From NCBI RefSeq assembly GCF_001995985.1, contig NZ_MUFC01000001.1:43178-107177 (forward strand): DNA of 64,000 nt, written 5' to 3'. Of the stretch, positions 1 to 64,000 are shown one piece after another (the first letter of the stretch is position 1; the number at the start of each line of letters is the position of its first letter). The notes under the pieces were generated by a model, which saw only the letters and a program-made list of their open reading frames with translations, did no database searches and was not told the origin of the DNA. The translations under genes were made by a program, and so were the position numbers. The DNA comes from Salinivibrio sharmensis (GTDB taxonomy: Bacteria; Pseudomonadota; Gammaproteobacteria; Enterobacterales; Vibrionaceae).

Positions 1-181
1 GTCCATGGCGGAGTCAGTCCAAGGATCGCTTGATAGAGTGCTGTATCTTTCATCTGATTCAGGGCTCAAGTGCAGAGTGTTTCCTCATTGTCCAATTAAT
101 CGGAAAACTTGAAAAGAAACACTTTCCACCACATCCGGTGAAGAGCCATTAATATACAGTGTTAGATGGAGGGAAAAGATC

Positions 182-628
182 ATGACCAAAAGTCCTTTTA
201 TGGCAAGCCTTCAGCATGAGATCAGGCGACGAGGCTATGCGATCAAAACTGAGAATAGTTACCTATACTGGGTGCGCCGATTTATCCTTTTCCATCATAA
301 GCAGCATCCTAGAGAGCTCAGTGATGAGGATGTAAAAACGTTTCTGTCTTATTTGGCGAATGCAAAGCAAGTTTCACCGAACACACAAAAGGTTGCACTC
401 AATGCGCTGGCCTTTCTATACAACCAGTTTTTAGACCAGCCGTTAGGTAAGATTGCATTTAGTCCGTCCAAAAAATCGCCGCGAATTCCAGTTGTGCTCA
501 GTAAAGAAGAAGTTGCCAGAATTTTTACCTACCTTGGCGCAAGAGATAAGCTGATTTGTGGGCTTATGTACGGCAGTGGCCTACGCATCAATGAGTGCTT
601 GAGGTTACGTATTAAGGATTTGCTTTAA
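182..628 (+). pseudogene. Truncated integron-type tyrosine recombinase (IntI-like)
   Basis: The 148-residue product looks like the N-terminal half of an integron integrase, as in Vibrio IntIA, which are about 320 residues. It has the SAM-like core-binding domain (about residues 5-85) and then the start of the catalytic domain with the motif GSGLRINECLRLR, whose Arg135 is the first catalytic arginine. The reading stops right after RIKD, so the remaining catalytic residues, including the nucleophilic tyrosine, and the integron-specific insert are missing; it should be inactive. A good ribosome site (GGAGG) precedes the ATG. The stop codon touches an imperfect hairpin at 628-659, which may mark the breakpoint. 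No cassette array is seen downstream. The IntI assignment, rather than another tyrosine recombinase, is by sequence resemblance. Confidence 0.75.
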
Positions 629-659
629 CGCCCACGCTACCGCCGTTGGTTAGCGGCGT
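628..659. repeat. Imperfect hairpin at the integrase breakpoint
   Basis: ACGCC (628-632) pairs with GGCGT (655-659), and inside it GCTACC (636-641) pairs with GGTTAGC (648-654) with one extrahelical T. The bulged stem recalls attC folding, but the conserved attC end boxes are not present, so it is listed only as an inverted repeat next to the truncation. Confidence 0.5.
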
Positions 660-790
660 CCAAAAAGCCATGTAAGAGGCAGAAATATTGAGGGTTAGCG
701 TACCAGAGTGCAGAATAGCTGTTTAGACAGAATCGCCTAAAATGTTGGTGAGGTCAGGGTTTGGGAGTTTGCGGGAGTATAAACGCAAAA

Positions 791-814
791 AAGCCGCTGA
801 CTAAGCAGCGGCTT
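791..814. terminator. Terminator downstream of tRNA-Ser
   Basis: AAGCCGCTG (791-799) and CAGCGGCTT (806-814) form a 9-bp stem with a 6-base loop. It is flanked by an A-run on the left and TTTT on the right, so it can stop transcription from both strands. It lies just past the 3' end of the minus-strand tRNA gene. Confidence 0.8.
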
Positions 815-823
815 TTCTATATG

Positions 824-914
824 TGGCGGAGAGATAGGGATTTGAACCCTAGAAGGGCTATTAACCCTTGCCGGTTTTCAAGACCGGTGCTTTCAACCAC
901 TCAGCCATCTCTCC
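824..914 (-). tRNA. tRNA-Ser (anticodon UGA)
   Basis: The minus strand reads as a class II tRNA of 91 bases. The acceptor arm begins GGAGAGATGG and ends with an encoded CCA. The anticodon loop CTTGAAA contains UGA, which reads UCA-family serine codons. A long variable arm follows, as expected for tRNA-Ser, and the T-arm contains GGTTCAAATCC. It stands alone in front of fabV. tRNA genes are common integration sites, and a broken integrase gene lies about 200 bases away, but no duplicated tRNA end was seen. Confidence 0.96.
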
Positions 915-1002
915 GGAACGCGGCGTATATTATTGGGTTGCGGTTGGTTTGTAAAGCAAAAAACCATGATTTGGGGCGCGTTTGGTCAGCTTTCAGCCAA
1001 TA

Positions 1003-1034
1003 AAAAAGAGGCCAGCATTTGGCTGACCTCTTTT
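1003..1034 (-). terminator. Terminator of fabV
   Basis: GAGG and CAGC (1008-1016) pair with GCTG and CCTC (1022-1030) with one internal mismatch. A runs on the plus strand before it give a U-tract for the minus-strand fabV transcript. Confidence 0.75.
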
Positions 1035-1053
1035 GGGTGTTTGCTGAGCAGTT

Positions 1054-2256
1054 TTAGATGTTTTCGACATCAAATTCCACTACCGGGCTCACGTCTGCGT
1101 CGTAGTCGACGCCTTCAACGCCAAAGCCAAATAGCTTCAAGAACTCGGCTTTGTATTCGTTGTAGTCGGTCAGCTCAGTGAGGTTCTCTGTGGTGATCTG
1201 TGGCCACAGGTCACGACAGTGCTGCTGAATATCCTCGCGCAGCTCTAGGTCGTCTAAACGCAGGCGACGCTCGCTATCTACCTCTGGCTCGCTGCCATCG
1301 GCTTGATACAGGCGCTGAGTAAACATGCGATAGATTTGCTCCATGCAGCCCTCATGGACGCCTTCTTCGCGCATTTTCTTGAACACCATGGCGATATAAA
1401 GCGGCATCACCGGGATCGCCGAGCTGGCTTGGGTGACCACGCTTTTCAGTACCGCCACGTTGGCGCTACCGCCTTTAGCGGCAAGTGTTTGGTTTAGCGC
1501 ATTGGCAGCACGGTCTAAGTCCATTTTCGCTTTTCCTAGCGCGCCTTCCCAATAGATTGGCCAGGTAAGCTCTGTACCAATGTAGCTGTAAGCAACAGTT
1601 TTGCAGCCTTCAGCAAGGACACCGGCGTCATTAAGGGCGTTGATCCAAAGCTCCCAGTCTTCGCCGCCCATTACGGTAACGGTGTCTTGAATTTCTTGCT
1701 CGGTAGCCGGTTCAACGCTGGCTTCGATGATTTCATCTTTATTGGTGTCTACCGCGGTTGAGGTGTACGTCTCACCGATAGGTTTGAGTGACGAGCGCAC
1801 CAGCTCACCGCTGTCAGGTAGCTTACGTACTGGCGAGGCTAGCGAGTACACCACCATGTCGATTTGACCCAAGTCTTGTTTGATCAAATCAATCGTTTTT
1901 TGCTTGGCCTCATGCGAGAAGGCATCACCATTGAGGCTTTTTGAATACAGGCCTTCTTGCTTGGCAAACTTGTCGAACGCGGCTGAGTTATGCCAGCCTG
2001 CGGTGCCAGGCTTTTTCTCGGTGCCTGGTTTTTCAAAGAACACGCCAATAGTTGCAGCGCCGCCACCAAAGGCTGCCGCAATGCGTGAGGACAAGCCATA
2101 GCCGCTGGAGGCACCCACAACCAGTACACGCTTAGGCGCATTGGCAATCGGGCCTTGCGCTTTGGTGTAGTCAATTTGCTCTTTTACGTTGGCTTCACAA
2201 CCAACGGGATGTGTCGTCGTACAGATAAATCCACGAATTTTAGGTTTGATGATCAT
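1054..2256 (-). CDS. fabV: Enoyl-ACP reductase FabV
   Basis: FabV is the NADH-dependent trans-2-enoyl-ACP reductase that performs the last step of each fatty-acid elongation cycle; the family is known for resistance to triclosan. The protein of 400 residues matches the family length. It has the cofactor-binding stretch [12 protein letters not shown] and the catalytic Tyr-x8-Lys motif, [10 protein letters not shown], at residues 235 and 244. An upstream in-frame TTG exists, but the ATG at 2256 has GAGGG nine bases upstream and puts the catalytic residues at the usual FabV numbering. It stands upstream of a fadE homologue and a PsrA-like regulator, as in Vibrio cholerae. A terminator follows. 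Confidence 0.95.
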
Positions 2257-2418
2257 ATTCAACGTCCCTCACAAAATTGAGGCTAGGATAAATACTAACG
2301 CCTGCCTATGCATCCCCTTTTACGGAAAAAGGGCAAAAATACCCAGTGGTTGGAGGTGTTGCAGGCAAGAATAGTGGGCAAGATCTCAGCATTGTGGCCC
2401 CAAGTGTCAGCGCCAATA

Positions 2419-2449
2419 AAAAAGCGCCTGCGAGGTGCAGACGCTTTTT
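2419..2449 (-). terminator. Terminator of fadE
   Basis: AAAAAGCGCCTGC (2419-2431) pairs with GCAGACGCTTTTT (2437-2449) with one mismatch. It lies just downstream of the minus-strand fadE stop codon and ends in a U-tract on that strand. Confidence 0.8.
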
Positions 2450-2467
2450 CGCGCAAGTTAGCGACCT

Positions 2468-4768
2468 TTAAGCCGCTTTACTTGGATTGGGCTTGGCAAT
2501 AGCACCGCCTTCTAGCTGGCTAGAGGTAAACCATTCGGCTTTAAAGTCATCCACTTGCACCGCATAAGCACGCAGTGCATCAGCCTCTAACAGTTTGTCA
2601 CGCGCATCGGCAGTAATAAGATTTTGCTCAACTGCTTGTTGCGAGCGATCCGCCAAGCTGGCTTTGCCGTCAATCTGCTTGGCTTTCACCGCCTTGACCA
2701 GGGCTTTTTCGGTGTCACGACACGCCCACATTGCAGTAAACGCGCGCTCCATCACCGCCACCGGATCGTCGGCTTTGTCGCCTACGTAGCATAAGTGCGT
2801 CCAACGGTCGCGCTCTGCGCTCGGTGTCATTAACTGCTCGGCAATCTGATTAAGCAGCTTGTCAGAGGGCATTTTGTAGCGCATGCCAAGTGGGAACAAA
2901 AGCACCCGTAGGCTGCGGCCCACGCCTTTGGCAGGGAAGTTGTTAAAGGCGCCATCAAACGCTTTGGCACACTGGGCTAGGCAATATTGCAGCGCATAGT
3001 GCACCATCGGCAGATCTTGGCTCGGACGGCCTTCATCTTCGTAGCGCTTCAACGTCGCCGACGCCATGTAAAGGTGGCTCAAAACATCCCCCAGACGCGC
3101 CGATAGCATTTCTCGGCGTTTCAGCTCACCGCCAAGAGACAACATCGCCACATCGGTAGTCACCGCCAGTGCGCGACTCATGCGGGTAAGGTGACGATAG
3201 TATTTGGCCGTCTCGCCACTAACCGGCGCACGGTTGGTCAGCGATCCGGTCAGCGCATTAACCAGCCCCATCACGCTGTTTTTGGTGGCATGGCCAATAT
3301 GTTTGAACAGCAATTTATCAAAGGCTTGGGCACCGGCCTCTTGGTCTGGGTTCGCCGCCGCTTCCATCTCTTTAAGCACGTAAGGATGGCAACGGGTCGC
3401 CCCCTGACCAAAGATCATTAGGTTGCGGGTAAGAATGTTCGCGCCTTCGACCGTGATGGCCACCGGAATGCCAAAGTAATGATGGCCGATGTAGTTTAGG
3501 GGCCCCAACTGAATCGCACGACCCGCGTGTACATCCATCGAATCATTCAAGATGGTGCGCGCAATTTCGGTCATGTGGTATTTGGAAATCGCGGTGATGA
3601 TCGCCGGTTTTTCTCCCTGATCCAGCGCGGTGGTGGTCAGGGTGCGGGTCGATTCAATTAAGTAGTTCAACCCACCCATGCGGCCCAGCGCTTCTGCTAC
3701 CCCTTCAAAGCGGCCAATGTGCATACCAAACTGTTTACGCACATAACTGTAAGCGCCTGTGGTACGGGTGGCGAGATGCCCTACTGCCGTCCCCAGTGCC
3801 GGTAACGAGATCCCGCGCCCCGCTGATAGACACTCCACCAGCATGCGCCAACCGCGGCCAACGTAGTCTTTACCGCCGATGACCCAATCAATCGGGATAA
3901 AGACATCCTCACCCTTGGTGGTGCCGTTCATAAATGCCATGTTGAGCGGGTTGTGGCGATCGCCAATTTCAACGCCAGGGTGTTCAGCCGGGACCAAGGC
4001 ACAGGTGATGCCAAGCTCTTTTTTGTCCCCCAGCAGGCCGTCTGGATCGCCCAGTTTAAACGCCAAGCCCACCACGGTCGCCACGGGTGCCAGTGTAATA
4101 TAACGTTTGTTCCAGCTTAGGCGGATCCCCAGCACTTGTTCACCATTGTGCTCACCCATGCACACCACGCCGCGGTCTGGAATACTACCAGCATCGGAGC
4201 CTGCTTCTGGGCCGGTTAAGCCAAAGCACGGCACTTCACGACCATCGGCCAAGCGTGGCAGCCAGTAGTCGCGCTGGTCTTGCGTACCATAATGGGTCAG
4301 CAGTTCACCCGGCCCTAATGAGTTCGGCACCATCACCGTCACCGCGGCACTTAAGCTACGGGTGGCAATGCGCGATACGATGGTAGAGTTGGCCAGCGCC
4401 GAAAACGCGAGGCCACCGTATTCTTTGGGAATGATCAGCGAGAAGAAGCGCTCTTTTTTCAGATAATCCCAGACTTCTTCCGGCAGATCTTTTTGCTCTT
4501 GGACAATTTTAAAGTCATCCAACATCGCCAGGAGGGTGTCTAGCTGGTTGTCGATAAACGATTGCTCTTCTGCTGTGAGTGTTGGCTTACCATACTGGTG
4601 CAACGTCTTCCAGTTTGGCGATCCGGAAAACAGTTCACCGTCCCACCACACACTACCGGCTTCCATCGCTTCACGCTCAGTGGCGGATAACGGTGGCAGC
4701 ACTTTTTTGAAGAAAGTAAACGCTTTATCACTCACCAGTGAACGACGTAATGAAGTTTGAGAGCTCAT
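2468..4768 (-). CDS. fadE: Acyl-CoA dehydrogenase FadE family
   Basis: This FAD enzyme catalyses the first step of fatty-acid beta-oxidation, acyl-CoA to trans-2-enoyl-CoA. The 766-residue product is much longer than classical 380-residue acyl-CoA dehydrogenases and matches the FadE type. It shows the flavin and substrate segment FGLTGPEAGSDAGS and a long C-terminal extension. It lacks the N-terminal membrane segments of E. coli FadE, so it is probably one of two FadE paralogues, as in vibrios. The start has AAGGACC upstream. The regulator gene just upstream encodes a PsrA-like protein, and PsrA is known in pseudomonads and vibrios to control fatty-acid degradation genes. No clear PsrA palindrome was seen directly before fadE. 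Confidence 0.92.
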   Translation of the reverse strand: MSSQTSLRRSLVSDKAFTFFKKVLPPLSATEREAMEAGSVWWDGELFSGSPNWKTLHQYGKPTLTAEEQSFIDNQLDTLLAMLDDFKIVQEQKDLPEEVWDYLKKERFFSLIIPKEYGGLAFSALANSTIVSRIATRSLSAAVTVMVPNSLGPGELLTHYGTQDQRDYWLPRLADGREVPCFGLTGPEAGSDAGSIPDRGVVCMGEHNGEQVLGIRLSWNKRYITLAPVATVVGLAFKLGDPDGLLGDKKELGITCALVPAEHPGVEIGDRHNPLNMAFMNGTTKGEDVFIPIDWVIGGKDYVGRGWRMLVECLSAGRGISLPALGTAVGHLATRTTGAYSYVRKQFGMHIGRFEGVAEALGRMGGLNYLIESTRTLTTTALDQGEKPAIITAISKYHMTEIARTILNDSMDVHAGRAIQLGPLNYIGHHYFGIPVAITVEGANILTRNLMIFGQGATRCHPYVLKEMEAAANPDQEAGAQAFDKLLFKHIGHATKNSVMGLVNALTGSLTNRAPVSGETAKYYRHLTRMSRALAVTTDVAMLSLGGELKRREMLSARLGDVLSHLYMASATLKRYEDEGRPSQDLPMVHYALQYCLAQCAKAFDGAFNNFPAKGVGRSLRVLLFPLGMRYKMPSDKLLNQIAEQLMTPSAERDRWTHLCYVGDKADDPVAVMERAFTAMWACRDTEKALVKAVKAKQIDGKASLADRSQQAVEQNLITADARDKLLEADALRAYAVQVDDFKAEWFTSSQLEGGAIAKPNPSKAA

Positions 4769-4934
4769 GATTCAGGTCCTTTTGTTGATCATGGTTGCAC
4801 TCTTTTTACTGTTATTGTGCGACCAGAACGGGTTTTTACATTGCACTTCACGCACCGTGATACACCTGTCGCTGCGCTGAGTGGTTCAAATAAGCGGGAC
4901 GCACCGCATCCTCGCTTGATGTGTTTTGATTGCC

Positions 4935-5621
4935 CTACTCCGCTTGTGACTCCGTCGCGAAGGCGAGCACTTGCCCCTGCTGTGCCATTGCCGCCGGTTT
5001 GGCGTTCATCCCTGATGCTAGATACGGAATTAAGCGGTCAACGATCGCTTCGGTATCAAGGGTGCGACCAAAATCGTTTTCGGCAATATCACGCAACGCT
5101 TCGCTAGACGCCATGGTGAAAATCGCCGCCCCAAGGGTGAAGTGTAAATGCCAAAACACCGCCTCTGACGTCAGTGCGGGGTTGGCTTTGCGTACCGCTT
5201 GGTTAAACAGCGACAGCACGTGCTCGTAACGGGTGGTGATAAACCAACGTAAATGGCCTTGTACATCGGTATAACCGCGGCCAATCAGCTGCATAAAGGT
5301 GGCTGCGCCATGTGGCCGATACGCGTCAAGCGCAAGCACTGGCTGTTTTGCGCATGAGAATACTTGCTCCATCGTGCAATCTGGTCGCACTAAGAGTGCT
5401 TGTAGCTGCTCACCGAGCGCTGGCATAAACGCTTCGAGGTAGCGTCCGAGCACTGCCCGCACCAGTGACTTTTTGTCGCCAAAGTGATAGTTCACTGAGG
5501 CAAGGTTGACGCCAGCCTTGCTGGTAATCGTGCGTAATGACGTTTCTTTAAACCCGTGCTCGGCGAAGAGCTGCTCCGCGGCATCCAGAATTTTTGCTTT
5601 GGTGTCGCCTCGTCCTGCCAT
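4935..5621 (-). CDS. psrA: TetR-family fatty-acid regulator, PsrA-like
   Basis: A 228-residue TetR-type repressor. Residues about 8-55 form the helix-turn-helix domain (AEQLFAEHGFKETSLRTIT), ending in the signature VNYHFGDKKSL. The C-terminal ligand domain resembles that of PsrA, a sensor of long-chain fatty acyl signals. The ATG is preceded by AGGTGA. Its position directly upstream of an acyl-CoA dehydrogenase is the same as in V. cholerae. A perfect 6+6 palindrome (TTAAAC-GCTT-GTTTAA) sits 17 bases before the start codon and suggests autorepression. The PsrA name is by resemblance and context; another TetR fatty-acid regulator is possible. Confidence 0.82.
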   Translation of the reverse strand: MAGRGDTKAKILDAAEQLFAEHGFKETSLRTITSKAGVNLASVNYHFGDKKSLVRAVLGRYLEAFMPALGEQLQALLVRPDCTMEQVFSCAKQPVLALDAYRPHGAATFMQLIGRGYTDVQGHLRWFITTRYEHVLSLFNQAVRKANPALTSEAVFWHLHFTLGAAIFTMASSEALRDIAENDFGRTLDTEAIVDRLIPYLASGMNAKPAAMAQQGQVLAFATESQAE

Positions 5622-5637
5622 TGTTCATTCACCTGTA

Positions 5638-5653
5638 TTAAACGCTTGTTTAA
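5638..5653. promoter_or_regulatory. Palindromic operator before psrA (PsrA-box-like)
   Basis: TTAAAC-GCTT-GTTTAA is a perfect dyad. It fits the known PsrA box pattern, an AAAC half and a GTTT half with a short spacer, and lies 17 bases upstream of the psrA start. Autoregulation is inferred. Confidence 0.6.
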
Positions 5654-5912
5654 CTTTATACCCAGACATGAATTTTAACAAGCCTGAAACACACACGCAT
5701 CGCATGAGTAACATCACATTATTGAGTGATTTCACCGAGACAGACATCGGGTGGCGTTACACCAGCGTTTGCAGAGTGACCGTATATTGTTTGGTAAATA
5801 ATGATGGCGCTTTGCGCGCTTGGCTGACTATGTAACGCGTTGAATAAAAATGGTTAAACAACCCGTTCAAGCACTGCTCAAGCCATGGCTACGTTTTTTT
5901 TGAACAAAAGTG

Positions 5913-5941
5913 GGAACCCATTCGCATTTCTGGTAGTCACA
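5913..5941 (+). promoter_or_regulatory. Sigma-E-type promoter of left sRNA
   Basis: A -35 element GGAACCC (5913-5919) and a -10 element GTCACA (5936-5941), 16 bases apart, fit the RpoE pattern GGAACTT / TCAAA-like. The predicted start, six bases past the -10, is the G of GCCACTGC at 5948, exactly where a RybB-type RNA would begin. Confidence 0.6.
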
Positions 5942-5947
5942 CCTTGT

Positions 5948-6012
5948 GCCACTGCTTTTTCTAGAAGACTTTTCTTCTATGCCCACTCGCCGTTTGCTTG
6001 TGGGCTTTTTTA
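5948..6012 (+). ncRNA. Candidate sigma-E-dependent sRNA, RybB/MicV-like
   Basis: The predicted 65-nt RNA starts GCCACTGCTTTTTCTA. Its first 12 bases equal the 5' seed of enterobacterial RybB (GCCACUGCUUUU), which pairs with outer-membrane protein mRNAs. Next comes a hairpin, TAGAAG (5962-5967) with CTTCTA (5974-5979). It ends with an intrinsic terminator, GCCCAC (5981-5986) with GTGGGC (6000-6005), followed by seven T. A sigma-E-like promoter lies at the right distance. V. cholerae has sigma-E sRNAs that share this seed domain (MicV, VrrA), and VrrA lies next to the TetR gene VC1741 there. The identity as a MicV/RybB homologue is inferred from the seed, promoter and terminator. Confidence 0.7.
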
Positions 6013-6119
6013 TGCACTTGCTCCCAAGTTTTGACTTTTCTTGCCACCATAACGCCAATTTAATCGGCCTCGCTGTACAGTGTGCACGCATTTAGTGACA
6101 ACGGGCTTGATTACGCGAT

Positions 6120-8834
6120 ATGGAATCCTTACTCCTCTTGGTGTTTGTCGCCAGTTTGGTGATGCTCATTGGTGGCATTTGTGGCCTCTCGGCCCTATTC
6201 AAAGTTAACGCACTCAATCGAGAGCTCTCGGAGGTGCGCCATACCCTCTCCCAGTTGCAATCGAAAGCGGACGCTGACGCGATGCCGACGTCCACTCATG
6301 CCAACCACACGGCTGAGGCTGATACGGAGCCGGCTGAGTCTGGCCGCGATACAGACGCTGCTATGGTATCGCGTGATAGCCACCCATTAACGCAGGAAGC
6401 GCTCACCTCATCGACCCGGCATGCGCCATCTAACACAGAGCCCAGTGATGCAGAGCCGGTCGCCACCAACGCAGCCCATACCGCCTCTGACGCGCAACCA
6501 TCAGGCGATAACCGTCATCGTCTCGCTTGGCTTGAGCGCGCGAAACAACAGTGGCTGGTTTGGAGTGGCGCCGGTATTTTTACCCTCGGCGGACTTTTCT
6601 TAGTTTCCTATCTGATCAGCGAAGGTTATTTTCCTCCTCTGGCCCGCCTTGGCTTGGGAGCGCTGTTTGGCGTCGGCTTAATTGTTGGCAGTGAATGGCT
6701 GCACGATAAGTTGCGCCGCTATACGCAAATTGATTGGCCGAGCTATGTACCCGCGGCCATTGCGAGTGCGGGCTTTATCAGCTTGTTTGGCCTGACCTTG
6801 ATGGCAGCGACGCCCTATCAGTTTATTTCCGAGCCTGTCGCGGTTGTGATGCTGGCGCTGATCTCGCTCGCTGCGACCTTCTACGGGCTTAGGTTTGGCC
6901 CGCTGCTGACCGTGGTCGGGCTCATCGGTGCCTATGGCGCGCCATTGTTCTCTACCAGTGCCACCCCCAGCTACGGGTTGCTCGCCAGTTATTTCTTACT
7001 GGTCGCTGCCGCCATCACCTATGTGGCGCAACGTGTCGAGCGCCGATGGCTATGGTATAGCTTGTGGGGGATGCATCTTGCTTGGCTATTTGCTTTTGCC
7101 CATTTTTCGGTGCCATTGCTTATCGTCACCGGGTTTGCTGTCGGCTCGGTCTACGTGCTGATTGCCGTACCCAGATTGGGTTGGTTGCTTAAACCAACAT
7201 CTGACGCGCCACTGTCTTGGCGCACTCTTGTCGATATTCGAACTTGGCACCATCACGCACTCGACACCTGGCTGATGCTGGCGATTATGTTTATTGCCTC
7301 CACCGCAGCGTTTTCTTTACCGCTCACGGTCGGGATACCATTGATCGCCGCGTTGGTGGCTTGGCTTTATCTCGCGCCGCTTTTCTCCGCTCGCTGGGAT
7401 GCATGGCCGGTGCTGGGCTTAGCTTGGGTCGCTCTCTGGTTATGGTTCGGTGACCTTGCCCGCGACCCGCTTGCCCAACAGGTTGGCTTGGGGATGGGTG
7501 TCATTACCCTGCTCTATGGCTTAGCCCTAGGTAAACGGCCACCGCAACGTCTCCATTTTATCTGGCTAGCGTGCCTGGCCACGCCCTTTATGGTGAGCCT
7601 CAACGCAATGGTCACAGGCGCGTTTTGGGGGGGAACGCTTGCGTACGCGTCTAGCGCACCGTTATGGGCAGCTTGCCTCGCCGGTGGTGGCGCGGTGTTA
7701 GCGGCCTATACGCGTCATTTTAAAGGTAACGATCAGGCCCATATTCTGGCACGATTAAGCCTGTGGTGTGGCGTCAATGCCCACCTGGCGCTCGCGTTAA
7801 CGTTGCTGCTGAGCGATTACGCCCTGACCTTGGCCTTGACCGCGCAAGCCGTGGTGATGCTTTGGCTTACCCATCAATACCGGATAGCGCTCGCCAATTG
7901 GGTGATCCAAGCACTGATCAGCGTGGTGCTCGCACGCGCGACCTTGTTATTGCTCGCCACCCATCATATGGCATCACTGCCAGACACATTATGGCTTTAT
8001 CCGTCGCTTGGAATGTTGATTTATGCTGGTCAGCGCTGGGTACAAAACCACACACTGCCCGCTTGGCTCACTGGCGCGCAACTGCAACTCGCTGCGCTGT
8101 GGCTAACCAGTGCATCACTGTGGCTCTGTGATCTTCAAGGACTGACCAGCGTGATGCACTCAGTTTCGGGCGCAGTGGTCATGAGCATGAACTGGTTATT
8201 ATTGGCGTGTGTGTATCTTTATCGTGCTCGCGCCGCGCAGACGTTCGCGTTTTTGTACCGTATCGGTGGGATCGCCCTCTTAACCTTAAGTGCACTCATC
8301 CAGTTTGTTCTCTTTTTCGAGCATAATCCTTACATTGAGACGGTCTCGATTGGAGACTCGCCGCTTACCAGTTTGCTCTGGCCTTGGTGGGGTGTTCCCT
8401 TACTGGCTTGCGTATGGTTGGCGAAATGGGGGTATCCATCGCTCCCCGTGCCAAAGGCCCGAGTGCAAACAGCGGCCAGCACCTGTGCCGCGGTGTTTGG
8501 TTTTTTGCTGGTTAACGGTTTGATCCGTCAGGCTTGGCAAGGCGATACCATTGCCCTGTCACAACTAACCTCACATGCAGAGCTGTATACCTACTCATTG
8601 GTATGGTTGGCAATAGGGAGTTTGAGCTTGCTGGGGGGCTACTGGCAGCAATCGGTACGCATGCAGCAGGGCGCAATGGCGGTGTTGGCGCTAGTAATCC
8701 TGAAAGTGTTCCTGGTTGATATGGCAAGCTTAGAGGGACTGATGCGAGCATTGTCCTTTATTGGCCTTGGGCTTTGCTTGGTGGCGTTGGGAGGATTGTT
8801 CCAATGGCTCAAGCAACGGCAATGGGCCGCCTAG
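6120..8834 (+). CDS. DUF2339 multi-spanning membrane protein
   Basis: A 904-residue inner-membrane protein of the DUF2339 family, whose function is not known. Residues 4-26 form one membrane segment. Then comes a hydrophilic, Ala/Thr/Asp-rich, low-complexity stretch (about 48-135). From about 145 to the end there are more than twenty hydrophobic segments without a catalytic motif that I can recognise. The start ATG has only a weak ribosome site. The gene lies between two candidate sigma-E-dependent sRNAs on the same strand, so an envelope role is conceivable, but this is inference from position. A hairpin follows the stop codon. Confidence 0.85.
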   Translation: MESLLLLVFVASLVMLIGGICGLSALFKVNALNRELSEVRHTLSQLQSKADADAMPTSTHANHTAEADTEPAESGRDTDAAMVSRDSHPLTQEALTSSTRHAPSNTEPSDAEPVATNAAHTASDAQPSGDNRHRLAWLERAKQQWLVWSGAGIFTLGGLFLVSYLISEGYFPPLARLGLGALFGVGLIVGSEWLHDKLRRYTQIDWPSYVPAAIASAGFISLFGLTLMAATPYQFISEPVAVVMLALISLAATFYGLRFGPLLTVVGLIGAYGAPLFSTSATPSYGLLASYFLLVAAAITYVAQRVERRWLWYSLWGMHLAWLFAFAHFSVPLLIVTGFAVGSVYVLIAVPRLGWLLKPTSDAPLSWRTLVDIRTWHHHALDTWLMLAIMFIASTAAFSLPLTVGIPLIAALVAWLYLAPLFSARWDAWPVLGLAWVALWLWFGDLARDPLAQQVGLGMGVITLLYGLALGKRPPQRLHFIWLACLATPFMVSLNAMVTGAFWGGTLAYASSAPLWAACLAGGGAVLAAYTRHFKGNDQAHILARLSLWCGVNAHLALALTLLLSDYALTLALTAQAVVMLWLTHQYRIALANWVIQALISVVLARATLLLLATHHMASLPDTLWLYPSLGMLIYAGQRWVQNHTLPAWLTGAQLQLAALWLTSASLWLCDLQGLTSVMHSVSGAVVMSMNWLLLACVYLYRARAAQTFAFLYRIGGIALLTLSALIQFVLFFEHNPYIETVSIGDSPLTSLLWPWWGVPLLACVWLAKWGYPSLPVPKARVQTAASTCAAVFGFLLVNGLIRQAWQGDTIALSQLTSHAELYTYSLVWLAIGSLSLLGGYWQQSVRMQQGAMAVLALVILKVFLVDMASLEGLMRALSFIGLGLCLVALGGLFQWLKQRQWAA

Positions 8835-8885
8835 CCCGACGTCGGTGACACGCTAGGCCACCAACCTGTGTTGCAATAGAGTAAG

Positions 8886-8908
8886 ATGGCGGCATAAATT
8901 GCCGCCAT
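8886..8908 (+). terminator. Hairpin terminator after DUF2339 gene
   Basis: ATGGCGGCA (8886-8894) and TGCCGCCAT (8900-8908) form a perfect 9-bp stem with a 5-base loop. Only a short T-run follows, so termination may be partial. It separates the membrane-protein gene from the downstream sRNA promoter. Confidence 0.65.
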
Positions 8909-8973
8909 TTATGAGACAAACATCACACCTGTGTCGCCTATTGAATAAAAATCGCGACTTTTTTTAATTTGTA

Positions 8974-9002
8974 GGAACTTCTTTAAATTCGCCCAGTCCT
9001 AA
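8974..9002 (+). promoter_or_regulatory. Sigma-E-type promoter of right sRNA
   Basis: GGAACTT (8974-8980) equals the RpoE -35 consensus. After a 16-base spacer comes TCCTAA (8997-9002), close to the -10 element TCTAA/TCTGA. A T-rich stretch lies just upstream, as in many sigma-E promoters. Confidence 0.7.
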
Positions 9003-9007
9003 TGGGT

Positions 9008-9152
9008 GCATCGGTAAGAAATGCCTTATCCCCCTCAGAACGTGAGGGAGCATGATTCCTCTTTCTTTCCGACCTGCTGCTGCTTTTTCTACTTACTTTA
9101 GAGTTTGTTTGTCTCTACCTTTATTTTTGCCCACCTTGTGTGGGCTTTTTTT
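9008..9152 (+). ncRNA. Candidate sigma-E-dependent sRNA, VrrA-like
   Basis: The RNA predicted from the promoter is about 145 nt, close to the roughly 140 nt of V. cholerae VrrA. It contains a hairpin CCCTCA (9032-9037) with TGAGGG (9043-9048) and a pyrimidine-rich ATTCCTCTTTCTTTCC tract able to pair with ribosome sites. It also has an internal seed CTGCTTTTTCTA (9080-9091) that is identical to bases 5-16 of the left sRNA. The terminator is GCCCAC (9129-9134) with GTGGGC (9140-9145) plus seven T. Its last bases overlap the stop codon of the convergent gene. VrrA identity is inferred from length, promoter, seed and neighbourhood; I cannot align it. Confidence 0.68.
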
Positions 9153-10005
9153 ATTTTGGGGCCGGGTCATCCGAGGTCACCTGACCGTCGGCGATCATTT
9201 GGTACGGTGAGGCATAGCGTAAGTTAAGCCCCAGTTGCGCCAGCGTCTGCGAAGCATCAATCCATTTACCATCGCCAGCACTTGGCTGATATTCAGGCGG
9301 CTGTAACCCCATTTCACGCGCTGCCCAGCCGTAGTACACACTTTTCGCTGGGTGTAGTTCCGCGCACAAATGAAAGGTATGACCCCATTGGCGCTGATGA
9401 ATAATCGCACTGATCGCCGCCATCACGTCACTGCGGTGGATCAAGTTTACCGGCTCATTGCCGCCTGATAAGCCTTGTCGACCAGCAAGCATGGTTGAGG
9501 GATGACGCTCACCACCAATCAACCCCGCGAGCCGCATGATTGTTCCTTTCTCTCCATACGTTTCGCGCAGATGCGCTTCGATATGTTCGTGTGCTTTGCC
9601 CGACGCCGTGGTGGCGGCAGTCGCGGTTTGCTCGGTCACCTGTCCTTGAAGCTCCCCGTATACGGAGGTGGTGCTGATAAATAGCACATGCTCAACGCCT
9701 GCTTGGGCTAGGCGGTCGATAAACGCGCACATGGCATCGCGGTATGCATCAAAGTCGGCGTGACGACGCCCCGCCGCGATATTGATCACCACGATGTCAG
9801 CCTCAAGCAATGGGGCAGCCTGATGGTAATCGGGTGACATCACATCAAACGGCACCACGGTGGTCGCCAGCGTCTCGCTCAAAGCTTGCGCCGAGGCTGG
9901 CTCACGTTTGGTCCCCACCACGTGGTGCCCAGCGCCAAGTAGATGTGACGCCAGCGGTTGGCCCAACCAACCACATCCACAAATTCCAACTTTCAATCCT
10001 GACAC
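9151..10005 (-). CDS. YeeZ-like NAD(P)-binding oxidoreductase
   Basis: A 284-residue protein of the extended short-chain dehydrogenase/epimerase type, similar to E. coli YeeZ. The N-terminal dinucleotide motif is GICGCGWLG. The segment STTSVYG and the later Arg-Leu-Ala-Gly-Leu-Ile-Gly loop are as in epimerase-like proteins, but the usual Tyr-x3-Lys pair is not evident. The start is a GTG with AAGGAG five bases upstream. Substrate unknown. Its 3' end overlaps the terminator of the sRNA on the opposite strand. Confidence 0.75.
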   Translation of the reverse strand: MSGLKVGICGCGWLGQPLASHLLGAGHHVVGTKREPASAQALSETLATTVVPFDVMSPDYHQAAPLLEADIVVINIAAGRRHADFDAYRDAMCAFIDRLAQAGVEHVLFISTTSVYGELQGQVTEQTATAATTASGKAHEHIEAHLRETYGEKGTIMRLAGLIGGERHPSTMLAGRQGLSGGNEPVNLIHRSDVMAAISAIIHQRQWGHTFHLCAELHPAKSVYYGWAAREMGLQPPEYQPSAGDGKWIDASQTLAQLGLNLRYASPYQMIADGQVTSDDPAPK

Positions 10006-10019
10006 ACGCGCTCCTTATC

Positions 10020-10029
10020 ATTACGTAAT
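10020..10029. repeat. Palindrome upstream of the YeeZ-like gene
   Basis: ATTACGTAAT is a perfect 10-bp dyad 15 bases before the GTG start of the minus-strand gene; a second GTAAT follows at 10041. It may be an operator half of the hexR intergenic region, but the regulator is unknown. Confidence 0.4.
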
Positions 10030-10089
10030 TATTTTTCAATGTAATGGTTCCCACCGTCAATTTCGGCTGGTTTTTGAACATTTATTTAT

Positions 10090-10143
10090 TTCACGCTGTA
10101 AATATATTCCTTAATTATGTAAGGAAATAACTAAAAGCGTGAA
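10090..10143. repeat. 54-bp nested inverted repeat upstream of hexR
   Basis: TTCACGCT (10090-10097) pairs with AGCGTGAA (10136-10143). Inside it TTCCTTA (10107-10113) pairs with TAAGGAA (10120-10126). Both repeats share one centre at 10116.5. The block lies between divergent genes, so it is not a simple terminator; a cruciform or multi-site operator is possible. The rest of the 10006-10329 gap is AT-rich and holds no gene. Confidence 0.6.
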
Positions 10144-10177
10144 TGGTGACAAAGTTTTTATGCTCAGACAGTCATAA

Positions 10178-10190
10178 TAATGTCATTACA
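10178..10190. promoter_or_regulatory. Possible HexR operator before hexR
   Basis: On the minus strand the site reads TGTAATGACATTATT from 10190 down to 10176. It matches the left nine-tenths of the published HexR consensus TGTAATTAAATTACA but not its last two bases. It lies 140 bases before hexR. Autoregulation is inferred only. Confidence 0.35.
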
Positions 10191-10329
10191 ATCCGCGAGA
10201 CGATAGACTATCTGTTACTAAACGGCAGTCAAAAGCCGTGGTGAATGACGCACTTAACACTTCATTGATGCTCGCTCTCACCGAGCGACAGTTTTTTAAC
10301 TTTGGTCTTGAACGTAAGCGGTAACTCAG

Positions 10330-11184
10330 ATGAATACTCTGGAAAAAATACAAAAAAATCTTGAAAACTTCAGCAAATCTGAAAGAAAAGTTGCTGAAAT
10401 CATTGTCGCCTCTCCTCAAACCGCTATTCACTCGAGTATTGCGACGTTGGCAAAGATGGCTGATGTGAGCGAGCCAACGGTAAACCGTTTTTGTCGTCGC
10501 CTAGACACCAAAGGCTTCCCGGACTTTAAACTTCACTTGGCACAAAGCCTGGCCAACGGCACCCCGTATGTGAACCGCAACGTTGAAGAAAACGATGGGG
10601 CAGATGCTTACACGGCGAAGATTTTTGAGTCAACCATGGCCTGTTTGGATGTGGCGAAAAACAGCATCGACACGCACCAGATCAACCGCGCAGTCGACAT
10701 GCTGACCCAAGCGAAAAAAATCGCCTTTTTCGGGCTGGGCGCCTCGGCGTCGGTGGCGCATGACGCGCAAAACAAGTTCTTCCGGTTTAACATTCCAGTG
10801 GTGTGCTTTAACGACATCGTGATGCAACGGATGAGCTGCATCAACTGTAATGACGGCGATGTGGTGGTGATGATTTCACACACCGGGCGCACCAAGAGTT
10901 TGGTCGATGTGGCTAATTTGGCGCGTGAAAACGGCGCCACTGTTATCGGCATCACCCAGCGTGACTCACCGCTGGATAAAGTGTGTTCACACACTATTCA
11001 GCTCGACGTGCCAGAAGATACCGATGAATACATGCCAATGGCCAGCCGTGTTGTGCAAATGACGGTGATCGATGTGCTGGCCACCGGTTTCACGCTTCGC
11101 CGTGGGCCTGGATTTAGAGATAACTTGAAGCGTGTCAAAGAAGCGATTCGTGATTCCCGCTTTCATAAAGAATCTCTGACCTAA
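10330..11184 (+). CDS. hexR: RpiR-family regulator HexR
   Basis: HexR represses or activates central carbon genes (Entner-Doudoroff, pyruvate kinase, gluconeogenesis) and is released by 2-keto-3-deoxy-6-phosphogluconate. The 284-residue protein has an N-terminal RpiR helix-turn-helix (residues 1-77, with VSEPTVNRFCRRL) and a C-terminal SIS sugar-phosphate domain (about 125-265, FFGLGASASVAHDAQNKFFR). Length matches E. coli HexR (289). It precedes pyk in the same direction but is separated from it by a terminator, so the pair is linked by regulation rather than by one transcript. Confidence 0.93.
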   Translation: MNTLEKIQKNLENFSKSERKVAEIIVASPQTAIHSSIATLAKMADVSEPTVNRFCRRLDTKGFPDFKLHLAQSLANGTPYVNRNVEENDGADAYTAKIFESTMACLDVAKNSIDTHQINRAVDMLTQAKKIAFFGLGASASVAHDAQNKFFRFNIPVVCFNDIVMQRMSCINCNDGDVVVMISHTGRTKSLVDVANLARENGATVIGITQRDSPLDKVCSHTIQLDVPEDTDEYMPMASRVVQMTVIDVLATGFTLRRGPGFRDNLKRVKEAIRDSRFHKESLT

Positions 11185-11186
11185 CT

Positions 11187-11212
11187 AAAAGGAGTGCGTT
11201 GGCACTCCTTTT
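11187..11212 (+). terminator. Terminator of hexR
   Basis: AAAAGGAGTGC (11187-11197) pairs with GCACTCCTTTT (11202-11212), a GTTG-containing loop between, followed by more T. It directly follows the hexR stop codon. Confidence 0.9.
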
Positions 11213-11223
11213 TTGTGTCATCT

Positions 11224-11270
11224 ATTCGACGTTTTTGATGCGCTACACTGGTGTCAGCACCTCGTCGAAT
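11224..11270. repeat. Inverted repeat in the pyk leader
   Basis: ATTCGACG (11224-11231) and CGTCGAAT (11263-11270) are perfect inverted copies. Between them lies a smaller dyad, CACTGGTG. The element sits after the hexR terminator and 73 bases before the pyk start. It could be a leader structure or an operator; no known regulator consensus is recognised. Confidence 0.45.
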
Positions 11271-11342
11271 CCACGACTTGGCGGTGATGTTGCCCTCTCT
11301 GCTTTATCCCTTAAAACATCACCCTGTATATAGGAGTTAATC

Positions 11343-12788
11343 ATGTCTGCAAAACTGAGAAGAACGAAGATTGTTACCACCCTAGGCCCTGCCACCGACA
11401 AAGACAGTGTATTGGAATCGATTATTGCCGCCGGTGCTAACGTCGTTCGCCTTAACTTCTCTCACGGCAGTGCGGAAGACCACATTAAACGCGCCGAACA
11501 AGTGCGCGCGATTGCGGCGAAGCTTGGCCGTCACGTGGGTATTTTGGGTGATTTACAAGGCCCTAAAATCCGAGTTTCTACCTTTAAAGATGGCGCCATC
11601 ACCCTAGCAGTAGGTGATAAATTCACCTTGGATGGCGAGCTTTCGCCTGGCATGGGCGACCAAGACGCGGTCGGCCTTGACTATAAAGCCCTGCCTCAAG
11701 ACGTCACCAATGGCGATATTCTGCTGCTTGATGATGGCCGTGTTCAGCTCAAGGTGTTGGCGGTTGAAGGCGCCAAAGTGCACACCGAAGTCACGGTAGG
11801 CGGCAAGCTCTCTAACAACAAAGGGATCAACAAAAAAGGTGGTGGCCTGTCTGCCCCTGCACTGACCGAAAAAGACAAGCAAGACATTCTCACTGCCGCC
11901 AAAATTGGCGTCGACTTCTTAGCAATCTCCTTCCCACGTAACGGCCAAGATATGCACTATGCCCGCTCGTTGGCGCGCGACGCTGGCTTGGACGCACGTT
12001 TGGTGGCCAAAGTCGAACGCGCCGAAACCGTGGTCAGTGATGAGAGTATCGACGACATTATTGAAGCGTCTGACGTGGTGATGGTCGCGCGCGGCGATCT
12101 TGGTGTCGAAATTGGTGACCCAGAGTTGGTTGGGGTACAAAAGCAACTCATTCGCCGCGCCCGCAGCATGAACCGTTTGGTGATCACCGCCACCCAGATG
12201 ATGGAATCAATGATAACCGCACCAATGCCCACCCGTGCAGAGGTCATGGACGTGGCCAATGCGGTGCTGGATGGCACGGATGCGGTGATGCTATCAGCAG
12301 AAACCGCTGCCGGTCAGTACCCACTGGAAACGGTACGCTCAATGGCTGAAGTGTGTGTCGGGGCTGAGAAGATGCCGTCGGTTAATATCTCCAACCATCG
12401 TCTCGATCGTCAATTCGATAGCCAAGAAGAAACGGTCTCTATGGCCACCATGTATGCGGCGAACCATATGCAAGGGGTGAAAGCCATGGTGTCACTGACC
12501 GAGTCTGGCCGTACGGCCTTGATGATGTCACGCATCTCTTCCGGTAAGCCCATTTTTGCCCTATCGCGTCATGAACATACGCTTAACCGTGCCGCCCTCT
12601 ATCGTGGTGTGACGCCGGTGTATTTTGACAGCGACAGCGGTGCCGGCTTGCAAGTGGCGGAACGCGCCCTGCAAACCTTGAAAGAAGGTGGCTTTTTGGC
12701 CGAAGGCGATCAGGTGATCATGACCCAGGGCGACCAAATGGAAGTGATTGGTTCGACCAACACCATGCGCGTGCTGACAGTGAAATAA
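11343..12788 (+). CDS. pykA: Pyruvate kinase (PykA type)
   Basis: Converts phosphoenolpyruvate and ADP to pyruvate and ATP, the last step of glycolysis. At 481 residues it matches the E. coli PykA (type II, 480). The N-terminal motif [10 protein letters not shown] and RLNFSHGS, the B domain from about residue 75 to 175, and the active-site segment with AKVERAE and [10 protein letters not shown] are present. The ATG has TAGGAG at good distance. HexR, encoded just upstream, is a known regulator of pyk genes in related bacteria. A strong terminator follows. Confidence 0.97.
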
Positions 12789-12844
12789 CCGCGCTCGCAA
12801 TCTGACGGTGTGAATAGCCCGCAGATAAACGCGCACTGAAAAGC

Positions 12845-12872
12845 AAAAGGCGACCTAACTGGGTCGCCTTTT
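12845..12872. terminator. Terminator between pykA and rimJ
   Basis: AAAAGGCGACC (12845-12855) pairs with GGTCGCCTTTT (12862-12872) around a 6-base loop. It ends pykA and, read on the other strand, could also serve the convergent rimJ. Confidence 0.9.
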
Positions 12873-12919
12873 GTATTTGTCGTTGAGGGCCGCGACTGCC
12901 TCAGTGAGGCGGTCGCAGG

Positions 12920-13504
12920 TCAAGCTGGTTTAGGTCGCCAGTGCGGGTTGATATGCGCCATTAAGAGATGATCTTCCCATTGACCATTAATCAACAAATA
13001 ATCGCGCGCTCGCCCCTCATGTTCAAAGCCGACCGCCTCCAGCACCTTGGCACTACGCTGATTACATGGCATGTAGGAAGCGCACACACGATGGATGTGG
13101 ACGTTATCGAAAAGCCACTGATTGGTCGCGGCAAGCGCCCGACGCATGATCCCTTGTCCTTGCGCCGCTTCATCAAGCGAATAGCCTACGGTGCACGAAT
13201 GAGAAGGATACTGCATGATGCTGGTATATGAGATCACCCCTAACACCTGAGGCGAGTCTTGCTTGGCAATCAAAAAGTAATACGCCAGCTGATGCTTTTG
13301 TAGCTCCATCAGTTGCAATACCCGCCGTTTCCATCCTTGTTCGGTGTAAAAGCCCGCCGCACGTTCAGGCTCCCAAGGGGCGAGAAAATCACGGTTGCGC
13401 TGAAAATACTGCACCACCCGGGTTACATCTTCATGGCTGATGGCATCAATGCGCAGCTCATCAACGGACAAACGCGGAAAGTGGCTCACTGACGGCTGAT
13501 ACAT
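12920..13504 (-). CDS. rimJ: Ribosomal protein S5 N-acetyltransferase RimJ
   Basis: A GNAT acetyltransferase that acetylates the N-terminal alanine of ribosomal protein S5 in E. coli. The ATG at 13504, with AGGAAG upstream, gives 194 residues, exactly the E. coli length; a longer frame would run into tyrR. Matching segments include NRDFLAPWEPER, the acetyl-CoA loop around GQGIMRRAL and the C-terminal DYLLINGQWEDH. It starts 19 bases after the tyrR stop on the same strand, so it is probably transcribed with tyrR. Confidence 0.88.
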   Translation of the reverse strand: MYQPSVSHFPRLSVDELRIDAISHEDVTRVVQYFQRNRDFLAPWEPERAAGFYTEQGWKRRVLQLMELQKHQLAYYFLIAKQDSPQVLGVISYTSIMQYPSHSCTVGYSLDEAAQGQGIMRRALAATNQWLFDNVHIHRVCASYMPCNQRSAKVLEAVGFEHEGRARDYLLINGQWEDHLLMAHINPHWRPKPA

Positions 13505-13523
13505 ACTGGCTTCCTGCATCGGC

Positions 13524-15065
13524 TTACTTTTTACCAATCCCATAGTCGCGCAGTTTATTGGCAATGGCAGTGTGCGAGACATCCAATCGCTTGGCCAGCT
13601 TGCGCGTTGAAGGGTAGCTTCGGTACAGGTTGTGTAAAATCCCCGACTCGTAACGCTTCATGATTTCATCCAATGAGCCATCCATCGACTCTTCACTCAT
13701 AAACTGGGTGTTTTCAATCTCTGGCAGTTGAACATCATCGATGGTCATCACTTCTGCATCAATTTGCGTCATCGCATGAAGCAATACATTGCGTAACTGG
13801 CGAATATTACCCGGCCACGCGTAGTGGGTTAGATAATCGGCCAACGCTTCGTCGATGCGCGGCTTGGATTGCCCCAAATCGGCGGCAAATTGTTTGACAA
13901 ACAACTCCGCCAGTGGCATTACATCGGCCGTTCGCTCTCTAAGTGGTGGCACTGTTAGCGATAACACATTGAGACGATAGAAGAGATCTTCACGGAACTG
14001 ATGCGCGGCCACCAGCTCGGGCAAGTTTTTCTGGGTCGAACAAATGACGCGTACGTCCACCTGCATCTCGCGTTCTTCGCCCACGCGACGGAAGGTCCCG
14101 TCTTGCATAAAGCGCAACAGCTTCACTTGTAAGTGGCGGCTCATTTCGCCCACTTCGTATAGAAATACGGTGCCACCATCCGCTTGCTCTAAGATGCCTT
14201 TTTTAGCGCTACCGCCCTCTTCAGCCGCCGCCATGCCGAACAATTCGGTCTCGGCAGCGTTATCTGGCATAGACACGCAGTTAACGAGTAGGAAGGGCTT
14301 ATCCGCGCGCAAGGAATGACGGTGGCAGGCACGCGCTATCATTTCTTTGCCCGTGCCTGTTTCACCTTGCACTAACAGCGGCGCATCCAACATCGCCAAT
14401 TTTTTCGCCTGGCTAATGAGCTGCTTAAACTTGTTGGACTGGCCGACAAGATGATCAAAGCCATGATCGCTCGGGGTGCGGAACACGGTTTGTGGCGTGT
14501 TGTTCATCGCCACCTGCTTGAGCTGCACCACCGCACTTACCAATACTGGTTGCTCACTTTCATCATTAATGTGCACAGGCATCACTTCCATCAGGAAGTC
14601 GAGCCCGGCCATCACCACCATACGGCAGCTTTGGCTGGCCTCTTCTTTTTCCAACCAGTGGGCAAACTGAAAGTCAGGAAACACGCTGTTGGCATGTTCA
14701 TCGATAAGTTGGTGCTCGCTCGAGCCAATCAAGTCTTGCGCCGCTTTATTGGCCATATCGATGTAACCATCGAGGTTAATCGACACCACAGGATCGGTGA
14801 GGCTTTCAACCAACGCGCGCAACTCTTTATGCTCACGCTCAGCCGGCAAGAACTGAACTTTGCGTACGTCGGTGACCCCAGAAATCAGTCGGATTTCTGA
14901 CATCAACTGACTAAAGGCGTCGAATTCAATTTCAGGGCAGTTAAGGTATATGATCCCGACTTGGTCGATTTCAATGCCCCGTAGGTCGATGTCTCGGCGT
15001 ACCAGAATATCGAGGAGTTCTCGGGTAAGTCCGATCCTATCTTCACAACAGACTTTCAGTCTCAT
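13524..15065 (-). CDS. tyrR: Transcriptional regulator of aromatic amino acid genes TyrR
   Basis: TyrR controls aromatic amino acid synthesis and uptake genes in response to tyrosine, phenylalanine and tryptophan. The ATG at 15065 (AGGAA upstream) gives 513 residues, the exact E. coli length. An ACT domain (1-75) is followed by a PAS domain (about 78-190), an AAA+ domain with Walker A GETGTGKE, and a C-terminal helix-turn-helix (STRKLAKRLDVSHTAIANKL). As in E. coli it has no GAFTGA loop (GMAAAEEGG in its place), so it acts at sigma-70 promoters. The Walker B element reads VFLYEVGE, with Tyr instead of Asp. It follows ycjF, as in enterobacteria. Confidence 0.95.
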   Translation of the reverse strand: MRLKVCCEDRIGLTRELLDILVRRDIDLRGIEIDQVGIIYLNCPEIEFDAFSQLMSEIRLISGVTDVRKVQFLPAEREHKELRALVESLTDPVVSINLDGYIDMANKAAQDLIGSSEHQLIDEHANSVFPDFQFAHWLEKEEASQSCRMVVMAGLDFLMEVMPVHINDESEQPVLVSAVVQLKQVAMNNTPQTVFRTPSDHGFDHLVGQSNKFKQLISQAKKLAMLDAPLLVQGETGTGKEMIARACHRHSLRADKPFLLVNCVSMPDNAAETELFGMAAAEEGGSAKKGILEQADGGTVFLYEVGEMSRHLQVKLLRFMQDGTFRRVGEEREMQVDVRVICSTQKNLPELVAAHQFREDLFYRLNVLSLTVPPLRERTADVMPLAELFVKQFAADLGQSKPRIDEALADYLTHYAWPGNIRQLRNVLLHAMTQIDAEVMTIDDVQLPEIENTQFMSEESMDGSLDEIMKRYESGILHNLYRSYPSTRKLAKRLDVSHTAIANKLRDYGIGKK

Positions 15066-15197
15066 AAAGGATTCCTGTAACTTGACAGTGATACCCAATA
15101 CTGGCGGCAAACCCTTGGCGGTGACTAGGTTAAAATCGTGCCCCGTTCAAAGGGTTACTCGAATATTCACGCGCGCGTTTGCCTGCGCTGCATTAGC

Positions 15198-15215
15198 TGT
15201 CAGGATAAGTTGACA
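15198..15215. promoter_or_regulatory. Possible TyrR box upstream of tyrR
   Basis: TGTCAG-GATAAG-TTGACA resembles the TyrR box TGTAAA-N6-TTTACA, keeping the essential outer G and C 14 bases apart. It lies 133 bases before the tyrR start codon. E. coli tyrR is autoregulated, so the same may hold here. The rest of the 15066-15382 gap shows no gene. Confidence 0.4.
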
Positions 15216-15382
15216 CTGAAGCGGAGTTTGAGCGGGTTGGGGGGAACAGTCAAGCCCTGATGCGATTTTTGCCTTGCGCCGTCACGTTTGTAGCACAGAG
15301 AACACGCAATTAACTTACTGATTATTCGATGAATATGCGCGTGACTGGTGAGCTTACCTCCCAGCCACGCTGCTGGCGTCGA

Positions 15383-16405
15383 TTATGACGCGTCTTGTTG
15401 GCGCTTGCCCGCCAAGCGTTTGATTAGCTCACGGCGAAGCTGCGACAGGCTGGGCGCGGCTTGACCGTGCCAAGGCAGAGGCCGCATGAGTGTCATGGTT
15501 TTAAGCCCTAATCGCGCGGTGAGCAGGCCAATACCGAGCCCTTGGGCAACACGGCCTGATACTCGACCCGCAATATTCACCGACAGCACATCAAAGCCCA
15601 CGTCGGTCATCGCCTCACTGGCGCCAGCCAGCGCCATGTTGGTGAGCACCATTTTTAGTAAGCGAAAACGCGCTTTAACGCCCAGCTGAATGCCGTAAAT
15701 CTGCGCGATACGCGTCATCAAGTGAAAATTACGCCATGCCACCAGCAGCATATCCGCTACCGCCAGCGGGCTGACCGCCACCATGAGTGCTGCTTCTTGC
15801 GCGTGTTTGGTCACCAAAGCACGCGCCGCTTTATCTTGTGCGCTGAGCACTTGCTGCTCATACAGGCTCAAAATTTCACTGTCGTTATGTGTGGCCGCTA
15901 ATTGCTGCTGCCAGGTGGCAAAGGCTGCCGTTTGTGCCTGCCCGGTTTGCTCAGCCAATTGCTGACAAAACCGTTCTCCTTGCCCCACCGCATCACTGCT
16001 TAGCAGCTGCTCTGCTTGTTCTCGTACGGCTTCACGCTCAACCAAGCGACGCATCGCTCGCCATTCTTTGCCTAGCATCACCAGTCCAGTGGTGGCAACC
16101 GCGATCAGCAGGCCTTGCCAACCTAGGCTCAACCAATCTCGCGCCAACCAACTTTGGTACACGCTGTCCGCCGATTGCCACACCGCGAGTAATACGGTCA
16201 CCAATAGCAAAAACGGCCATACGCGGCGACGTTTACGTGGTGTTGGCGTTAGGGTCGCTTCAAGTTCCGTATCCCACTCTTCACTCGGCGCAGGGGTAAA
16301 ATCGGTTTCCGATTGGAACTGAATACCTTGTTGGATTCTGCTTTCCGTGTCGTGTTCTACGTCCACATTCTGTGCAAAAGTTTGCTTTGGCTTGTATTGC
16401 GTCAT
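15383..16405 (-). CDS. ycjF: Inner-membrane protein YcjF (UPF0283)
   Basis: A 340-residue membrane protein of the YcjF/TIGR01620 family, function unknown but tied to the phage-shock response. The acidic N-terminal 60 residues are followed by the basic TPRKRRR stretch and two membrane segments (about 65-83 and 95-112). The rest is largely helical and hydrophobic near residues 205-290. It follows ycjX by 11 bases and belongs to the psp-ycjX-ycjF transcription unit. Confidence 0.85.
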   Translation of the reverse strand: MTQYKPKQTFAQNVDVEHDTESRIQQGIQFQSETDFTPAPSEEWDTELEATLTPTPRKRRRVWPFLLLVTVLLAVWQSADSVYQSWLARDWLSLGWQGLLIAVATTGLVMLGKEWRAMRRLVEREAVREQAEQLLSSDAVGQGERFCQQLAEQTGQAQTAAFATWQQQLAATHNDSEILSLYEQQVLSAQDKAARALVTKHAQEAALMVAVSPLAVADMLLVAWRNFHLMTRIAQIYGIQLGVKARFRLLKMVLTNMALAGASEAMTDVGFDVLSVNIAGRVSGRVAQGLGIGLLTARLGLKTMTLMRPLPWHGQAAPSLSQLRRELIKRLAGKRQQDAS

Positions 16406-16416
16406 CGCGCTCTCAC

Positions 16417-17808
16417 TTATCGAAATTTATCGCCCAGCAAGTAATCCAGTGCCTTATCCATACGGATATGGGGCAAGGGCGCATCCAGTGGCGCTTGCTG
16501 AGGACGGAAAGAAGGAAAGTCAAACCCTTGCGCTTGCCAAAATGCCTCATCAGGGAGCTGCGCCGGCACATCACCGGGGTATAGCGTCACCGGAGAGTTG
16601 TCTGCAAGAAAGCCTTTTAGCGCGCTCTGGCTTTCTCCTTTTACTGAGACATAACCTGGCGTGGTGGCTTCAATCGCGGCAACACTTTGGCAACGCATAT
16701 CAATGCCCTCAAACGCCGCCTGCTGCCACGCCTGATGAACGATTTGTTGCAGCAAGCTCACCATATTCGGGTGTTGTTCCGGCGTAACGTGATCGGCTTT
16801 GGTCGCTGCAAACAACACCTTATCAATCCGCGGTGAAAATAGCCGTTTCATCAGCCCTGACTTGCCATATTTAAAGCTTTGCATCAGCTGCTCTACGGCA
16901 AGACGCATATCATGAAACGCCGCAGGGCCGGCATTCAGAGGTTGCAAGGTATCCACCAGGATCACCTGCCGGTCTATTTTGGAAAAATGCTCTCGATAAA
17001 ACTTAGCAACCACGTGCTCGCAATAATAGTCGTAGCGCGCTTTTAGCACGCCGTAGTTCGACTCTTTTCCGGCTTTGGCTAGGTCTTGTTCATCTTGACG
17101 ACCAACCCATGGGAAGAACTGCACCACAGGCGCGCCCGCGAGCTCACCAGGCAGTACAAATCGGCCTGGCTGCACCCAGTGCAAGCCTCCGTGTGCTTTA
17201 CACTGATGCAAAAACGCGGTGTAGTCTTCGGCAATGTCCGCCAGCATTTTTTCATCAGCCGGGGCAAATGGGTCAAGCGCCGCCGCTTTGGTTGCCCAGG
17301 TGGAAGCCAGCTCGCCGCGACGACCGGTGAGTAGCCCAGCTTGTTTCGCTGACCAGTGCGAGTAGGTCTGGCTTAACAAGGGCAAATCGAGCAGCCACTC
17401 TCCCGGATAATCGACAATATCCACATATAGCGTGGCCATTTCATTGATTGCCCTCAGTGCCGCCGACTGGGGGCGATAGCGCACCGCGAGACGTACTTCA
17501 CTGACATCACGTGTCGGTGACGGCCATACCGGCGGGGTTTGATGAAGCGCTTGCATCGCACTGTCGTAATCAAACGCGGGCAGATGCATGTGCGGGTGGG
17601 GTTCACGACGGGCACCCAGCCCCCGCCCCTGTTGCACCAATGACATCAACGGTAAATTGGGCTCGGTGCCCAAATGCGTTAGTTGATTAATGAGAGAAGT
17701 AATAAAGGCGGTTTTACCCGCACGAGAAAGACCGGTTACCGCGAGGCGAACATGACGGTCAGCCCCACGGCTCACCCACTGCTTCACACGCCTTTTCACT
17801 GATGGCAT
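16417..17808 (-). CDS. ycjX: YcjX-family P-loop protein
   Basis: A 463-residue protein of the YcjX family (DUF463). The P-loop GLSRAGKTAF sits at about residues 26-35. A GTPase-like segment with DIVDYPGEWLLDLPLL resembles a switch region, and ATKADH resembles the NKxD base-recognition motif. In E. coli ycjX is induced by heat and phage-shock stress. The gene begins 50 bases after pspC and is followed after 11 bases by ycjF, indicating one operon. The biochemical activity is not established from the sequence alone. Confidence 0.87.
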   Translation of the reverse strand: MPSVKRRVKQWVSRGADRHVRLAVTGLSRAGKTAFITSLINQLTHLGTEPNLPLMSLVQQGRGLGARREPHPHMHLPAFDYDSAMQALHQTPPVWPSPTRDVSEVRLAVRYRPQSAALRAINEMATLYVDIVDYPGEWLLDLPLLSQTYSHWSAKQAGLLTGRRGELASTWATKAAALDPFAPADEKMLADIAEDYTAFLHQCKAHGGLHWVQPGRFVLPGELAGAPVVQFFPWVGRQDEQDLAKAGKESNYGVLKARYDYYCEHVVAKFYREHFSKIDRQVILVDTLQPLNAGPAAFHDMRLAVEQLMQSFKYGKSGLMKRLFSPRIDKVLFAATKADHVTPEQHPNMVSLLQQIVHQAWQQAAFEGIDMRCQSVAAIEATTPGYVSVKGESQSALKGFLADNSPVTLYPGDVPAQLPDEAFWQAQGFDFPSFRPQQAPLDAPLPHIRMDKALDYLLGDKFR

Positions 17809-17858
17809 AGGTTAATAGCGCTCCTAGTTGGCCAAGCTGCCCAAACCGGGCAGCGAGA

Positions 17859-18248
17859 TTAGAGTTTTTTGAAGGCTTGGTCGACGTTAAAGGTCGATGA
17901 GGTCACATACGCTTCCATGTGCGTCACCTTATCTTCCATTTGGCTAAACTCTCGGTCGAGATCGGCAATCAGTTGGCTCGCCGACTTTCCTGACTGCCAG
18001 GGCTTTTGCTTGACTTGATGGTCTTGTTGCGCAGCACTCGGCTCTTGACTCACTTCTGGCGGTTTTTTATCCAGGATCAATACCGCGGCGATATAGGCGA
18101 CCACGACAAAAAAACCAAAACCGAGCAAGAAAGCCGAGACCGTCAGTATACGTACCAACCAGGTTTCCATGCCAAAGTGATTGGCAAGCCCGGCGCACAC
18201 GCCGGCGATGCGGCCATTTTCTGGGTCTCTGTACAAGGTTCCACTCAT
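17859..18248 (-). CDS. pspC: Phage shock protein C
   Basis: A small inner-membrane protein that, with PspB, senses membrane stress and releases PspF from PspA. The 129-residue product has the PspC domain (residues 1-65: YRDPENGRIAGVCAGLANHFG) with a membrane segment at about 36-58, and a cytoplasmic tail with a leucine-rich helix. The start codon overlaps the pspB stop by four bases (ATGA), which indicates translational coupling. Confidence 0.93.
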   Translation of the reverse strand: MSGTLYRDPENGRIAGVCAGLANHFGMETWLVRILTVSAFLLGFGFFVVVAYIAAVLILDKKPPEVSQEPSAAQQDHQVKQKPWQSGKSASQLIADLDREFSQMEDKVTHMEAYVTSSTFNVDQAFKKL

Positions 18249-18475
18249 GCGCGCTGCCTCCAGTGTGGCGCCTCAGCATCGAGTAAGCGCTCTAGGTTAT
18301 CGACGCGTGATTGCAGCTTTTCTGCACGTTGCGCCAGCTGTTGTAGTGTCTCGTAATCTTGCCCACTTAAGCCTTGCGCCACCTGACGCTTGCTGCGGTA
18401 ATGCAAGAACAGCCACAGCGGGGCGACAAACAGCAGAAAAATCGCCAGTGGGAAACCGAGAAATAATGATGACAT
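18245..18475 (-). CDS. pspB: Phage shock protein B
   Basis: A 76-residue inner-membrane protein. Residues 4-24 form the N-terminal membrane segment, and the remainder (about 35-70) is a coiled-coil helix. It works with PspC as the membrane sensor of the psp system. Length and layout match E. coli PspB (74). It lies between pspA and pspC. Confidence 0.93.
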   Translation of the reverse strand: MSSLFLGFPLAIFLLFVAPLWLFLHYRSKRQVAQGLSGQDYETLQQLAQRAEKLQSRVDNLERLLDAEAPHWRQRA

Positions 18476-18496
18476 GTCCGCTCCTTGTGGTATCGG

Positions 18497-19165
18497 TTAC
18501 GATTGGTTGTCTTTCATTTTGGCTTTTAAAGACGCCAGCTCTTTTTCAATCTCATCCTGCGCTTGCAGATCGGCAAACTCGTCTTCCAGGCCTTTGCCCT
18601 TGCCAACTTGATAACTGTCCGCTTCCGCTTCAAGTTCGTCAATACGGCGCTCATATTGTTCAAATTTCGCCATCGCTTCATCAGCGCGGCCACTGCCAAG
18701 GTGACGACGCACATCGCGACGATTACCCGCCGTTTCACGACGAATTGTCAGTGATTGCTGACGTGCGCGTGTCTCACTGAGTTTGGTTTCTAGTGCAACA
18801 ATCTCGCCGGCAAGCTTCTCTACGCTCTCGTTGATCAGCGACAACTCTTCATCCAGCGCGACTTTAACATCATGCGCTTTTTGCTTTTCGATTAAAGCGG
18901 CCCGCGCTAAGTCTTCACGATCTTTTTGCAACGCGAGTGAGGCTTTGTCCTGCCACTCTTGGATCTGACGCTCGATGTTTTCAATTTTACGCGCCACTTC
19001 TTTTTTATCGGCCAGCGCTTTGGCGGAAGAGGTACGTACCTCTACCAAGGTGTCCTCCATTTCTTGGATAATCAAGCGGATCATTTTTTGTGGATCCTCT
19101 GCCTTATCCAACAAGGCGTTGACGTTAGCATTCACAATATCAGCAAAACGCGAAAAAATTCCCAT
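18497..19165 (-). CDS. pspA: Phage shock protein A
   Basis: PspA is a peripheral, ESCRT-III-like membrane protein that inhibits PspF in unstressed cells and stabilises damaged inner membrane. Two Met codons are adjacent; the second, at 19165, has AAGGAG six bases upstream and gives 222 residues, the E. coli length, starting [19 protein letters not shown]. The whole protein is coiled-coil, with the typical amphipathic N-terminal helix and the [17 protein letters not shown] region. A sigma-54 promoter lies about 100 bases upstream. Confidence 0.96.
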
Positions 19166-19261
19166 CATAAACTCCTTAATACGCTTCTTCGTTGATGAGC
19201 CCTGGAGTTAAGGCCAATGGCGCGTTAACCCGTGGTAATCGGCTCTGACACATTCACTCTA

Positions 19262-19278
19262 TCCAAATCCCATGCCAA
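19262..19278 (-). promoter_or_regulatory. Sigma-54 promoter of the psp operon
   Basis: The minus strand reads TTGGCATGGGATTTGGA. It matches the -24/-12 pattern YTGGCACG-N4-TTGCW except at two positions; the -12 core is TTTGG instead of TTGC. The E. coli psp promoter also has an atypical -12. The predicted start is near 19250, leaving an 85-base leader before pspA. PspF-binding sites would lie at about 19285-19375. Confidence 0.65.
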
Positions 19279-19373
19279 CTTTTAATTCGTTTATTTTCAA
19301 TAGTTTAAAATGGATTGCGTTACCCTACGAAAAAGGCCATGATGAAGAAAACCACTATTTGGTAAAAATCGCC

Positions 19374-20387
19374 ATGCGTGAACAAGACAATTTATTGGGT
19401 GAATCGGACCGTTTTCTTGCCGTGTTGGATCATGTTAGCCAGCTCGCCCCGCTAAACCGTCCGGTACTGATTATGGGTGAGCGCGGTACGGGGAAAGAGT
19501 TGATTGCACAGCGCCTGCATTATCTCTCCGCCCGCTGGTCGCAACCGCTAGTGAGCCTAAACTGTGCGGCACTCAGCGAAGGATTGATCGATTCTGAGTT
19601 ATTCGGGCATGAAGCCGGGGCCTTTACCAGCGCCAAAGGCCGACATGCGGGACGTTTTGAGCGAGCTGAAGGCGGCACTTTGTTTTTGGACGAAATAGCC
19701 ACCGCTCCCCTGGGCGTACAGGAAAAGTTGCTGCGGGTGATTGAATATGGCGAGTATGAACGGGTAGGCGGCACGTCGCCTCTGCGTGCCGATGTGCGTC
19801 TTATCTGTGCCACCAATGAAGATTTACCTGGACTGGCGCATGAGAACCGCTTTCGACCCGACTTGCTTGATCGGCTCGCGTTCGATGTCATCCACCTTCC
19901 CCCTCTTCGTGAGCGCCAGCAAGATATTTTGTTGTTAGCTGAGCACTTCGCAATGAAAATGGCGGTGGAGCTTGGCTATTCTTTGTTTGCTGGCTTTTCG
20001 GCACAGGCTCAATCTCAGCTGCTGGCTTACACGTGGCCGGGTAATGTGCGTGAGTTAAAGAATGCCGTCGAACGAGCGCTCTCCCGTCATAATGATCCCA
20101 ATACACCAATCGACACGATTTGTTTAGACCCTTTTTCACCGCCTTGGCAGCGGGCTGATTCTGTAGTTACTGCGACCACCGAGGCCGACTCACTGCCCTC
20201 TCTGCCACTCGACCTCCGTCAATGGCAAAGCATTCAAGAACGCGATTTGGTCACAGCGGCGCTGTCGCAGGCCAACTATCATCAGAGAAAGGCCGCGCAG
20301 TTACTTGGCCTAAGCTACCATCAATTTAGGGGACTGCTGCGAAAACATAACCTGGGGCAACACGACGCGCATAATCAAACGCGCTGA
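19374..20387 (+). CDS. pspF: Sigma-54 activator PspF
   Basis: AAA+ activator of the psp operon, held inactive by PspA. The ATG at 19374 gives 337 residues beginning MREQDNLLGESDRFLAVL, which matches E. coli PspF (325); a longer frame from 19272 would begin inside the psp promoter. Walker A is GERGTGKE, Walker B TLFLDEIA. It has no N-terminal regulatory domain and a C-terminal Fis-type helix (YHQRKAAQLLGLSYHQFRGLL). The sigma-54 contact loop reads GAFTSA at residues 82-87, not GAFTGA. The ribosome site is weak. Divergent from pspA and upstream of sapA, as in E. coli. Confidence 0.93.
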   Translation: MREQDNLLGESDRFLAVLDHVSQLAPLNRPVLIMGERGTGKELIAQRLHYLSARWSQPLVSLNCAALSEGLIDSELFGHEAGAFTSAKGRHAGRFERAEGGTLFLDEIATAPLGVQEKLLRVIEYGEYERVGGTSPLRADVRLICATNEDLPGLAHENRFRPDLLDRLAFDVIHLPPLRERQQDILLLAEHFAMKMAVELGYSLFAGFSAQAQSQLLAYTWPGNVRELKNAVERALSRHNDPNTPIDTICLDPFSPPWQRADSVVTATTEADSLPSLPLDLRQWQSIQERDLVTAALSQANYHQRKAAQLLGLSYHQFRGLLRKHNLGQHDAHNQTR

Positions 20388-20511
20388 GTGTACGGACACA
20401 GGTACACCCCTTATGCAAAGAAACACCAGATAGCCCCTACTTTGCTTGGTGGTAAAGCCGTTTCGGTGGTAGATTACGGGGTTTACTTTGATAGCTGATT
20501 TTACTTGGTTT

Positions 20512-22131
20512 ATGCGCGTTTTTTTCCAGTTTTTGATCCTGGGGGTGAGTGGTCTGCTCCTTGCAGGTTGTGACGCTGCCAGCGATCAACGTGCGGCCGA
20601 CAATCGTGGCTTTGTGTTTTGTGGCCCTGGCCAGCCGAACACCTTTAATCCTCAGTTGACCGATGGCGGCCTTACGGCTGATACCTTGTCGAGTCAGCTT
20701 TATGATCGTTTGCTACGGCTGAACCCGAAGACCTACCAACCCGAGGCGATGCTAGCAAAAAGCTGGAAGGTGAGTGATGATGGTAAAACTTACACCTTCT
20801 CTCTTCGCCGTGGTGTCGCTTTCCACCGCAGCACCAAGTTTACGCCATCACGCTACTTGAACGCCGATGATGTGGTGTTTTCCTTCCGCCGCCTCATCGA
20901 CCCTCGTCACCCGTTTCATCACCTCTCTGGTGGCCAATATCCATGGTTCGATAGCATGGACTTTGATGGTTTGGTGACCGAGGTAAAAGCGCTTGATACC
21001 TATCGTGTGCAATTCACGCTTTCTCGACCCGATGTGTCCTTTCTGTCGACCCTTGCCACCAACTTTTCAGTGATCCTATCAAAAGAGTATGGCAACCAAT
21101 TGCTGGATGAAGGCAAACCCGAGCAACTTGATACTTATCCGGTAGGCACCGGCCCGTTTGCGTTAGCTGAGTATCAGCCGCGAGAGTTTATTCGATTGCG
21201 CCGCCATTGGCAGTACTGGCAAGGCCCTGCCCCCATGGAGCAAGTGGTCTTTGATGTCTCAACACGTGGCACAGGGACGCTTGCGAAAATGTTAACCGGC
21301 GAGTGTGATGTGCTGGCCTCCCCGGTTGCCAGCCAGCTGCCTGTGGTCGTGGACGATGAGCGCTTTAGTTTGTCGTCGCAAACAGGGATGAATGTGGCTT
21401 TTATCGCCCTCAATACCCGTCATCCTGCCCTTTCGGAAGTGGAAGTGCGTCAAGCGATTAACCTTGCGATTGACCGAGGGGCACTGCTCAGTTCAGTCTA
21501 TTATGGTACCGGCGCGCCAGCCACCAGCTTGTTACCACCCATGTCATGGGCCTACGATCCCAACCGAAAAACCCAGCACGATCCCAAATTGGCCGCGGCA
21601 CTACTTGCCAAAGCAGGGTATCGACATGGGTTCAGTGTTGACTTAACCGTGCCGCTTAAACCCACCGCGTTTAATCCCAGCCCGCGTAAAACCGCGGAAT
21701 TGATCCAAGCGGATTTGGGAGAGATTGGTATCGACGTCAATATCATTCCGGAGAAAACCGTTAATCGCACGTCCATTCGCCAAGGTGATGACAGCCACGA
21801 TATGGTGTTGACTGGCTGGGTCGCCGATAATGGCGATCCTGATACCTTCTTACGTCCTTTGCTCACCTGCAACGCGAAGTTTACTGGCTGGAACATCTCC
21901 AACTGGTGTAACCGCTTTTTCGACCAAACGCTGAATCAGGCGATTGCCACAGATAAGATGGCCGAGCGCAAGGCGTTATATCAGGAAGCTCAAACCATCC
22001 TCGATCGCCGTATGCCCGTCATCCCGCTTGCCCACGGCATTCAGCACCAAGTGCGTGACGCCAGCCTGACAGGACTGACAATGACACCCTTTGGTGCCGA
22101 CAGTTTTGCCGATGTGTCGCGGGAGCGCTAA
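20512..22131 (+). CDS. sapA: Peptide-binding protein SapA
   Basis: Solute-binding component of the Sap ABC transporter, a family 5 (DppA/OppA-like) extracellular protein implicated in peptide, including antimicrobial peptide, uptake. The ATG at 20512 gives 539 residues with a signal peptide ending LLLAGC, a lipobox with Cys20, so it is predicted to be a lipoprotein; a TTG at 20488 in the same frame is an alternative start. Motifs include NADDVVFSFRRLIDP and YPVGTGPFAL. It is the first gene of sapABCDF, three bases before sapB. The name rests on this operon and clear similarity to E. coli SapA (547). Confidence 0.93.
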   Translation: MRVFFQFLILGVSGLLLAGCDAASDQRAADNRGFVFCGPGQPNTFNPQLTDGGLTADTLSSQLYDRLLRLNPKTYQPEAMLAKSWKVSDDGKTYTFSLRRGVAFHRSTKFTPSRYLNADDVVFSFRRLIDPRHPFHHLSGGQYPWFDSMDFDGLVTEVKALDTYRVQFTLSRPDVSFLSTLATNFSVILSKEYGNQLLDEGKPEQLDTYPVGTGPFALAEYQPREFIRLRRHWQYWQGPAPMEQVVFDVSTRGTGTLAKMLTGECDVLASPVASQLPVVVDDERFSLSSQTGMNVAFIALNTRHPALSEVEVRQAINLAIDRGALLSSVYYGTGAPATSLLPPMSWAYDPNRKTQHDPKLAAALLAKAGYRHGFSVDLTVPLKPTAFNPSPRKTAELIQADLGEIGIDVNIIPEKTVNRTSIRQGDDSHDMVLTGWVADNGDPDTFLRPLLTCNAKFTGWNISNWCNRFFDQTLNQAIATDKMAERKALYQEAQTILDRRMPVIPLAHGIQHQVRDASLTGLTMTPFGADSFADVSRER

Positions 22132-22134
22132 CCT

Positions 22135-23097
22135 ATGTTGATTTATACGTTACGACGCCTCAACTTATTCTTAATCACCCTAGTGATCCTCACCTTGGTC
22201 GCCTACAACATTATGTTGCTGGCACCCAATTCAAATTGGCACCAATTCGATTACTGGATAGGCTGGATTTACTACATTCGCCAATTACTTGATGGAAACC
22301 TCGGCTTAGCCGCCAATGGCTCGCCGGTTGTTGAGACACTGGCGCATGTGGCGCCCGCGACCTTGGAGCTTTGCTTTGCCGCGCTTTTTATCAGTCTGGT
22401 CGTAGGTGTGCCTTTGGGCACCATTGCTGGGATCCGCAGCCAAGGGCCGGCAGATAAGGTGATTTCTTCATTTGCGCTGGTGGTGTTCTCTATTCCAACA
22501 TTCTGGTTGGCCATTTTATTTATTATGGTGTTCTCACTCGACTTACAGTGGTTTCCGGTATCAGGCCGCTACAACCTCTTGTATGAGATCCCGCATATTT
22601 CTGGCTTCGCGCTGGTGGATTTGTGGCTGTCAGATTTACCGCTACAAGGTAAGGTCGCAACAGATATTATCCGCCACTTAGTGTTACCGACCCTCACGCT
22701 TGCCGTGGTGCCCACCACCGAGATCATCAAAATGGTGCGCGACTCCATGGCCTATGTGATGCGGCAAAATTACATCAAAGCCGCCGCAACCAAGGGACTA
22801 TCAAAAACGGAAATCGTGCTTCGTCACGGGATGAAAAACGCCATTCCACCCATCATTCCTAACTTTGGCCTATTGGTTTCCACCATGGTGACCTTTGTGA
22901 TCATCGTTGAGTCGGTATTTAACTGGCCGGGGATTGGGCGCTGGCTCCTCGACGCCCTGATTGCTAAAGATTATGTGTCAGTACAAGGCGGTGTGTTGGT
23001 CATTGGTGGGTTTGTGTTACTGATTAATATCATCTCGGATGTATTAGGGGCCTTTATGAACCCGCTGGTAAGGAAAAAATGGTATGCCCTCAAATAG
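22135..23097 (+). CDS. sapB: Sap ABC transporter permease SapB
   Basis: Inner-membrane permease of 320 residues, of the DppB/OppB type, with about six membrane segments. The conserved cytoplasmic loop that contacts the ATPases reads KAAATKGLSKTEIVLRHGMKN (residues about 215-235). The ribosome site GGGAG lies in the sapA end. It overlaps sapC by 14 bases, indicating coupled translation. Confidence 0.94.
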   Translation: MLIYTLRRLNLFLITLVILTLVAYNIMLLAPNSNWHQFDYWIGWIYYIRQLLDGNLGLAANGSPVVETLAHVAPATLELCFAALFISLVVGVPLGTIAGIRSQGPADKVISSFALVVFSIPTFWLAILFIMVFSLDLQWFPVSGRYNLLYEIPHISGFALVDLWLSDLPLQGKVATDIIRHLVLPTLTLAVVPTTEIIKMVRDSMAYVMRQNYIKAAATKGLSKTEIVLRHGMKNAIPPIIPNFGLLVSTMVTFVIIVESVFNWPGIGRWLLDALIAKDYVSVQGGVLVIGGFVLLINIISDVLGAFMNPLVRKKWYALK

Positions 23098-23971
23098 TGT
23101 TTACGTTGAACAGCATATCCCTACCCAATTTGAGCGCACCTGGAATGCGTTTCGTCGCAATAAGCTTGCGGTGATTGGTTTTTGGTGCTTAGTTGGGCTC
23201 ATCCTGGTCACCTTGTTTGCGCCATTGTTGGCACCTTGGAGCCCACAGCATCAAACTGGCCACTTACTGATGGCGCCCTCTTGGGTACAGTCAGGACAGA
23301 TTGAGTACTTTTTAGGTACCGATGACCTGAGCCGCGATATGCTCTCGCGCCTGATTGCCGGCTCTCGACTCACCTTTGGCTATGCGCTGATGACCGCATT
23401 GGCCGCGTCGGTGGTTGGTGTTGCGATTGGGGTGCTGGCTGGGATGACCAAGGGGCTCAAATCAAGTGTATTAAACCATATCCTAGATAGTATCCTTTCT
23501 ATTCCATCATTATTGTTGGCCATTATCGTGGTGGCGTTTTTAGGTGTGGGTGAAACCCAAGTATTGCTCGCTATTTGGCTATCACTGATCCCACGTATCA
23601 TTCGCGCCGTGTATACCGCGGTGCATGATGAAATAGGAAAAGACTATATCATTGCCGCGCGCTTGGACGGTGCCAATGATTTTTATCTGCTCTATCACTC
23701 GATTTTGCCCAATATTGTCATTGTGCTGAGTACCGAAATTACCCGCGCTATTTCTGTCTCTATTCTCGATGTCGCCGCACTCGGTTTTTTAGGCCTTGGG
23801 GCACAGCCACCGGCGCCAGAATGGGGTGCCATGTTAGGGGACTCTGTCGAGCTGATTTTCACTGCGCCTTGGACGGTCACTCTGCCCGGGATGGCGATTG
23901 CGTTTAGTGTTTTGGTTGTTAACCTAGTTGGTGAGGGGATCAGCCAAGCCATCAATGCAGGAACTGAATAA
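23084..23971 (+). CDS. sapC: Sap ABC transporter permease SapC
   Basis: Second permease subunit, 295 residues, DppC/OppC type, with an N-terminal membrane segment near 28-50 and five more. The segment [20 protein letters not shown] and the loop [22 protein letters not shown] are typical. It overlaps sapB at its start and shares one base with the sapD start codon (TAATG). Confidence 0.94.
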
Positions 23972-24978
23972 TGCCCTTACTTGATATTCGACACCTGACC
24001 ATAGAAATAGAAACCCCACAAGGTATGGTTAAAGCCGTTGACCGTATGAGCCTAACCATCAATGATGGTGAGATTCGTGGCTTGGTGGGTGAATCCGGCT
24101 CAGGCAAAAGCTTGGTGGCTAAAGCCATTTGCGGTGTGACCAAAGACCAGTGGCATGTCAGTGCTGACCGATTACGCTTGGGCAACATTGACCTATTAGA
24201 GCTCCCCGCGCGTGAGCGTCGCCATGTGGTCGGCAAAGACATTGCGATGATTTTCCAAGAGCCTTCCACCTGTCTTGACCCATCGGAAGTGGTGGGTCAT
24301 CAGCTTGAAGAAGCGATTCCGCCCGCGTCATTTTCTGGCAGTTGGTGGCAGCGTTTAAATTGGCGCAAACAACATTCCATCGCCTTGCTGCATAAAGTGG
24401 GTATCAAGGACCACAAACGGGTGATGGAAAGCTATCCGTATGAGCTTACCGATGGCGAGTGTCAAAAGGTGATGATTGCGATGGCCATTGCGAACCGCCC
24501 TCGCCTATTGATTGCGGATGAACCGACCAACGATTTGGACCCCATTACCCAGGCGCAGATATTTCGTTTACTGAGTCGCACCAATCAGTTATCTAACACG
24601 ACAATCTTGCTGATTAGCCATGACCTGACCTTGGTGACGCGTTGGGCTGATAGGATCACCGTGATGTATTGTGGCCAGTCGGTAGAGTCGGGTAACCGCG
24701 AGCAAATCTTGACTACGCCGCATCACCCTTATACCGATGCCTTGCTACGAACGATGCCTGATTTTAGTCGCGATATCCCCCACAAGAGCAAGCTCGAGAC
24801 CTTGCCCGGCTCAATACCACCACTACAACATCTACCCATCGGCTGTCGACTGGGCCCACGTTGCCCGTATGCTCAACGTAAATGTGTGGAAACTCCCCAC
24901 ACGCAAAAAGTAAAAAATCATAAATTTGCCTGTCATTTCCCACTCAACATGGAGAACAAGCATGGCCGCTCTTCTTGA
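23971..24978 (+). CDS. sapD: Sap ABC transporter ATPase SapD
   Basis: ATP-binding subunit of 335 residues. Walker A is GESGSGKS, Walker [11 protein letters not shown]. The ABC signature is the degenerate LTDGE, as also in E. coli SapD. The C-terminal oligopeptide-transporter extension includes [14 protein letters not shown], with the cysteines that in the Dpp/Opp family can bind an iron-sulphur cluster. In E. coli SapD also supports Trk potassium uptake. It overlaps sapF by 17 bases. Confidence 0.94.
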
Positions 24979-25777
24979 AATTGACGGGCTCACCAAAGAT
25001 TATCATCACCGCACTGGGTGGCTGAGAAAGCGTGTCACGCATGCGGTAAAGCCGGTGTCTTTCTCATTAGATGTTGGGGAAACCATTGCCTTTGTGGGCG
25101 AGAATGGCTCAGGGAAATCAACCCTAGCACGCATGATTGCGGGTGTTATCGAACCGACTGCAGGACAAATTCGGGTTAATGGCGAGACGCTGCGTTACAA
25201 AGACTACCAAACCCGCTGTAAATTGATTCGGATGATCTTCCAAGACCCGAACACCTCGCTCAACCCACGCAACCAGATCGGTCAAATTTTAGAAGGCCCC
25301 TTGCGACGAAACACTAATATGACCCCGCAAGAGCGCGGCAAACGCATTAAGAACACCCTATTGCGCGTGGGCTTGCTCCCCGAGCACGCCTACTTTTATC
25401 CGCAAATGCTGGCCACCGGTCAAAAGCAACGGGTATCGCTTGCGAGAGCCTTAATTCTTCAGCCCAGTGTGATTGTCGCCGATGAAGCCTTGAATGGCTT
25501 GGATATGTCCATGCGCTCGCAAATCATCAACTTGTTGTTGGAGTTGCAAGATGAGATGGGGTTGTCTTACGTCTATGTGTCTCAGCATATGGGGGTGATT
25601 AAACACGTCACCGATAAATTGATGGTGATGCAAAAGGGTGACGTGGTAGAGGCCGGTAATACCGCGGATATTTTTGCCAACCCGCAACATAGCTTGACGC
25701 AAAGACTGATTGACAGTCATTTTACCGCGCCTGTCCTAGACCGGCGCTCACGTAAGTCAGCAGGCGCACGGCCATAG
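24962..25777 (+). CDS. sapF: Sap ABC transporter ATPase SapF
   Basis: Second ATP-binding subunit. The ATG at 24962, with GGAG seven bases before, gives 271 residues close to E. coli SapF (268). Walker A is GENGSGKS. The signature region is [15 protein letters not shown], and Walker B is [12 protein letters not shown], with Ala in place of the usual Pro, as in E. coli SapF. It ends the sap operon; a strong hairpin follows before convergent pyrF. Confidence 0.94.
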
Positions 25778-25783
25778 ATTGAG

Positions 25784-25810
25784 CAAGAGCGGCATTGTTA
25801 GCCGCTCTTG
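25784..25810. terminator. Hairpin between sapF and pyrF
   Basis: CAAGAGCGGC (25784-25793) and CCGCTCTTG (25802-25810) with flanking bases form a perfect 10-bp stem around ATTGTTA. There is no long U-tract on either side, so it may act as a weak bidirectional terminator or an RNA 3'-end stabiliser. Confidence 0.6.
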
Positions 25811-25837
25811 GTTAGTACAACGTATCGTCTTGATCGC

Positions 25838-26536
25838 TTAGCTCGTTAACGTTTGGTTGATCGCTGCCAGCACAGCGGCAGGATCAGCCGCCTGTGTCAC
25901 TGGCCGACCAATCACAAGATAGTCAGAGCCCGCCTGCACGGCTTCTTTTGGCGTCATCACGCGGCGTTGATCACCTTGGTCACTGCCAGCTGGACGAATC
26001 CCGGGAGTAATCAATTTAAACCCACCTCCGCACTCGGCCTTGAGTAGGCTGGCCTCATGCGCAGAGCACACCACCCCATCAAGTCCTGCCCGTTTGGTTA
26101 AACCCGCTAAACGCTGCACCTGTGCTTGCGGTGACGTATGAAGACCACTGTCCGCTAAATCGTTTGCTGTCATGCTGGTCAGTACGGTCACGCCGATTAA
26201 CCAAGGGCGATTGCCGCCATAAGGGGCTAGGGCTTCACGTGCCGCAACCATCATTCGCTCGCCACCCGAGGCGTGGACGTTTACCATCCAGACCCCTAAC
26301 TCCGCCGCCGCCGCAACCGCACGTGCACACGTATTCGGGATATCGTGAAATTTAAGGTCAAGAAACACCTCGTGTCCCCCCGCGTGCAACTGTTTAACCA
26401 ATGCAGGCCCAAATAGCGTGAACATTTCTTTGCCCACTTTTAAGCGACATGAGCCCGGCTCTATCTTATCCACAAAGGCCAGTGCTTGATTCATGTCTGC
26501 GTAATCGAGTGCCACGATGACTTTTGGGTCGTGCAT
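25838..26536 (-). CDS. pyrF: Orotidine 5'-phosphate decarboxylase
   Basis: Makes UMP from OMP, the last step of de novo pyrimidine synthesis. The 232-residue protein has the catalytic motif [10 protein letters not shown] with Asp60, Lys62 and Asp65, and the phosphate-binding ITPGIRP segment. The ATG has GAGGAGA at good distance. It lies downstream of lapAB, as in E. coli, but a terminator stands between. Confidence 0.97.
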
Positions 26537-26603
26537 GTTGTCTCCTCGTTCCTTATATAGTGTTCAGCTAAGCGGTGAATACCGCAACGATAGATAAAAA
26601 AAC

Positions 26604-26623
26604 GGCGATGCCAATGCATCGCC
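26604..26623 (-). terminator. Terminator of lapAB
   Basis: GGCGATG (26604-26610) pairs with CATCGCC (26617-26623) around CCAATG. On the minus strand the stem is followed by CG and a run of seven T. Confidence 0.85.
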
Positions 26624-26624
26624 A

Positions 26625-27794
26625 TTATTCGCCATCAAGCCCCCGGATTGGCTTGATTGCCCCCCAGCTTTTGCAGGACGGGCATTGCCAGTAGAGCGCG
26701 TGAGTGGAGAAGCCACATTTTCGACAACGGTAATGCGGTTTCACCTTCATCTGTTCAGCGACCAAGTCTTTTAGCGTGTTCAAACTGGTTTTCGCGCGGC
26801 CCTCTTCGGCTTGGTCGACATGGTATTCCATCAACTTATGGAAACCGCGCATGGTCGGATTGCGGGTAAGCTGGCGAGTGAGAAAGCTTTGCGCCATGGC
26901 GATATTTTCATTATTGCCAATCACTTCTGACAGCATCAGCTCTGCGCTGACGCCAGCGTTCTTTTCAATGCACTCTTTTAAAAACCGGACCAGATGCATT
27001 TCACGCCCCAACGCGCGATAGCTCTCCGCCAACAGTGGTAGCGCCTCACTGACAAAGTCCGCATCCTGCTCAAGGATGTTCTCTAGCTGCTTAATCGCCC
27101 CTTTGTAGTCTTCATGCTGGATATCAAGCTTGGCCAGCTTCAAACTGGCCCGCACGCAGCTCTTATCATACGACAAGGCGCGACGTAACCATTGCCGTGC
27201 CTTGTGTTCATCACCATCAGCGAGTTGTTGCATCGCCAGCTCACAATGAAAGTGCGCAATGTCTTTACGTAACTTGTGCTTGCCCATCTTGACCAGCTTT
27301 GCTGCAGTATCAATCGCGTTTTCCCATTCGCGGGTTTGCTGAAAGATGGCTAGCAACTGCTGAAGGGCAAACTCTTGATAATCGGGCTCATCGACCAGTT
27401 CGGAAAATATCTTCTCTGCGCGATCAAAAAAGCCAGCCACCATATAGTCTTTGGCCAGCTGTTGCATCGCGAGGTTGCGCTGATCAAGCGTTAGGTTGGG
27501 CCTTGCAATCAGGTTTTGGTGAATGCGAATAGCACGATCGACCTCTCCCCGAGAGCGAAACAGGTTGCCTAAGGCGAGGTGAGTATCAATAGTCTCATTG
27601 TCGACCTGGAGCAGCTCAATAAACAGATCAACCGCTTTATCTGATTGTTCAGACAGCAGTAGGTTGAGCCCCGCCACATACTGACGAGACAAGTGATGTG
27701 ACTGTTCTTGCCGTCGATGACGAGCATTCCTGTTACCCATATACCAGCCGTAACCGGCGGCAATTGGCAGCAACAGAAACAACAGCTCTAGCAT
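26625..27794 (-). CDS. lapB: Lipopolysaccharide assembly protein B (YciM)
   Basis: LapB is an inner-membrane TPR protein that, with FtsH, controls LpxC degradation and so balances LPS synthesis. The 389-residue product equals the E. coli length. It has an N-terminal membrane anchor (residues 1-17), about nine TPR motifs in the middle, and a C-terminal rubredoxin-like metal site (CRKC at about 357 and CPSC near 373). AAGGAAC precedes the start, which lies three bases after the lapA stop. Confidence 0.95.
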   Translation of the reverse strand: MLELLFLLLPIAAGYGWYMGNRNARHRRQEQSHHLSRQYVAGLNLLLSEQSDKAVDLFIELLQVDNETIDTHLALGNLFRSRGEVDRAIRIHQNLIARPNLTLDQRNLAMQQLAKDYMVAGFFDRAEKIFSELVDEPDYQEFALQQLLAIFQQTREWENAIDTAAKLVKMGKHKLRKDIAHFHCELAMQQLADGDEHKARQWLRRALSYDKSCVRASLKLAKLDIQHEDYKGAIKQLENILEQDADFVSEALPLLAESYRALGREMHLVRFLKECIEKNAGVSAELMLSEVIGNNENIAMAQSFLTRQLTRNPTMRGFHKLMEYHVDQAEEGRAKTSLNTLKDLVAEQMKVKPHYRCRKCGFSTHALYWQCPSCKSWGAIKPIRGLDGE

Positions 27795-27797
27795 GAA

Positions 27798-28085
27798 TTA
27801 TTGTTCCTTAAGCGGGTCCGTGCGCAATTTATCAAGTTCTTTGCGTTGCTTATCCACCTGTTTACGTAGCCCTCGAGCGGTCACTCTCGCTTTCAGGTAT
27901 AACGCACCGCAGACTAGCCAGCCAATGCCAAAACCAATGACAAAGACGATACCCAAGATAACAGAAAGACGAAATTCCCCTTGGGCAATTAGGTAATTAA
28001 AATTGACCACTTCTTGGTTTTGCGCTCCCAGCGCCAAGGTGATCAAAAAACATAACACCAGAAACAGAATGCCGAGTATTTTCAC
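27798..28085 (-). CDS. lapA: Lipopolysaccharide assembly protein A (YciS)
   Basis: A 95-residue inner-membrane protein (DUF1049/LapA family) with two membrane segments (about 3-22 and 40-65) and a basic cytoplasmic coiled-coil tail. It partners with LapB in LPS assembly. The start is GTG with GAGGGAA upstream. Coupled to lapB with three bases between. Confidence 0.9.
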   Translation of the reverse strand: MKILGILFLVLCFLITLALGAQNQEVVNFNYLIAQGEFRLSVILGIVFVIGFGIGWLVCGALYLKARVTARGLRKQVDKQRKELDKLRTDPLKEQ

Positions 28086-28330
28086 AAGTATTCCCTCATT
28101 GCGAAAGGCCTAGTGCCTCTTCAATTATGGCAGAACGACAAGGTGCGAGGCACTTGTCACTGTGAACGTTTGCTTGGTACCACGTAGAAACGTTACTGAT
28201 GTACCCTACGCCTCGTATGCTCACTCGTATAAGGGTGAGCCCAAGGTTTTAGCTGTGGGTACAAGATCTTACACAGAAAGTATGATTATGCAGGAAATTC
28301 GCCACGCAAGCTATGATCGATAGACATAAA

Positions 28331-28358
28331 AAAACGGCATACTTACAGCATGCCGTTT
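28331..28358. terminator. Terminator downstream of ihfB
   Basis: AAAACGGCAT (28331-28340) pairs with ATGCCGTTTT (28349-28358). A- and T-runs flank both sides, so it works for the minus-strand ihfB and could act on the other strand too. The gap from 28086 to 28330 contains the lapA promoter region and no gene. Confidence 0.88.
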
Positions 28359-28375
28359 TTTTCAGCGTCTATCGC

Positions 28376-28666
28376 TTAACCATAGATGTTAACGCGATCA
28401 CGAAGCTCCTTACCAGGTTTGAAGTGAGGCACGTATTTACCGTCCAGCTCAACTTTCTCTCCTGTTTTAGGGTTACGCCCAACTCGGGGCGCGCGATAAT
28501 GGAGTGAGAAACTACCAAAACCACGGATTTCAATACGATCACCGCTTTCAAGTGTGGTCGCCATATGCTCAAGGATTTCCTTGATCGCATCCTCTACCTG
28601 CTTGGCAGATAGATGGGCTTGCTGACTACAGAGCCTTTCAATTAACTCAGATTTGGTCATAGACAC
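28376..28666 (-). CDS. ihfB: Integration host factor beta subunit
   Basis: DNA-bending, sequence-specific histone-like protein that pairs with IhfA. The 96-residue product begins [10 protein letters not shown] after two residues and contains the HU/IHF core [22 protein letters not shown] with the Pro residue that intercalates DNA. It follows rpsA by 66 bases, the usual gamma-proteobacterial order. Confidence 0.97.
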
Positions 28667-28701
28667 CCCGCTTTAGTATGTTTCTCAACAGTATAAATGC
28701 A

Positions 28702-28722
28702 GAGGGGGAAAATTTCCCCCTC
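28702..28722 (-). terminator. Hairpin between rpsA and ihfB
   Basis: GAGGGGG (28702-28708) and CCCCCTC (28716-28722) form a perfect stem with A/T bases in the loop. There is no clear U-tract after it on the minus strand, so partial termination or processing between rpsA and ihfB is more likely than a full stop. Confidence 0.55.
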
Positions 28723-28732
28723 AACTTATACA

Positions 28733-30403
28733 TTATTCGCTCTTCGCTGCTTTAAACGCGTCAGCCATAGCATTACCGATAGCGCCTTCATCAGATTTGT
28801 TCAGGCTAGCCATCGCTTCTTGCTCATCAGCTTCGTCTTTCAGACGAACAGACAGGTTCAGAACGCGGTTCTTACGGTCAACGCCGGTGAACTTCGCTTC
28901 AACACTGTCGCCAACTGAAAGTACTTGAGTCGCGTCTTCAACACGGTCACGCGCCGCTTCAGAAGCACGCAGATAACCTTCAACACCTTCTGCAAGCTCA
29001 ACAGTTGCGCCTTTCGCGTCAACAGCCGTTACCGTACCGTTAACGATAGCACCTTTCTTGTTCGCTGCCAGGTAGTTGTTGAATGGGTCTTCTTCCATCT
29101 GCTTGATGCCCAGTGAGATACGCTCACGCTCGGCGTCAACCTGAAGAACCACTGCTGAGATCTCGTCGCCTTTCTTGTATTCGCGAACGGCTTCTTCGCC
29201 AGCCACGTTCCAAGAAATGTCAGACAAGTGAACCAGACCGTCGATGCCGCCGTCTAGACCGATGAAGATACCGAAGTCAGTGATTGACTTGATCTTACCA
29301 GTTACACGGTCGCCTTTGTTCTGAGTCTCAGCGAATTGCTGCCATGGGTTGGCTTTACACTGTTTCAGACCAAGGCTGATACGACGACGCTCTTCGTCGA
29401 TGTCCAGAACCATAACTTCAACTTCGTCACCCACGTTAACCACTTTAGATGGGTGGATGTTTTTGTTGGTCCAGTCCATTTCAGACACGTGTACCAGACC
29501 TTCAACGCCTTCTTCGATTTCAACGAAGCAGCCGTAGTCAGTCAGGTTAGTTACACGGCCAGTCAGCTTGTGACCTTCTGGGTAACGGTTAGCGATAGCT
29601 ACCCATGGATCTTCACCCAGTTGTTTCAGGCCGAGTGATACGCGAGTACGCTCACGGTCAAACTTCAGAACCTTAACGTTGATTTCGTCACCAACATTAA
29701 CGATTTCTGATGGGTGCTTAACGCGCTTCCACGCCATGTCAGTGATGTGAAGCAGGCCGTCAACGCCGCCAAGATCAACGAACGCACCGTAGTCAGTCAG
29801 GTTCTTAACGATACCTTTAACTTCCATGCCTTCTTGCAGAGAAGCTAGCAGCTCGTCACGCTCAACGCTGTTTTCTGACTCGATAACCGCACGACGAGAA
29901 ACAACAACGTTGTTGCGCTTCTGGTCAAGCTTGATTACTTTGAACTCGAGCTCTTTGCCTTCCAGGTGAGAAGTGTCACGTACTGGACGAACGTCAACCA
30001 GTGAACCCGGTAGGAACGCACGGATGCCGTTCAGTTCTACGGTGAAACCACCTTTCACTTTACCGTTAATAACACCGTTAACGGTTTCAGCTTCTTCGTA
30101 CGCTTTCTCTAGCTGGATCCAAGCTTCGTGACGCTTCGCTTTCTCACGAGAAAGCTGAGTTTCACCGAAACCATCTTCCACTGCGTCCAGGGCTACATCG
30201 ACTTCACCGCCGATTTCAATTTCAAGTTCGCCAGCAGCGTTCTTGAATTGGTCAGCTGGAATAGACGATTCAGATTTCAGGCCTGCGTCAACCAGAACGA
30301 AACCGTTCTCGATAGCAACAACAGTACCCTTAACAATAGAACCTGGGCGAGTTTCGATTTCTTTTAGAGACTCTTCAAAGAGTTGAGCAAAAGATTCAGT
30401 CAT
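28733..30403 (-). CDS. rpsA: 30S ribosomal protein S1
   Basis: Binds mRNA at the 30S subunit and unfolds it for translation initiation. The ATG at 30403 gives 556 residues starting [13 protein letters not shown], like E. coli S1 (557). Six S1 RNA-binding repeats cover it, recognisable as [23 protein letters not shown] and similar. No usual ribosome site lies before the ATG (GAAGATTTAAATATA), as known for rpsA of gamma-proteobacteria, where a structured leader takes over that role and S1 represses its own mRNA. Confidence 0.97.
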
Positions 30404-30505
30404 TATATTTAAATCTTCAATTTGATAAACGTCCACGGGTATCCTACCGCATGGGGTTGTTAAATATGTTAGCTATCATCCTTGCAGCTAACGGTTATAG
30501 ACTGC
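30404..30505 (-). promoter_or_regulatory. rpsA leader (autoregulated initiation region)
   Basis: The 102 bases between cmk and rpsA lack a canonical ribosome site. In the gamma-proteobacterial family this leader folds into hairpins that drive S1-dependent initiation and autorepression. I infer the same here from the missing site and location; I did not fold it. Confidence 0.45.
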
Positions 30506-31189
30506 TTATGCAGCCGATAATTTGCTTTCAATAAACGCCAGTGCTTGTGCGATCACTTCGTCGATTGATAACGACGTTGAGTCTAGCACTAATGCATCTG
30601 ACGCGGGGCGCAATGGTGCCACCGCTCGATTGCGGTCACGATCATCACGCTCTTGAATTTCGCTTAAAAGGCGGTCAAAGGTAACATTAACCCCCTTGCC
30701 TTGCAACTGATGCTGGCGTCGGCGCGCACGTTCTTCTGCGCTAGCATCCAGGAAGATTTTCGCCTCTGCTTGCGGGAACACCACGGTGCCCATATCACGG
30801 CCGTCAGCAATCAGGCCTGGCTCACCGACAAACGCACGTTGGCGGCGTAGCAATGCTTCGCGAACGCGAGGGAGCGCAGCGACTTTTGACGCTTGGTTGC
30901 CCACTTGTTCTGTACGTAAGGTGCCAGACACATCTTCCCCTTCGAGGATCACCTTAACCAGATCCCCCTCGGCGATAAATTGGACGTCTAGGTTAGCCGC
31001 CAGTGGTACTAGAGCTTCTTCCGATGAGGTATCCACATCATGATGGATTGCTGCTAATGCCAATACGCGGTAAATGGCACCAGAGTCTAGCAAGTGCCAG
31101 CCTAGTGTCTCCGCCAACCGCATACATAAGGTTCCTTTTCCTGCACCACTTGGGCCATCTACTGTAATTACAGGCGCCTGTGTCGGCAT
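30506..31189 (-). CDS. cmk: Cytidylate kinase
   Basis: Phosphorylates CMP and dCMP. The ATG at 31189 gives 227 residues, as in E. coli; an in-frame GTG upstream is itself part of the ribosome site GTGGAGAG. Walker A is GPSGAGKGT. The NMP-binding and lid segments [10 protein letters not shown] and [13 protein letters not shown] are present. It precedes rpsA in the same direction, a conserved pair. Confidence 0.97.
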
Positions 31190-31387
31190 AAATCTCTCCA
31201 CGTTCGTCTACTTCGCTCAATTCGCTGATCTATTAGCGTGAGGCTTAAAGCGGGTTTGACGAGCCTAGCGCAGCACTGTCGCTATTTGCCCAACAAACCA
31301 TCGATAAATCGGCGCATAGTATAGAAGAAATGTGGGAGGAAATCATTGCTGCTGCGTCGATATCAGCAGCAATGTTGCGCAAACTGA

Positions 31388-32674
31388 TTATTCAGCGGTG
31401 CTGATCGCGGCCAGCTTGTCGAAGTAGTCCGGAAAGGTTTTTGAGGTACAACCTGGGTCGTTGATAGTGACGGGCGTGTCACTTAACGCCACTAGCGAGA
31501 AGCACATCGCCATGCGGTGATCGTCATAGGTGTCGATGGCTGCGTGTTGCAACTGCTTTGGTGGCTCGACGTACAGATAGTCTTCACCCTCTTCAACCAC
31601 AGCGCCCACTTTTTTAAGCTCGGTGGCCATCGCATACAGGCGATCGGTTTCTTTAACCCGCCAATTGTACACGTTACGTATCCAAGTGGGCCCCTCGGCA
31701 AACAACGCGACCACACCGATGGTCATCGCGGCATCAGGAATATGATTAAAGTCCATGTCAACGCCTTTAAGCGTCTTTCGACGGGCGAGAACATAATCCT
31801 CTCCCCACTCAATCTCGGCACCCATCGCTGCAAGTGCGTCAGCAAACTGGATATCACCTTGCACACTATGACGCCCGATGCCCGTCACTTTGACTTCACC
31901 GCCCTTAATCGCGGCCGCGGCGAGGAAGTAAGAGGCCGATGACGCATCACCCTCTACCATGAAGTGACCTGGCGATTGGTAGCGCTGCCCGGCAGGGATC
32001 ACAAACGATTGGTAATGATCATTTTGTACCTCAACACCAAATTGCGCCATGATTGCCAGGGTAATATCGATATAAGGTTTAGAAACGAGCTCCCCTTTAA
32101 TGGTGATCCGGGTTTCTTGCTCCGCAAATGGCGCGGCCATCAGTAATGCGGTGAGAAACTGACTGGAGATACTACCATCAATGCTGACATCTCCCCCCGC
32201 TAAGCCGGTGCCATGGATGCGTAGTGGCGGGTAGCCTTCAGTTTCAAGATACTGGATATCAGCGCCAATCGCATTGAGAGCCTCAACCAGGTGGCCTATG
32301 GGACGCTCTTTCATCCGTGGCTCACCCGTCAGGGTGACGTCACCCTCTCCCAAGCATAGTGCCGCCGTTAATGGCCGCATCGCCGTGCCCGCATTGCCAA
32401 GAAAGAGCGTGGTCGCCTCAGCGGTATTAAACGGTTGTCCCAGCCCTTGCACCACACATTCGGTGCGATCGCTGGACAGTTGATAGTCGACCCCTAACGC
32501 GGTAAACGCATTGAGCATATGCCGCACGTCATCACTATCCAGTAAGTTGGTTAATCGGGTGGTGCCTGAGGCTAACGCGGCAAGCAAAAGCGCGCGGTTA
32601 GACACACTTTTAGAGCCGGGAAGATTAATGTGGCCGTTCACATGAGAAATCGGGGAAAGTGTCAGTTGCTCCAT
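31388..32674 (-). CDS. aroA: 5-enolpyruvylshikimate-3-phosphate synthase
   Basis: Sixth step of the shikimate pathway, joining shikimate-3-phosphate and phosphoenolpyruvate. The 428-residue protein (E. coli 427) has the class I motifs [20 protein letters not shown] and [17 protein letters not shown], and [13 protein letters not shown]. Its glycine at the inhibitor-sensitive NAGTAMRPL position is the ordinary one. It follows serC, as in E. coli, but with a terminator in the 264-base gap. The ribosome site is weak. Confidence 0.97.
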
Positions 32675-32773
32675 TCTGGTTTATATCCGTGATGCTTAGT
32701 GCCCCCAGAGTAACCAAAATACCGGTAACCTCACAATTATTATTTTTGTCATTCTCGCCGCTCAAATAAAAAA

Positions 32774-32796
32774 CCGCTTCCCCCGTAGAGAAGCGG
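32774..32796 (-). terminator. Terminator between serC and aroA
   Basis: CCGCTTC (32774-32780) pairs with GAAGCGG (32790-32796). On the minus strand it is followed by TTTTTTATTT. It would end serC transcription or attenuate read-through into aroA. Confidence 0.8.
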
Positions 32797-32938
32797 CTTG
32801 ATTTGCGCTCGACGTATTGCCAGATAACGCCAAGCGATGGCAGATAACACCAAGAGGTGGCCACAAGCGCCAATAATTTGGGAAGGTCCCCTGTGGCCCC
32901 TTAACGCAGCAGTCTAGCTTGACTGCCACGGCCCCTTG

Positions 32939-34021
32939 TTAGCCATATTTCTTTTCAAACTTGGCCATAAAGTCGACCAGCGCTTGCACTCCTTCGAGAG
33001 GCATGGCGTTATAGATAGAGGCACGCATACCACCCACATCTCTGTGGCCTTTCAGCGCATGTAGGCCTTGTTCCATGGCTTCGGCGAGGAAAGTCTCATC
33101 TAACTCGCTGTTCGCTAACTGGAAAGGCACATTCATCAAAGATCGGTTATCGCTGTGGATGTCATTGCGGTATAAGCTCGATTGATCGATGGCTTGATAA
33201 AGTAGCGCCGCCTTTTGTTGATTACGCGCGTAAACCGCCTCAATCCCACCTTGCTTTTTCAACCATTTAAAAACCTCGGCGGCCAAATACCAAGCAAAGG
33301 TCGGTGGCGTGTTAAACATCGAGTCTTTATCAGCCAACACTTTATAATTAAGCACGCTAGGCAGGACATCTTTTGCCAAACCGAGTAAATCATCACGCAC
33401 AATCACCAAGGTCAGCCCGGCCGGGCCGATGTTCTTTTGCGCGCCAGCGTAAATCACACCATATTTAGACACATCAATCGGACGTGACAGGATGGTTGAA
33501 GACATATCCGCGACAATGGGTTTATTGGTCTCGGGCAGATCATTGATTTCAATACCATCAATGGTTTCATTAGGACAGAAATGAACATACGCCGCATCGT
33601 CACTGAGTAACCAATCTTTGGCTGGCGAGATAGCACGCTTGCCCTCTCGCTCACGGCGAACATTAATAACATTAGGCGTGCAATAACGTTTGGCTTCTTT
33701 GACCGCACTTTCGGCCCAATAGCCGCCATCGACATAATCGGCGATGGTGTGATTGCCCATGAGATTCATGGGCACCGCAGCGAACTGCGCGCGCGCGCCT
33801 CCCTGACAAAAAAGAATATGGTAGTTGTCGGGGATCACCAGAAGTTCACGCAAGTCTTGCTCTGATTGACGGGCAAGGGCCAGGAATGCTTGGCTGCGAT
33901 GCGACACTTCCATCACCGAGGTACCAAAGTCTTGCCAGTTCATCAATTCTTTTTGTGCTTTTAGCATCACCTCGCGTGGCAACATCGCGGGGCCTGCGGA
34001 GAAGTTATATACCTTATCCAT
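32939..34021 (-). CDS. serC: Phosphoserine aminotransferase
   Basis: PLP enzyme making 3-phosphoserine for serine and acting also in pyridoxine synthesis. The ATG at 34021 gives 360 residues beginning [15 protein letters not shown], matching E. coli SerC (362). The PLP lysine lies in [17 protein letters not shown] is about 12 bases upstream. It lies downstream of gyrA behind a terminator. Confidence 0.96.
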
Positions 34022-34186
34022 GTTGGGGAGGGGCTCCTGCTTATTTATCACTTGCGGCGTCGAAAGTCGCAAGGGTTTCTCTATTTTAAAAGGCGTGTGA
34101 TTGATTTAACACGTTTCGCGAACAATTTGAAAGCGCCAACGCAGATCCGAACACAATTTCCGCCATCACTCCTGACAATAGGCATT

Positions 34187-34214
34187 AAAAAAGGGTGCAG
34201 TTCACTGCACCCTT
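34187..34214 (-). terminator. Terminator of gyrA
   Basis: AAGGGTGCAG (34191-34200) pairs with CTGCACCCTT (34205-34214) around TTCA. A U-tract follows on the minus strand. Confidence 0.88.
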
Positions 34215-34236
34215 AAAACGTTATCTCAGCGGCAAT

Positions 34237-36912
34237 TTACCCGTTTTGATCGTCATCCGACTCTGGCGGCTGCTCTTGCGCATCGCTGTCGTGATCATCG
34301 GTCGCCGTAGGCGCCTCGCTGCCTTCAGACTGAGTCGTTGTCCCAGCTTCATTAGCCAAGGCTTCCATCTCGTCTTCGTCAGGCTCCTCGATACGCTGCA
34401 GGCCCACCACTTTCTCGTCATCACTGACGCGAATTAGGCGCACACCTTGAGTATTACGACTCACCTGGCTGACTTCTTCCGCACGCGTACGTACCAAGGT
34501 ACCCGCATTGGTGATCATCATCAGCTCATCGCCTTCACACACCTGGATGGCACTGACAACATCGCCGTTACGCTCAGACACTTTGATTGAGACCACTCCT
34601 TTGGTGGCACGACTCTTGGTTGGATATTCAGCCAACGCCGTACGCTTACCAAAGCCGTTCTCGGTCACGGTCAAGATTTCTGCATTCTCTTGCGGAACAA
34701 TCAACGAAACGACCTCATCGTTTTCAGCCAGCTGAATGCCTCGTACCCCCGCGGCGGTACGGCCCATCGCGCGAACGGTGTCATTGGATGCAAGGAAACG
34801 CACCACTTTACCGAATTGCGAGAACAGCATGACTTCACTGCTATCGTCAGTAAGCTGCGCACCAATCAGGCTATCGCCGTCACGCAAGTTTACTGCAATA
34901 ATCCCAGCGCTACGTGGACGGCTAAAGTCAGTCAGAGGTGTTTTCTTCACCGTGCCGTGAGCTGTGGCCATGAAGACGTACTTGTCTTCTTCATACTCAC
35001 GTACAGGTAGAATTGCGGTGATACGCTCATCTTCTTCCAGCGGGAGTAGATTAACAATTGGCTTACCACGCGCATTACGCGAAGCATGGGGTAGCTGATA
35101 GACTTTCAGCCAATACATACGCCCGCGCGTTGAGAAGCACAGTATTGTGTCATGGGTGTTAGCAACCAGCAGTCGCTCAATGAAGTCTTCATCCTTCATT
35201 CGCGTGGCTGATTTACCCTTACCACCACGGCGCTGCGCTTCGTAGTCACTCAATACCTGATACTTGACATAACCATCGTGTGACCAGGTCACGACCACAT
35301 CTTCTTCATTGATAAGATCTTCAATATCAATATCGGCACTCGCGGCAGTAATTTCGGTAAGACGTTTGTCACCAAAACCATCACGGACGGCTTCGAGCTC
35401 TTCGCGGATCACTTCCATCAAGCGCTCGGTACTGGCCAAGATATGCAGCAGCTCCGCAATTTGCTCGAGCAGGCCTTTATACTCGTCCAGGATTTTTTCG
35501 TGCTCGAGCCCGGTGAGCTTGTGCAAGCGTAAATCGAGAATCGCTTGTGCTTGCTGCTCGGTCAGATAGTACGAGCCATCATCACGGGCACCAAATTCTG
35601 GCGCCAACCATTCAGGACGCGCGTTTTCGCCACCCACAGCTTCGAGCATGGCAGACACGCCACCGAGTCCCCAACCTTGATCTTGTAGCTCTTGTTTGGC
35701 TACCGCAGGCGTGGGGGCTTGACGAATGAGCTCAATCACTTCGTCGATGTTGGCCAGTGCAACCGCCAAGCCTTCGAGGATATGGGCACGGTCGCGCGCT
35801 TTACGCAACTCGTACACGGTACGACGTGTAACCACTTCACGGCGGTGGTTAACGAAGCACTCAAGCATCCCTTTTAGGTTAAAGAGCTTCGGCTGGTTGT
35901 TATCCAGCGCCACCATATTGATGCCGAATGACGTCTGCAATTGGGTTTGCGCGTAGAGGTTGTTAAGTACCACCTCGGCCACCGCATCTCGTCGACACTC
36001 GATGACAATCCGCATGCCCTCTTTATCAGACTCATCACGCAGCGCGGAAATGCCATCAATTTTCTTGTCTTTAACCAGTTCGGCGATCTTTTCAATCAGG
36101 CGCGCTTTGTTGACTTGATAAGGGATCTCGTTGACAACAATGGTCTCTTTACCATTTTTGTCGGTTTCGATATCCGCCTTGGCACGCAAGTAGATTTTTC
36201 CGCGCCCTGTTTTATACGCGTCTTCAATCCCTTTGCGACCATTGATCATTGCCGCGGTTGGAAAGTCTGGGCCTGGGATATACTCCATCAGCTCATCAAT
36301 AGTGATATCTTCATTATCGATATACGCCAGACATCCGTTAACCACTTCGGTTAGGTTGTGAGGTGGGATGTTGGTTGCCATCCCGACCGCAATCCCGGAG
36401 CCGCCGTTAACCAGCAGGTTGGGGACACGCGTTGGCAATACGTCCGGGATTTGTTCGGTACCGTCGTAGTTCGGCACATAATCCACGGTTTCTTTGTCGA
36501 GATCGGCAAGCAGTTCATGGGCGATTTTCGCCATGCGCACTTCGGTGTAACGCATTGCCGCCGCTGAGTCACCGTCGATAGAGCCGAAGTTACCCTGGCC
36601 ATCTACCAACATGTAGCGCAGTGAGAACGGCTGCGCCATACGCACTATCGTGTCGTATACCGCACTATCACCATGGGGGTGATACTTACCGATTACATCG
36701 CCGACCACACGGGCCGATTTCTTATATGGCTTGTTCCAGTCATTGCCAAGTACGTTCATCGCGAATAATACGCGGCGGTGTACTGGCTTTAGGCCATCAC
36801 GCACGTCAGGAAGAGCTCGGCCAACAATGACGGACATTGCATAGTCGAGATACGAGCTTTTCAGCTCCTCTTCGATATTGACTGGCGTGATCTCTTTAGC
36901 AAGATCGCTCAT
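34237..36912 (-). CDS. gyrA: DNA gyrase subunit A
   Basis: Subunit of the type II topoisomerase that supercoils DNA. The ATG at 36912 gives 891 residues starting [20 protein letters not shown]. The catalytic tyrosine is Tyr122 in [10 protein letters not shown]. The quinolone-resistance region has Ser83 and Asp87 (GDSAVYDT), the susceptible residues. The GyrA box QRRGGKGK lies in the C-terminal beta-pinwheel, and the tail is strongly acidic ([17 protein letters not shown]), as in vibrios. An upstream in-frame ATG at 36930 is less likely because AGGGA lies between them. Confidence 0.98.
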
Positions 36913-37256
36913 GGAGCCAACATCCCTCAAATAATGTTTGCGTATTCAAATACGTGACCACGGAGGATAACACAAACCCTCTCTCGAGACACGCGAATAT
37001 GGCTAAGATGTATCACGGATCTCGTTAGCAAACGCTCTGAGCGCGTCTACACGGACAAAAAGCCACCACTTCCGTACCTAACTATGATTTTTTTGCTAGA
37101 TAAGCCCACAAGGTGGCTGAGCGCGAAAAAAGGATCCTTATCCTAACTTGGGCTCAAGATCACTTTCTTACGCAAAACTGGCGACATCAGCCATACTTGA
37201 AGCTGACGGCGCTTCCCCCTTTTCTGGGGTAGCCTTGATATAAAAGAGGAGGCCTT
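36913..37256. other. Intergenic region gyrA / small ORF
   Basis: No larger gene is visible in these 344 bases. They hold the gyrA promoter region on the minus strand. Two dyads are present: AGCCACC (about 37063) with GGTGGCT (about 37112), and CCCC-TTTTCT-GGGG just before the ribosome site of the small ORF at 37257. No promoter could be assigned with confidence. Confidence 0.5.
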
Positions 37257-37358
37257 ATGCTCACTCGTATCGTCAACGCCATTGGTGCCTGCCTTATCGT
37301 AGGCAAATACATTTTGGCTGGTATGATAGCGGCCAGTGCCATTTTAACCGCATCTTAA
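37257..37358 (+). CDS. Candidate 33-residue small membrane protein
   Basis: An ORF of 33 codons with a very strong ribosome site (AAGAGGAGG, four bases before the ATG). The peptide starts MLTRIVNAIGACLIVGKYI and ends with MIAASAILTAS; apart from Arg4 and Lys17 it is hydrophobic and could form one membrane segment. A terminator lies 113 bases downstream (37471). I recognise no family. Small single-span proteins of this kind are common in enterobacteria and are often missed by gene callers. Expression is not shown; it could be chance. Confidence 0.5.
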   Translation: MLTRIVNAIGACLIVGKYILAGMIAASAILTAS

Positions 37359-37470
37359 TGGTATCGCCTAGGTACGGCGGTGGCTGGCCGTCGTGCCGTT
37401 TCTCGACTTCTATACGTTGACCCTCACTCAGCGCAGTCAATCCCCATTCATGCCACCCACCGGCCCCGCG

Positions 37471-37489
37471 AGAAGCACGGCTTCTTTTT
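37471..37489 (+). terminator. Terminator before ubiG
   Basis: AGAAGC (37471-37476) pairs with GCTTCT (37480-37485) around ACG, then TTTT. It would close a transcript coming from the 33-codon ORF. A likely -10 element TATAAT for ubiG follows at 37507-37512. Confidence 0.65.
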
Positions 37490-37541
37490 ATCGCGTTGGA
37501 TTTCGTTATAATGCAGCAAAACCGATAAGGAAGCTGCAGTT

Positions 37542-38252
37542 ATGAGCCAAGTACCGAATGTCGATCCGGCAGAAATTCAAAAATTCGAGGATATGGCCTC
37601 GCGTTGGTGGGATTTAGAGGGGGAATTTAAGCCTTTGCATCAAATCAACCCATTACGCCTCGATTATGTCTTGGACAAAGCAGGCGGACTATTCGGCAAA
37701 AAAGTCCTTGATGTGGGGTGTGGTGGCGGCATCTTAGCGGAAAGCATGGCGCAAGAAGGCGCAGAGGTCACCGGCTTGGATATGGGCAAAGAGCCCTTAA
37801 CTGTCGCGCGCCTCCATGCCCTTGAAGCGGGTGTCGATGTACAGTATATCCAATCGACCGCTGAAGAACATGCCAGCAACTATGCACAGCAATATGACGT
37901 TGTCACTTGTATGGAAATGCTCGAACACGTGCCTGAACCCGCCTCAGTGATTCGAGCCTGTGCACAGATGGTCAAACCGGGTGGCCATGTCTTTTTCTCG
38001 ACGCTTAACCGCAATGCCAAATCCTGGCTGTTTGCGATTGTAGGTGCCGAGCATATTCTCAAACTCGTCCCAAAAGGTACGCACGAGCATCATAAGTTTA
38101 TTCGCCCCTCAGAGCTGATGAACATGATTGACGCCACGACATTGACAGCAAAAGACATGACTGGGCTACACTACAACCCGGTGTTTGATACCTACAAACT
38201 CTCCAACAGCAATGTCGATGTGAATTACTTGGTTCACACAGTCGCGCCCTAG
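37542..38252 (+). CDS. ubiG: Ubiquinone biosynthesis O-methyltransferase
   Basis: Performs both O-methylations of ubiquinone synthesis. The 236-residue protein has motif [27 protein letters not shown] and [10 protein letters not shown], all typical of UbiG (E. coli 240). The start has AAGGAAG upstream. It stands divergent from gyrA as in E. coli and is followed after 24 bases by gph. Confidence 0.96.
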
Positions 38253-38275
38253 TCGACAGGAAGGAGCTCGCTCGC

Positions 38276-38932
38276 ATGACCCCATCAACGGTTCTGTTTG
38301 ATTTAGATGGCACATTACTTGATACCGCGCCCGATATGGGTGAGGCGGCCAATCGTGTCCTGGCCGAGTTTGATTTGCCTCCGTTAACCCGTGAACAGAT
38401 TTACACCCACACCAGTTTTGGTGCGCGGGGCCTCTTAACCGCCGGGTTCGGTGAGCAAGCGCAATATCAAGATCCTATCGCCCTACGTGCGCGTTTTCTT
38501 CACCATTATGGTGAAGCGATATGCCATGGTACACAGCTCTACGATGGCATAGACACGCTGCTCGATACGCTAGATCAGCTGCACATTCCCTGGGGTATCG
38601 TGACCAATAAGCCCGAAGGGCTCACCCATCAATTACTGACATTCTTCCCACGTCTTCAAAGCGCGAAAGTCATTGTCGGTGCCGATACTTATGAGTATGC
38701 GAAACCACATCCGATGCCACTGCTTGAAGCGGCAAAAAGCCTCAATTGTGTGCCACAACAAGGGCTGTACGTTGGAGACATTGAAAACGATATATTAGCC
38801 GCTCGAGCCGCCAATATGGGCGCGGCTGTTGCTGGATGGGGTTACACCGGTGATCAAGCCTTAGTTCATAATTGGAAAGCAGATCATATTTTCGCCAAGC
38901 CTGATCAGCTCAGTGCCATTCTTGGATCCTAG
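38276..38932 (+). CDS. gph: HAD-family phosphoglycolate phosphatase-like protein
   Basis: A haloacid dehalogenase hydrolase of 218 residues. The nucleophile motif is FDLDGTLLDTAPDM (Asp9), motif II VTNKPEG, and motif IV VGDIENDILAARAA. It is closest in size and motifs to phosphoglycolate phosphatase or MupP, the N-acetylmuramic acid 6-phosphate phosphatase that is often encoded next to ubiG in gamma-proteobacteria. AAGGAG precedes the ATG, and it is co-oriented with ubiG, so likely one operon. The exact substrate is not decided by sequence. Confidence 0.8.
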   Translation: MTPSTVLFDLDGTLLDTAPDMGEAANRVLAEFDLPPLTREQIYTHTSFGARGLLTAGFGEQAQYQDPIALRARFLHHYGEAICHGTQLYDGIDTLLDTLDQLHIPWGIVTNKPEGLTHQLLTFFPRLQSAKVIVGADTYEYAKPHPMPLLEAAKSLNCVPQQGLYVGDIENDILAARAANMGAAVAGWGYTGDQALVHNWKADHIFAKPDQLSAILGS

Positions 38933-38936
38933 TCAC

Positions 38937-38955
38937 ACCCCACATTTTGTGGGGT
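38937..38955 (+). terminator. Terminator of ubiG-gph
   Basis: ACCCCACA (38937-38944) pairs with TGTGGGGT (38948-38955) around TTT, with a modest T-rich tail. It follows the gph stop. Confidence 0.75.
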
Positions 38956-39173
38956 TTGCTGTCTTTTCAAGCAGTTAAAAACGATCACTGATCATCAGTA
39001 AGATCAACCAAAATAAATTTTTTTTATTGCCGATTTTTACCTTTCAGTGATTGAAATTTTCACTAATCTTGTCGGCCTTGCGTCACTAGGTTGGTGATTA
39101 CTAACTTTGGATATAACATCCCCAAGATATCCACACCCACCGTAACAAAGACTGGCTTGCAAAAAGCAGGTTA

Positions 39174-39221
39174 TATCACTATCTTGTAACCGACTCGGAC
39201 ATCGCCCCCTATATATAGTGT
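39174..39221 (+). promoter_or_regulatory. NrdR-box pair upstream of nrdA
   Basis: CCCCTATATATAGTGT (39206-39221) agrees at 14 of 16 positions with the NrdR box ACACWATATMTWGTGT. A weaker copy, TATCACTATCTTGTAA (39174-39189), lies 32 bases upstream, the usual three-turn spacing of NrdR box pairs. A DnaA-box-like ATATCCACA (39127-39135) lies further up. Together the 38956-39328 gap appears to be the nrdA control region; no gene is seen in it. Confidence 0.55.
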
Positions 39222-39328
39222 ATGAGCGACGAGATGTCCGCATAGAGGCCGACCAAAAAATCATCAGCATTTTATAAAGACTTGCGAAAAAGAGCAGTTT
39301 GGCAAGGGAATATTGGGAAAGCATACAA

Positions 39329-41617
39329 ATGAACCAAGAAATTACCGTATTAAAGCGTGATGGACGCAAAGAAAACTTAAACCTCGACAAGATCCATCGC
39401 GTAGTGACTTGGGCTGCCGAAGGCCTCTCAAACGTTTCTGTTTCTCTGGTTGAGATGCGCTCTCACATCCAGTTTTATGATGGCATGCGCACGGAAGATA
39501 TCCACGAGACAATCATCAAAGCCGCCGCCGATCTAATCTCCGAAGAAAGTCCAGATTATCAATATCTTGCGGCACGCTTGGCGGTCTTCCACTTACGTAA
39601 AAAAGCCTATGGCCAGTTCGAGCCACCTAAACTGGTTGATCATGTCAGAAACATGGTCGATAAAGGCAAGTATGATAAGCATATCTTGGAAGACTACAGC
39701 GAAGAAGAGCTCGACACCCTTGATAGCTACCTAGACCACTGGCGCGACATGAACTTCTCGTACGCGGCCGTTAAACAGCTGGAAGGTAAATACCTGGTAC
39801 AAAACCGCGTGACCGGTGAAATTTACGAGAGCGCGCAATTTTTGTACATGATGGTTGCTGCGTGCTTGTTTGCATCATATCCGAAAGAGACGCGCCTGGA
39901 CTATATCCGTCGCTTTTATGATGCTGCCTCGCAATTTAAGATCTCACTGCCAACGCCTATCATGTCGGGTGTGCGCACACCAACCCGCCAGTTTAGCTCA
40001 TGCGTGTTGATTGAGTGTGACGACAGCTTAGATTCTATCAATGCCACATCTAGCGCGATTGTGCGCTATGTGTCACAACGCGCAGGGATTGGTATTAACG
40101 CAGGTCGCATTCGCGCTTTGGGTAGCCCTATCCGAGGTGGCGAAGCCTTCCACACTGGTTGTATCCCGTTTTATAAGTATTTCCAAACCGCGGTGAAGTG
40201 CTGCTCGCAAGGCGGCGTTCGCGGTGGCGCTGCAACCTTGTTCTACCCAATTTGGCACCGCGAAGTAGAATCACTACTGGTACTGAAGAACAACCGTGGT
40301 GTAGAAGAAAACCGTGTGCGTCATATGGATTATGGTGTGCAAATCAATAAGTTGATGTATACCCGCCTGCTTAAAGGTGGCAACATTTCCTTGTTCTCGC
40401 CGTCGGATGTACCAGGCTTGTACGATGCCTTTTTCGAAGACCAAGACGAGTTCGAGCGGCTGTATACCCAATATGAAGCGGATGCCTCTATCCAGCGCGA
40501 AACAGTCAAAGCGGTTGACCTGTTCTCACTGATGATGCAAGAGCGAGCCTCAACCGGCCGTATCTACGTTCAAAACGTTGACCATTGTAATACCCATAGC
40601 CCGTTTGACGCATCCGTAGCCCCGATTCGTCAGTCTAACCTGTGCCTTGAGATCGCACTGCCGACCAAGCCACTGAACAATGTTGAAGATGAGAACGGTG
40701 AAATTGCACTGTGTACGCTCTCAGCCTTTAACCTCGGCGCACTTGAATCACTCGACGAGCTGGGTGAGCTGGCCGACTTGACCATTCGTGCCTTGGATGC
40801 GCTATTGGATTATCAAGACTACCCATTGCCGGCCGCGCGAAAAGCAACCATGAACCGCCGTACACTCGGTGTGGGTGTGATTAACTTTGCCTATCATCTC
40901 GCCAAGCATGGTGTCCGTTATTCGGATGGCAGTGCGAATGGCCTCACCCACCGCACTTTCGAAGCGATTCAGTATCACTTGTTGCGTGCGTCGGTCGAGT
41001 TGGCAAAAGAAAAAGGCGCGTGTCCTGCGTTTAATGAAACCACATACTCGCAAGGTATTCTGCCAATTGATACCTACAAGAAAGACTTGGATGCGATTTG
41101 TGATGAGCCATTACATCTGGACTGGGAAACCTTGCGTAAGGACATCCAGACCTATGGCTTGCGTAACTCGACGCTGACAGCCTTGATGCCCTCAGAAACT
41201 TCTTCGCAAATCTCTAATGCCACTAACGGCATTGAGCCACCGCGTGGGTTTGTCTCAGTGAAAGCGTCAAAAGATGGCATTCTCAAACAAGTGGTACCTG
41301 AGTATCACAAGTATAAAGATAATTACGAACTGCTCTGGAACATTGGCAGCAATGAAGGTTACTTACAGCTAGTCGGTATCATGCAAAAATTCGTCGACCA
41401 AGCGATTTCTGCTAACACCAATTATGATCCGAGCCGACATGCAAGCGGTAAAGTTCCTATGAACCAGCTGCTTAAAGATTTGCTCACCGCGTACAAACTA
41501 GGGGTTAAAACCCTGTACTATCACAACACACGTGATGGCGCGAGCGATGGTCAATCGGAGTCTAATGCTGCGCAAGCCGCTGAAGATGATTGTGCCGGCG
41601 GTGCATGTAAGATCTAA
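39329..41617 (+). CDS. nrdA: Ribonucleotide reductase class Ia, alpha subunit
   Basis: Catalytic subunit that reduces ribonucleoside diphosphates. The ATG at 39329 gives 762 residues beginning MNQEITVLKRDGRKENLNL, as in E. coli NrdA (761). The N-terminal ATP-cone (1-95) is present, the active-site cysteines lie in TRQFSSCVLIE and SNLCLEIALP, and the C-terminal redox pair is CAGGACKI. GGGAAAG stands about nine bases before the start. First gene of nrdA-nrdB-yfaE. Confidence 0.98.
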   Translation: MNQEITVLKRDGRKENLNLDKIHRVVTWAAEGLSNVSVSLVEMRSHIQFYDGMRTEDIHETIIKAAADLISEESPDYQYLAARLAVFHLRKKAYGQFEPPKLVDHVRNMVDKGKYDKHILEDYSEEELDTLDSYLDHWRDMNFSYAAVKQLEGKYLVQNRVTGEIYESAQFLYMMVAACLFASYPKETRLDYIRRFYDAASQFKISLPTPIMSGVRTPTRQFSSCVLIECDDSLDSINATSSAIVRYVSQRAGIGINAGRIRALGSPIRGGEAFHTGCIPFYKYFQTAVKCCSQGGVRGGAATLFYPIWHREVESLLVLKNNRGVEENRVRHMDYGVQINKLMYTRLLKGGNISLFSPSDVPGLYDAFFEDQDEFERLYTQYEADASIQRETVKAVDLFSLMMQERASTGRIYVQNVDHCNTHSPFDASVAPIRQSNLCLEIALPTKPLNNVEDENGEIALCTLSAFNLGALESLDELGELADLTIRALDALLDYQDYPLPAARKATMNRRTLGVGVINFAYHLAKHGVRYSDGSANGLTHRTFEAIQYHLLRASVELAKEKGACPAFNETTYSQGILPIDTYKKDLDAICDEPLHLDWETLRKDIQTYGLRNSTLTALMPSETSSQISNATNGIEPPRGFVSVKASKDGILKQVVPEYHKYKDNYELLWNIGSNEGYLQLVGIMQKFVDQAISANTNYDPSRHASGKVPMNQLLKDLLTAYKLGVKTLYYHNTRDGASDGQSESNAAQAAEDDCAGGACKI

Positions 41618-41628
41618 CACAATATGTT

Positions 41629-41647
41629 AAGGGCCTTTGGGCCCTTT
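41629..41647 (+). terminator. Hairpin between nrdA and nrdB
   Basis: AAGGGCC (41629-41635) pairs with GGCCCTT (41640-41646), followed by TCTT. It resembles a weak intrinsic terminator and may reduce nrdB relative to nrdA mRNA or protect the nrdA 3' end. Confidence 0.55.
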
Positions 41648-41666
41648 CTTGAGGTTTATAAGATTC

Positions 41667-42800
41667 ATGGCTTACAGTACGTTTTCTAAAATCAACAATG
41701 ACCCGCTTAAAGAACCTATGTTCTTGGGTCAGTCCGTCAATGTTGCCCGTTACGATCAGCAAAAGTACGAGATTTTTGAAAAGCTGATCGAAAAGCAGCT
41801 TTCATTCTTTTGGCGCCCAGAAGAAGTCGACGTATCGAGCGATCGTATTGATTACAACAAGTTACCTGAACATGAGAAGCATATTTTCATCAGTAACTTG
41901 AAGTATCAAACGTTGTTGGACTCTATCCAAGGTCGTAGCCCTAACGTCGCCCTGTTGCCGCTGGTCTCTATTCCAGAGCTCGAGACTTGGATTGAAACCT
42001 GGAGCTTCTCAGAGACCATTCATTCACGCTCTTACACCCATATTATTCGCAACATTGTCGCTGATCCGGCGGTTGTGTTTGACGACATCGTGATGAATGA
42101 GCATATCCAAAAGCGCGCAGAAGACATTGCCCAGTATTATGATGACTTGATTCAGCTGAGTAACTACTACCACCAGCTAGGTGAAGGGACACATACGATT
42201 AATGGTCAAACGATCACCGTCAGCTTGCGCGCGCTGAAGCGCCAGCTGTATTTATGCCTGATGTCGGTCAACGCCCTTGAAGCCATTCGCTTCTATGTCA
42301 GTTTTGCATGCTCCTTTGCCTTTGCCGAGCGTGAACTGATGGAAGGTAATGCTAAGATCATCAAGTTTATTGCCCGTGACGAAGCCTTGCACCTGACTGG
42401 GACACAGCACATGCTCAACATTCTACGTAGCGGTCAAGACGACCCTGAAATGGCCGAGATTGCCAAAGAGTGCGAGCAAGAGTGTTTTGATCTATTCAAG
42501 AAAGCCGCTGAGCAAGAAAAAGATTGGGCAGAATATTTGTTCCGTGACGGCTCGATGATCGGTCTGAACAAAGATATCTTGTGTCAGTATGTCGAGTACA
42601 TTACCAATCTGCGTATGTCTGCGGTCGGCTTAGCGCCTGCCTATGACAATGCGACACAAAATCCGATTCCTTGGATTAACGCTTGGTTGTCCTCAGATAA
42701 TGTTCAGGTCGCTCCACAGGAAGCAGAGATTAGTTCATACTTAGTTGGTCAAATCGACAACGAAGTCAGCGTTGAAGACTTTGGTGACTTCGAGCTATGA
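41667..42800 (+). CDS. nrdB: Ribonucleotide reductase class Ia, beta subunit
   Basis: Carries the diiron-tyrosyl radical cofactor. The ATG at 41667 gives 377 residues beginning [10 protein letters not shown], near the E. coli 376. The radical residue is Tyr123 in [14 protein letters not shown]; metal ligands lie in the [14 protein letters not shown] and RDEALH segments. The last four bases overlap the yfaE start (ATGA). Confidence 0.98.
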
Positions 42801-43087
42801 CCCGTATCACCATCGAAGTGAACGGCATAATGGTGGGTGGCAACACCCACCAAAACTTGCTGGAGCAGTTGGAAGATGCCGGTATTCAACCTGAATACCA
42901 ATGCCGAAATGGCATGTGTGGCGCCTGCCGCTGTAAGCTTAATCAGGGGTCAGTCACCCAAGGTGACGCCATGGCCTTTGTGATGCCTGGCGAAATTCTT
43001 GCTTGTCAAAGCGCGCCACAAACTGACGTCTCCATCGCGTTTGACTACCAGCCTGCAGAAATCAAAAAGCAAGTTAACGAGGCGTAG
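42797..43087 (+). CDS. yfaE: 2Fe-2S ferredoxin YfaE (NrdB cofactor maintenance)
   Basis: A 96-residue plant-type ferredoxin with cluster ligands in [11 protein letters not shown] and ILACQS. In E. coli YfaE gives electrons for repair and assembly of the NrdB diiron-tyrosyl cofactor. Overlap with nrdB by four bases shows translational coupling. Confidence 0.94.
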
Positions 43088-43118
43088 AGCACCGCACCGC
43101 CTCGCCTTCCTGTCTACC

Positions 43119-44372
43119 CTATTCGATCCGCTCGGCATCAATAAAAATGTCATCGTGTCGCGTCAATGAGGCGTAGTCCGCAATCACCGGGTATCCATTT
43201 AAATAACGTCGTAGCATGTCTAGCAATACGGTCGACATGTAGCAACGCGCATCATCGTGAGAAAACTGCCGTTTAAAGCTTAAACGCTGCCCCCACTCTC
43301 CTTCTGGTGTCGAGATAGCCACACAAATCTGCCCATGCAACTCAGGACCACATGCAAGGCCAATTTGCTTTTGGTCAGGGCTAGTAGTGGCACTGGCCAT
43401 CGCCAGCGATGCCGCTAACGGGTTTGCCACTGCCTGTTCAGGGACATGAGCATTAGACATCACCCAGCCTTGTTCAACCAAGTGAGCCGCTTGTCCATTG
43501 AGTATGCTTGACAGCCAACCACCGGTAAATTGCTCAGCAACTTTCAGGGCAATACCGTAACGACTAACATCAAACGCTAATGCTGAAGCCATTGGCTCAT
43601 TATAAGACACAACATAATCAGCGAGCCGTTGTTTCAGCGCCTCAAGGATGGTGTCTTTTTGATCATGGTCCGCATCAATAAACAGCTTTACCTCAATAAA
43701 AGGCAGACTCGAGCGATAACCCAATGATGCTCCCTGTGGAAGCACTAATGATGCCATCACGTCACTGATCCCGGACTCTGACAAGCCAAATGTAAACAAG
43801 CGGTAACATGATCGCGCTTTTGCCGCGTAAATATGTAACAACTCAGGAAGAATTTGGTGCTCAACCATGTCGAAAAACTCAGAAGGCACACCAGGCGTAA
43901 AATAAAAATGACACCCATTAAGTTCACAATGAAACCCACACGCTGTTCCTTTCGGGTTTTCAATGAGTCGCGCACCATCAGGTAACATCGCCTGTTTAAG
44001 GTTGCTCTGCGCCATTGGTTTGCCATGACGCTCAAAGCGCTGCTTCAGCTCATCAAGCCATGCTTCATTGAGCGTCAGCTCCACCCCCATGGCCGATGCC
44101 ATCGCCGCCGTGGTGAGATCGTCTGTGGTTGGCCCAAGGCCGCCATTCACAATCACCACTTGCTCTGTCTGTGATAACCGAACGAGTTCAATCGCCATAT
44201 CATCAAGGTCATCCCCGATAGTCACACGACGAGACATGGTTAAGCCATTTTCAAAGAGAATGCTTGATAGCCATGTCGCATTGGTATCCGTGATATCTCC
44301 GAGCAACACTTCCTCGCCAGTAGAAAGCATCGCGATTCGTGGCATTGGGGCTTGATGTTGTTGATTATCCAC
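43119..44372 (-). CDS. CinA-like protein with MoCF-type domain (YfaY-like)
   Basis: A 417-residue CinA-family protein. Residues about 10-180 form the molybdopterin-binding-like domain (STGEEVLLGDITDTNATWLS and VNGGLGPTTDDLT); the C-terminal part is only weakly similar to the NMN-deamidase domain. It resembles E. coli YfaY, which is encoded near nrdAB there too. The start is GTG with AAGGAG seven bases upstream; ATG at 44345 is possible but has no ribosome site. The catalytic function of this branch is not certain. Confidence 0.8.
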   Translation of the reverse strand: MDNQQHQAPMPRIAMLSTGEEVLLGDITDTNATWLSSILFENGLTMSRRVTIGDDLDDMAIELVRLSQTEQVVIVNGGLGPTTDDLTTAAMASAMGVELTLNEAWLDELKQRFERHGKPMAQSNLKQAMLPDGARLIENPKGTACGFHCELNGCHFYFTPGVPSEFFDMVEHQILPELLHIYAAKARSCYRLFTFGLSESGISDVMASLVLPQGASLGYRSSLPFIEVKLFIDADHDQKDTILEALKQRLADYVVSYNEPMASALAFDVSRYGIALKVAEQFTGGWLSSILNGQAAHLVEQGWVMSNAHVPEQAVANPLAASLAMASATTSPDQKQIGLACGPELHGQICVAISTPEGEWGQRLSFKRQFSHDDARCYMSTVLLDMLRRYLNGYPVIADYASLTRHDDIFIDAERIE

Positions 44373-44598
44373 CCTGCCGCTCCTTATCTGTCACAGTGGT
44401 TGACCTTTGATTATGACATTAGACCATCTGATTCACTACCCTAATGCATTCGTACACTTTACGTTACGGTCTCGTACCTTTATCATTACACTCATCAGTT
44501 TTTTTATCTGCATAGACAGTGCACAATGCGCATAAATTCACGTTATCTTTTGTGCGAACACAACAATTAACTTTTTATTAACACTGGTTAAACATAAT

Positions 44599-45771
44599 AT
44601 GAATAAAGTACTAGGAAGTTCGCTGATTATCGCAGGGACAACCATTGGCGCAGGTATGCTTGCTCTACCGCTTGCCTCCGCCGGTATTGGTTTTGGGGCG
44701 TCGATGGCATTAATGGGGGCGATGTGGGCATTAATGACTTACACCGCACTGTTAATGCTGGAAGTACATCAATATGCTGACGCTGATGCCACATTGCACA
44801 GCCTAGCGAAGCAGTTTTTAGGGGATAAAGGAAAGTGGCTGGCTTCCTTCGCCATGCTATTCTTGTTCTACTCACTCTGCGCTGCCTACATTGCAGGTGG
44901 CGGGAGCCAGCTTAATGAGAAGCTGGCACAGTGGTCAGCCATCGAGCTCCCCCCAGCCGCCGGAGCGGTGCTGTTTACGCTAGTGTTTGGCTTAGTCGTC
45001 ACCTTAGGCACCAGCAAGGTGGATGTAATTAACCGTGGCTTATTTACCGTTAAAGTCTTATTCCTGATTTTAGCGTTAACCTTACTCACCCCACACGTTT
45101 CTAGCATTAACTTAGTAGAGATGCCGGTAGAAAAAGGACTCTTGGTCGCCGCACTGCCCGTTATTTTCACTTCTTTTGGCTTCCACGGGAGTATCCCCTC
45201 GATTGTACGTTATGTCGGGATAGATCTTCCTTCACTACGTAAAGTGATGATTGTCGGCTCTACCCTACCACTTGGTCTCTATATTTTCTGGCAAGTGGCG
45301 AGCTTGGGCACCGTTGCACAAGCGACGCTTGTTAAAAACGGCGAGCTGTCTCAGTTTGTTGCCATCATCCAATCCGTGGTGCAGCAAGATTACATAGCCT
45401 CAAGCATTTCGCTTTTTGCTGATTTAGCCTTAGCTACGTCGTTTCTTGGTGTTAGTTTAGGCTTGTTTGACTTTATCTCGGACAGTTTTAACCGCCAAGA
45501 CAGTGTGCGTGGCCGCCTGCAGACCGCTGCCATTACCTACTTACCGCCTTTGGTGTTCGCACTTTTCTACCCTCAGGGGTTTATCACTGCGCTGGGTTAT
45601 GCCGCGGTTGCTCTGGTGATTCTGGCGGTGGTGCTACCCGTGCTCATGGTGCGAAAAGCACGCCAAACCGTATCAACCGATGAACACTATCAGGTTATCG
45701 GTGGAAACCTCGGACTTAGCCTGGCCATGGTGGGAGGAATTAGTGTTGTGGTGGCACAGTTTATTGGCTGA
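44599..45771 (+). CDS. Aromatic amino acid permease, TyrP type
   Basis: A 390-residue transporter of the hydroxy/aromatic amino acid permease family (HAAAP; TyrP, Mtr, TnaB). It has about 11 membrane segments. The start MNKVLGSSLIIAGTTIGAGM and the segment SFGFHGSIPSIVRYVG are family hallmarks, and overall it is closest to TyrP, the tyrosine:proton symporter. TyrR, encoded 30 kb to the left, regulates such genes in E. coli, but I found no convincing TyrR box in the 226 bases upstream. The ribosome site is weak. Confidence 0.85.
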   Translation: MNKVLGSSLIIAGTTIGAGMLALPLASAGIGFGASMALMGAMWALMTYTALLMLEVHQYADADATLHSLAKQFLGDKGKWLASFAMLFLFYSLCAAYIAGGGSQLNEKLAQWSAIELPPAAGAVLFTLVFGLVVTLGTSKVDVINRGLFTVKVLFLILALTLLTPHVSSINLVEMPVEKGLLVAALPVIFTSFGFHGSIPSIVRYVGIDLPSLRKVMIVGSTLPLGLYIFWQVASLGTVAQATLVKNGELSQFVAIIQSVVQQDYIASSISLFADLALATSFLGVSLGLFDFISDSFNRQDSVRGRLQTAAITYLPPLVFALFYPQGFITALGYAAVALVILAVVLPVLMVRKARQTVSTDEHYQVIGGNLGLSLAMVGGISVVVAQFIG

Positions 45772-45800
45772 TCATCACTCGCGACGTACCCAATGATTCA

Positions 45801-45829
45801 ATGACGCCCCACTGACTTTGGGGCGTCAT
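45801..45829. terminator. Bidirectional terminator
   Basis: ATGACGCCCC (45801-45810) pairs perfectly with GGGGCGTCAT (45820-45829). It separates the plus-strand permease from the convergent TauE/SafE gene. The tails are only moderately T-rich. Confidence 0.75.
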
Positions 45830-45844
45830 TGCGTTTTACGCGTT

Positions 45845-46570
45845 TCAGCCACCCATCAAGCCGCGTACCAGCGTGCTGACCCCAGCTAACGTACACAGTA
45901 ATAGCATCGCTCGACGAACCAGCAGAGGTTTGACCCGCGGTGCGACACGATAAGCAAGCCATGTTGCCGCAAGCACGGCAGGGATAGCAAAAACAGCCTG
46001 CTTGAAGTGCCACCAGGTAAGAAAGTCAGTGGCGCTTAATGCAATCAAAGACAAGATACAGCTAATGGCAAAGTAGCCGGCCAAGCATGCGCGCATCTTG
46101 TTGACATCAGCGTGTTGCAATACAAGAGCCATTGGCGGGCCACCAATACTCGTCGTCGTGCCCATCACCCCAGAGGTAAAACCTGCGACAAAAAAGTTTC
46201 GCCGATTAGGGGTGATATCGAAACGCATCACACTCGCCAGTACCGCGACCAAGACGGCAGCACCGATGATGATCTCCAGCATTTGTGTGGTCACCACCAA
46301 CATCACGCCGCCGGCCACTGCCGTGCCTGGCACTCGGCCCATGTAAGCCCAACTAAGATCACGGAATGAAAGCTGATGCCGATATTGCCAAGCGTTAATG
46401 CTTGCCAACGTCAACCCGACCATCGAGATAGTCGTTGGCACCAACTTAGGATCGATCATTAATAGCAGAGGGGCGGCCACAATGGCCATACCAAACCCGA
46501 CCAAGCTTTGTACAAAGCAACCCAACCCTAAGATCAAAGCCACAGCAATAGTGACACCAATATCTGGCAT
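45845..46570 (-). CDS. TauE/SafE-family membrane permease
   Basis: A 241-residue inner-membrane protein of the TauE/SafE (DUF81) family with about seven to eight membrane segments. The two repeated halves show GFGMAIVAAPLL and GFTSGVMGTTTSIGGPPMAL, the family signatures. Members have been linked to export of sulfite, sulfoacetate and other small sulphur or organic anions. The ATG at 46570 is preferred over a TTG five codons earlier. It stands alone; its substrate is unknown. cysB lies 1.4 kb away but nothing ties the two functionally. Confidence 0.82.
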   Translation of the reverse strand: MPDIGVTIAVALILGLGCFVQSLVGFGMAIVAAPLLLMIDPKLVPTTISMVGLTLASINAWQYRHQLSFRDLSWAYMGRVPGTAVAGGVMLVVTTQMLEIIIGAAVLVAVLASVMRFDITPNRRNFFVAGFTSGVMGTTTSIGGPPMALVLQHADVNKMRACLAGYFAISCILSLIALSATDFLTWWHFKQAVFAIPAVLAATWLAYRVAPRVKPLLVRRAMLLLCTLAGVSTLVRGLMGG

Positions 46571-46703
46571 AGAAAATAACTTCAAGTAAAGATAGATATC
46601 CGCAGTGTAACTATTTACACCACGTGGGGCGAGAGTTTTACCGACAATACACTGACTTGACGTTGTTCATGACGCATTACACGCCACTCAGGCGCGATCT
46701 GCC

Positions 46704-47906
46704 CTAATTGATCTTTTCAGCGTGAATAAGAAGGTTACGAGGCGTCAACTCACGCTCACAAAATTGCACAAGACTCACCGCGTACTCGTGTTGCTCAAGA
46801 AACAGTACACGATCTAACACTAGCCATATTTCCATTGCTCGACGAAAGGCACTCTTTACCACATTGATTTGTTCCAGCGTGGTAAAGCGCGCCTCCCCAC
46901 GGCGCAAATACCATCCTGCGTCGAAGTCAGCAGGTAGGGTAAGCCCTTTTTGTTTCGCACCCCAGCCGCAAAAATCCGCAAATCCCTGGCCTAACTGTGA
47001 TTTTTTTATAGCTGGTAGCGGTAGGTAGTCATCTTGATGTCGCCAATCACGCTGCCATTCATCAAAGCCGAGCCGAAAAATAACTTCCTGCTCCCGTTGA
47101 CGGCGCACCCGCTGTCCGCCTGTCACTGACTCTTGGACGGCAAGCTTAAGATCGGTTTTTGTCAATCGCATTCCTGTATTCTGAGCGACATCCGAGAGTG
47201 GCTGATACACCTCCCCCTGAATCAGCTGATAGCAACATGGAGAGACGGATAGACGCGGCATGCCGCACGTCACTGCTTTTTGCAGGAGTTGTATATGCAA
47301 ATCCCCGCAGGCATGTAACGCTAATCCGTGGTCACAACCGGCCATCACAGCGGCCGCCTTCGCGCCCATGGCATCTAAGGGGTAAAACCGCATCGCGAGG
47401 GTGTTGCGCTGTGCAAACGCTTGTCCTTGATCACAAAGCGCTTTTTGCCATTCGACACTCTCAACCGGCTTACCGGTCACTGATGAGATGGCACGCCCGA
47501 GATACCCTTTTCCGGCACACCACTCTAGGTAGCGCTCGGCTCCCTTGCTGCTCGGTAGTGCGTTTAGATAAGCCTCAATTTGCGCCCATTTTCTTCCCGG
47601 CACCCCTACCGCCAACCGCGGATCCACATCTACCTTGGTTGTACGAGCCTGCGGCACAGCGGTCAGTTCGGTCAATTGCGCCAGCGCAGGCCACCAGCTC
47701 GACAACTGGGTAATCACGGCTTCAGGTTCTGCCTTTAGTTGCGTCATTTGGGCATGGTTTAAGCTTGTCAGCCAGTCGCACAACGCACTTTGCTCATGCC
47801 ATGGCAGTGTTCGATGAGCCATTGGCATCGGTTGCCACAGCCAGTGGTAATGGGTAAGAAGCTGGGTTAATTGATTGAACTGTTGCTGAAAAGAGACGGA
47901 TGACAT
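46704..47906 (-). CDS. Methyltransf_32-family SAM-dependent methyltransferase
   Basis: A 400-residue protein with a SAM-binding motif LEWCAGKGYLGRAIS (near residues 127-141), then LALHACGDL and SPCCYQLI, the pattern of the Methyltransf_32 family (METTL25/RRNAD1-like). The N-terminal 120 and C-terminal 130 residues are extra, with a C-terminal Trp/Arg-rich part. The start ATG at 47906 has no strong ribosome site; a TTG lies four codons before. Substrate unknown, perhaps RNA or protein. Confidence 0.72.
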   Translation of the reverse strand: MSSVSFQQQFNQLTQLLTHYHWLWQPMPMAHRTLPWHEQSALCDWLTSLNHAQMTQLKAEPEAVITQLSSWWPALAQLTELTAVPQARTTKVDVDPRLAVGVPGRKWAQIEAYLNALPSSKGAERYLEWCAGKGYLGRAISSVTGKPVESVEWQKALCDQGQAFAQRNTLAMRFYPLDAMGAKAAAVMAGCDHGLALHACGDLHIQLLQKAVTCGMPRLSVSPCCYQLIQGEVYQPLSDVAQNTGMRLTKTDLKLAVQESVTGGQRVRRQREQEVIFRLGFDEWQRDWRHQDDYLPLPAIKKSQLGQGFADFCGWGAKQKGLTLPADFDAGWYLRRGEARFTTLEQINVVKSAFRRAMEIWLVLDRVLFLEQHEYAVSLVQFCERELTPRNLLIHAEKIN

Positions 47907-47943
47907 GGTGGCTATCAAGGCTTAAGTGAACGCGTGATCAAAA

Positions 47944-47964
47944 AAGGCTGCTCAACGCAGCCTT
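47944..47964 (-). terminator. Terminator of cysB
   Basis: AAGGCTGC (47944-47951) pairs with GCAGCCTT (47957-47964) around TCAAC. On the minus strand it is followed by a T-run. Confidence 0.85.
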
Positions 47965-47980
47965 GTCGTACCTGCACAGT

Positions 47981-48976
<996 letters not shown>

Positions 48977-49015
48977 TCATGGGTTAAGTGACAGCATTGG
49001 GTTGTGATAGATTAT

Positions 49016-49059
49016 TTATATACCCAAATTAGACTATTTAATAGGCTTTGGTTATATAA
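49016..49059. repeat. Inverted repeat upstream of cysB
   Basis: TTATATACCCAAA (49016-49028) and TTTGGTTATATAA (49047-49059) are inverted copies with one mismatch in 13. The centre is about 80 bases before cysB. CysB binds loosely conserved AT-rich sites and represses its own gene in enterobacteria, so this is a plausible autoregulatory site. The remaining gap to 49325 contains no gene that I can see. Confidence 0.5.
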
Positions 49060-49325
49060 ACGTTAGCGATTGCACATTCACTAAGCAATTTGATAAGTAA
49101 CCTTGTTTTTATCGCCTCGCTAAAACCACATTATTACGGCAACTTTATCGCTAAGTGAGGGATTATAGGCCACACTAATAGCAGCGCATACGAATCGAGT
49201 GTAATGTGCAGAGTTAGAGGCGGATCACTCATGCTGCCTCCATCCTTGATTGATGCTATCTCTGTCGGTCGAGATCGTGTATCTTAACCCGTTGAGTTTA
49301 TTACAAGGAACATCGTCGCTGAATT

Positions 49326-50084
49326 ATGAATATTGCCTTGATAGCTGGCCTTTGTGTCATATTGCTCGGCCTGATTGTCGGCTACAACATATTGGCTCAA
49401 CAACGTAAGCAAATTGAATCTCACAAGCGCCAAGAGATGGCTAAGCACATTGCAGTGATTGACGCCACTGAAGAGCTGATTGGTAATGCGCATAACCTGC
49501 CTTATAGCGGGACCTTGTTGGTTTGCTTAAATAAGAAGATCCTGGATTCCTTGAAAGCCATGTACGAAATTGATGATTCCGATAAATCGATCAAACAGCG
49601 TATCAGTGCGACTCAAGCGCAAATCGATGAAATAAAACAAAGCTACTCAAACCGCGAGTCTACTTCCTTTAAAGTGCCAGATAACGATCGACAAGCGATT
49701 TCGATGCTCAAGCTAGTAAAACGTCTGCGCTCGGTGGTGAAAGCGGAGCACTCTAAGGGACGACTAGCGACGCAAGCGTTTGTGGCTGAGAACGCACGTT
49801 TGGAGCAGATGCAGCTTAAAATCAATATTGAGAACGTGATTAAACGCGCCAATGATGCGAAGCAGAAAGGGCAAATGGGCACCGCACAACAGTTGCTGAA
49901 AAAGGCAATAGATGTCGTCTCACCGAAAACGGATGATTACTCACAAGAGATGAAAAAGCACTTAGAGCAAATGCATAGCGATATTACTCATACGCTAAAT
50001 ACCGGTCACGAAAAAATGCAGTCCGAACAAGAAGAAGAGAGAAGCGATTTGGACGAATTGTTTGCCCCGAAGAAGAAGTGGTAA
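49326..50084 (+). CDS. Membrane-anchored coiled-coil protein, unknown function
   Basis: A 252-residue protein with an N-terminal membrane anchor (residues 3-23) and a cytoplasmic helical, highly charged body. Coiled-coil stretches lie at about 25-50, 85-110 and 150-235, and the tail ends KKKW. Similar proteins occur across Vibrionaceae and are sometimes labelled DNA repair ATPase, but no Walker motif is present here. It is followed by a strong terminator and appears to stand alone. Confidence 0.7.
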   Translation: MNIALIAGLCVILLGLIVGYNILAQQRKQIESHKRQEMAKHIAVIDATEELIGNAHNLPYSGTLLVCLNKKILDSLKAMYEIDDSDKSIKQRISATQAQIDEIKQSYSNRESTSFKVPDNDRQAISMLKLVKRLRSVVKAEHSKGRLATQAFVAENARLEQMQLKINIENVIKRANDAKQKGQMGTAQQLLKKAIDVVSPKTDDYSQEMKKHLEQMHSDITHTLNTGHEKMQSEQEEERSDLDELFAPKKKW

Positions 50085-50105
50085 GCAACGTAAGCGGTTT
50101 CCTGC

Positions 50106-50132
50106 AAAAGGCGCGTTCATTACGCGCCTTTT
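50106..50132 (+). terminator. Terminator of the coiled-coil protein gene
   Basis: AAAAGGCGCG (50106-50115) pairs with CGCGCCTTTT (50123-50132), then GTTT. It follows the stop codon by 21 bases. Confidence 0.88.
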
Positions 50133-50172
50133 GTTTATTATCTGTTTATCCCCTAGACGCGCACTCTCTCAA

Positions 50173-50661
50173 CTAACGAGGCAAGAGATGCGCCTCAATA
50201 TGATCCAGTACTCCATCTGCCGCTTGCTCGAGCAAATCTAACACTTGCTCAAACCCCTCAGTCCCCCCATAGTAAGGGTCTGGAATAGGGCCATCAGTGC
50301 TCTCTCCCCAGCTAAGAAACAAAGAGAGTTTATCCTGATACTCATGAGGACACTGCGCTTTCAAATCCGCTAAATTGCTCTCATCAGCAGCCAAAATCAT
50401 ATCGTGGCGAACAAAATCTTGCTGGCCAACCTGACGGGCGCGAATACCTTCAAACGAGTAACCTCTCGCCTGCCCGGCCGCTTGGCTACGTTTATCCGGC
50501 GGGTTACCTTGGTGATAACCTGCCGTGCCCGCCGAATCAATATCGACTGCCAAGCCTCGCGCCTGTGCGCGAGCACGTAATACGGCTTCCGCGGTGGGCG
50601 AACGACAGATGTTACCCAAGCACACCACCAAAACACTGGGCTTTTGATTATCGGTTGTCAT
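50173..50661 (-). CDS. Low molecular weight protein-tyrosine phosphatase
   Basis: A 162-residue LMW-PTP. The catalytic loop CLGNICRS (residues 14-21) holds the nucleophile Cys14 and Arg20; the general acid is in IPDPYYGG. The ATG at 50661 has AGGAGG ten bases before. No exopolysaccharide kinase gene is adjacent, so it is probably a housekeeping LMW-PTP rather than a capsule Wzb. Confidence 0.9.
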   Translation of the reverse strand: MTTDNQKPSVLVVCLGNICRSPTAEAVLRARAQARGLAVDIDSAGTAGYHQGNPPDKRSQAAGQARGYSFEGIRARQVGQQDFVRHDMILAADESNLADLKAQCPHEYQDKLSLFLSWGESTDGPIPDPYYGGTEGFEQVLDLLEQAADGVLDHIEAHLLPR

Positions 50662-50765
50662 CAGCGTCAAACCTCCTTATTGATGAACTCTCAGGTTACC
50701 AATAAGGCTAAGCGCTGCCTATAGTGGGACAGGTAATACTCAATGATTCGGCAGTGTGTCAGCCC

Positions 50766-51068
50766 CTATCCAAGCACGGAATAATCCACAACAATAATGT
50801 CTTCCAGGATAGGACGAAATATCGCTTTTAATGCCTCATGCTCTGGGTGCGGTAAATAGTGCTGCCGCGCGGCATCATCACGAAACGTCATCATAATCAC
50901 ATGGGTGTAGCCTTGATCTTTACCCTCTGGGCTGTTGTTTTCTCCCCATTCGACCGAACTCACGCCGTCAATCACACTCGGCATTGATTCAAATTTATCT
51001 TTTAATGCTTGGATCTGCTCATCGCGCGCGTTAGCGATAAAACGAACAATCAATACATGACGAATCAT
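50766..51068 (-). CDS. Dabb-family stress-responsive alpha/beta-barrel protein
   Basis: A 100-residue Dabb protein (dimeric alpha-beta barrel). It begins MIRHVLIVRF and contains SSVEWGENNSPEGKDQGYTHVIMMTF and HPEHEALKAIFRPIL, the family pattern. Members bind small hydrophobic ligands or act as simple enzymes; the function here is not known. It starts 15 bases after the dienelactone hydrolase gene, so both are likely in one operon. Confidence 0.85.
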   Translation of the reverse strand: MIRHVLIVRFIANARDEQIQALKDKFESMPSVIDGVSSVEWGENNSPEGKDQGYTHVIMMTFRDDAARQHYLPHPEHEALKAIFRPILEDIIVVDYSVLG

Positions 51069-51083
51069 CTCTTTCCCCTCGAG

Positions 51084-51833
51084 TCATTGTTCCATCCGAT
51101 CCGTTAAAAACGTTTTAAACGCCCGCCAAGACTTTTTATCGGCTTTTTCACGGTATCTCTCCGAGCCAAATACGGTAAACGCATGCGGCGCACCAGCATA
51201 CACTTGCGACCAATAATCGACACCCGCCTGCTCTAGCGTTTGTATAAAGGTCGCAAAATCTTCCATGGGCACCGCTTTATCCGCCCCACCATGGGCAATA
51301 AACAGCGGCGCCATATCCTCTGAATAACCTTGGCCGTCTGGTGTGCCCAAACCGCCATGAAAGCTGGCGTAGCCACTAACAGGCATATTGCCTGGATTGC
51401 GCGCCAGCTCTAACGTTACCGTGCCACCGAAACAATAGCCTGCCACTACTGGCTGCGTCACACCTTGTGATTGCGCAGCACTCATCCCTGCTTCAATCAG
51501 TTCGCGCATTCGCACTCTGTCTTTATACAGTGCTCCCGTGGCGGCTTTTTTCGCCTCTAGACTGGTCGGTCGATTTCCAGCACCAAACATGTCCAATGCA
51601 AACGTCCGATAGCCCAAGCTTGCCAGCATATCCGCTCGTTGACGTTCGTAGCCCGTTAGCCCATCCCAGTCATGAATAATTACCACACTGCCTTTCTCAA
51701 AAGAGGCAGGTGTGGCTAGGTAGCCGGAAAATGCCTCCCCGTCTAACTGATAATCTATCTGTTTACCCGCCACAACAGGCAGCGAACATAGAGCCAACAA
51801 AGTAATAAGACCGTGTGTTCCTTTTTTCATCAT
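51084..51833 (-). CDS. Exported dienelactone hydrolase family protein
   Basis: An alpha/beta hydrolase of 249 residues. The ATG at 51833 (AAGGACG upstream) gives a signal peptide, MMKKGTHGLITLLALCSLP, with likely cleavage after VVAG. The catalytic triad is visible as Cys in GYCFGG, Asp in HGGADKAVP and His in GAPHAFTVFG. The natural substrate is unknown. It precedes the Dabb gene by 15 bases. Confidence 0.88.
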   Translation of the reverse strand: MMKKGTHGLITLLALCSLPVVAGKQIDYQLDGEAFSGYLATPASFEKGSVVIIHDWDGLTGYERQRADMLASLGYRTFALDMFGAGNRPTSLEAKKAATGALYKDRVRMRELIEAGMSAAQSQGVTQPVVAGYCFGGTVTLELARNPGNMPVSGYASFHGGLGTPDGQGYSEDMAPLFIAHGGADKAVPMEDFATFIQTLEQAGVDYWSQVYAGAPHAFTVFGSERYREKADKKSWRAFKTFLTDRMEQ

Positions 51834-51940
51834 AGCGTCCTTTGATTGGGACCGTCGGTTTGCGGTCAGAATATCATGGGTGGCATCCACCCTATCGTCC
51901 CTTTACTATAGACCTAAGTTAAACAAAGTTTGGAAGTCCT

Positions 51941-52531
51941 ATGTCAGAGCAAGGCCATCAACAACGCCAACAAAAGCTGAAAGAAAAAGTCGATGCCCGA
52001 ATTGATGCGGCGCAAGAAGAAAAAGGGCTATTTCTTATTATTACTGGCAACGGCAAAGGTAAATCAACCTCCGCTTTTGGCACCGTTGCACGTGCCGCTG
52101 GCCATGGTTTTAAATGCGGGGTGGCCCAGTTTATAAAAGGAACCTGGGCATGCGGTGAGCGGGACTTACTCAGTCAACATGGCGTGGATTTTCATGTGAT
52201 GAGTACGGGATTTACCTGGGATACCCAAGATAAAACGGCCGACACGCAAGCGGCGCAAAAAATCTGGTCAGCATGTAAAACCATGCTTAGCGATCCAGAT
52301 TACGATGTGGTCGTCTTGGACGAAATCACCTATATGATCACCTATGGCTATATTGATCTGGACGATGTCATCGCTGCGATTAGCCAACGCCCAAGTGAGC
52401 AATCGGTGCTGGTCACAGGCCGCGGTGCGCATCGTCGTCTCGTTGAAATGGCGGATACCGTATCTGAAGTTCGTAATGTCAAACATGCGTTTGATGCCGG
52501 TGTTAAAGCTCGCCAAGGCATTGACTGGTAG
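51941..52531 (+). CDS. cobO: Cob(I)yrinic acid a,c-diamide adenosyltransferase
   Basis: Adds the 5'-deoxyadenosyl group to cobalamin and its precursors (CobO/BtuR/CobA type). The 196-residue protein equals E. coli BtuR in length. The P-loop is TGNGKGKSTSAFG, and KCGVAQFIKGTWACGE and VVLDEITYM are typical. No other cobalamin synthesis gene is nearby, so it likely serves salvage. GGAAG precedes the ATG. Confidence 0.95.
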   Translation: MSEQGHQQRQQKLKEKVDARIDAAQEEKGLFLIITGNGKGKSTSAFGTVARAAGHGFKCGVAQFIKGTWACGERDLLSQHGVDFHVMSTGFTWDTQDKTADTQAAQKIWSACKTMLSDPDYDVVVLDEITYMITYGYIDLDDVIAAISQRPSEQSVLVTGRGAHRRLVEMADTVSEVRNVKHAFDAGVKARQGIDW

Positions 52532-52557
52532 ACGTTATCGATAGCTTACAAAACCAT

Positions 52558-52584
52558 AATGAGCGTGTCCTGTGCACGCTCATT
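52558..52584. terminator. Terminator between cobO and the convergent gene
   Basis: AATGAGCGTG (52558-52567) pairs with CACGCTCATT (52575-52584). It overlaps the last bases of the convergent YdjM-like gene. Confidence 0.75.
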
Positions 52585-53659
52585 GCTTTGACGTGTTGCT
52601 TTTCGGTACAGATGCAGAAGATAGCGTATCAACAGGCGTGTCATTGGTTTGACACGACTGCCGACAGAGTTTGGCATCGATGGACTGATCGCCCAGCAAG
52701 CGCTGCCACATCGAGGGTAACGCCGTCTCGGGTAAAGGGCCTGGTTCAAGTTGTTGAGGCGCGACCGGCGCCCACTCCCCGTTCGTCTTTTGCTCTGCCA
52801 GCAAGAACTGGAATGGCTGATAGGCGGCCACACCAAAACGCAAGTCGGTGACAACCTGCTGCCCGTTTCGGTTTTCGAAGCGAATAAAATTGCGTGAGAA
52901 AGTACGTAGTGCGTCGAGGGTATCAGTATTGGCTAGCGGCCATTGCCCTAACGGTTGAGCCACCCAATCAATGCTCTTGTTACTATCCAGCCGTGACGCA
53001 AGCCCTTCCCAATATTGCTCCTCACCAATAATCACCACACGCCAAAGCAGTGTGTTAAAAGGCGTTGGCATAATGATGGAAGGCTGGCCTTCCAGCAACG
53101 TTCCTTGTGTTTGCTCGGCAACCCGGTTTTTTATTTGATGGAGCTGATACACCGAACTGGCCAAATAAAGGGTCGACACCATCAACCCAACCCCACATGC
53201 CTTGGCCCCCATATGGCGCCATAGTAATGCGCTGATGAGCGCAACCAGTAGAGGCACCGTATAAAGGGGATCGATAATAAACAGACTCGCCACCGCTACC
53301 GATGGCACATCGAGTGGCCAGAATAGCTTAGTGCCGTATACCGTCATTGCATCCAATAACGGATGAGTCACAAGCACGGCGAGCACCAGCGTCATCACTT
53401 GCCAGAGCGGCCACTGACGCTGCCAGCGCCACCAGCACCATGCAATGAGTGCACCGACCCAAGGCAACACAAACAACGAGTGGCTGAAGCCACGATGATT
53501 CACGGTGTTTGCCACTGGGTCGCCGTAATCAATCAATACATCCAGATCCGGTAAGGTTCCGAGGGCCGCGCCCGCCAGTAGCACTTTCGGAGAGCAGCGT
53601 TTACCCGCAACCAATCCCGCGACCGTTGCGCCCAACGCTGCTTGCGTGACAGAGTCCAT
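52580..53659 (-). CDS. YdjM-like membrane-bound metal-dependent hydrolase family
   Basis: A 359-residue protein of the DUF457/YdjM family. The N-terminal part starts MDSVTQAALGATVAGLVAGK and contains the presumed metal-binding residues LPDLDVLIDYG, NHRGFSHS and THPLLDAMTVYG. About five membrane segments lie before residue 170, followed by a soluble C-terminal domain. In E. coli ydjM is LexA-controlled; I see no LexA box before this one. AAGGACG precedes the start. Confidence 0.85.
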   Translation of the reverse strand: MDSVTQAALGATVAGLVAGKRCSPKVLLAGAALGTLPDLDVLIDYGDPVANTVNHRGFSHSLFVLPWVGALIAWCWWRWQRQWPLWQVMTLVLAVLVTHPLLDAMTVYGTKLFWPLDVPSVAVASLFIIDPLYTVPLLVALISALLWRHMGAKACGVGLMVSTLYLASSVYQLHQIKNRVAEQTQGTLLEGQPSIIMPTPFNTLLWRVVIIGEEQYWEGLASRLDSNKSIDWVAQPLGQWPLANTDTLDALRTFSRNFIRFENRNGQQVVTDLRFGVAAYQPFQFLLAEQKTNGEWAPVAPQQLEPGPLPETALPSMWQRLLGDQSIDAKLCRQSCQTNDTPVDTLSSASVPKSNTSKQ

Positions 53660-53711
53660 AAAACGTCCTTTAATGACTTTGCATTACATAGTCTGATGCG
53701 CTGTCAGTCGA

Positions 53712-55850
53712 TCACTGAAATAGATTAAGGAGTTTATCTGCCGTCTCTTTGACTTTATCATCATCTGCTTTATCACCCAGTAGCTTTTTCAGCCCTCGTT
53801 GCGCCTCTTTGCGGGCTTTTTCTTCCAATGCGTTATTACTGCTGAGTAGCTGCTTAATGTCTAGTTTATAGCTCGGCGATTGCCAGGTACCGGCCACCGT
53901 CACTGGGATGGTGACATCACGCAGTTCATCAATATCTTTACCGCCCTGGCCTTTACTGGTCTCGACCACCGAGGTATACACATTAAAATCGAGCGTCTCT
54001 TTCAGCAGATCGGTTTGTCCATCACTACGTACCCGAAGCGCTGGCGCTTCCAGCAGTAAGTCGGTGGTGCGTGCCATGCCGTTGCCTAAGGTAAAGCTCG
54101 CAGTGAGTGCGCTAAAGTCGGTTTTACGTACTTCATTAGCTGCGGCTGCCGACTCGCCTTTCAGCGTCGCTTTCGCCTCTCTGAGCATCTGCGCCAAGTT
54201 AATACCATTAATGGCACCATCTTCGAAGAAAATAGCGACACTGCCTTGAATCGCTTGACGCAATGCATACGGTGACAAGCCTTTGCCTTGTACATTGATA
54301 TCAACGTTCCCCTTACCTTCTAATAGGTCCACTTCAGCGGCATCTTTCAATAGCGGAAGCACTTGGATCCCTCGCGCTTTTTTGCTCACCTGATAGCGCG
54401 CTGGCGTTTGGGTGGCATCTAACATTCCTTGCACAGCGACAGTCCCTTCGTAGGCTTGGGTGGTCAGCTCTGACACATCGACCTTGCCACGGTCGATGGC
54501 CACCGTCGCGCGTGTTTGCCCTAAGGTAACGTTACTCACGGTAATCCCTTTCATTGCCAGTGAGCCGGCAATATCTAGCGTCTCCAACACACTCAAATCA
54601 GGCTCTTCTTTGCTCAGTGGCGCCGCTTGCGTACTCGGGCTGGATTTATCATTAGAGCCAGATTCACTATCGTTTGCAGATTGATTAGGCGATGCCTTGT
54701 CTGTCGGTAGCAGCGTATCGAGGTTAATATGGTTGGTATTCAGCGCAAAGCGAACTTGGGGGATCTCAGTCATTTTAACTGCTACTTTGCCATCCACCAC
54801 AACATCATCGTCGTTTAATCGGCTGATCAATTCACTGACCGTCAACGTTTGCTGGTTGATGTCAAACACAATATCAGCGGCTAGCGCTTGGCTAAGCGAC
54901 TGGTTGGGGATAGGCTCGCCAGACACCGTCGTGAGCATGTCTAACCCCTGAACCGTGATCTTATCTTGCGTCGTTGCGATAGTTACCTGGGCTTGCCCCG
55001 AGCTTTCAACGTCGATGTCTGCGGTTTGCGCGTTGATATTAAAGCCCAACTTCGCCGCCTCACCCAGCGCCAAACGATCGAGGGTGAGGTTCGCTTGTTC
55101 TAAGGTCAGTGCACCTTGCTCGGCGGAGAGCGTCAACGCCAGTTTGCGCAGCTGGCTTTGTATCAGGTCACTAGCCAATTTCAACTCACCTTGACCTTCC
55201 AGCTCAACGCGAGCGTCATTTTGCTCGCCGCGCAACGACAGTGAAATCGGCGTCCACACATCCGTCGCCAGGTTACCCACCTCAAGATCCACATCGCGCA
55301 ACGCTGTCATGGTGCCCGCTTGGTCATCTTTGACGACCACACTCGCGTTGGCCACACTGAGTCCTTGCAACGATACGTTCCACGCCTTTGCCTCGGTACT
55401 CGAGCTATCAGCGGGTGACCCTGATTGCGGCGCCGGCTCAGCTTGAGGCTCAGCCGTTGGCGATGTCGCGATGAGGTTACTCTCCCCATTACTCAGGGTT
55501 TGAATAAACACATGTGGGTCTTGCAATGTAATTTCGCCGATCTGCAAGGTTTGCGACATCAAAGGCAACACATCGACAGAGAGGCGTGCTTGAGATAAGC
55601 GCATCAAATCGGGTTCATCAAAACCGGGGCGATTTTTTATCGCGACATCCTCGATTGAAAAACCCAAACTTGGCCAAAACTGCCAAGCAATGTCGCCACC
55701 GATCACCATGTCATAGTCTGTCTGTTTTTTTACTTGCTCGACCAACAGTGGCTTAAACTGGTTAGGATTAATGGTCGCGAGCAAAGCGGCGATGCCACCC
55801 ATGACGACCACCACCAAAACAGCGAGAGTAAGGGCGATTTTTTTTATCAT
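53712..55850 (-). CDS. asmA: AsmA-family envelope protein
   Basis: AsmA belongs to a family of large inner-membrane-anchored proteins with periplasmic beta-rich bridges, implicated in lipid movement and outer-membrane assembly. The ATG at 55850 (AAGGAGC upstream) gives 712 residues. A membrane anchor lies at about 4-26, then the AsmA N-terminal domain with NPNQFKPLLVEQVKKQT. A Ser/Asn/Asp-rich linker lies near residue 395-420, and the C-terminal AsmA domain follows (about 440-650). Position next to dcd and udk is as in E. coli. Confidence 0.92.
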   Translation of the reverse strand: MIKKIALTLAVLVVVVMGGIAALLATINPNQFKPLLVEQVKKQTDYDMVIGGDIAWQFWPSLGFSIEDVAIKNRPGFDEPDLMRLSQARLSVDVLPLMSQTLQIGEITLQDPHVFIQTLSNGESNLIATSPTAEPQAEPAPQSGSPADSSSTEAKAWNVSLQGLSVANASVVVKDDQAGTMTALRDVDLEVGNLATDVWTPISLSLRGEQNDARVELEGQGELKLASDLIQSQLRKLALTLSAEQGALTLEQANLTLDRLALGEAAKLGFNINAQTADIDVESSGQAQVTIATTQDKITVQGLDMLTTVSGEPIPNQSLSQALAADIVFDINQQTLTVSELISRLNDDDVVVDGKVAVKMTEIPQVRFALNTNHINLDTLLPTDKASPNQSANDSESGSNDKSSPSTQAAPLSKEEPDLSVLETLDIAGSLAMKGITVSNVTLGQTRATVAIDRGKVDVSELTTQAYEGTVAVQGMLDATQTPARYQVSKKARGIQVLPLLKDAAEVDLLEGKGNVDINVQGKGLSPYALRQAIQGSVAIFFEDGAINGINLAQMLREAKATLKGESAAAANEVRKTDFSALTASFTLGNGMARTTDLLLEAPALRVRSDGQTDLLKETLDFNVYTSVVETSKGQGGKDIDELRDVTIPVTVAGTWQSPSYKLDIKQLLSSNNALEEKARKEAQRGLKKLLGDKADDDKVKETADKLLNLFQ

Positions 55851-55947
55851 TGCAAGATGCTCCTTGTGCGTAACAGGCGATACCACTCGCGCGAGATACT
55901 CGCATTATCGACCATGATTTCACGATCGGGTTCTACGTTAGCAAAAA

Positions 55948-55967
55948 AATGCGCCCGTAGGCGCATT
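55948..55967 (-). terminator. Terminator of dcd
   Basis: AATGCGCC (55948-55955) pairs with GGCGCATT (55960-55967) around CGTA. A run of seven T follows on the minus strand. Confidence 0.88.
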
Positions 55968-55974
55968 GCAATTG

Positions 55975-56562
55975 TTAAGCCTTGTCTTGGCTAATGCGAG
56001 AGGCAACCGCCCCTTGCTGATTTTTATACTTGGCATTATCACGTTTGTTATAGGGCTTATCGGCAGCGCCCGACATAGGCTCAAAGCTTAACGCACCAAT
56101 CGGCATACCGGGTCGTAGCGCCAAAGGCAAACGACCATTGTTATAGAACTCGAGTACAATACGGCCCGACCAGCCCGGGTCAATCCGGTGCGCGGTCACA
56201 TGCACCATCAACCCCAAACGTGCCAACGACGAGCGGCCATCTAACCAGCCAACAATGTCATCAGGTAGGGTTACCGCTTCATGAGTAACGGCAAGCGCAA
56301 GCTGGCCTGGATGCAGATAAAAAGCCTCACCATCAGCAATCTCTATTTCATCACTCATCACACGTTCGAGCTGGGCATTGACCTCTTCTTTCGGGCCGGA
56401 CAGATCGATAAACGCGGCGCCGTGGTCGTTGAATACACGAAACTGATTGCCCAAAGTCACGTCTGCCGTTACACCAGAAATTGACGCTTCAGCTGGACGC
56501 GGCTCAATTTTGATGCGGCCATCATCAAGGTGTTCTTTGATATGCCTGTCGCATAGTCGCAT
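55975..56562 (-). CDS. dcd: dCTP deaminase
   Basis: Deaminates dCTP to dUTP, the main source of dTMP in enteric-type bacteria. The 195-residue protein starts [15 protein letters not shown] as in E. coli Dcd (193). The active-site segments [21 protein letters not shown] and the C-terminal [17 protein letters not shown] are present. It lies 110 bases after udk on the same strand. Confidence 0.97.
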
Positions 56563-56672
56563 CGGCTAGTCCTCACGATTAGTAGATGGCGCGATGCGCT
56601 CAAGCACCGCTTTTTCTTGTCTCATTACGCCTAGCAATGAGAGGCTAGGTCTCTATTATCAATAAGAAAACA

Positions 56673-57317
56673 TCAAGCTTTCAATAAGCGTGCAATATGT
56701 GCTTTTAACACATCGATCGCAATGCGGTTTTTGCCCCCGCGAGGCACGATAATGTCGGCATATTGCTTTGACGGCTCAATAAACTGCATAAACATAGGGC
56801 GGACCGTCTTCTGATACTGCTCCATCACCGAATCCATGGTGCGGCCCCGTTCGGCCACATCACGCTTCATGCGGCGCAGCAGGCAAATATCAAGGGGAGT
56901 GTCCATAAACACGCTAGCATGAATAAGGTTGCGCAGGCGTGGATCGGTTAGCAACAAGATCCCTTCCAAAATGATCACCTTTTTAGGCGTCATGGTGGTG
57001 GTTTCATCCATGCGGGTATGCTCTGAGTAGCTGTACACAGGCACATCAACAGCCTGACCCGCCGCGAGACTTTCTAGGTGCTCGCAAAGCAAGTCATGGT
57101 CTAGCGCTTGTGGATGGTCATAGTTGGTTTGTACGCGCTCTTCCATGCTGAGATGGCTTTGATCTCGGTAATATCTGTCTTCCGTGATCACGCCGATTTG
57201 ATGATCGCCGACTTTTTCCTTTAATTCCTTATAAATGGTGCTAGCGATCAGGCTTTTACCGGAAGCAGAGGCACCTGCTATGCCGATAATAACGCATTGG
57301 TGGTTGTTGTCACTCAT
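56673..57317 (-). CDS. udk: Uridine kinase
   Basis: Phosphorylates uridine and cytidine for pyrimidine salvage. The 214-residue protein (E. coli 213) has the P-loop GASASGKS, the segment [11 protein letters not shown] and the family segment YNFDHP-like [10 protein letters not shown]. The ribosome site is weak. Upstream of dcd, as in E. coli. Confidence 0.96.
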
Positions 57318-57458
57318 AATATGAATACCCAGAGGAAGCTTGGCGGAATCTACATAAACCGCCTGATTATAGGGAGTTGAAGCCGCTGGCGCCAGAGAAA
57401 ATCACGCTTCCCTGACTGACCCGCTGCTTTAAGCCTGCGATAGCTGCACGTTGCTCAA

Positions 57459-58577
57459 TCAGGGCGACACCGTTTGTACGCTTATTTGTTCAGGGCGCGT
57501 TTCCCCTTGCCAATACAGCTGACTGGCCACAGTCGCCGCCATTTGCCGATAGACAGCAGCATGCTCACTGTCAGGGCGCGCCACCATACTCGGTGTGCCT
57601 GCGTCTATGTCCTCACGAATCGCTACATGAAGCGGCACTTGTGCTAACACTGGCACTCCCTGTTCACGGGCCATTTTCTCCGCGCCGCCGGTACCAAAAA
57701 TCGCCTCATGATGGCCGCATTGCGAACAAATGTGGTAGCTCATGTTTTCTATTACCCCGAGAACCGGCACCTGTACTTTCTCAAACATCGCCACGCCTTT
57801 AATTGCATCAGCCAGTGCGAGATCCTGTGGCGTGGTGACCACCATCGCTCCCGTCACCGGGAACTGCTGCGCCAGGCTAAGCTGAATGTCACCGGTACCT
57901 GGTGGCATATCCACAACTAAATAATCAAGTTCGGGCCAGCGGGTTTCGTTGATCAATTGGGCAAAGGCTTTCGAGGCCATCGGCCCACGCCACACGGTGG
58001 CATTATCGGCGGGCACCAGGTATCCAATTGAATTAGAGGCAATGTCATGACGCATCACAGGCTCCATCAGTTTGCCATCATGGGTTTGCGGCTCGCTGTC
58101 TTTAGCGCCCAGCATAATCGGCAGCGATGGGCCATACACATCGGCATCGACAATGCCCACTGACGCCCCTTCCGCCTGCAGTGCCAGTGCCAAATTGACC
58201 GCCGTCGTCGATTTACCCACCCCGCCTTTAGCCGAGCTCACCACTAGCAGGTTTTTCACCCCTTTGACGGGCGCCTTATCACCACTTTTTAGCGGCGCCA
58301 CTCTCTGTGTCAGTTGAAACTGCTGCGCCAATGTCGTCGACTGGGCACTCAGCCACTCATTGAGCGCCTGCATCACTGACGCCGCTGCAAATGGAAACGT
58401 CACCTTAAAGCCATCTTCACTCGCGCTTACCCAATATGGTTGGCTTGCCCACTGCTCCACCAAACGTGGATGTGAAAACTGATTCAATAGACTCACTGCA
58501 TCGTCCACATTGGTCAGCGGGGCGGCCGTGTCTTCTTTTTGTTTTTGTGCTTTTTTCTTTTTAGAACCAAACAACAT
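57459..58577 (-). CDS. apbC: Iron-sulphur cluster carrier ATPase ApbC/Mrp
   Basis: A P-loop carrier of the Mrp/NBP35 family that holds and transfers Fe-S clusters. The 372-residue protein has a basic N-terminus (GSKKKKAQKQK) and a DUF59-like region (to about 95). The deviant Walker A SSAKGGVGKST follows, and a cluster motif CSQCG lies near residue 285. It is divergent from metG, as in E. coli. Confidence 0.95.
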   Translation of the reverse strand: MLFGSKKKKAQKQKEDTAAPLTNVDDAVSLLNQFSHPRLVEQWASQPYWVSASEDGFKVTFPFAAASVMQALNEWLSAQSTTLAQQFQLTQRVAPLKSGDKAPVKGVKNLLVVSSAKGGVGKSTTAVNLALALQAEGASVGIVDADVYGPSLPIMLGAKDSEPQTHDGKLMEPVMRHDIASNSIGYLVPADNATVWRGPMASKAFAQLINETRWPELDYLVVDMPPGTGDIQLSLAQQFPVTGAMVVTTPQDLALADAIKGVAMFEKVQVPVLGVIENMSYHICSQCGHHEAIFGTGGAEKMAREQGVPVLAQVPLHVAIREDIDAGTPSMVARPDSEHAAVYRQMAATVASQLYWQGETRPEQISVQTVSP

Positions 58578-58734
58578 GCATCACCATCCCATTGATTAAA
58601 ATATAGTAGGCCAGACTGGCAGCGTTTAACGGATAAACAGCCTCACTCACGGCCTGCACTAGGCAAGGCATATCGTATCAGGTAAGATTTCCGCAATCAT
58701 TCCATTCATATCATAAGAGCGAACAAACAAGATT

Positions 58735-60771
58735 ATGGCTGCAACCCCACGGAAAATTCTGGTGACCTGTGCGCTACCTTATGCGAACGGCTCGATTCAT
58801 TTGGGCCACATGCTCGAGCATATTCAGGCAGACGTATGGGTGCGCTATCAGCGCCTGCGTGGCAACACCACTCATTTTATTTGTGCCGATGATGCTCACG
58901 GCACCCCCATCATGTTAAAAGCGCAGCAAATGGGTGTGGAGCCAGAAGCCATGATCGCTGGCGTGCAACAAGAGCACAAAACCGATTTTGATGGCTTTGA
59001 TATCAGCTTTGACAATTATCACAGCACCCACAGTGATGAGAACCGCGAGCTCGCCTCATTTATTTATACTCAGCTACGCGACAAAGGTTACATCACCAGC
59101 CGCACTATCTCTCAACTGTTTGATCCGGAAAAAGAAATGTTCTTACCGGATCGCTTTGTCAAAGGCGAGTGCCCGAAGTGCCACGCCGACGATCAATACG
59201 GTGATAACTGCGATAACTGTGGGGAAACCTATACCCCAGCGGAGTTGATTAACCCTCGTTCAGCGGTAAGCGGCGCCACGCCCGTGATGCGTGACTCTGA
59301 ACACTTCTTCTTCGATTTGCCGCAATTTGAGCAAATGCTGAATGAATGGACCAAATCCGGCTCACTGCAAAATGAAATTGCCAACAAAATGAACGAGTGG
59401 TTCGAAACCGGTCTTCAGCAGTGGGATATTTCTCGCGATGCGCCCTATTTTGGTTTTGAAATCCCCGATCAGCCCGGCAAATTTTTCTACGTTTGGCTGG
59501 ATGCACCTATTGGTTACATGGGGTCATTTAAAAACTACTGTGACAAGCGCGGCGACATCGACTTTGACGAATACTGGAAAGCGAATAGCGACACCGAGCT
59601 ATACCACTTCATTGGCAAAGACATTGTTTATTTCCATAGTTTGTTCTGGCCCGCCATGCTCGACGGTGCTGGTTTCCGCAAGCCAAACAACGTCTTCGTG
59701 CACGGTTATGTCACCGTCAATGGCGCGAAAATGTCCAAATCGAAAGGGACATTCATTAAAGCAAGCACTTACTTAAAGCACCTTGACCCTGAGTGCCTGC
59801 GTTACTACTACGCGGCCAAACTCAACAGCCGTATTGATGATCTCGATTTAAGCTTGGATGACTTCATCCAGCGCGTGAATACCGATATCGTCAACAAAGT
59901 GGTCAACTTAGCCTCTCGCAACGCGGGTTTCATTAGCAAACGCTTTGACGGTCAACTATCAACCGTTTGCTCCGAGCCTGAGCTTTATCAGTCGTTTATT
60001 GATAAAGCCGAGCATATCGGCGAACTCTACGAAGCGCGCGAGTTTAACCGAGCGATCCGTGAGATCATTGCGCTGGCCGATAAGGCCAACCAGTACGTCG
60101 ATGAGAAAGCGCCTTGGGTGATTGCCAAAGAAGAAGGGAAAGAGGCCGAGCTGCAGGCGATTTGCTCAGTGGGTATTAACTTATTCCGTGTGTTGATGAC
60201 CTACCTCAAACCTGTGATGCCAAAACTGGCGGAACGTGCGGAAGGCTTTTTAAACGATACTCTCACGTGGGAAAGCATTGCGACGCCACTGACTGGCCAT
60301 CAGATCACCAAGTTCAAAGCGCTATTTAATCGAATTGATCCGAAAGCGGTCGATGCCATGATTGCTGACAGCAAAGAAGATGTTGCGACCGAAGAGGCAG
60401 AAAAAGCCAAAGCGCAAGGCCCTCTGGCTGATGAGCCATTGGCTGATGAAATTGAATTCGGTGACTTTGCTAAAGTCGACCTCCGCGTTGCCAAGATCCT
60501 TGAGTGTGAAGCCGTGCCAAAAGCGGACAAACTGCTCAAATTCAAGCTTGATATTGGCGGTGAAATACGCCAGGTATTCTCTGGGATCAAGTCGGCCTAC
60601 AACCCCGAAGATCTGGTGGGCAAGCACACCGTGATGGTCGCCAATTTAAAACCAAGAAAGATGAAGTTTGGCATGTCAGAAGGCATGATTTTAGCGGCCG
60701 GTCCAGGTGGTAAAGACATTTGGATTTTAGAGCCTCACGAAGGTGCACAACCTGGCATGCGCGTCATGTAA
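58735..60771 (+). CDS. metG: Methionyl-tRNA synthetase
   Basis: Class I synthetase of 678 residues (E. coli 677). The HIGH motif appears as HLGH (22-25), the zinc knuckle as CPKC and CDNC (about 146-162), and the KMSKS loop in KMSKSKGTF. The C-terminal tRNA-binding (EMAP-like) domain covers about residues 577-678 and mediates dimerisation. The ribosome site is weak. A strong terminator follows. Confidence 0.98.
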
Positions 60772-60796
60772 CCAGACTGAAACACCTCACAAAATC

Positions 60797-60823
60797 AAAA
60801 GAGCCCAACTGGGCTCTTTTTTT
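60797..60823 (+). terminator. Terminator of metG
   Basis: AAAAGAGCCC (60797-60806) pairs with GGGCTCTTTT (60811-60820) around AACT, with more T. No gene is seen in 60824-61004. Confidence 0.92.
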
Positions 60824-61004
60824 ACCTGCACGCCACCTCAGCCCTGTTATTTGCACTGGCAAGGTGCAGCCACTCCCTAACACGGTGCGTAAAACGCCCA
60901 TCAGCAGGCTCCGTTCAAGGCCATACAAGGCGTGATTAACCTCTCAATTTTGGCATGCTTCATGCTCTGCTCTGTGTAAGCGGAAGCCATAGCAAGGAGA
61001 GCAT

Positions 61005-61790
61005 ATGGAGTGGTTAGTCATGATAGGGATTTTAGCACTCGGGGTTGCTAGCGTTGTCGCTGTTATCATATATCGTCAACGCCCTGACTGGCGGTTACAT
61101 CAATTGCATGAGTTACGTGCTCTACTTCAGCATGCGCGCTATCTTGCCACCCAACCGCGCGTCGACCCCGATGACTATCAGTTGCTGCTTGACCAAACCC
61201 GTCAGTTACACCACTTAGCCCCCCATGGGCAAAAGCCAATGTATCGGCTGTTTTTCCATCATTTGCACGCCTTACCTCAATATGATGATGTGACTCAAGC
61301 CAAAATGAAAAACCGCGCCTTGCAGCACCTGGCGTATTTGGTGGATGAAGCTATCCCCCCGGTGTTAATTGCCTGTGGTGATGACCACACCCTCGCGTCT
61401 TACCAACAAATCTGGTATGCCGTGTTAGAGCTACTTCAAGCTCGCCAACGCTTTTCCTACGCGTCAATACAGCTAGAGAACACAACGCCCAATGCGCACC
61501 AGTCCCTAAGCTTACAACAACAAATACTCACCAAGCGCTTAGCACAACTGCGCGACCTTGAACTGGGTGACGCATTTACCGATAAGATAGACCAAGTTAT
61601 TTCTCAGCTTGATGGTGTACACGCCTTGTCACTCACGCGCCGCCTAGCGCTGGCACAGCAAGTCAATGCTGTGATGCTGGATGCACTCGATATTTTTCTG
61701 GCTGCGCTGCTCGCGCGCTTTCCGACACCAGAAGATGGTATCTTCAATACATTGTCACCCATCAATGATCCACACCATACACAGCAATAA
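61005..61790 (+). CDS. Membrane-anchored helical protein, unknown function
   Basis: A 261-residue protein with AAGGAG before the ATG. Residues 4-24 form a membrane segment, followed by RQRPDW and a helical, His- and Gln-rich body without a motif I can name. Hydrophobic helices near 215-245 (MLDALDIFLAALLARF) may be a second membrane-associated part. It stands alone between metG and serS and shares a terminator region with serS. Confidence 0.7.
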   Translation: MEWLVMIGILALGVASVVAVIIYRQRPDWRLHQLHELRALLQHARYLATQPRVDPDDYQLLLDQTRQLHHLAPHGQKPMYRLFFHHLHALPQYDDVTQAKMKNRALQHLAYLVDEAIPPVLIACGDDHTLASYQQIWYAVLELLQARQRFSYASIQLENTTPNAHQSLSLQQQILTKRLAQLRDLELGDAFTDKIDQVISQLDGVHALSLTRRLALAQQVNAVMLDALDIFLAALLARFPTPEDGIFNTLSPINDPHHTQQ

Positions 61791-61793
61791 AAA

Positions 61794-61814
61794 AAGCCGG
61801 CGCGAGGCCGGCTT
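61794..61814. terminator. Terminator of serS
   Basis: AAGCCGGC (61794-61801) pairs with GCCGGCTT (61807-61814) around GCGAG. On the minus strand it is followed by TTTTTTT, so it mainly serves serS; the convergent gene has less T after it. Confidence 0.88.
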
Positions 61815-61833
61815 GATAGCAATATGGTGACAC

Positions 61834-63153
<1,320 letters not shown>

Positions 63154-63308
63154 TTATCTCTTGTCATCACGATTTGAAGACAAGCTGCGATCGTGCGTAT
63201 TGTATAACGCGATTGGCCGAGGGTGACCGTGGATGTCACCACTACTAGGCGACTGCGCCTCCATGGTGCCGCCGCACTCTAAACCTTACCCAAAAAGGGT
63301 GAAGTTGC

Positions 63309-64000
63309 CTAGCGCTTTTGCGGGCTTTTTGCGTCCAGCTCGTCCAGAAAGGCGAGCTTTTCAGCGATTTTAATTTCTAGCCCGCGATTAACGGGCTGGT
63401 AATAACGCACATCACCGACTTCATCGGGTAAATAACGCTCACCGGCGGCGTAGGCATTGGGTTCATCATGGGCATAGCGATAGCCATCACCGTGTCCCAG
63501 TTGCTCCATCAATGCGGTTGGTGCATTACGAAGGTGCATAGGCACGGGAGCGTTGGCCGTGTCTTTCGCATCGCGTAACGCTTGTTTCCATGCGGTATAA
63601 ACCGCATTACTTTTAGGGGCGCTGGCCAAATACACCGCCGCTTGGGCAATGGCGCGCTCTCCTTCTGCTGGCCCCACGCGGGTAAAGCAGTCCCAGGCGT
63701 TCAGCGCGACCTGCATCGCGCGTGGATCGGCATTACCGACATCCTCCGAAGCGATCGCAAGTAGTCGCCTTGCGACATAGAGTGGGTCGCCTCCTGCACT
63801 GACAATCCGTGCGTACCAATACAATGCTCCATCAGGGCTCGAACCGCGCACCGATTTGTGAAACGCAGAAATCAAGTCGTACCACGCATCCCCCTGCTTA
63901 TCGAACTGCGCCACTTTTTCGCCGGCTACGTCTTTAAGCATCGACATCGTGACTTGGCTATCGGCCATGTCTGCCAACATTTCCAACAGGTTTAACGCCA
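63309..64000 (-). CDS. rarA: Replication-associated recombination protein RarA (3' part)
   Basis: Only the C-terminal 230 residues are inside the window; the gene runs past the right edge. They contain the cluster-type AAA+ C-terminal domain typical of RarA/Mgs[44 protein letters not shown] and [14 protein letters not shown]. The Walker motifs lie outside. RarA acts at stalled replication forks. Upstream of serS, as in E. coli. Confidence 0.95.

Follow-up and report, generated by a model that had tools for sequence, protein, structure and literature searches.

A predicted MicV/RybB-type small RNA with a sigma-E-type promoter beside psrA in Salinivibrio sharmensis

Results

The psrA-side locus and the anatomy of RNA1

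The window analyzed here is a 64,000-nucleotide stretch of DNA from Salinivibrio sharmensis, whose genome comprises 3.33 Mb in 40 contigs. It contains a gene for a PsrA-like TetR regulator (4935-5621, minus strand; Pfam TetR_N and TetR_C_30), which we take to be psrA, and, diverging from it on the plus strand, a predicted small RNA (RNA1, 5948-6011), a DUF2339 membrane-protein gene (6120-8834; Pfam DUF2339, 257.5 bits), and a second predicted small RNA (RNA2). When the whole window was searched with Rfam at the gathering threshold, a tRNA (827-914, minus strand) was the sole call; near it lies an open reading frame (182-628, plus strand) that by eye resembles the N-terminal region of a tyrosine recombinase/integrase.

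Upstream of RNA1 stand a sigma-E-type -35 box, GGAACCC (5913-5919, plus strand), and -10 box, GTCACA (5936-5941, plus strand), separated by a 16-base spacer, with six of seven and six of six columns, respectively, invariant in eight Salinivibrio genomes; a G at 5948 follows after 6 bases beyond GTCACA. Direct reading of these letters confirmed the initial annotation, in which this promoter had been taken to point to a start at 5948. The RNA predicted from there, about 64 nucleotides long (5948-6011, plus strand), is supported by our model R1 (below), its fold, and its conservation. It begins GCCACTGCTTTTTC, and the fold leaves the first 14 bases open. The 5' seed GCCACUGCUUUUUCUA occupies 5948-5963, and its first 12 bases (GCCACTGCTTTT) are, as had been claimed, identical to those of the annotated rybB of E. 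coli K-12; the 13th is T in RNA1 and C in E. coli rybB. With three occurrences of GCCACTGCTTTT genome-wide (one for a reversed-pattern control), the seed by itself is too common to be distinctive. The hairpin that had been described as 6 bp long is present, with a stem of 7 bp by folding (5962-5979, plus strand; 5962-5968 pairing with 5973-5979), and 43 of the 44 aligned RNAs, folded individually, form a hairpin of 4 bp or more at this place. The intrinsic terminator (5981-6011, plus strand), likewise described earlier, consists of a stem of 5981-5986 with 6000-6005 followed by T's and recurs in all 44. The fold energy of RNA1 is -19.6 kcal/mol (z -3.96).

Conservation of the promoter and the RNA

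Each of the seven other Salinivibrio genomes searched contains the RNA1 locus (E 1.5e-37 or better). Across the eight Salinivibrio sequences, invariant columns number 14/14 in the seed, 17/19 in the hairpin, and 20/24 in the terminator stem and loop, and 6/16 in the promoter spacer, 31/165 upstream, and 13/95 downstream. Conserved boxes and RNA, with a variable spacer and variable flanks, is the pattern that would be expected of a promoter plus a functional RNA. A search of the genome collection for the promoter-plus-seed pattern returned 70 stretches, 39 of them in Vibrionaceae (Salinivibrio, Photobacterium, Grimontia, Enterovibrio, Thaumasiovibrio, and one Vibrio sp.), and a PsrA homologue adjoins the RNA in every one of these 39; the remaining 31 are scattered, and we take them to be chance matches.

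To follow the RNA beyond this pattern, we used a model, R1, built from 44 RNAs. RNA1, itself a member of the training set, scores 69.5 bits (E 4e-15), and in eight of the nine pairs of the consensus terminator stem at least one relative is changed on both sides. With a limit of E 0.01, R1 matched 283 of the 296 Vibrionaceae genomes, a count that takes in genomes used to build R1 as well as weak matches; 273 matched at 1e-4 or better. In the S. sharmensis genome, the matches ranking next below RNA1 (27.7 and 27.0 bits; E 0.002-0.003) look like ordinary terminators, so matches near E 0.01 elsewhere may be terminators as well. PsrA is adjacent in all of the 30 best R1 loci. R1 also recognized E. 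coli RybB (35.8 bits, E 5.7e-7), the RybB-type RNAs of two further loci, L115 and L117, and, at 50.6 to 56.8 bits, 13 RNAs beside argH that were not among the 44 used to build it.

Because the pattern-found loci had been chosen by their promoter, the promoter was examined at 50 loci found by R1 and not by promoter, namely the 30 best R1 matches and 20 hand-picked across genera, the 13 argH-side loci being among the latter. GAAC-N17-19-GTC stands upstream in 49 of these 50, compared with 71 of 10,000 random positions. Together with the position of all 39 Vibrionaceae pattern matches beside PsrA, this argues that the combination of putative promoter and seed is more than chance.

The 13 argH-side RNAs come from Vibrio-like genomes (group g12, whose genus label is our inference), where every one of the 13 genomes sampled has a MicV-like RNA immediately following argH (L158-L166 and L173-L176); no PsrA was found in the 6 kb fetched at these loci. 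A RybB-type RNA above the Rfam cut-off (42 bits) was also seen at L117, in a genome of another family (G046; 1498-1581, plus strand), with a PsrA homologue of 64% identity beside it.

The initial annotation had proposed covariance searches against the RybB, MicV, and VrrA families. RNA1 missed the Rfam cut-offs for RybB and VrrA, and R1 linked it to its relatives. RNA1 reached 17.1 bits against RybB (RF00110; E 0.22 for 181 bases, cut-off 40) and 14.9 bits against VrrA (RF01456; cut-off 50), and therefore belongs to the RybB/MicV type but to neither of these Rfam families in its present model. In a search of 61 relatives, RF01456 gave no match at E 0.001 under strict filters in the eight Salinivibrio genomes, and RF00110 gave one match there, of 17.3 bits, in G002 and elsewhere in its genome.

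A second predicted small RNA and alternative readings of RNA1

Downstream of the DUF2339 gene lies RNA2, which the initial annotation had not mentioned. Its putative promoter consists of a -35 box, GGAACTT (8974-8980, plus strand), and a -10 box, GTCCTA (8996-9001, plus strand), 15 bases apart, with all seven and all six columns invariant in the eight Salinivibrio genomes. The predicted RNA (about 9007-9152, plus strand, the start being approximate) is VrrA-like in having a long 5' hairpin, an internal seed, and a terminator; the seed CUGCUUUUUCUA (9080-9091, plus strand) has the same letters as nucleotides 5 to 16 of RNA1. RNA2 is present in all eight Salinivibrio genomes, with 117 of 146 columns invariant (28/94 upstream and 32/67 in the coding stretch downstream), distributed as 16/16 in the seed region (9075-9090), 23/24 in the terminator, and 44/67 in the 5' hairpin, and its fold has a z of -3.47. 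No VrrA match to RNA2 was listed in Rfam up to E 10. A model of the VrrA-like RNAs, R2, built without Salinivibrio, gave RNA2 14.8 bits (E 0.17) with matching ends, a weak score that is not decisive since the automatic structure of R2 had four pairs; the VrrA label is therefore based on the location, promoter, internal seed, and overall form of RNA2.

The DUF2339 gene separates the two RNAs in six of the eight Salinivibrio genomes. It is not there in G001 and G006, where a second seed follows 275 and 297 bases after the RNA1 start, and its presence or absence is an insertion or loss within Salinivibrio. Over 75 distinct loci, a second promoter and terminator were found within 520 bases in 32, compared with 190 of 3,750 at random, by a loose terminator pattern. 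This count misses some cases (a second seed is present in L056, L058, and L089, which were left uncounted), and the 43 uncounted loci include the 13 argH-side loci and the six Salinivibrio loci with DUF2339 in between; among the 13 hand-picked Vibrio-like loci no second promoter was found. A similar pair of RNAs lies beside fabV in four g10 genomes.

The place of RNA1 would fit a shortened orthologue of V. cholerae VrrA. The passages of PMC2628432 drawn on here put vrrA between vc1741 and vc1743, and psrA, in matching orientation, adjoins four loci that exceed the RF01456 cut-off (L105-L108) and a weaker match (L112), from which it follows that the RNA1 locus is the vrrA locus. However, all eight Salinivibrio genomes, the window included, have a distinct VrrA-like RNA farther downstream, and in G015, G020, and G030 the two kinds of RNA occur in tandem, the RNA1 type next to psrA and the VrrA type after it, each with a sigma-E-type promoter, which argues that RNA1 is not VrrA. 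The seed of RNA1 is, moreover, at its 5' end, and its RF01456 score falls far below the cut-off. We therefore consider this orthology very unlikely.

Less probable still is a role for RNA1 as leader or attenuator for DUF2339. The two lie on one strand, with 108 bases between the end of RNA1 and the gene, but the gene does not follow in the two Salinivibrio genomes named above, where the RNA is conserved, and the DUF2339 protein of the window has no match in 34 non-Salinivibrio loci, in all of which the RNA is conserved; the pairs of the terminator also covary. A chance likeness of seed-like and promoter-like strings, or a short coding frame, is the least probable reading: the seed alone is found three times in the genome and an ATG lies inside RNA1 at 5979, but any ATG occurs in only 23 of the 44 aligned RNAs, L075 (Salinivibrio proteolyticus) lacks that of 5979, and the synteny of all 39 pattern-found Vibrionaceae loci and the conservation footprint in Salinivibrio speak strongly against it.

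Sigma-E and a predicted porin target

The genome encodes RpoE (332 bits; cut-off 236), followed by two open reading frames that presumably encode RseA and RseB, and GGAACTT-N16-TCGAAA was read by eye upstream of rpoE. For possible targets of RNA1, six outer-membrane genes, identified through matches to Porin_4 and OmpA_membrane, were examined. The best predicted target is a Porin_4 gene (L191; G000:C1:190701-191702), whose leader reads TAGAAAAGGCAGTGG, then ATTAACC, then ATG. Nucleotides 2 to 16 of RNA1 are predicted to form 15 continuous pairs (one G-U) with positions -22 to -8 of this mRNA relative to its start codon, at -23.9 kcal/mol, and the internal seed of RNA2 could pair with the same site at a predicted -20.4 kcal/mol. 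The initial annotation had suggested a target prediction against outer-membrane protein mRNAs, and it came out in favor of this porin, which ranks above all of 117 other gene starts (mean -11.6, standard deviation 3.1, best -20.6 kcal/mol); these include loci fetched for holding a seed complement, so the comparison is biased against the porin. The other five outer-membrane genes, examined over a wider region, gave -18.8, -15.0, -14.4, -8.9, and -7.7 kcal/mol, none above background. Exact 9-base complements of the seed were examined at 51 of 53 genome sites (the RNA1 gene included), and one lies near a plausible gene start, that of a gene which by eye is not evidently an outer-membrane protein gene. 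The L191 porin gave no match in the PDB at E 0.001.

The target site is itself conserved. In a search of 61 genomes, a single porin homologue was taken from each genome that matched, and of the resulting 29 homologues, 28 carry [AG]GCAGTGG shortly before the porin start (ATGAARAAR), with the leader sites reading GGCAGTGG or AGCAGTGG (L191, L247-L276). The sole homologue that lacks the site, in G017, comes from a genome that also lacks an R1 match; G009 and G026 keep the porin site and have no R1 match. Base 16 of the RNA is A and faces a T in the porin leader in all eight Salinivibrio genomes, and it is T and faces an A in all 11 other genomes with the target AAGAAAAGG and an RNA sequence read. 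This rule is broken by a mismatch in G018, and the targets of G027, G013, and G022 are of another length; the change looks like one event common by descent and hence is no statistical test.

Discussion

Our results lead us to propose that RNA1 is very probably a small RNA of the MicV/RybB class that would act by base pairing, be driven by sigma-E, and repress a porin. The seed, the promoter, the two hairpins, and the predicted porin target agree with one another and are conserved, and the original reading of a RybB/MicV-like RNA with a sigma-E-type promoter is upheld. We infer a sequence of events in which transcription, RpoE dependence, Hfq binding, and repression would be connected as follows. 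Envelope stress would free sigma-E (RpoE), which would then start transcription at 5948. The resulting RNA of about 64 nucleotides would keep its 5' end, GCCACUGCUUUUUC, single-stranded, and this end, helped by Hfq, would pair with mRNAs of outer-membrane proteins, above all that of the Porin_4 gene. RybB represses by covering the ribosome-binding site, and pairing of RNA1 at -22 to -8 may likewise cover the likely ribosome-binding site of the porin mRNA and stop its translation, such that porin synthesis would fall while the envelope recovers. In V. cholerae, the portion of PMC8359247 considered here reports unchanged ompU expression in a micV knockout under the conditions of those authors.

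By these findings, the RNA arm of the envelope stress response would reach into Salinivibrio, both of whose RNAs fall below the Rfam cut-offs; they also describe a porin target site that has been kept across much of the Vibrionaceae. They bear, too, on the relationship between two V. cholerae RNAs, MicV and VrrA, which share seed and targets according to the part of a review consulted (PMC7602753), as the common locus suggests a testable origin for the pair, namely as tandem neighbors. In titles and the openings of abstracts we found no statement of such an origin, which may nevertheless be known.

It is about evenly balanced, in our judgment, whether the psrA side represents an ancestral Vibrionaceae twin locus with two tandem, sigma-E-driven, seed-sharing RNAs, one of the MicV/RybB type with a 5' seed and the other of the VrrA type with an internal seed. 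Vibrio would then have kept VrrA there and the MicV type beside argH, and Salinivibrio would have kept both, mostly with DUF2339 in between; the RNA of G046 (L117) may even suggest that RybB, MicV, and VrrA come from one locus. This boldest form of a common origin is disfavored by the VrrA authors' own statement, in the passages of PMC2628432 used here, that VrrA and RybB are not homologous.

Among the known systems, E. coli RybB has in common with RNA1 the first 12 bases, with GCCACUGCUUUU at the 5' end if transcription begins where predicted, as well as the distance of 6 bases from the -10 box to the start and the overall plan. RybB is 79 nucleotides long, whereas RNA1 has 64, and E. coli rybB adjoins rcdA, whereas RNA1 adjoins psrA. 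RcdA was considered as a PsrA orthologue that would tie E. coli rybB to the psrA locus, and this candidate was rejected (27% over 70 N-terminal amino acids, E 0.001). VrrA has in common with RNA1 the psrA-side locus, a sigma-E-type promoter, and the letters of the seed; it is, however, about 140 nucleotides long, as given in the same part of PMC2628432, and carries its seed internally, in contrast to the 64 nucleotides and 5' seed of RNA1.

MicV is described in PMC7602753 and PMC8359247 as sigma-E dependent, as having its seed in common with VrrA, and as acting on outer-membrane protein genes; a table in PMC10840491 gives many reads for a MicV homologue in V. vulnificus cells. The argH-side RNAs found here, which are probably the published MicV, have a 5' seed, a hairpin, a terminator, and a sigma-E-type promoter, as RNA1 does. 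They begin ACCACUGC and adjoin argH, whereas RNA1 begins GCCACUGC and adjoins psrA. The 5' seed, hairpin, and terminator of RNA1 are homologous to those of the argH-side RNAs, and by this homology, as judged from sequence, the predicted RNA belongs to the MicV/RybB class.
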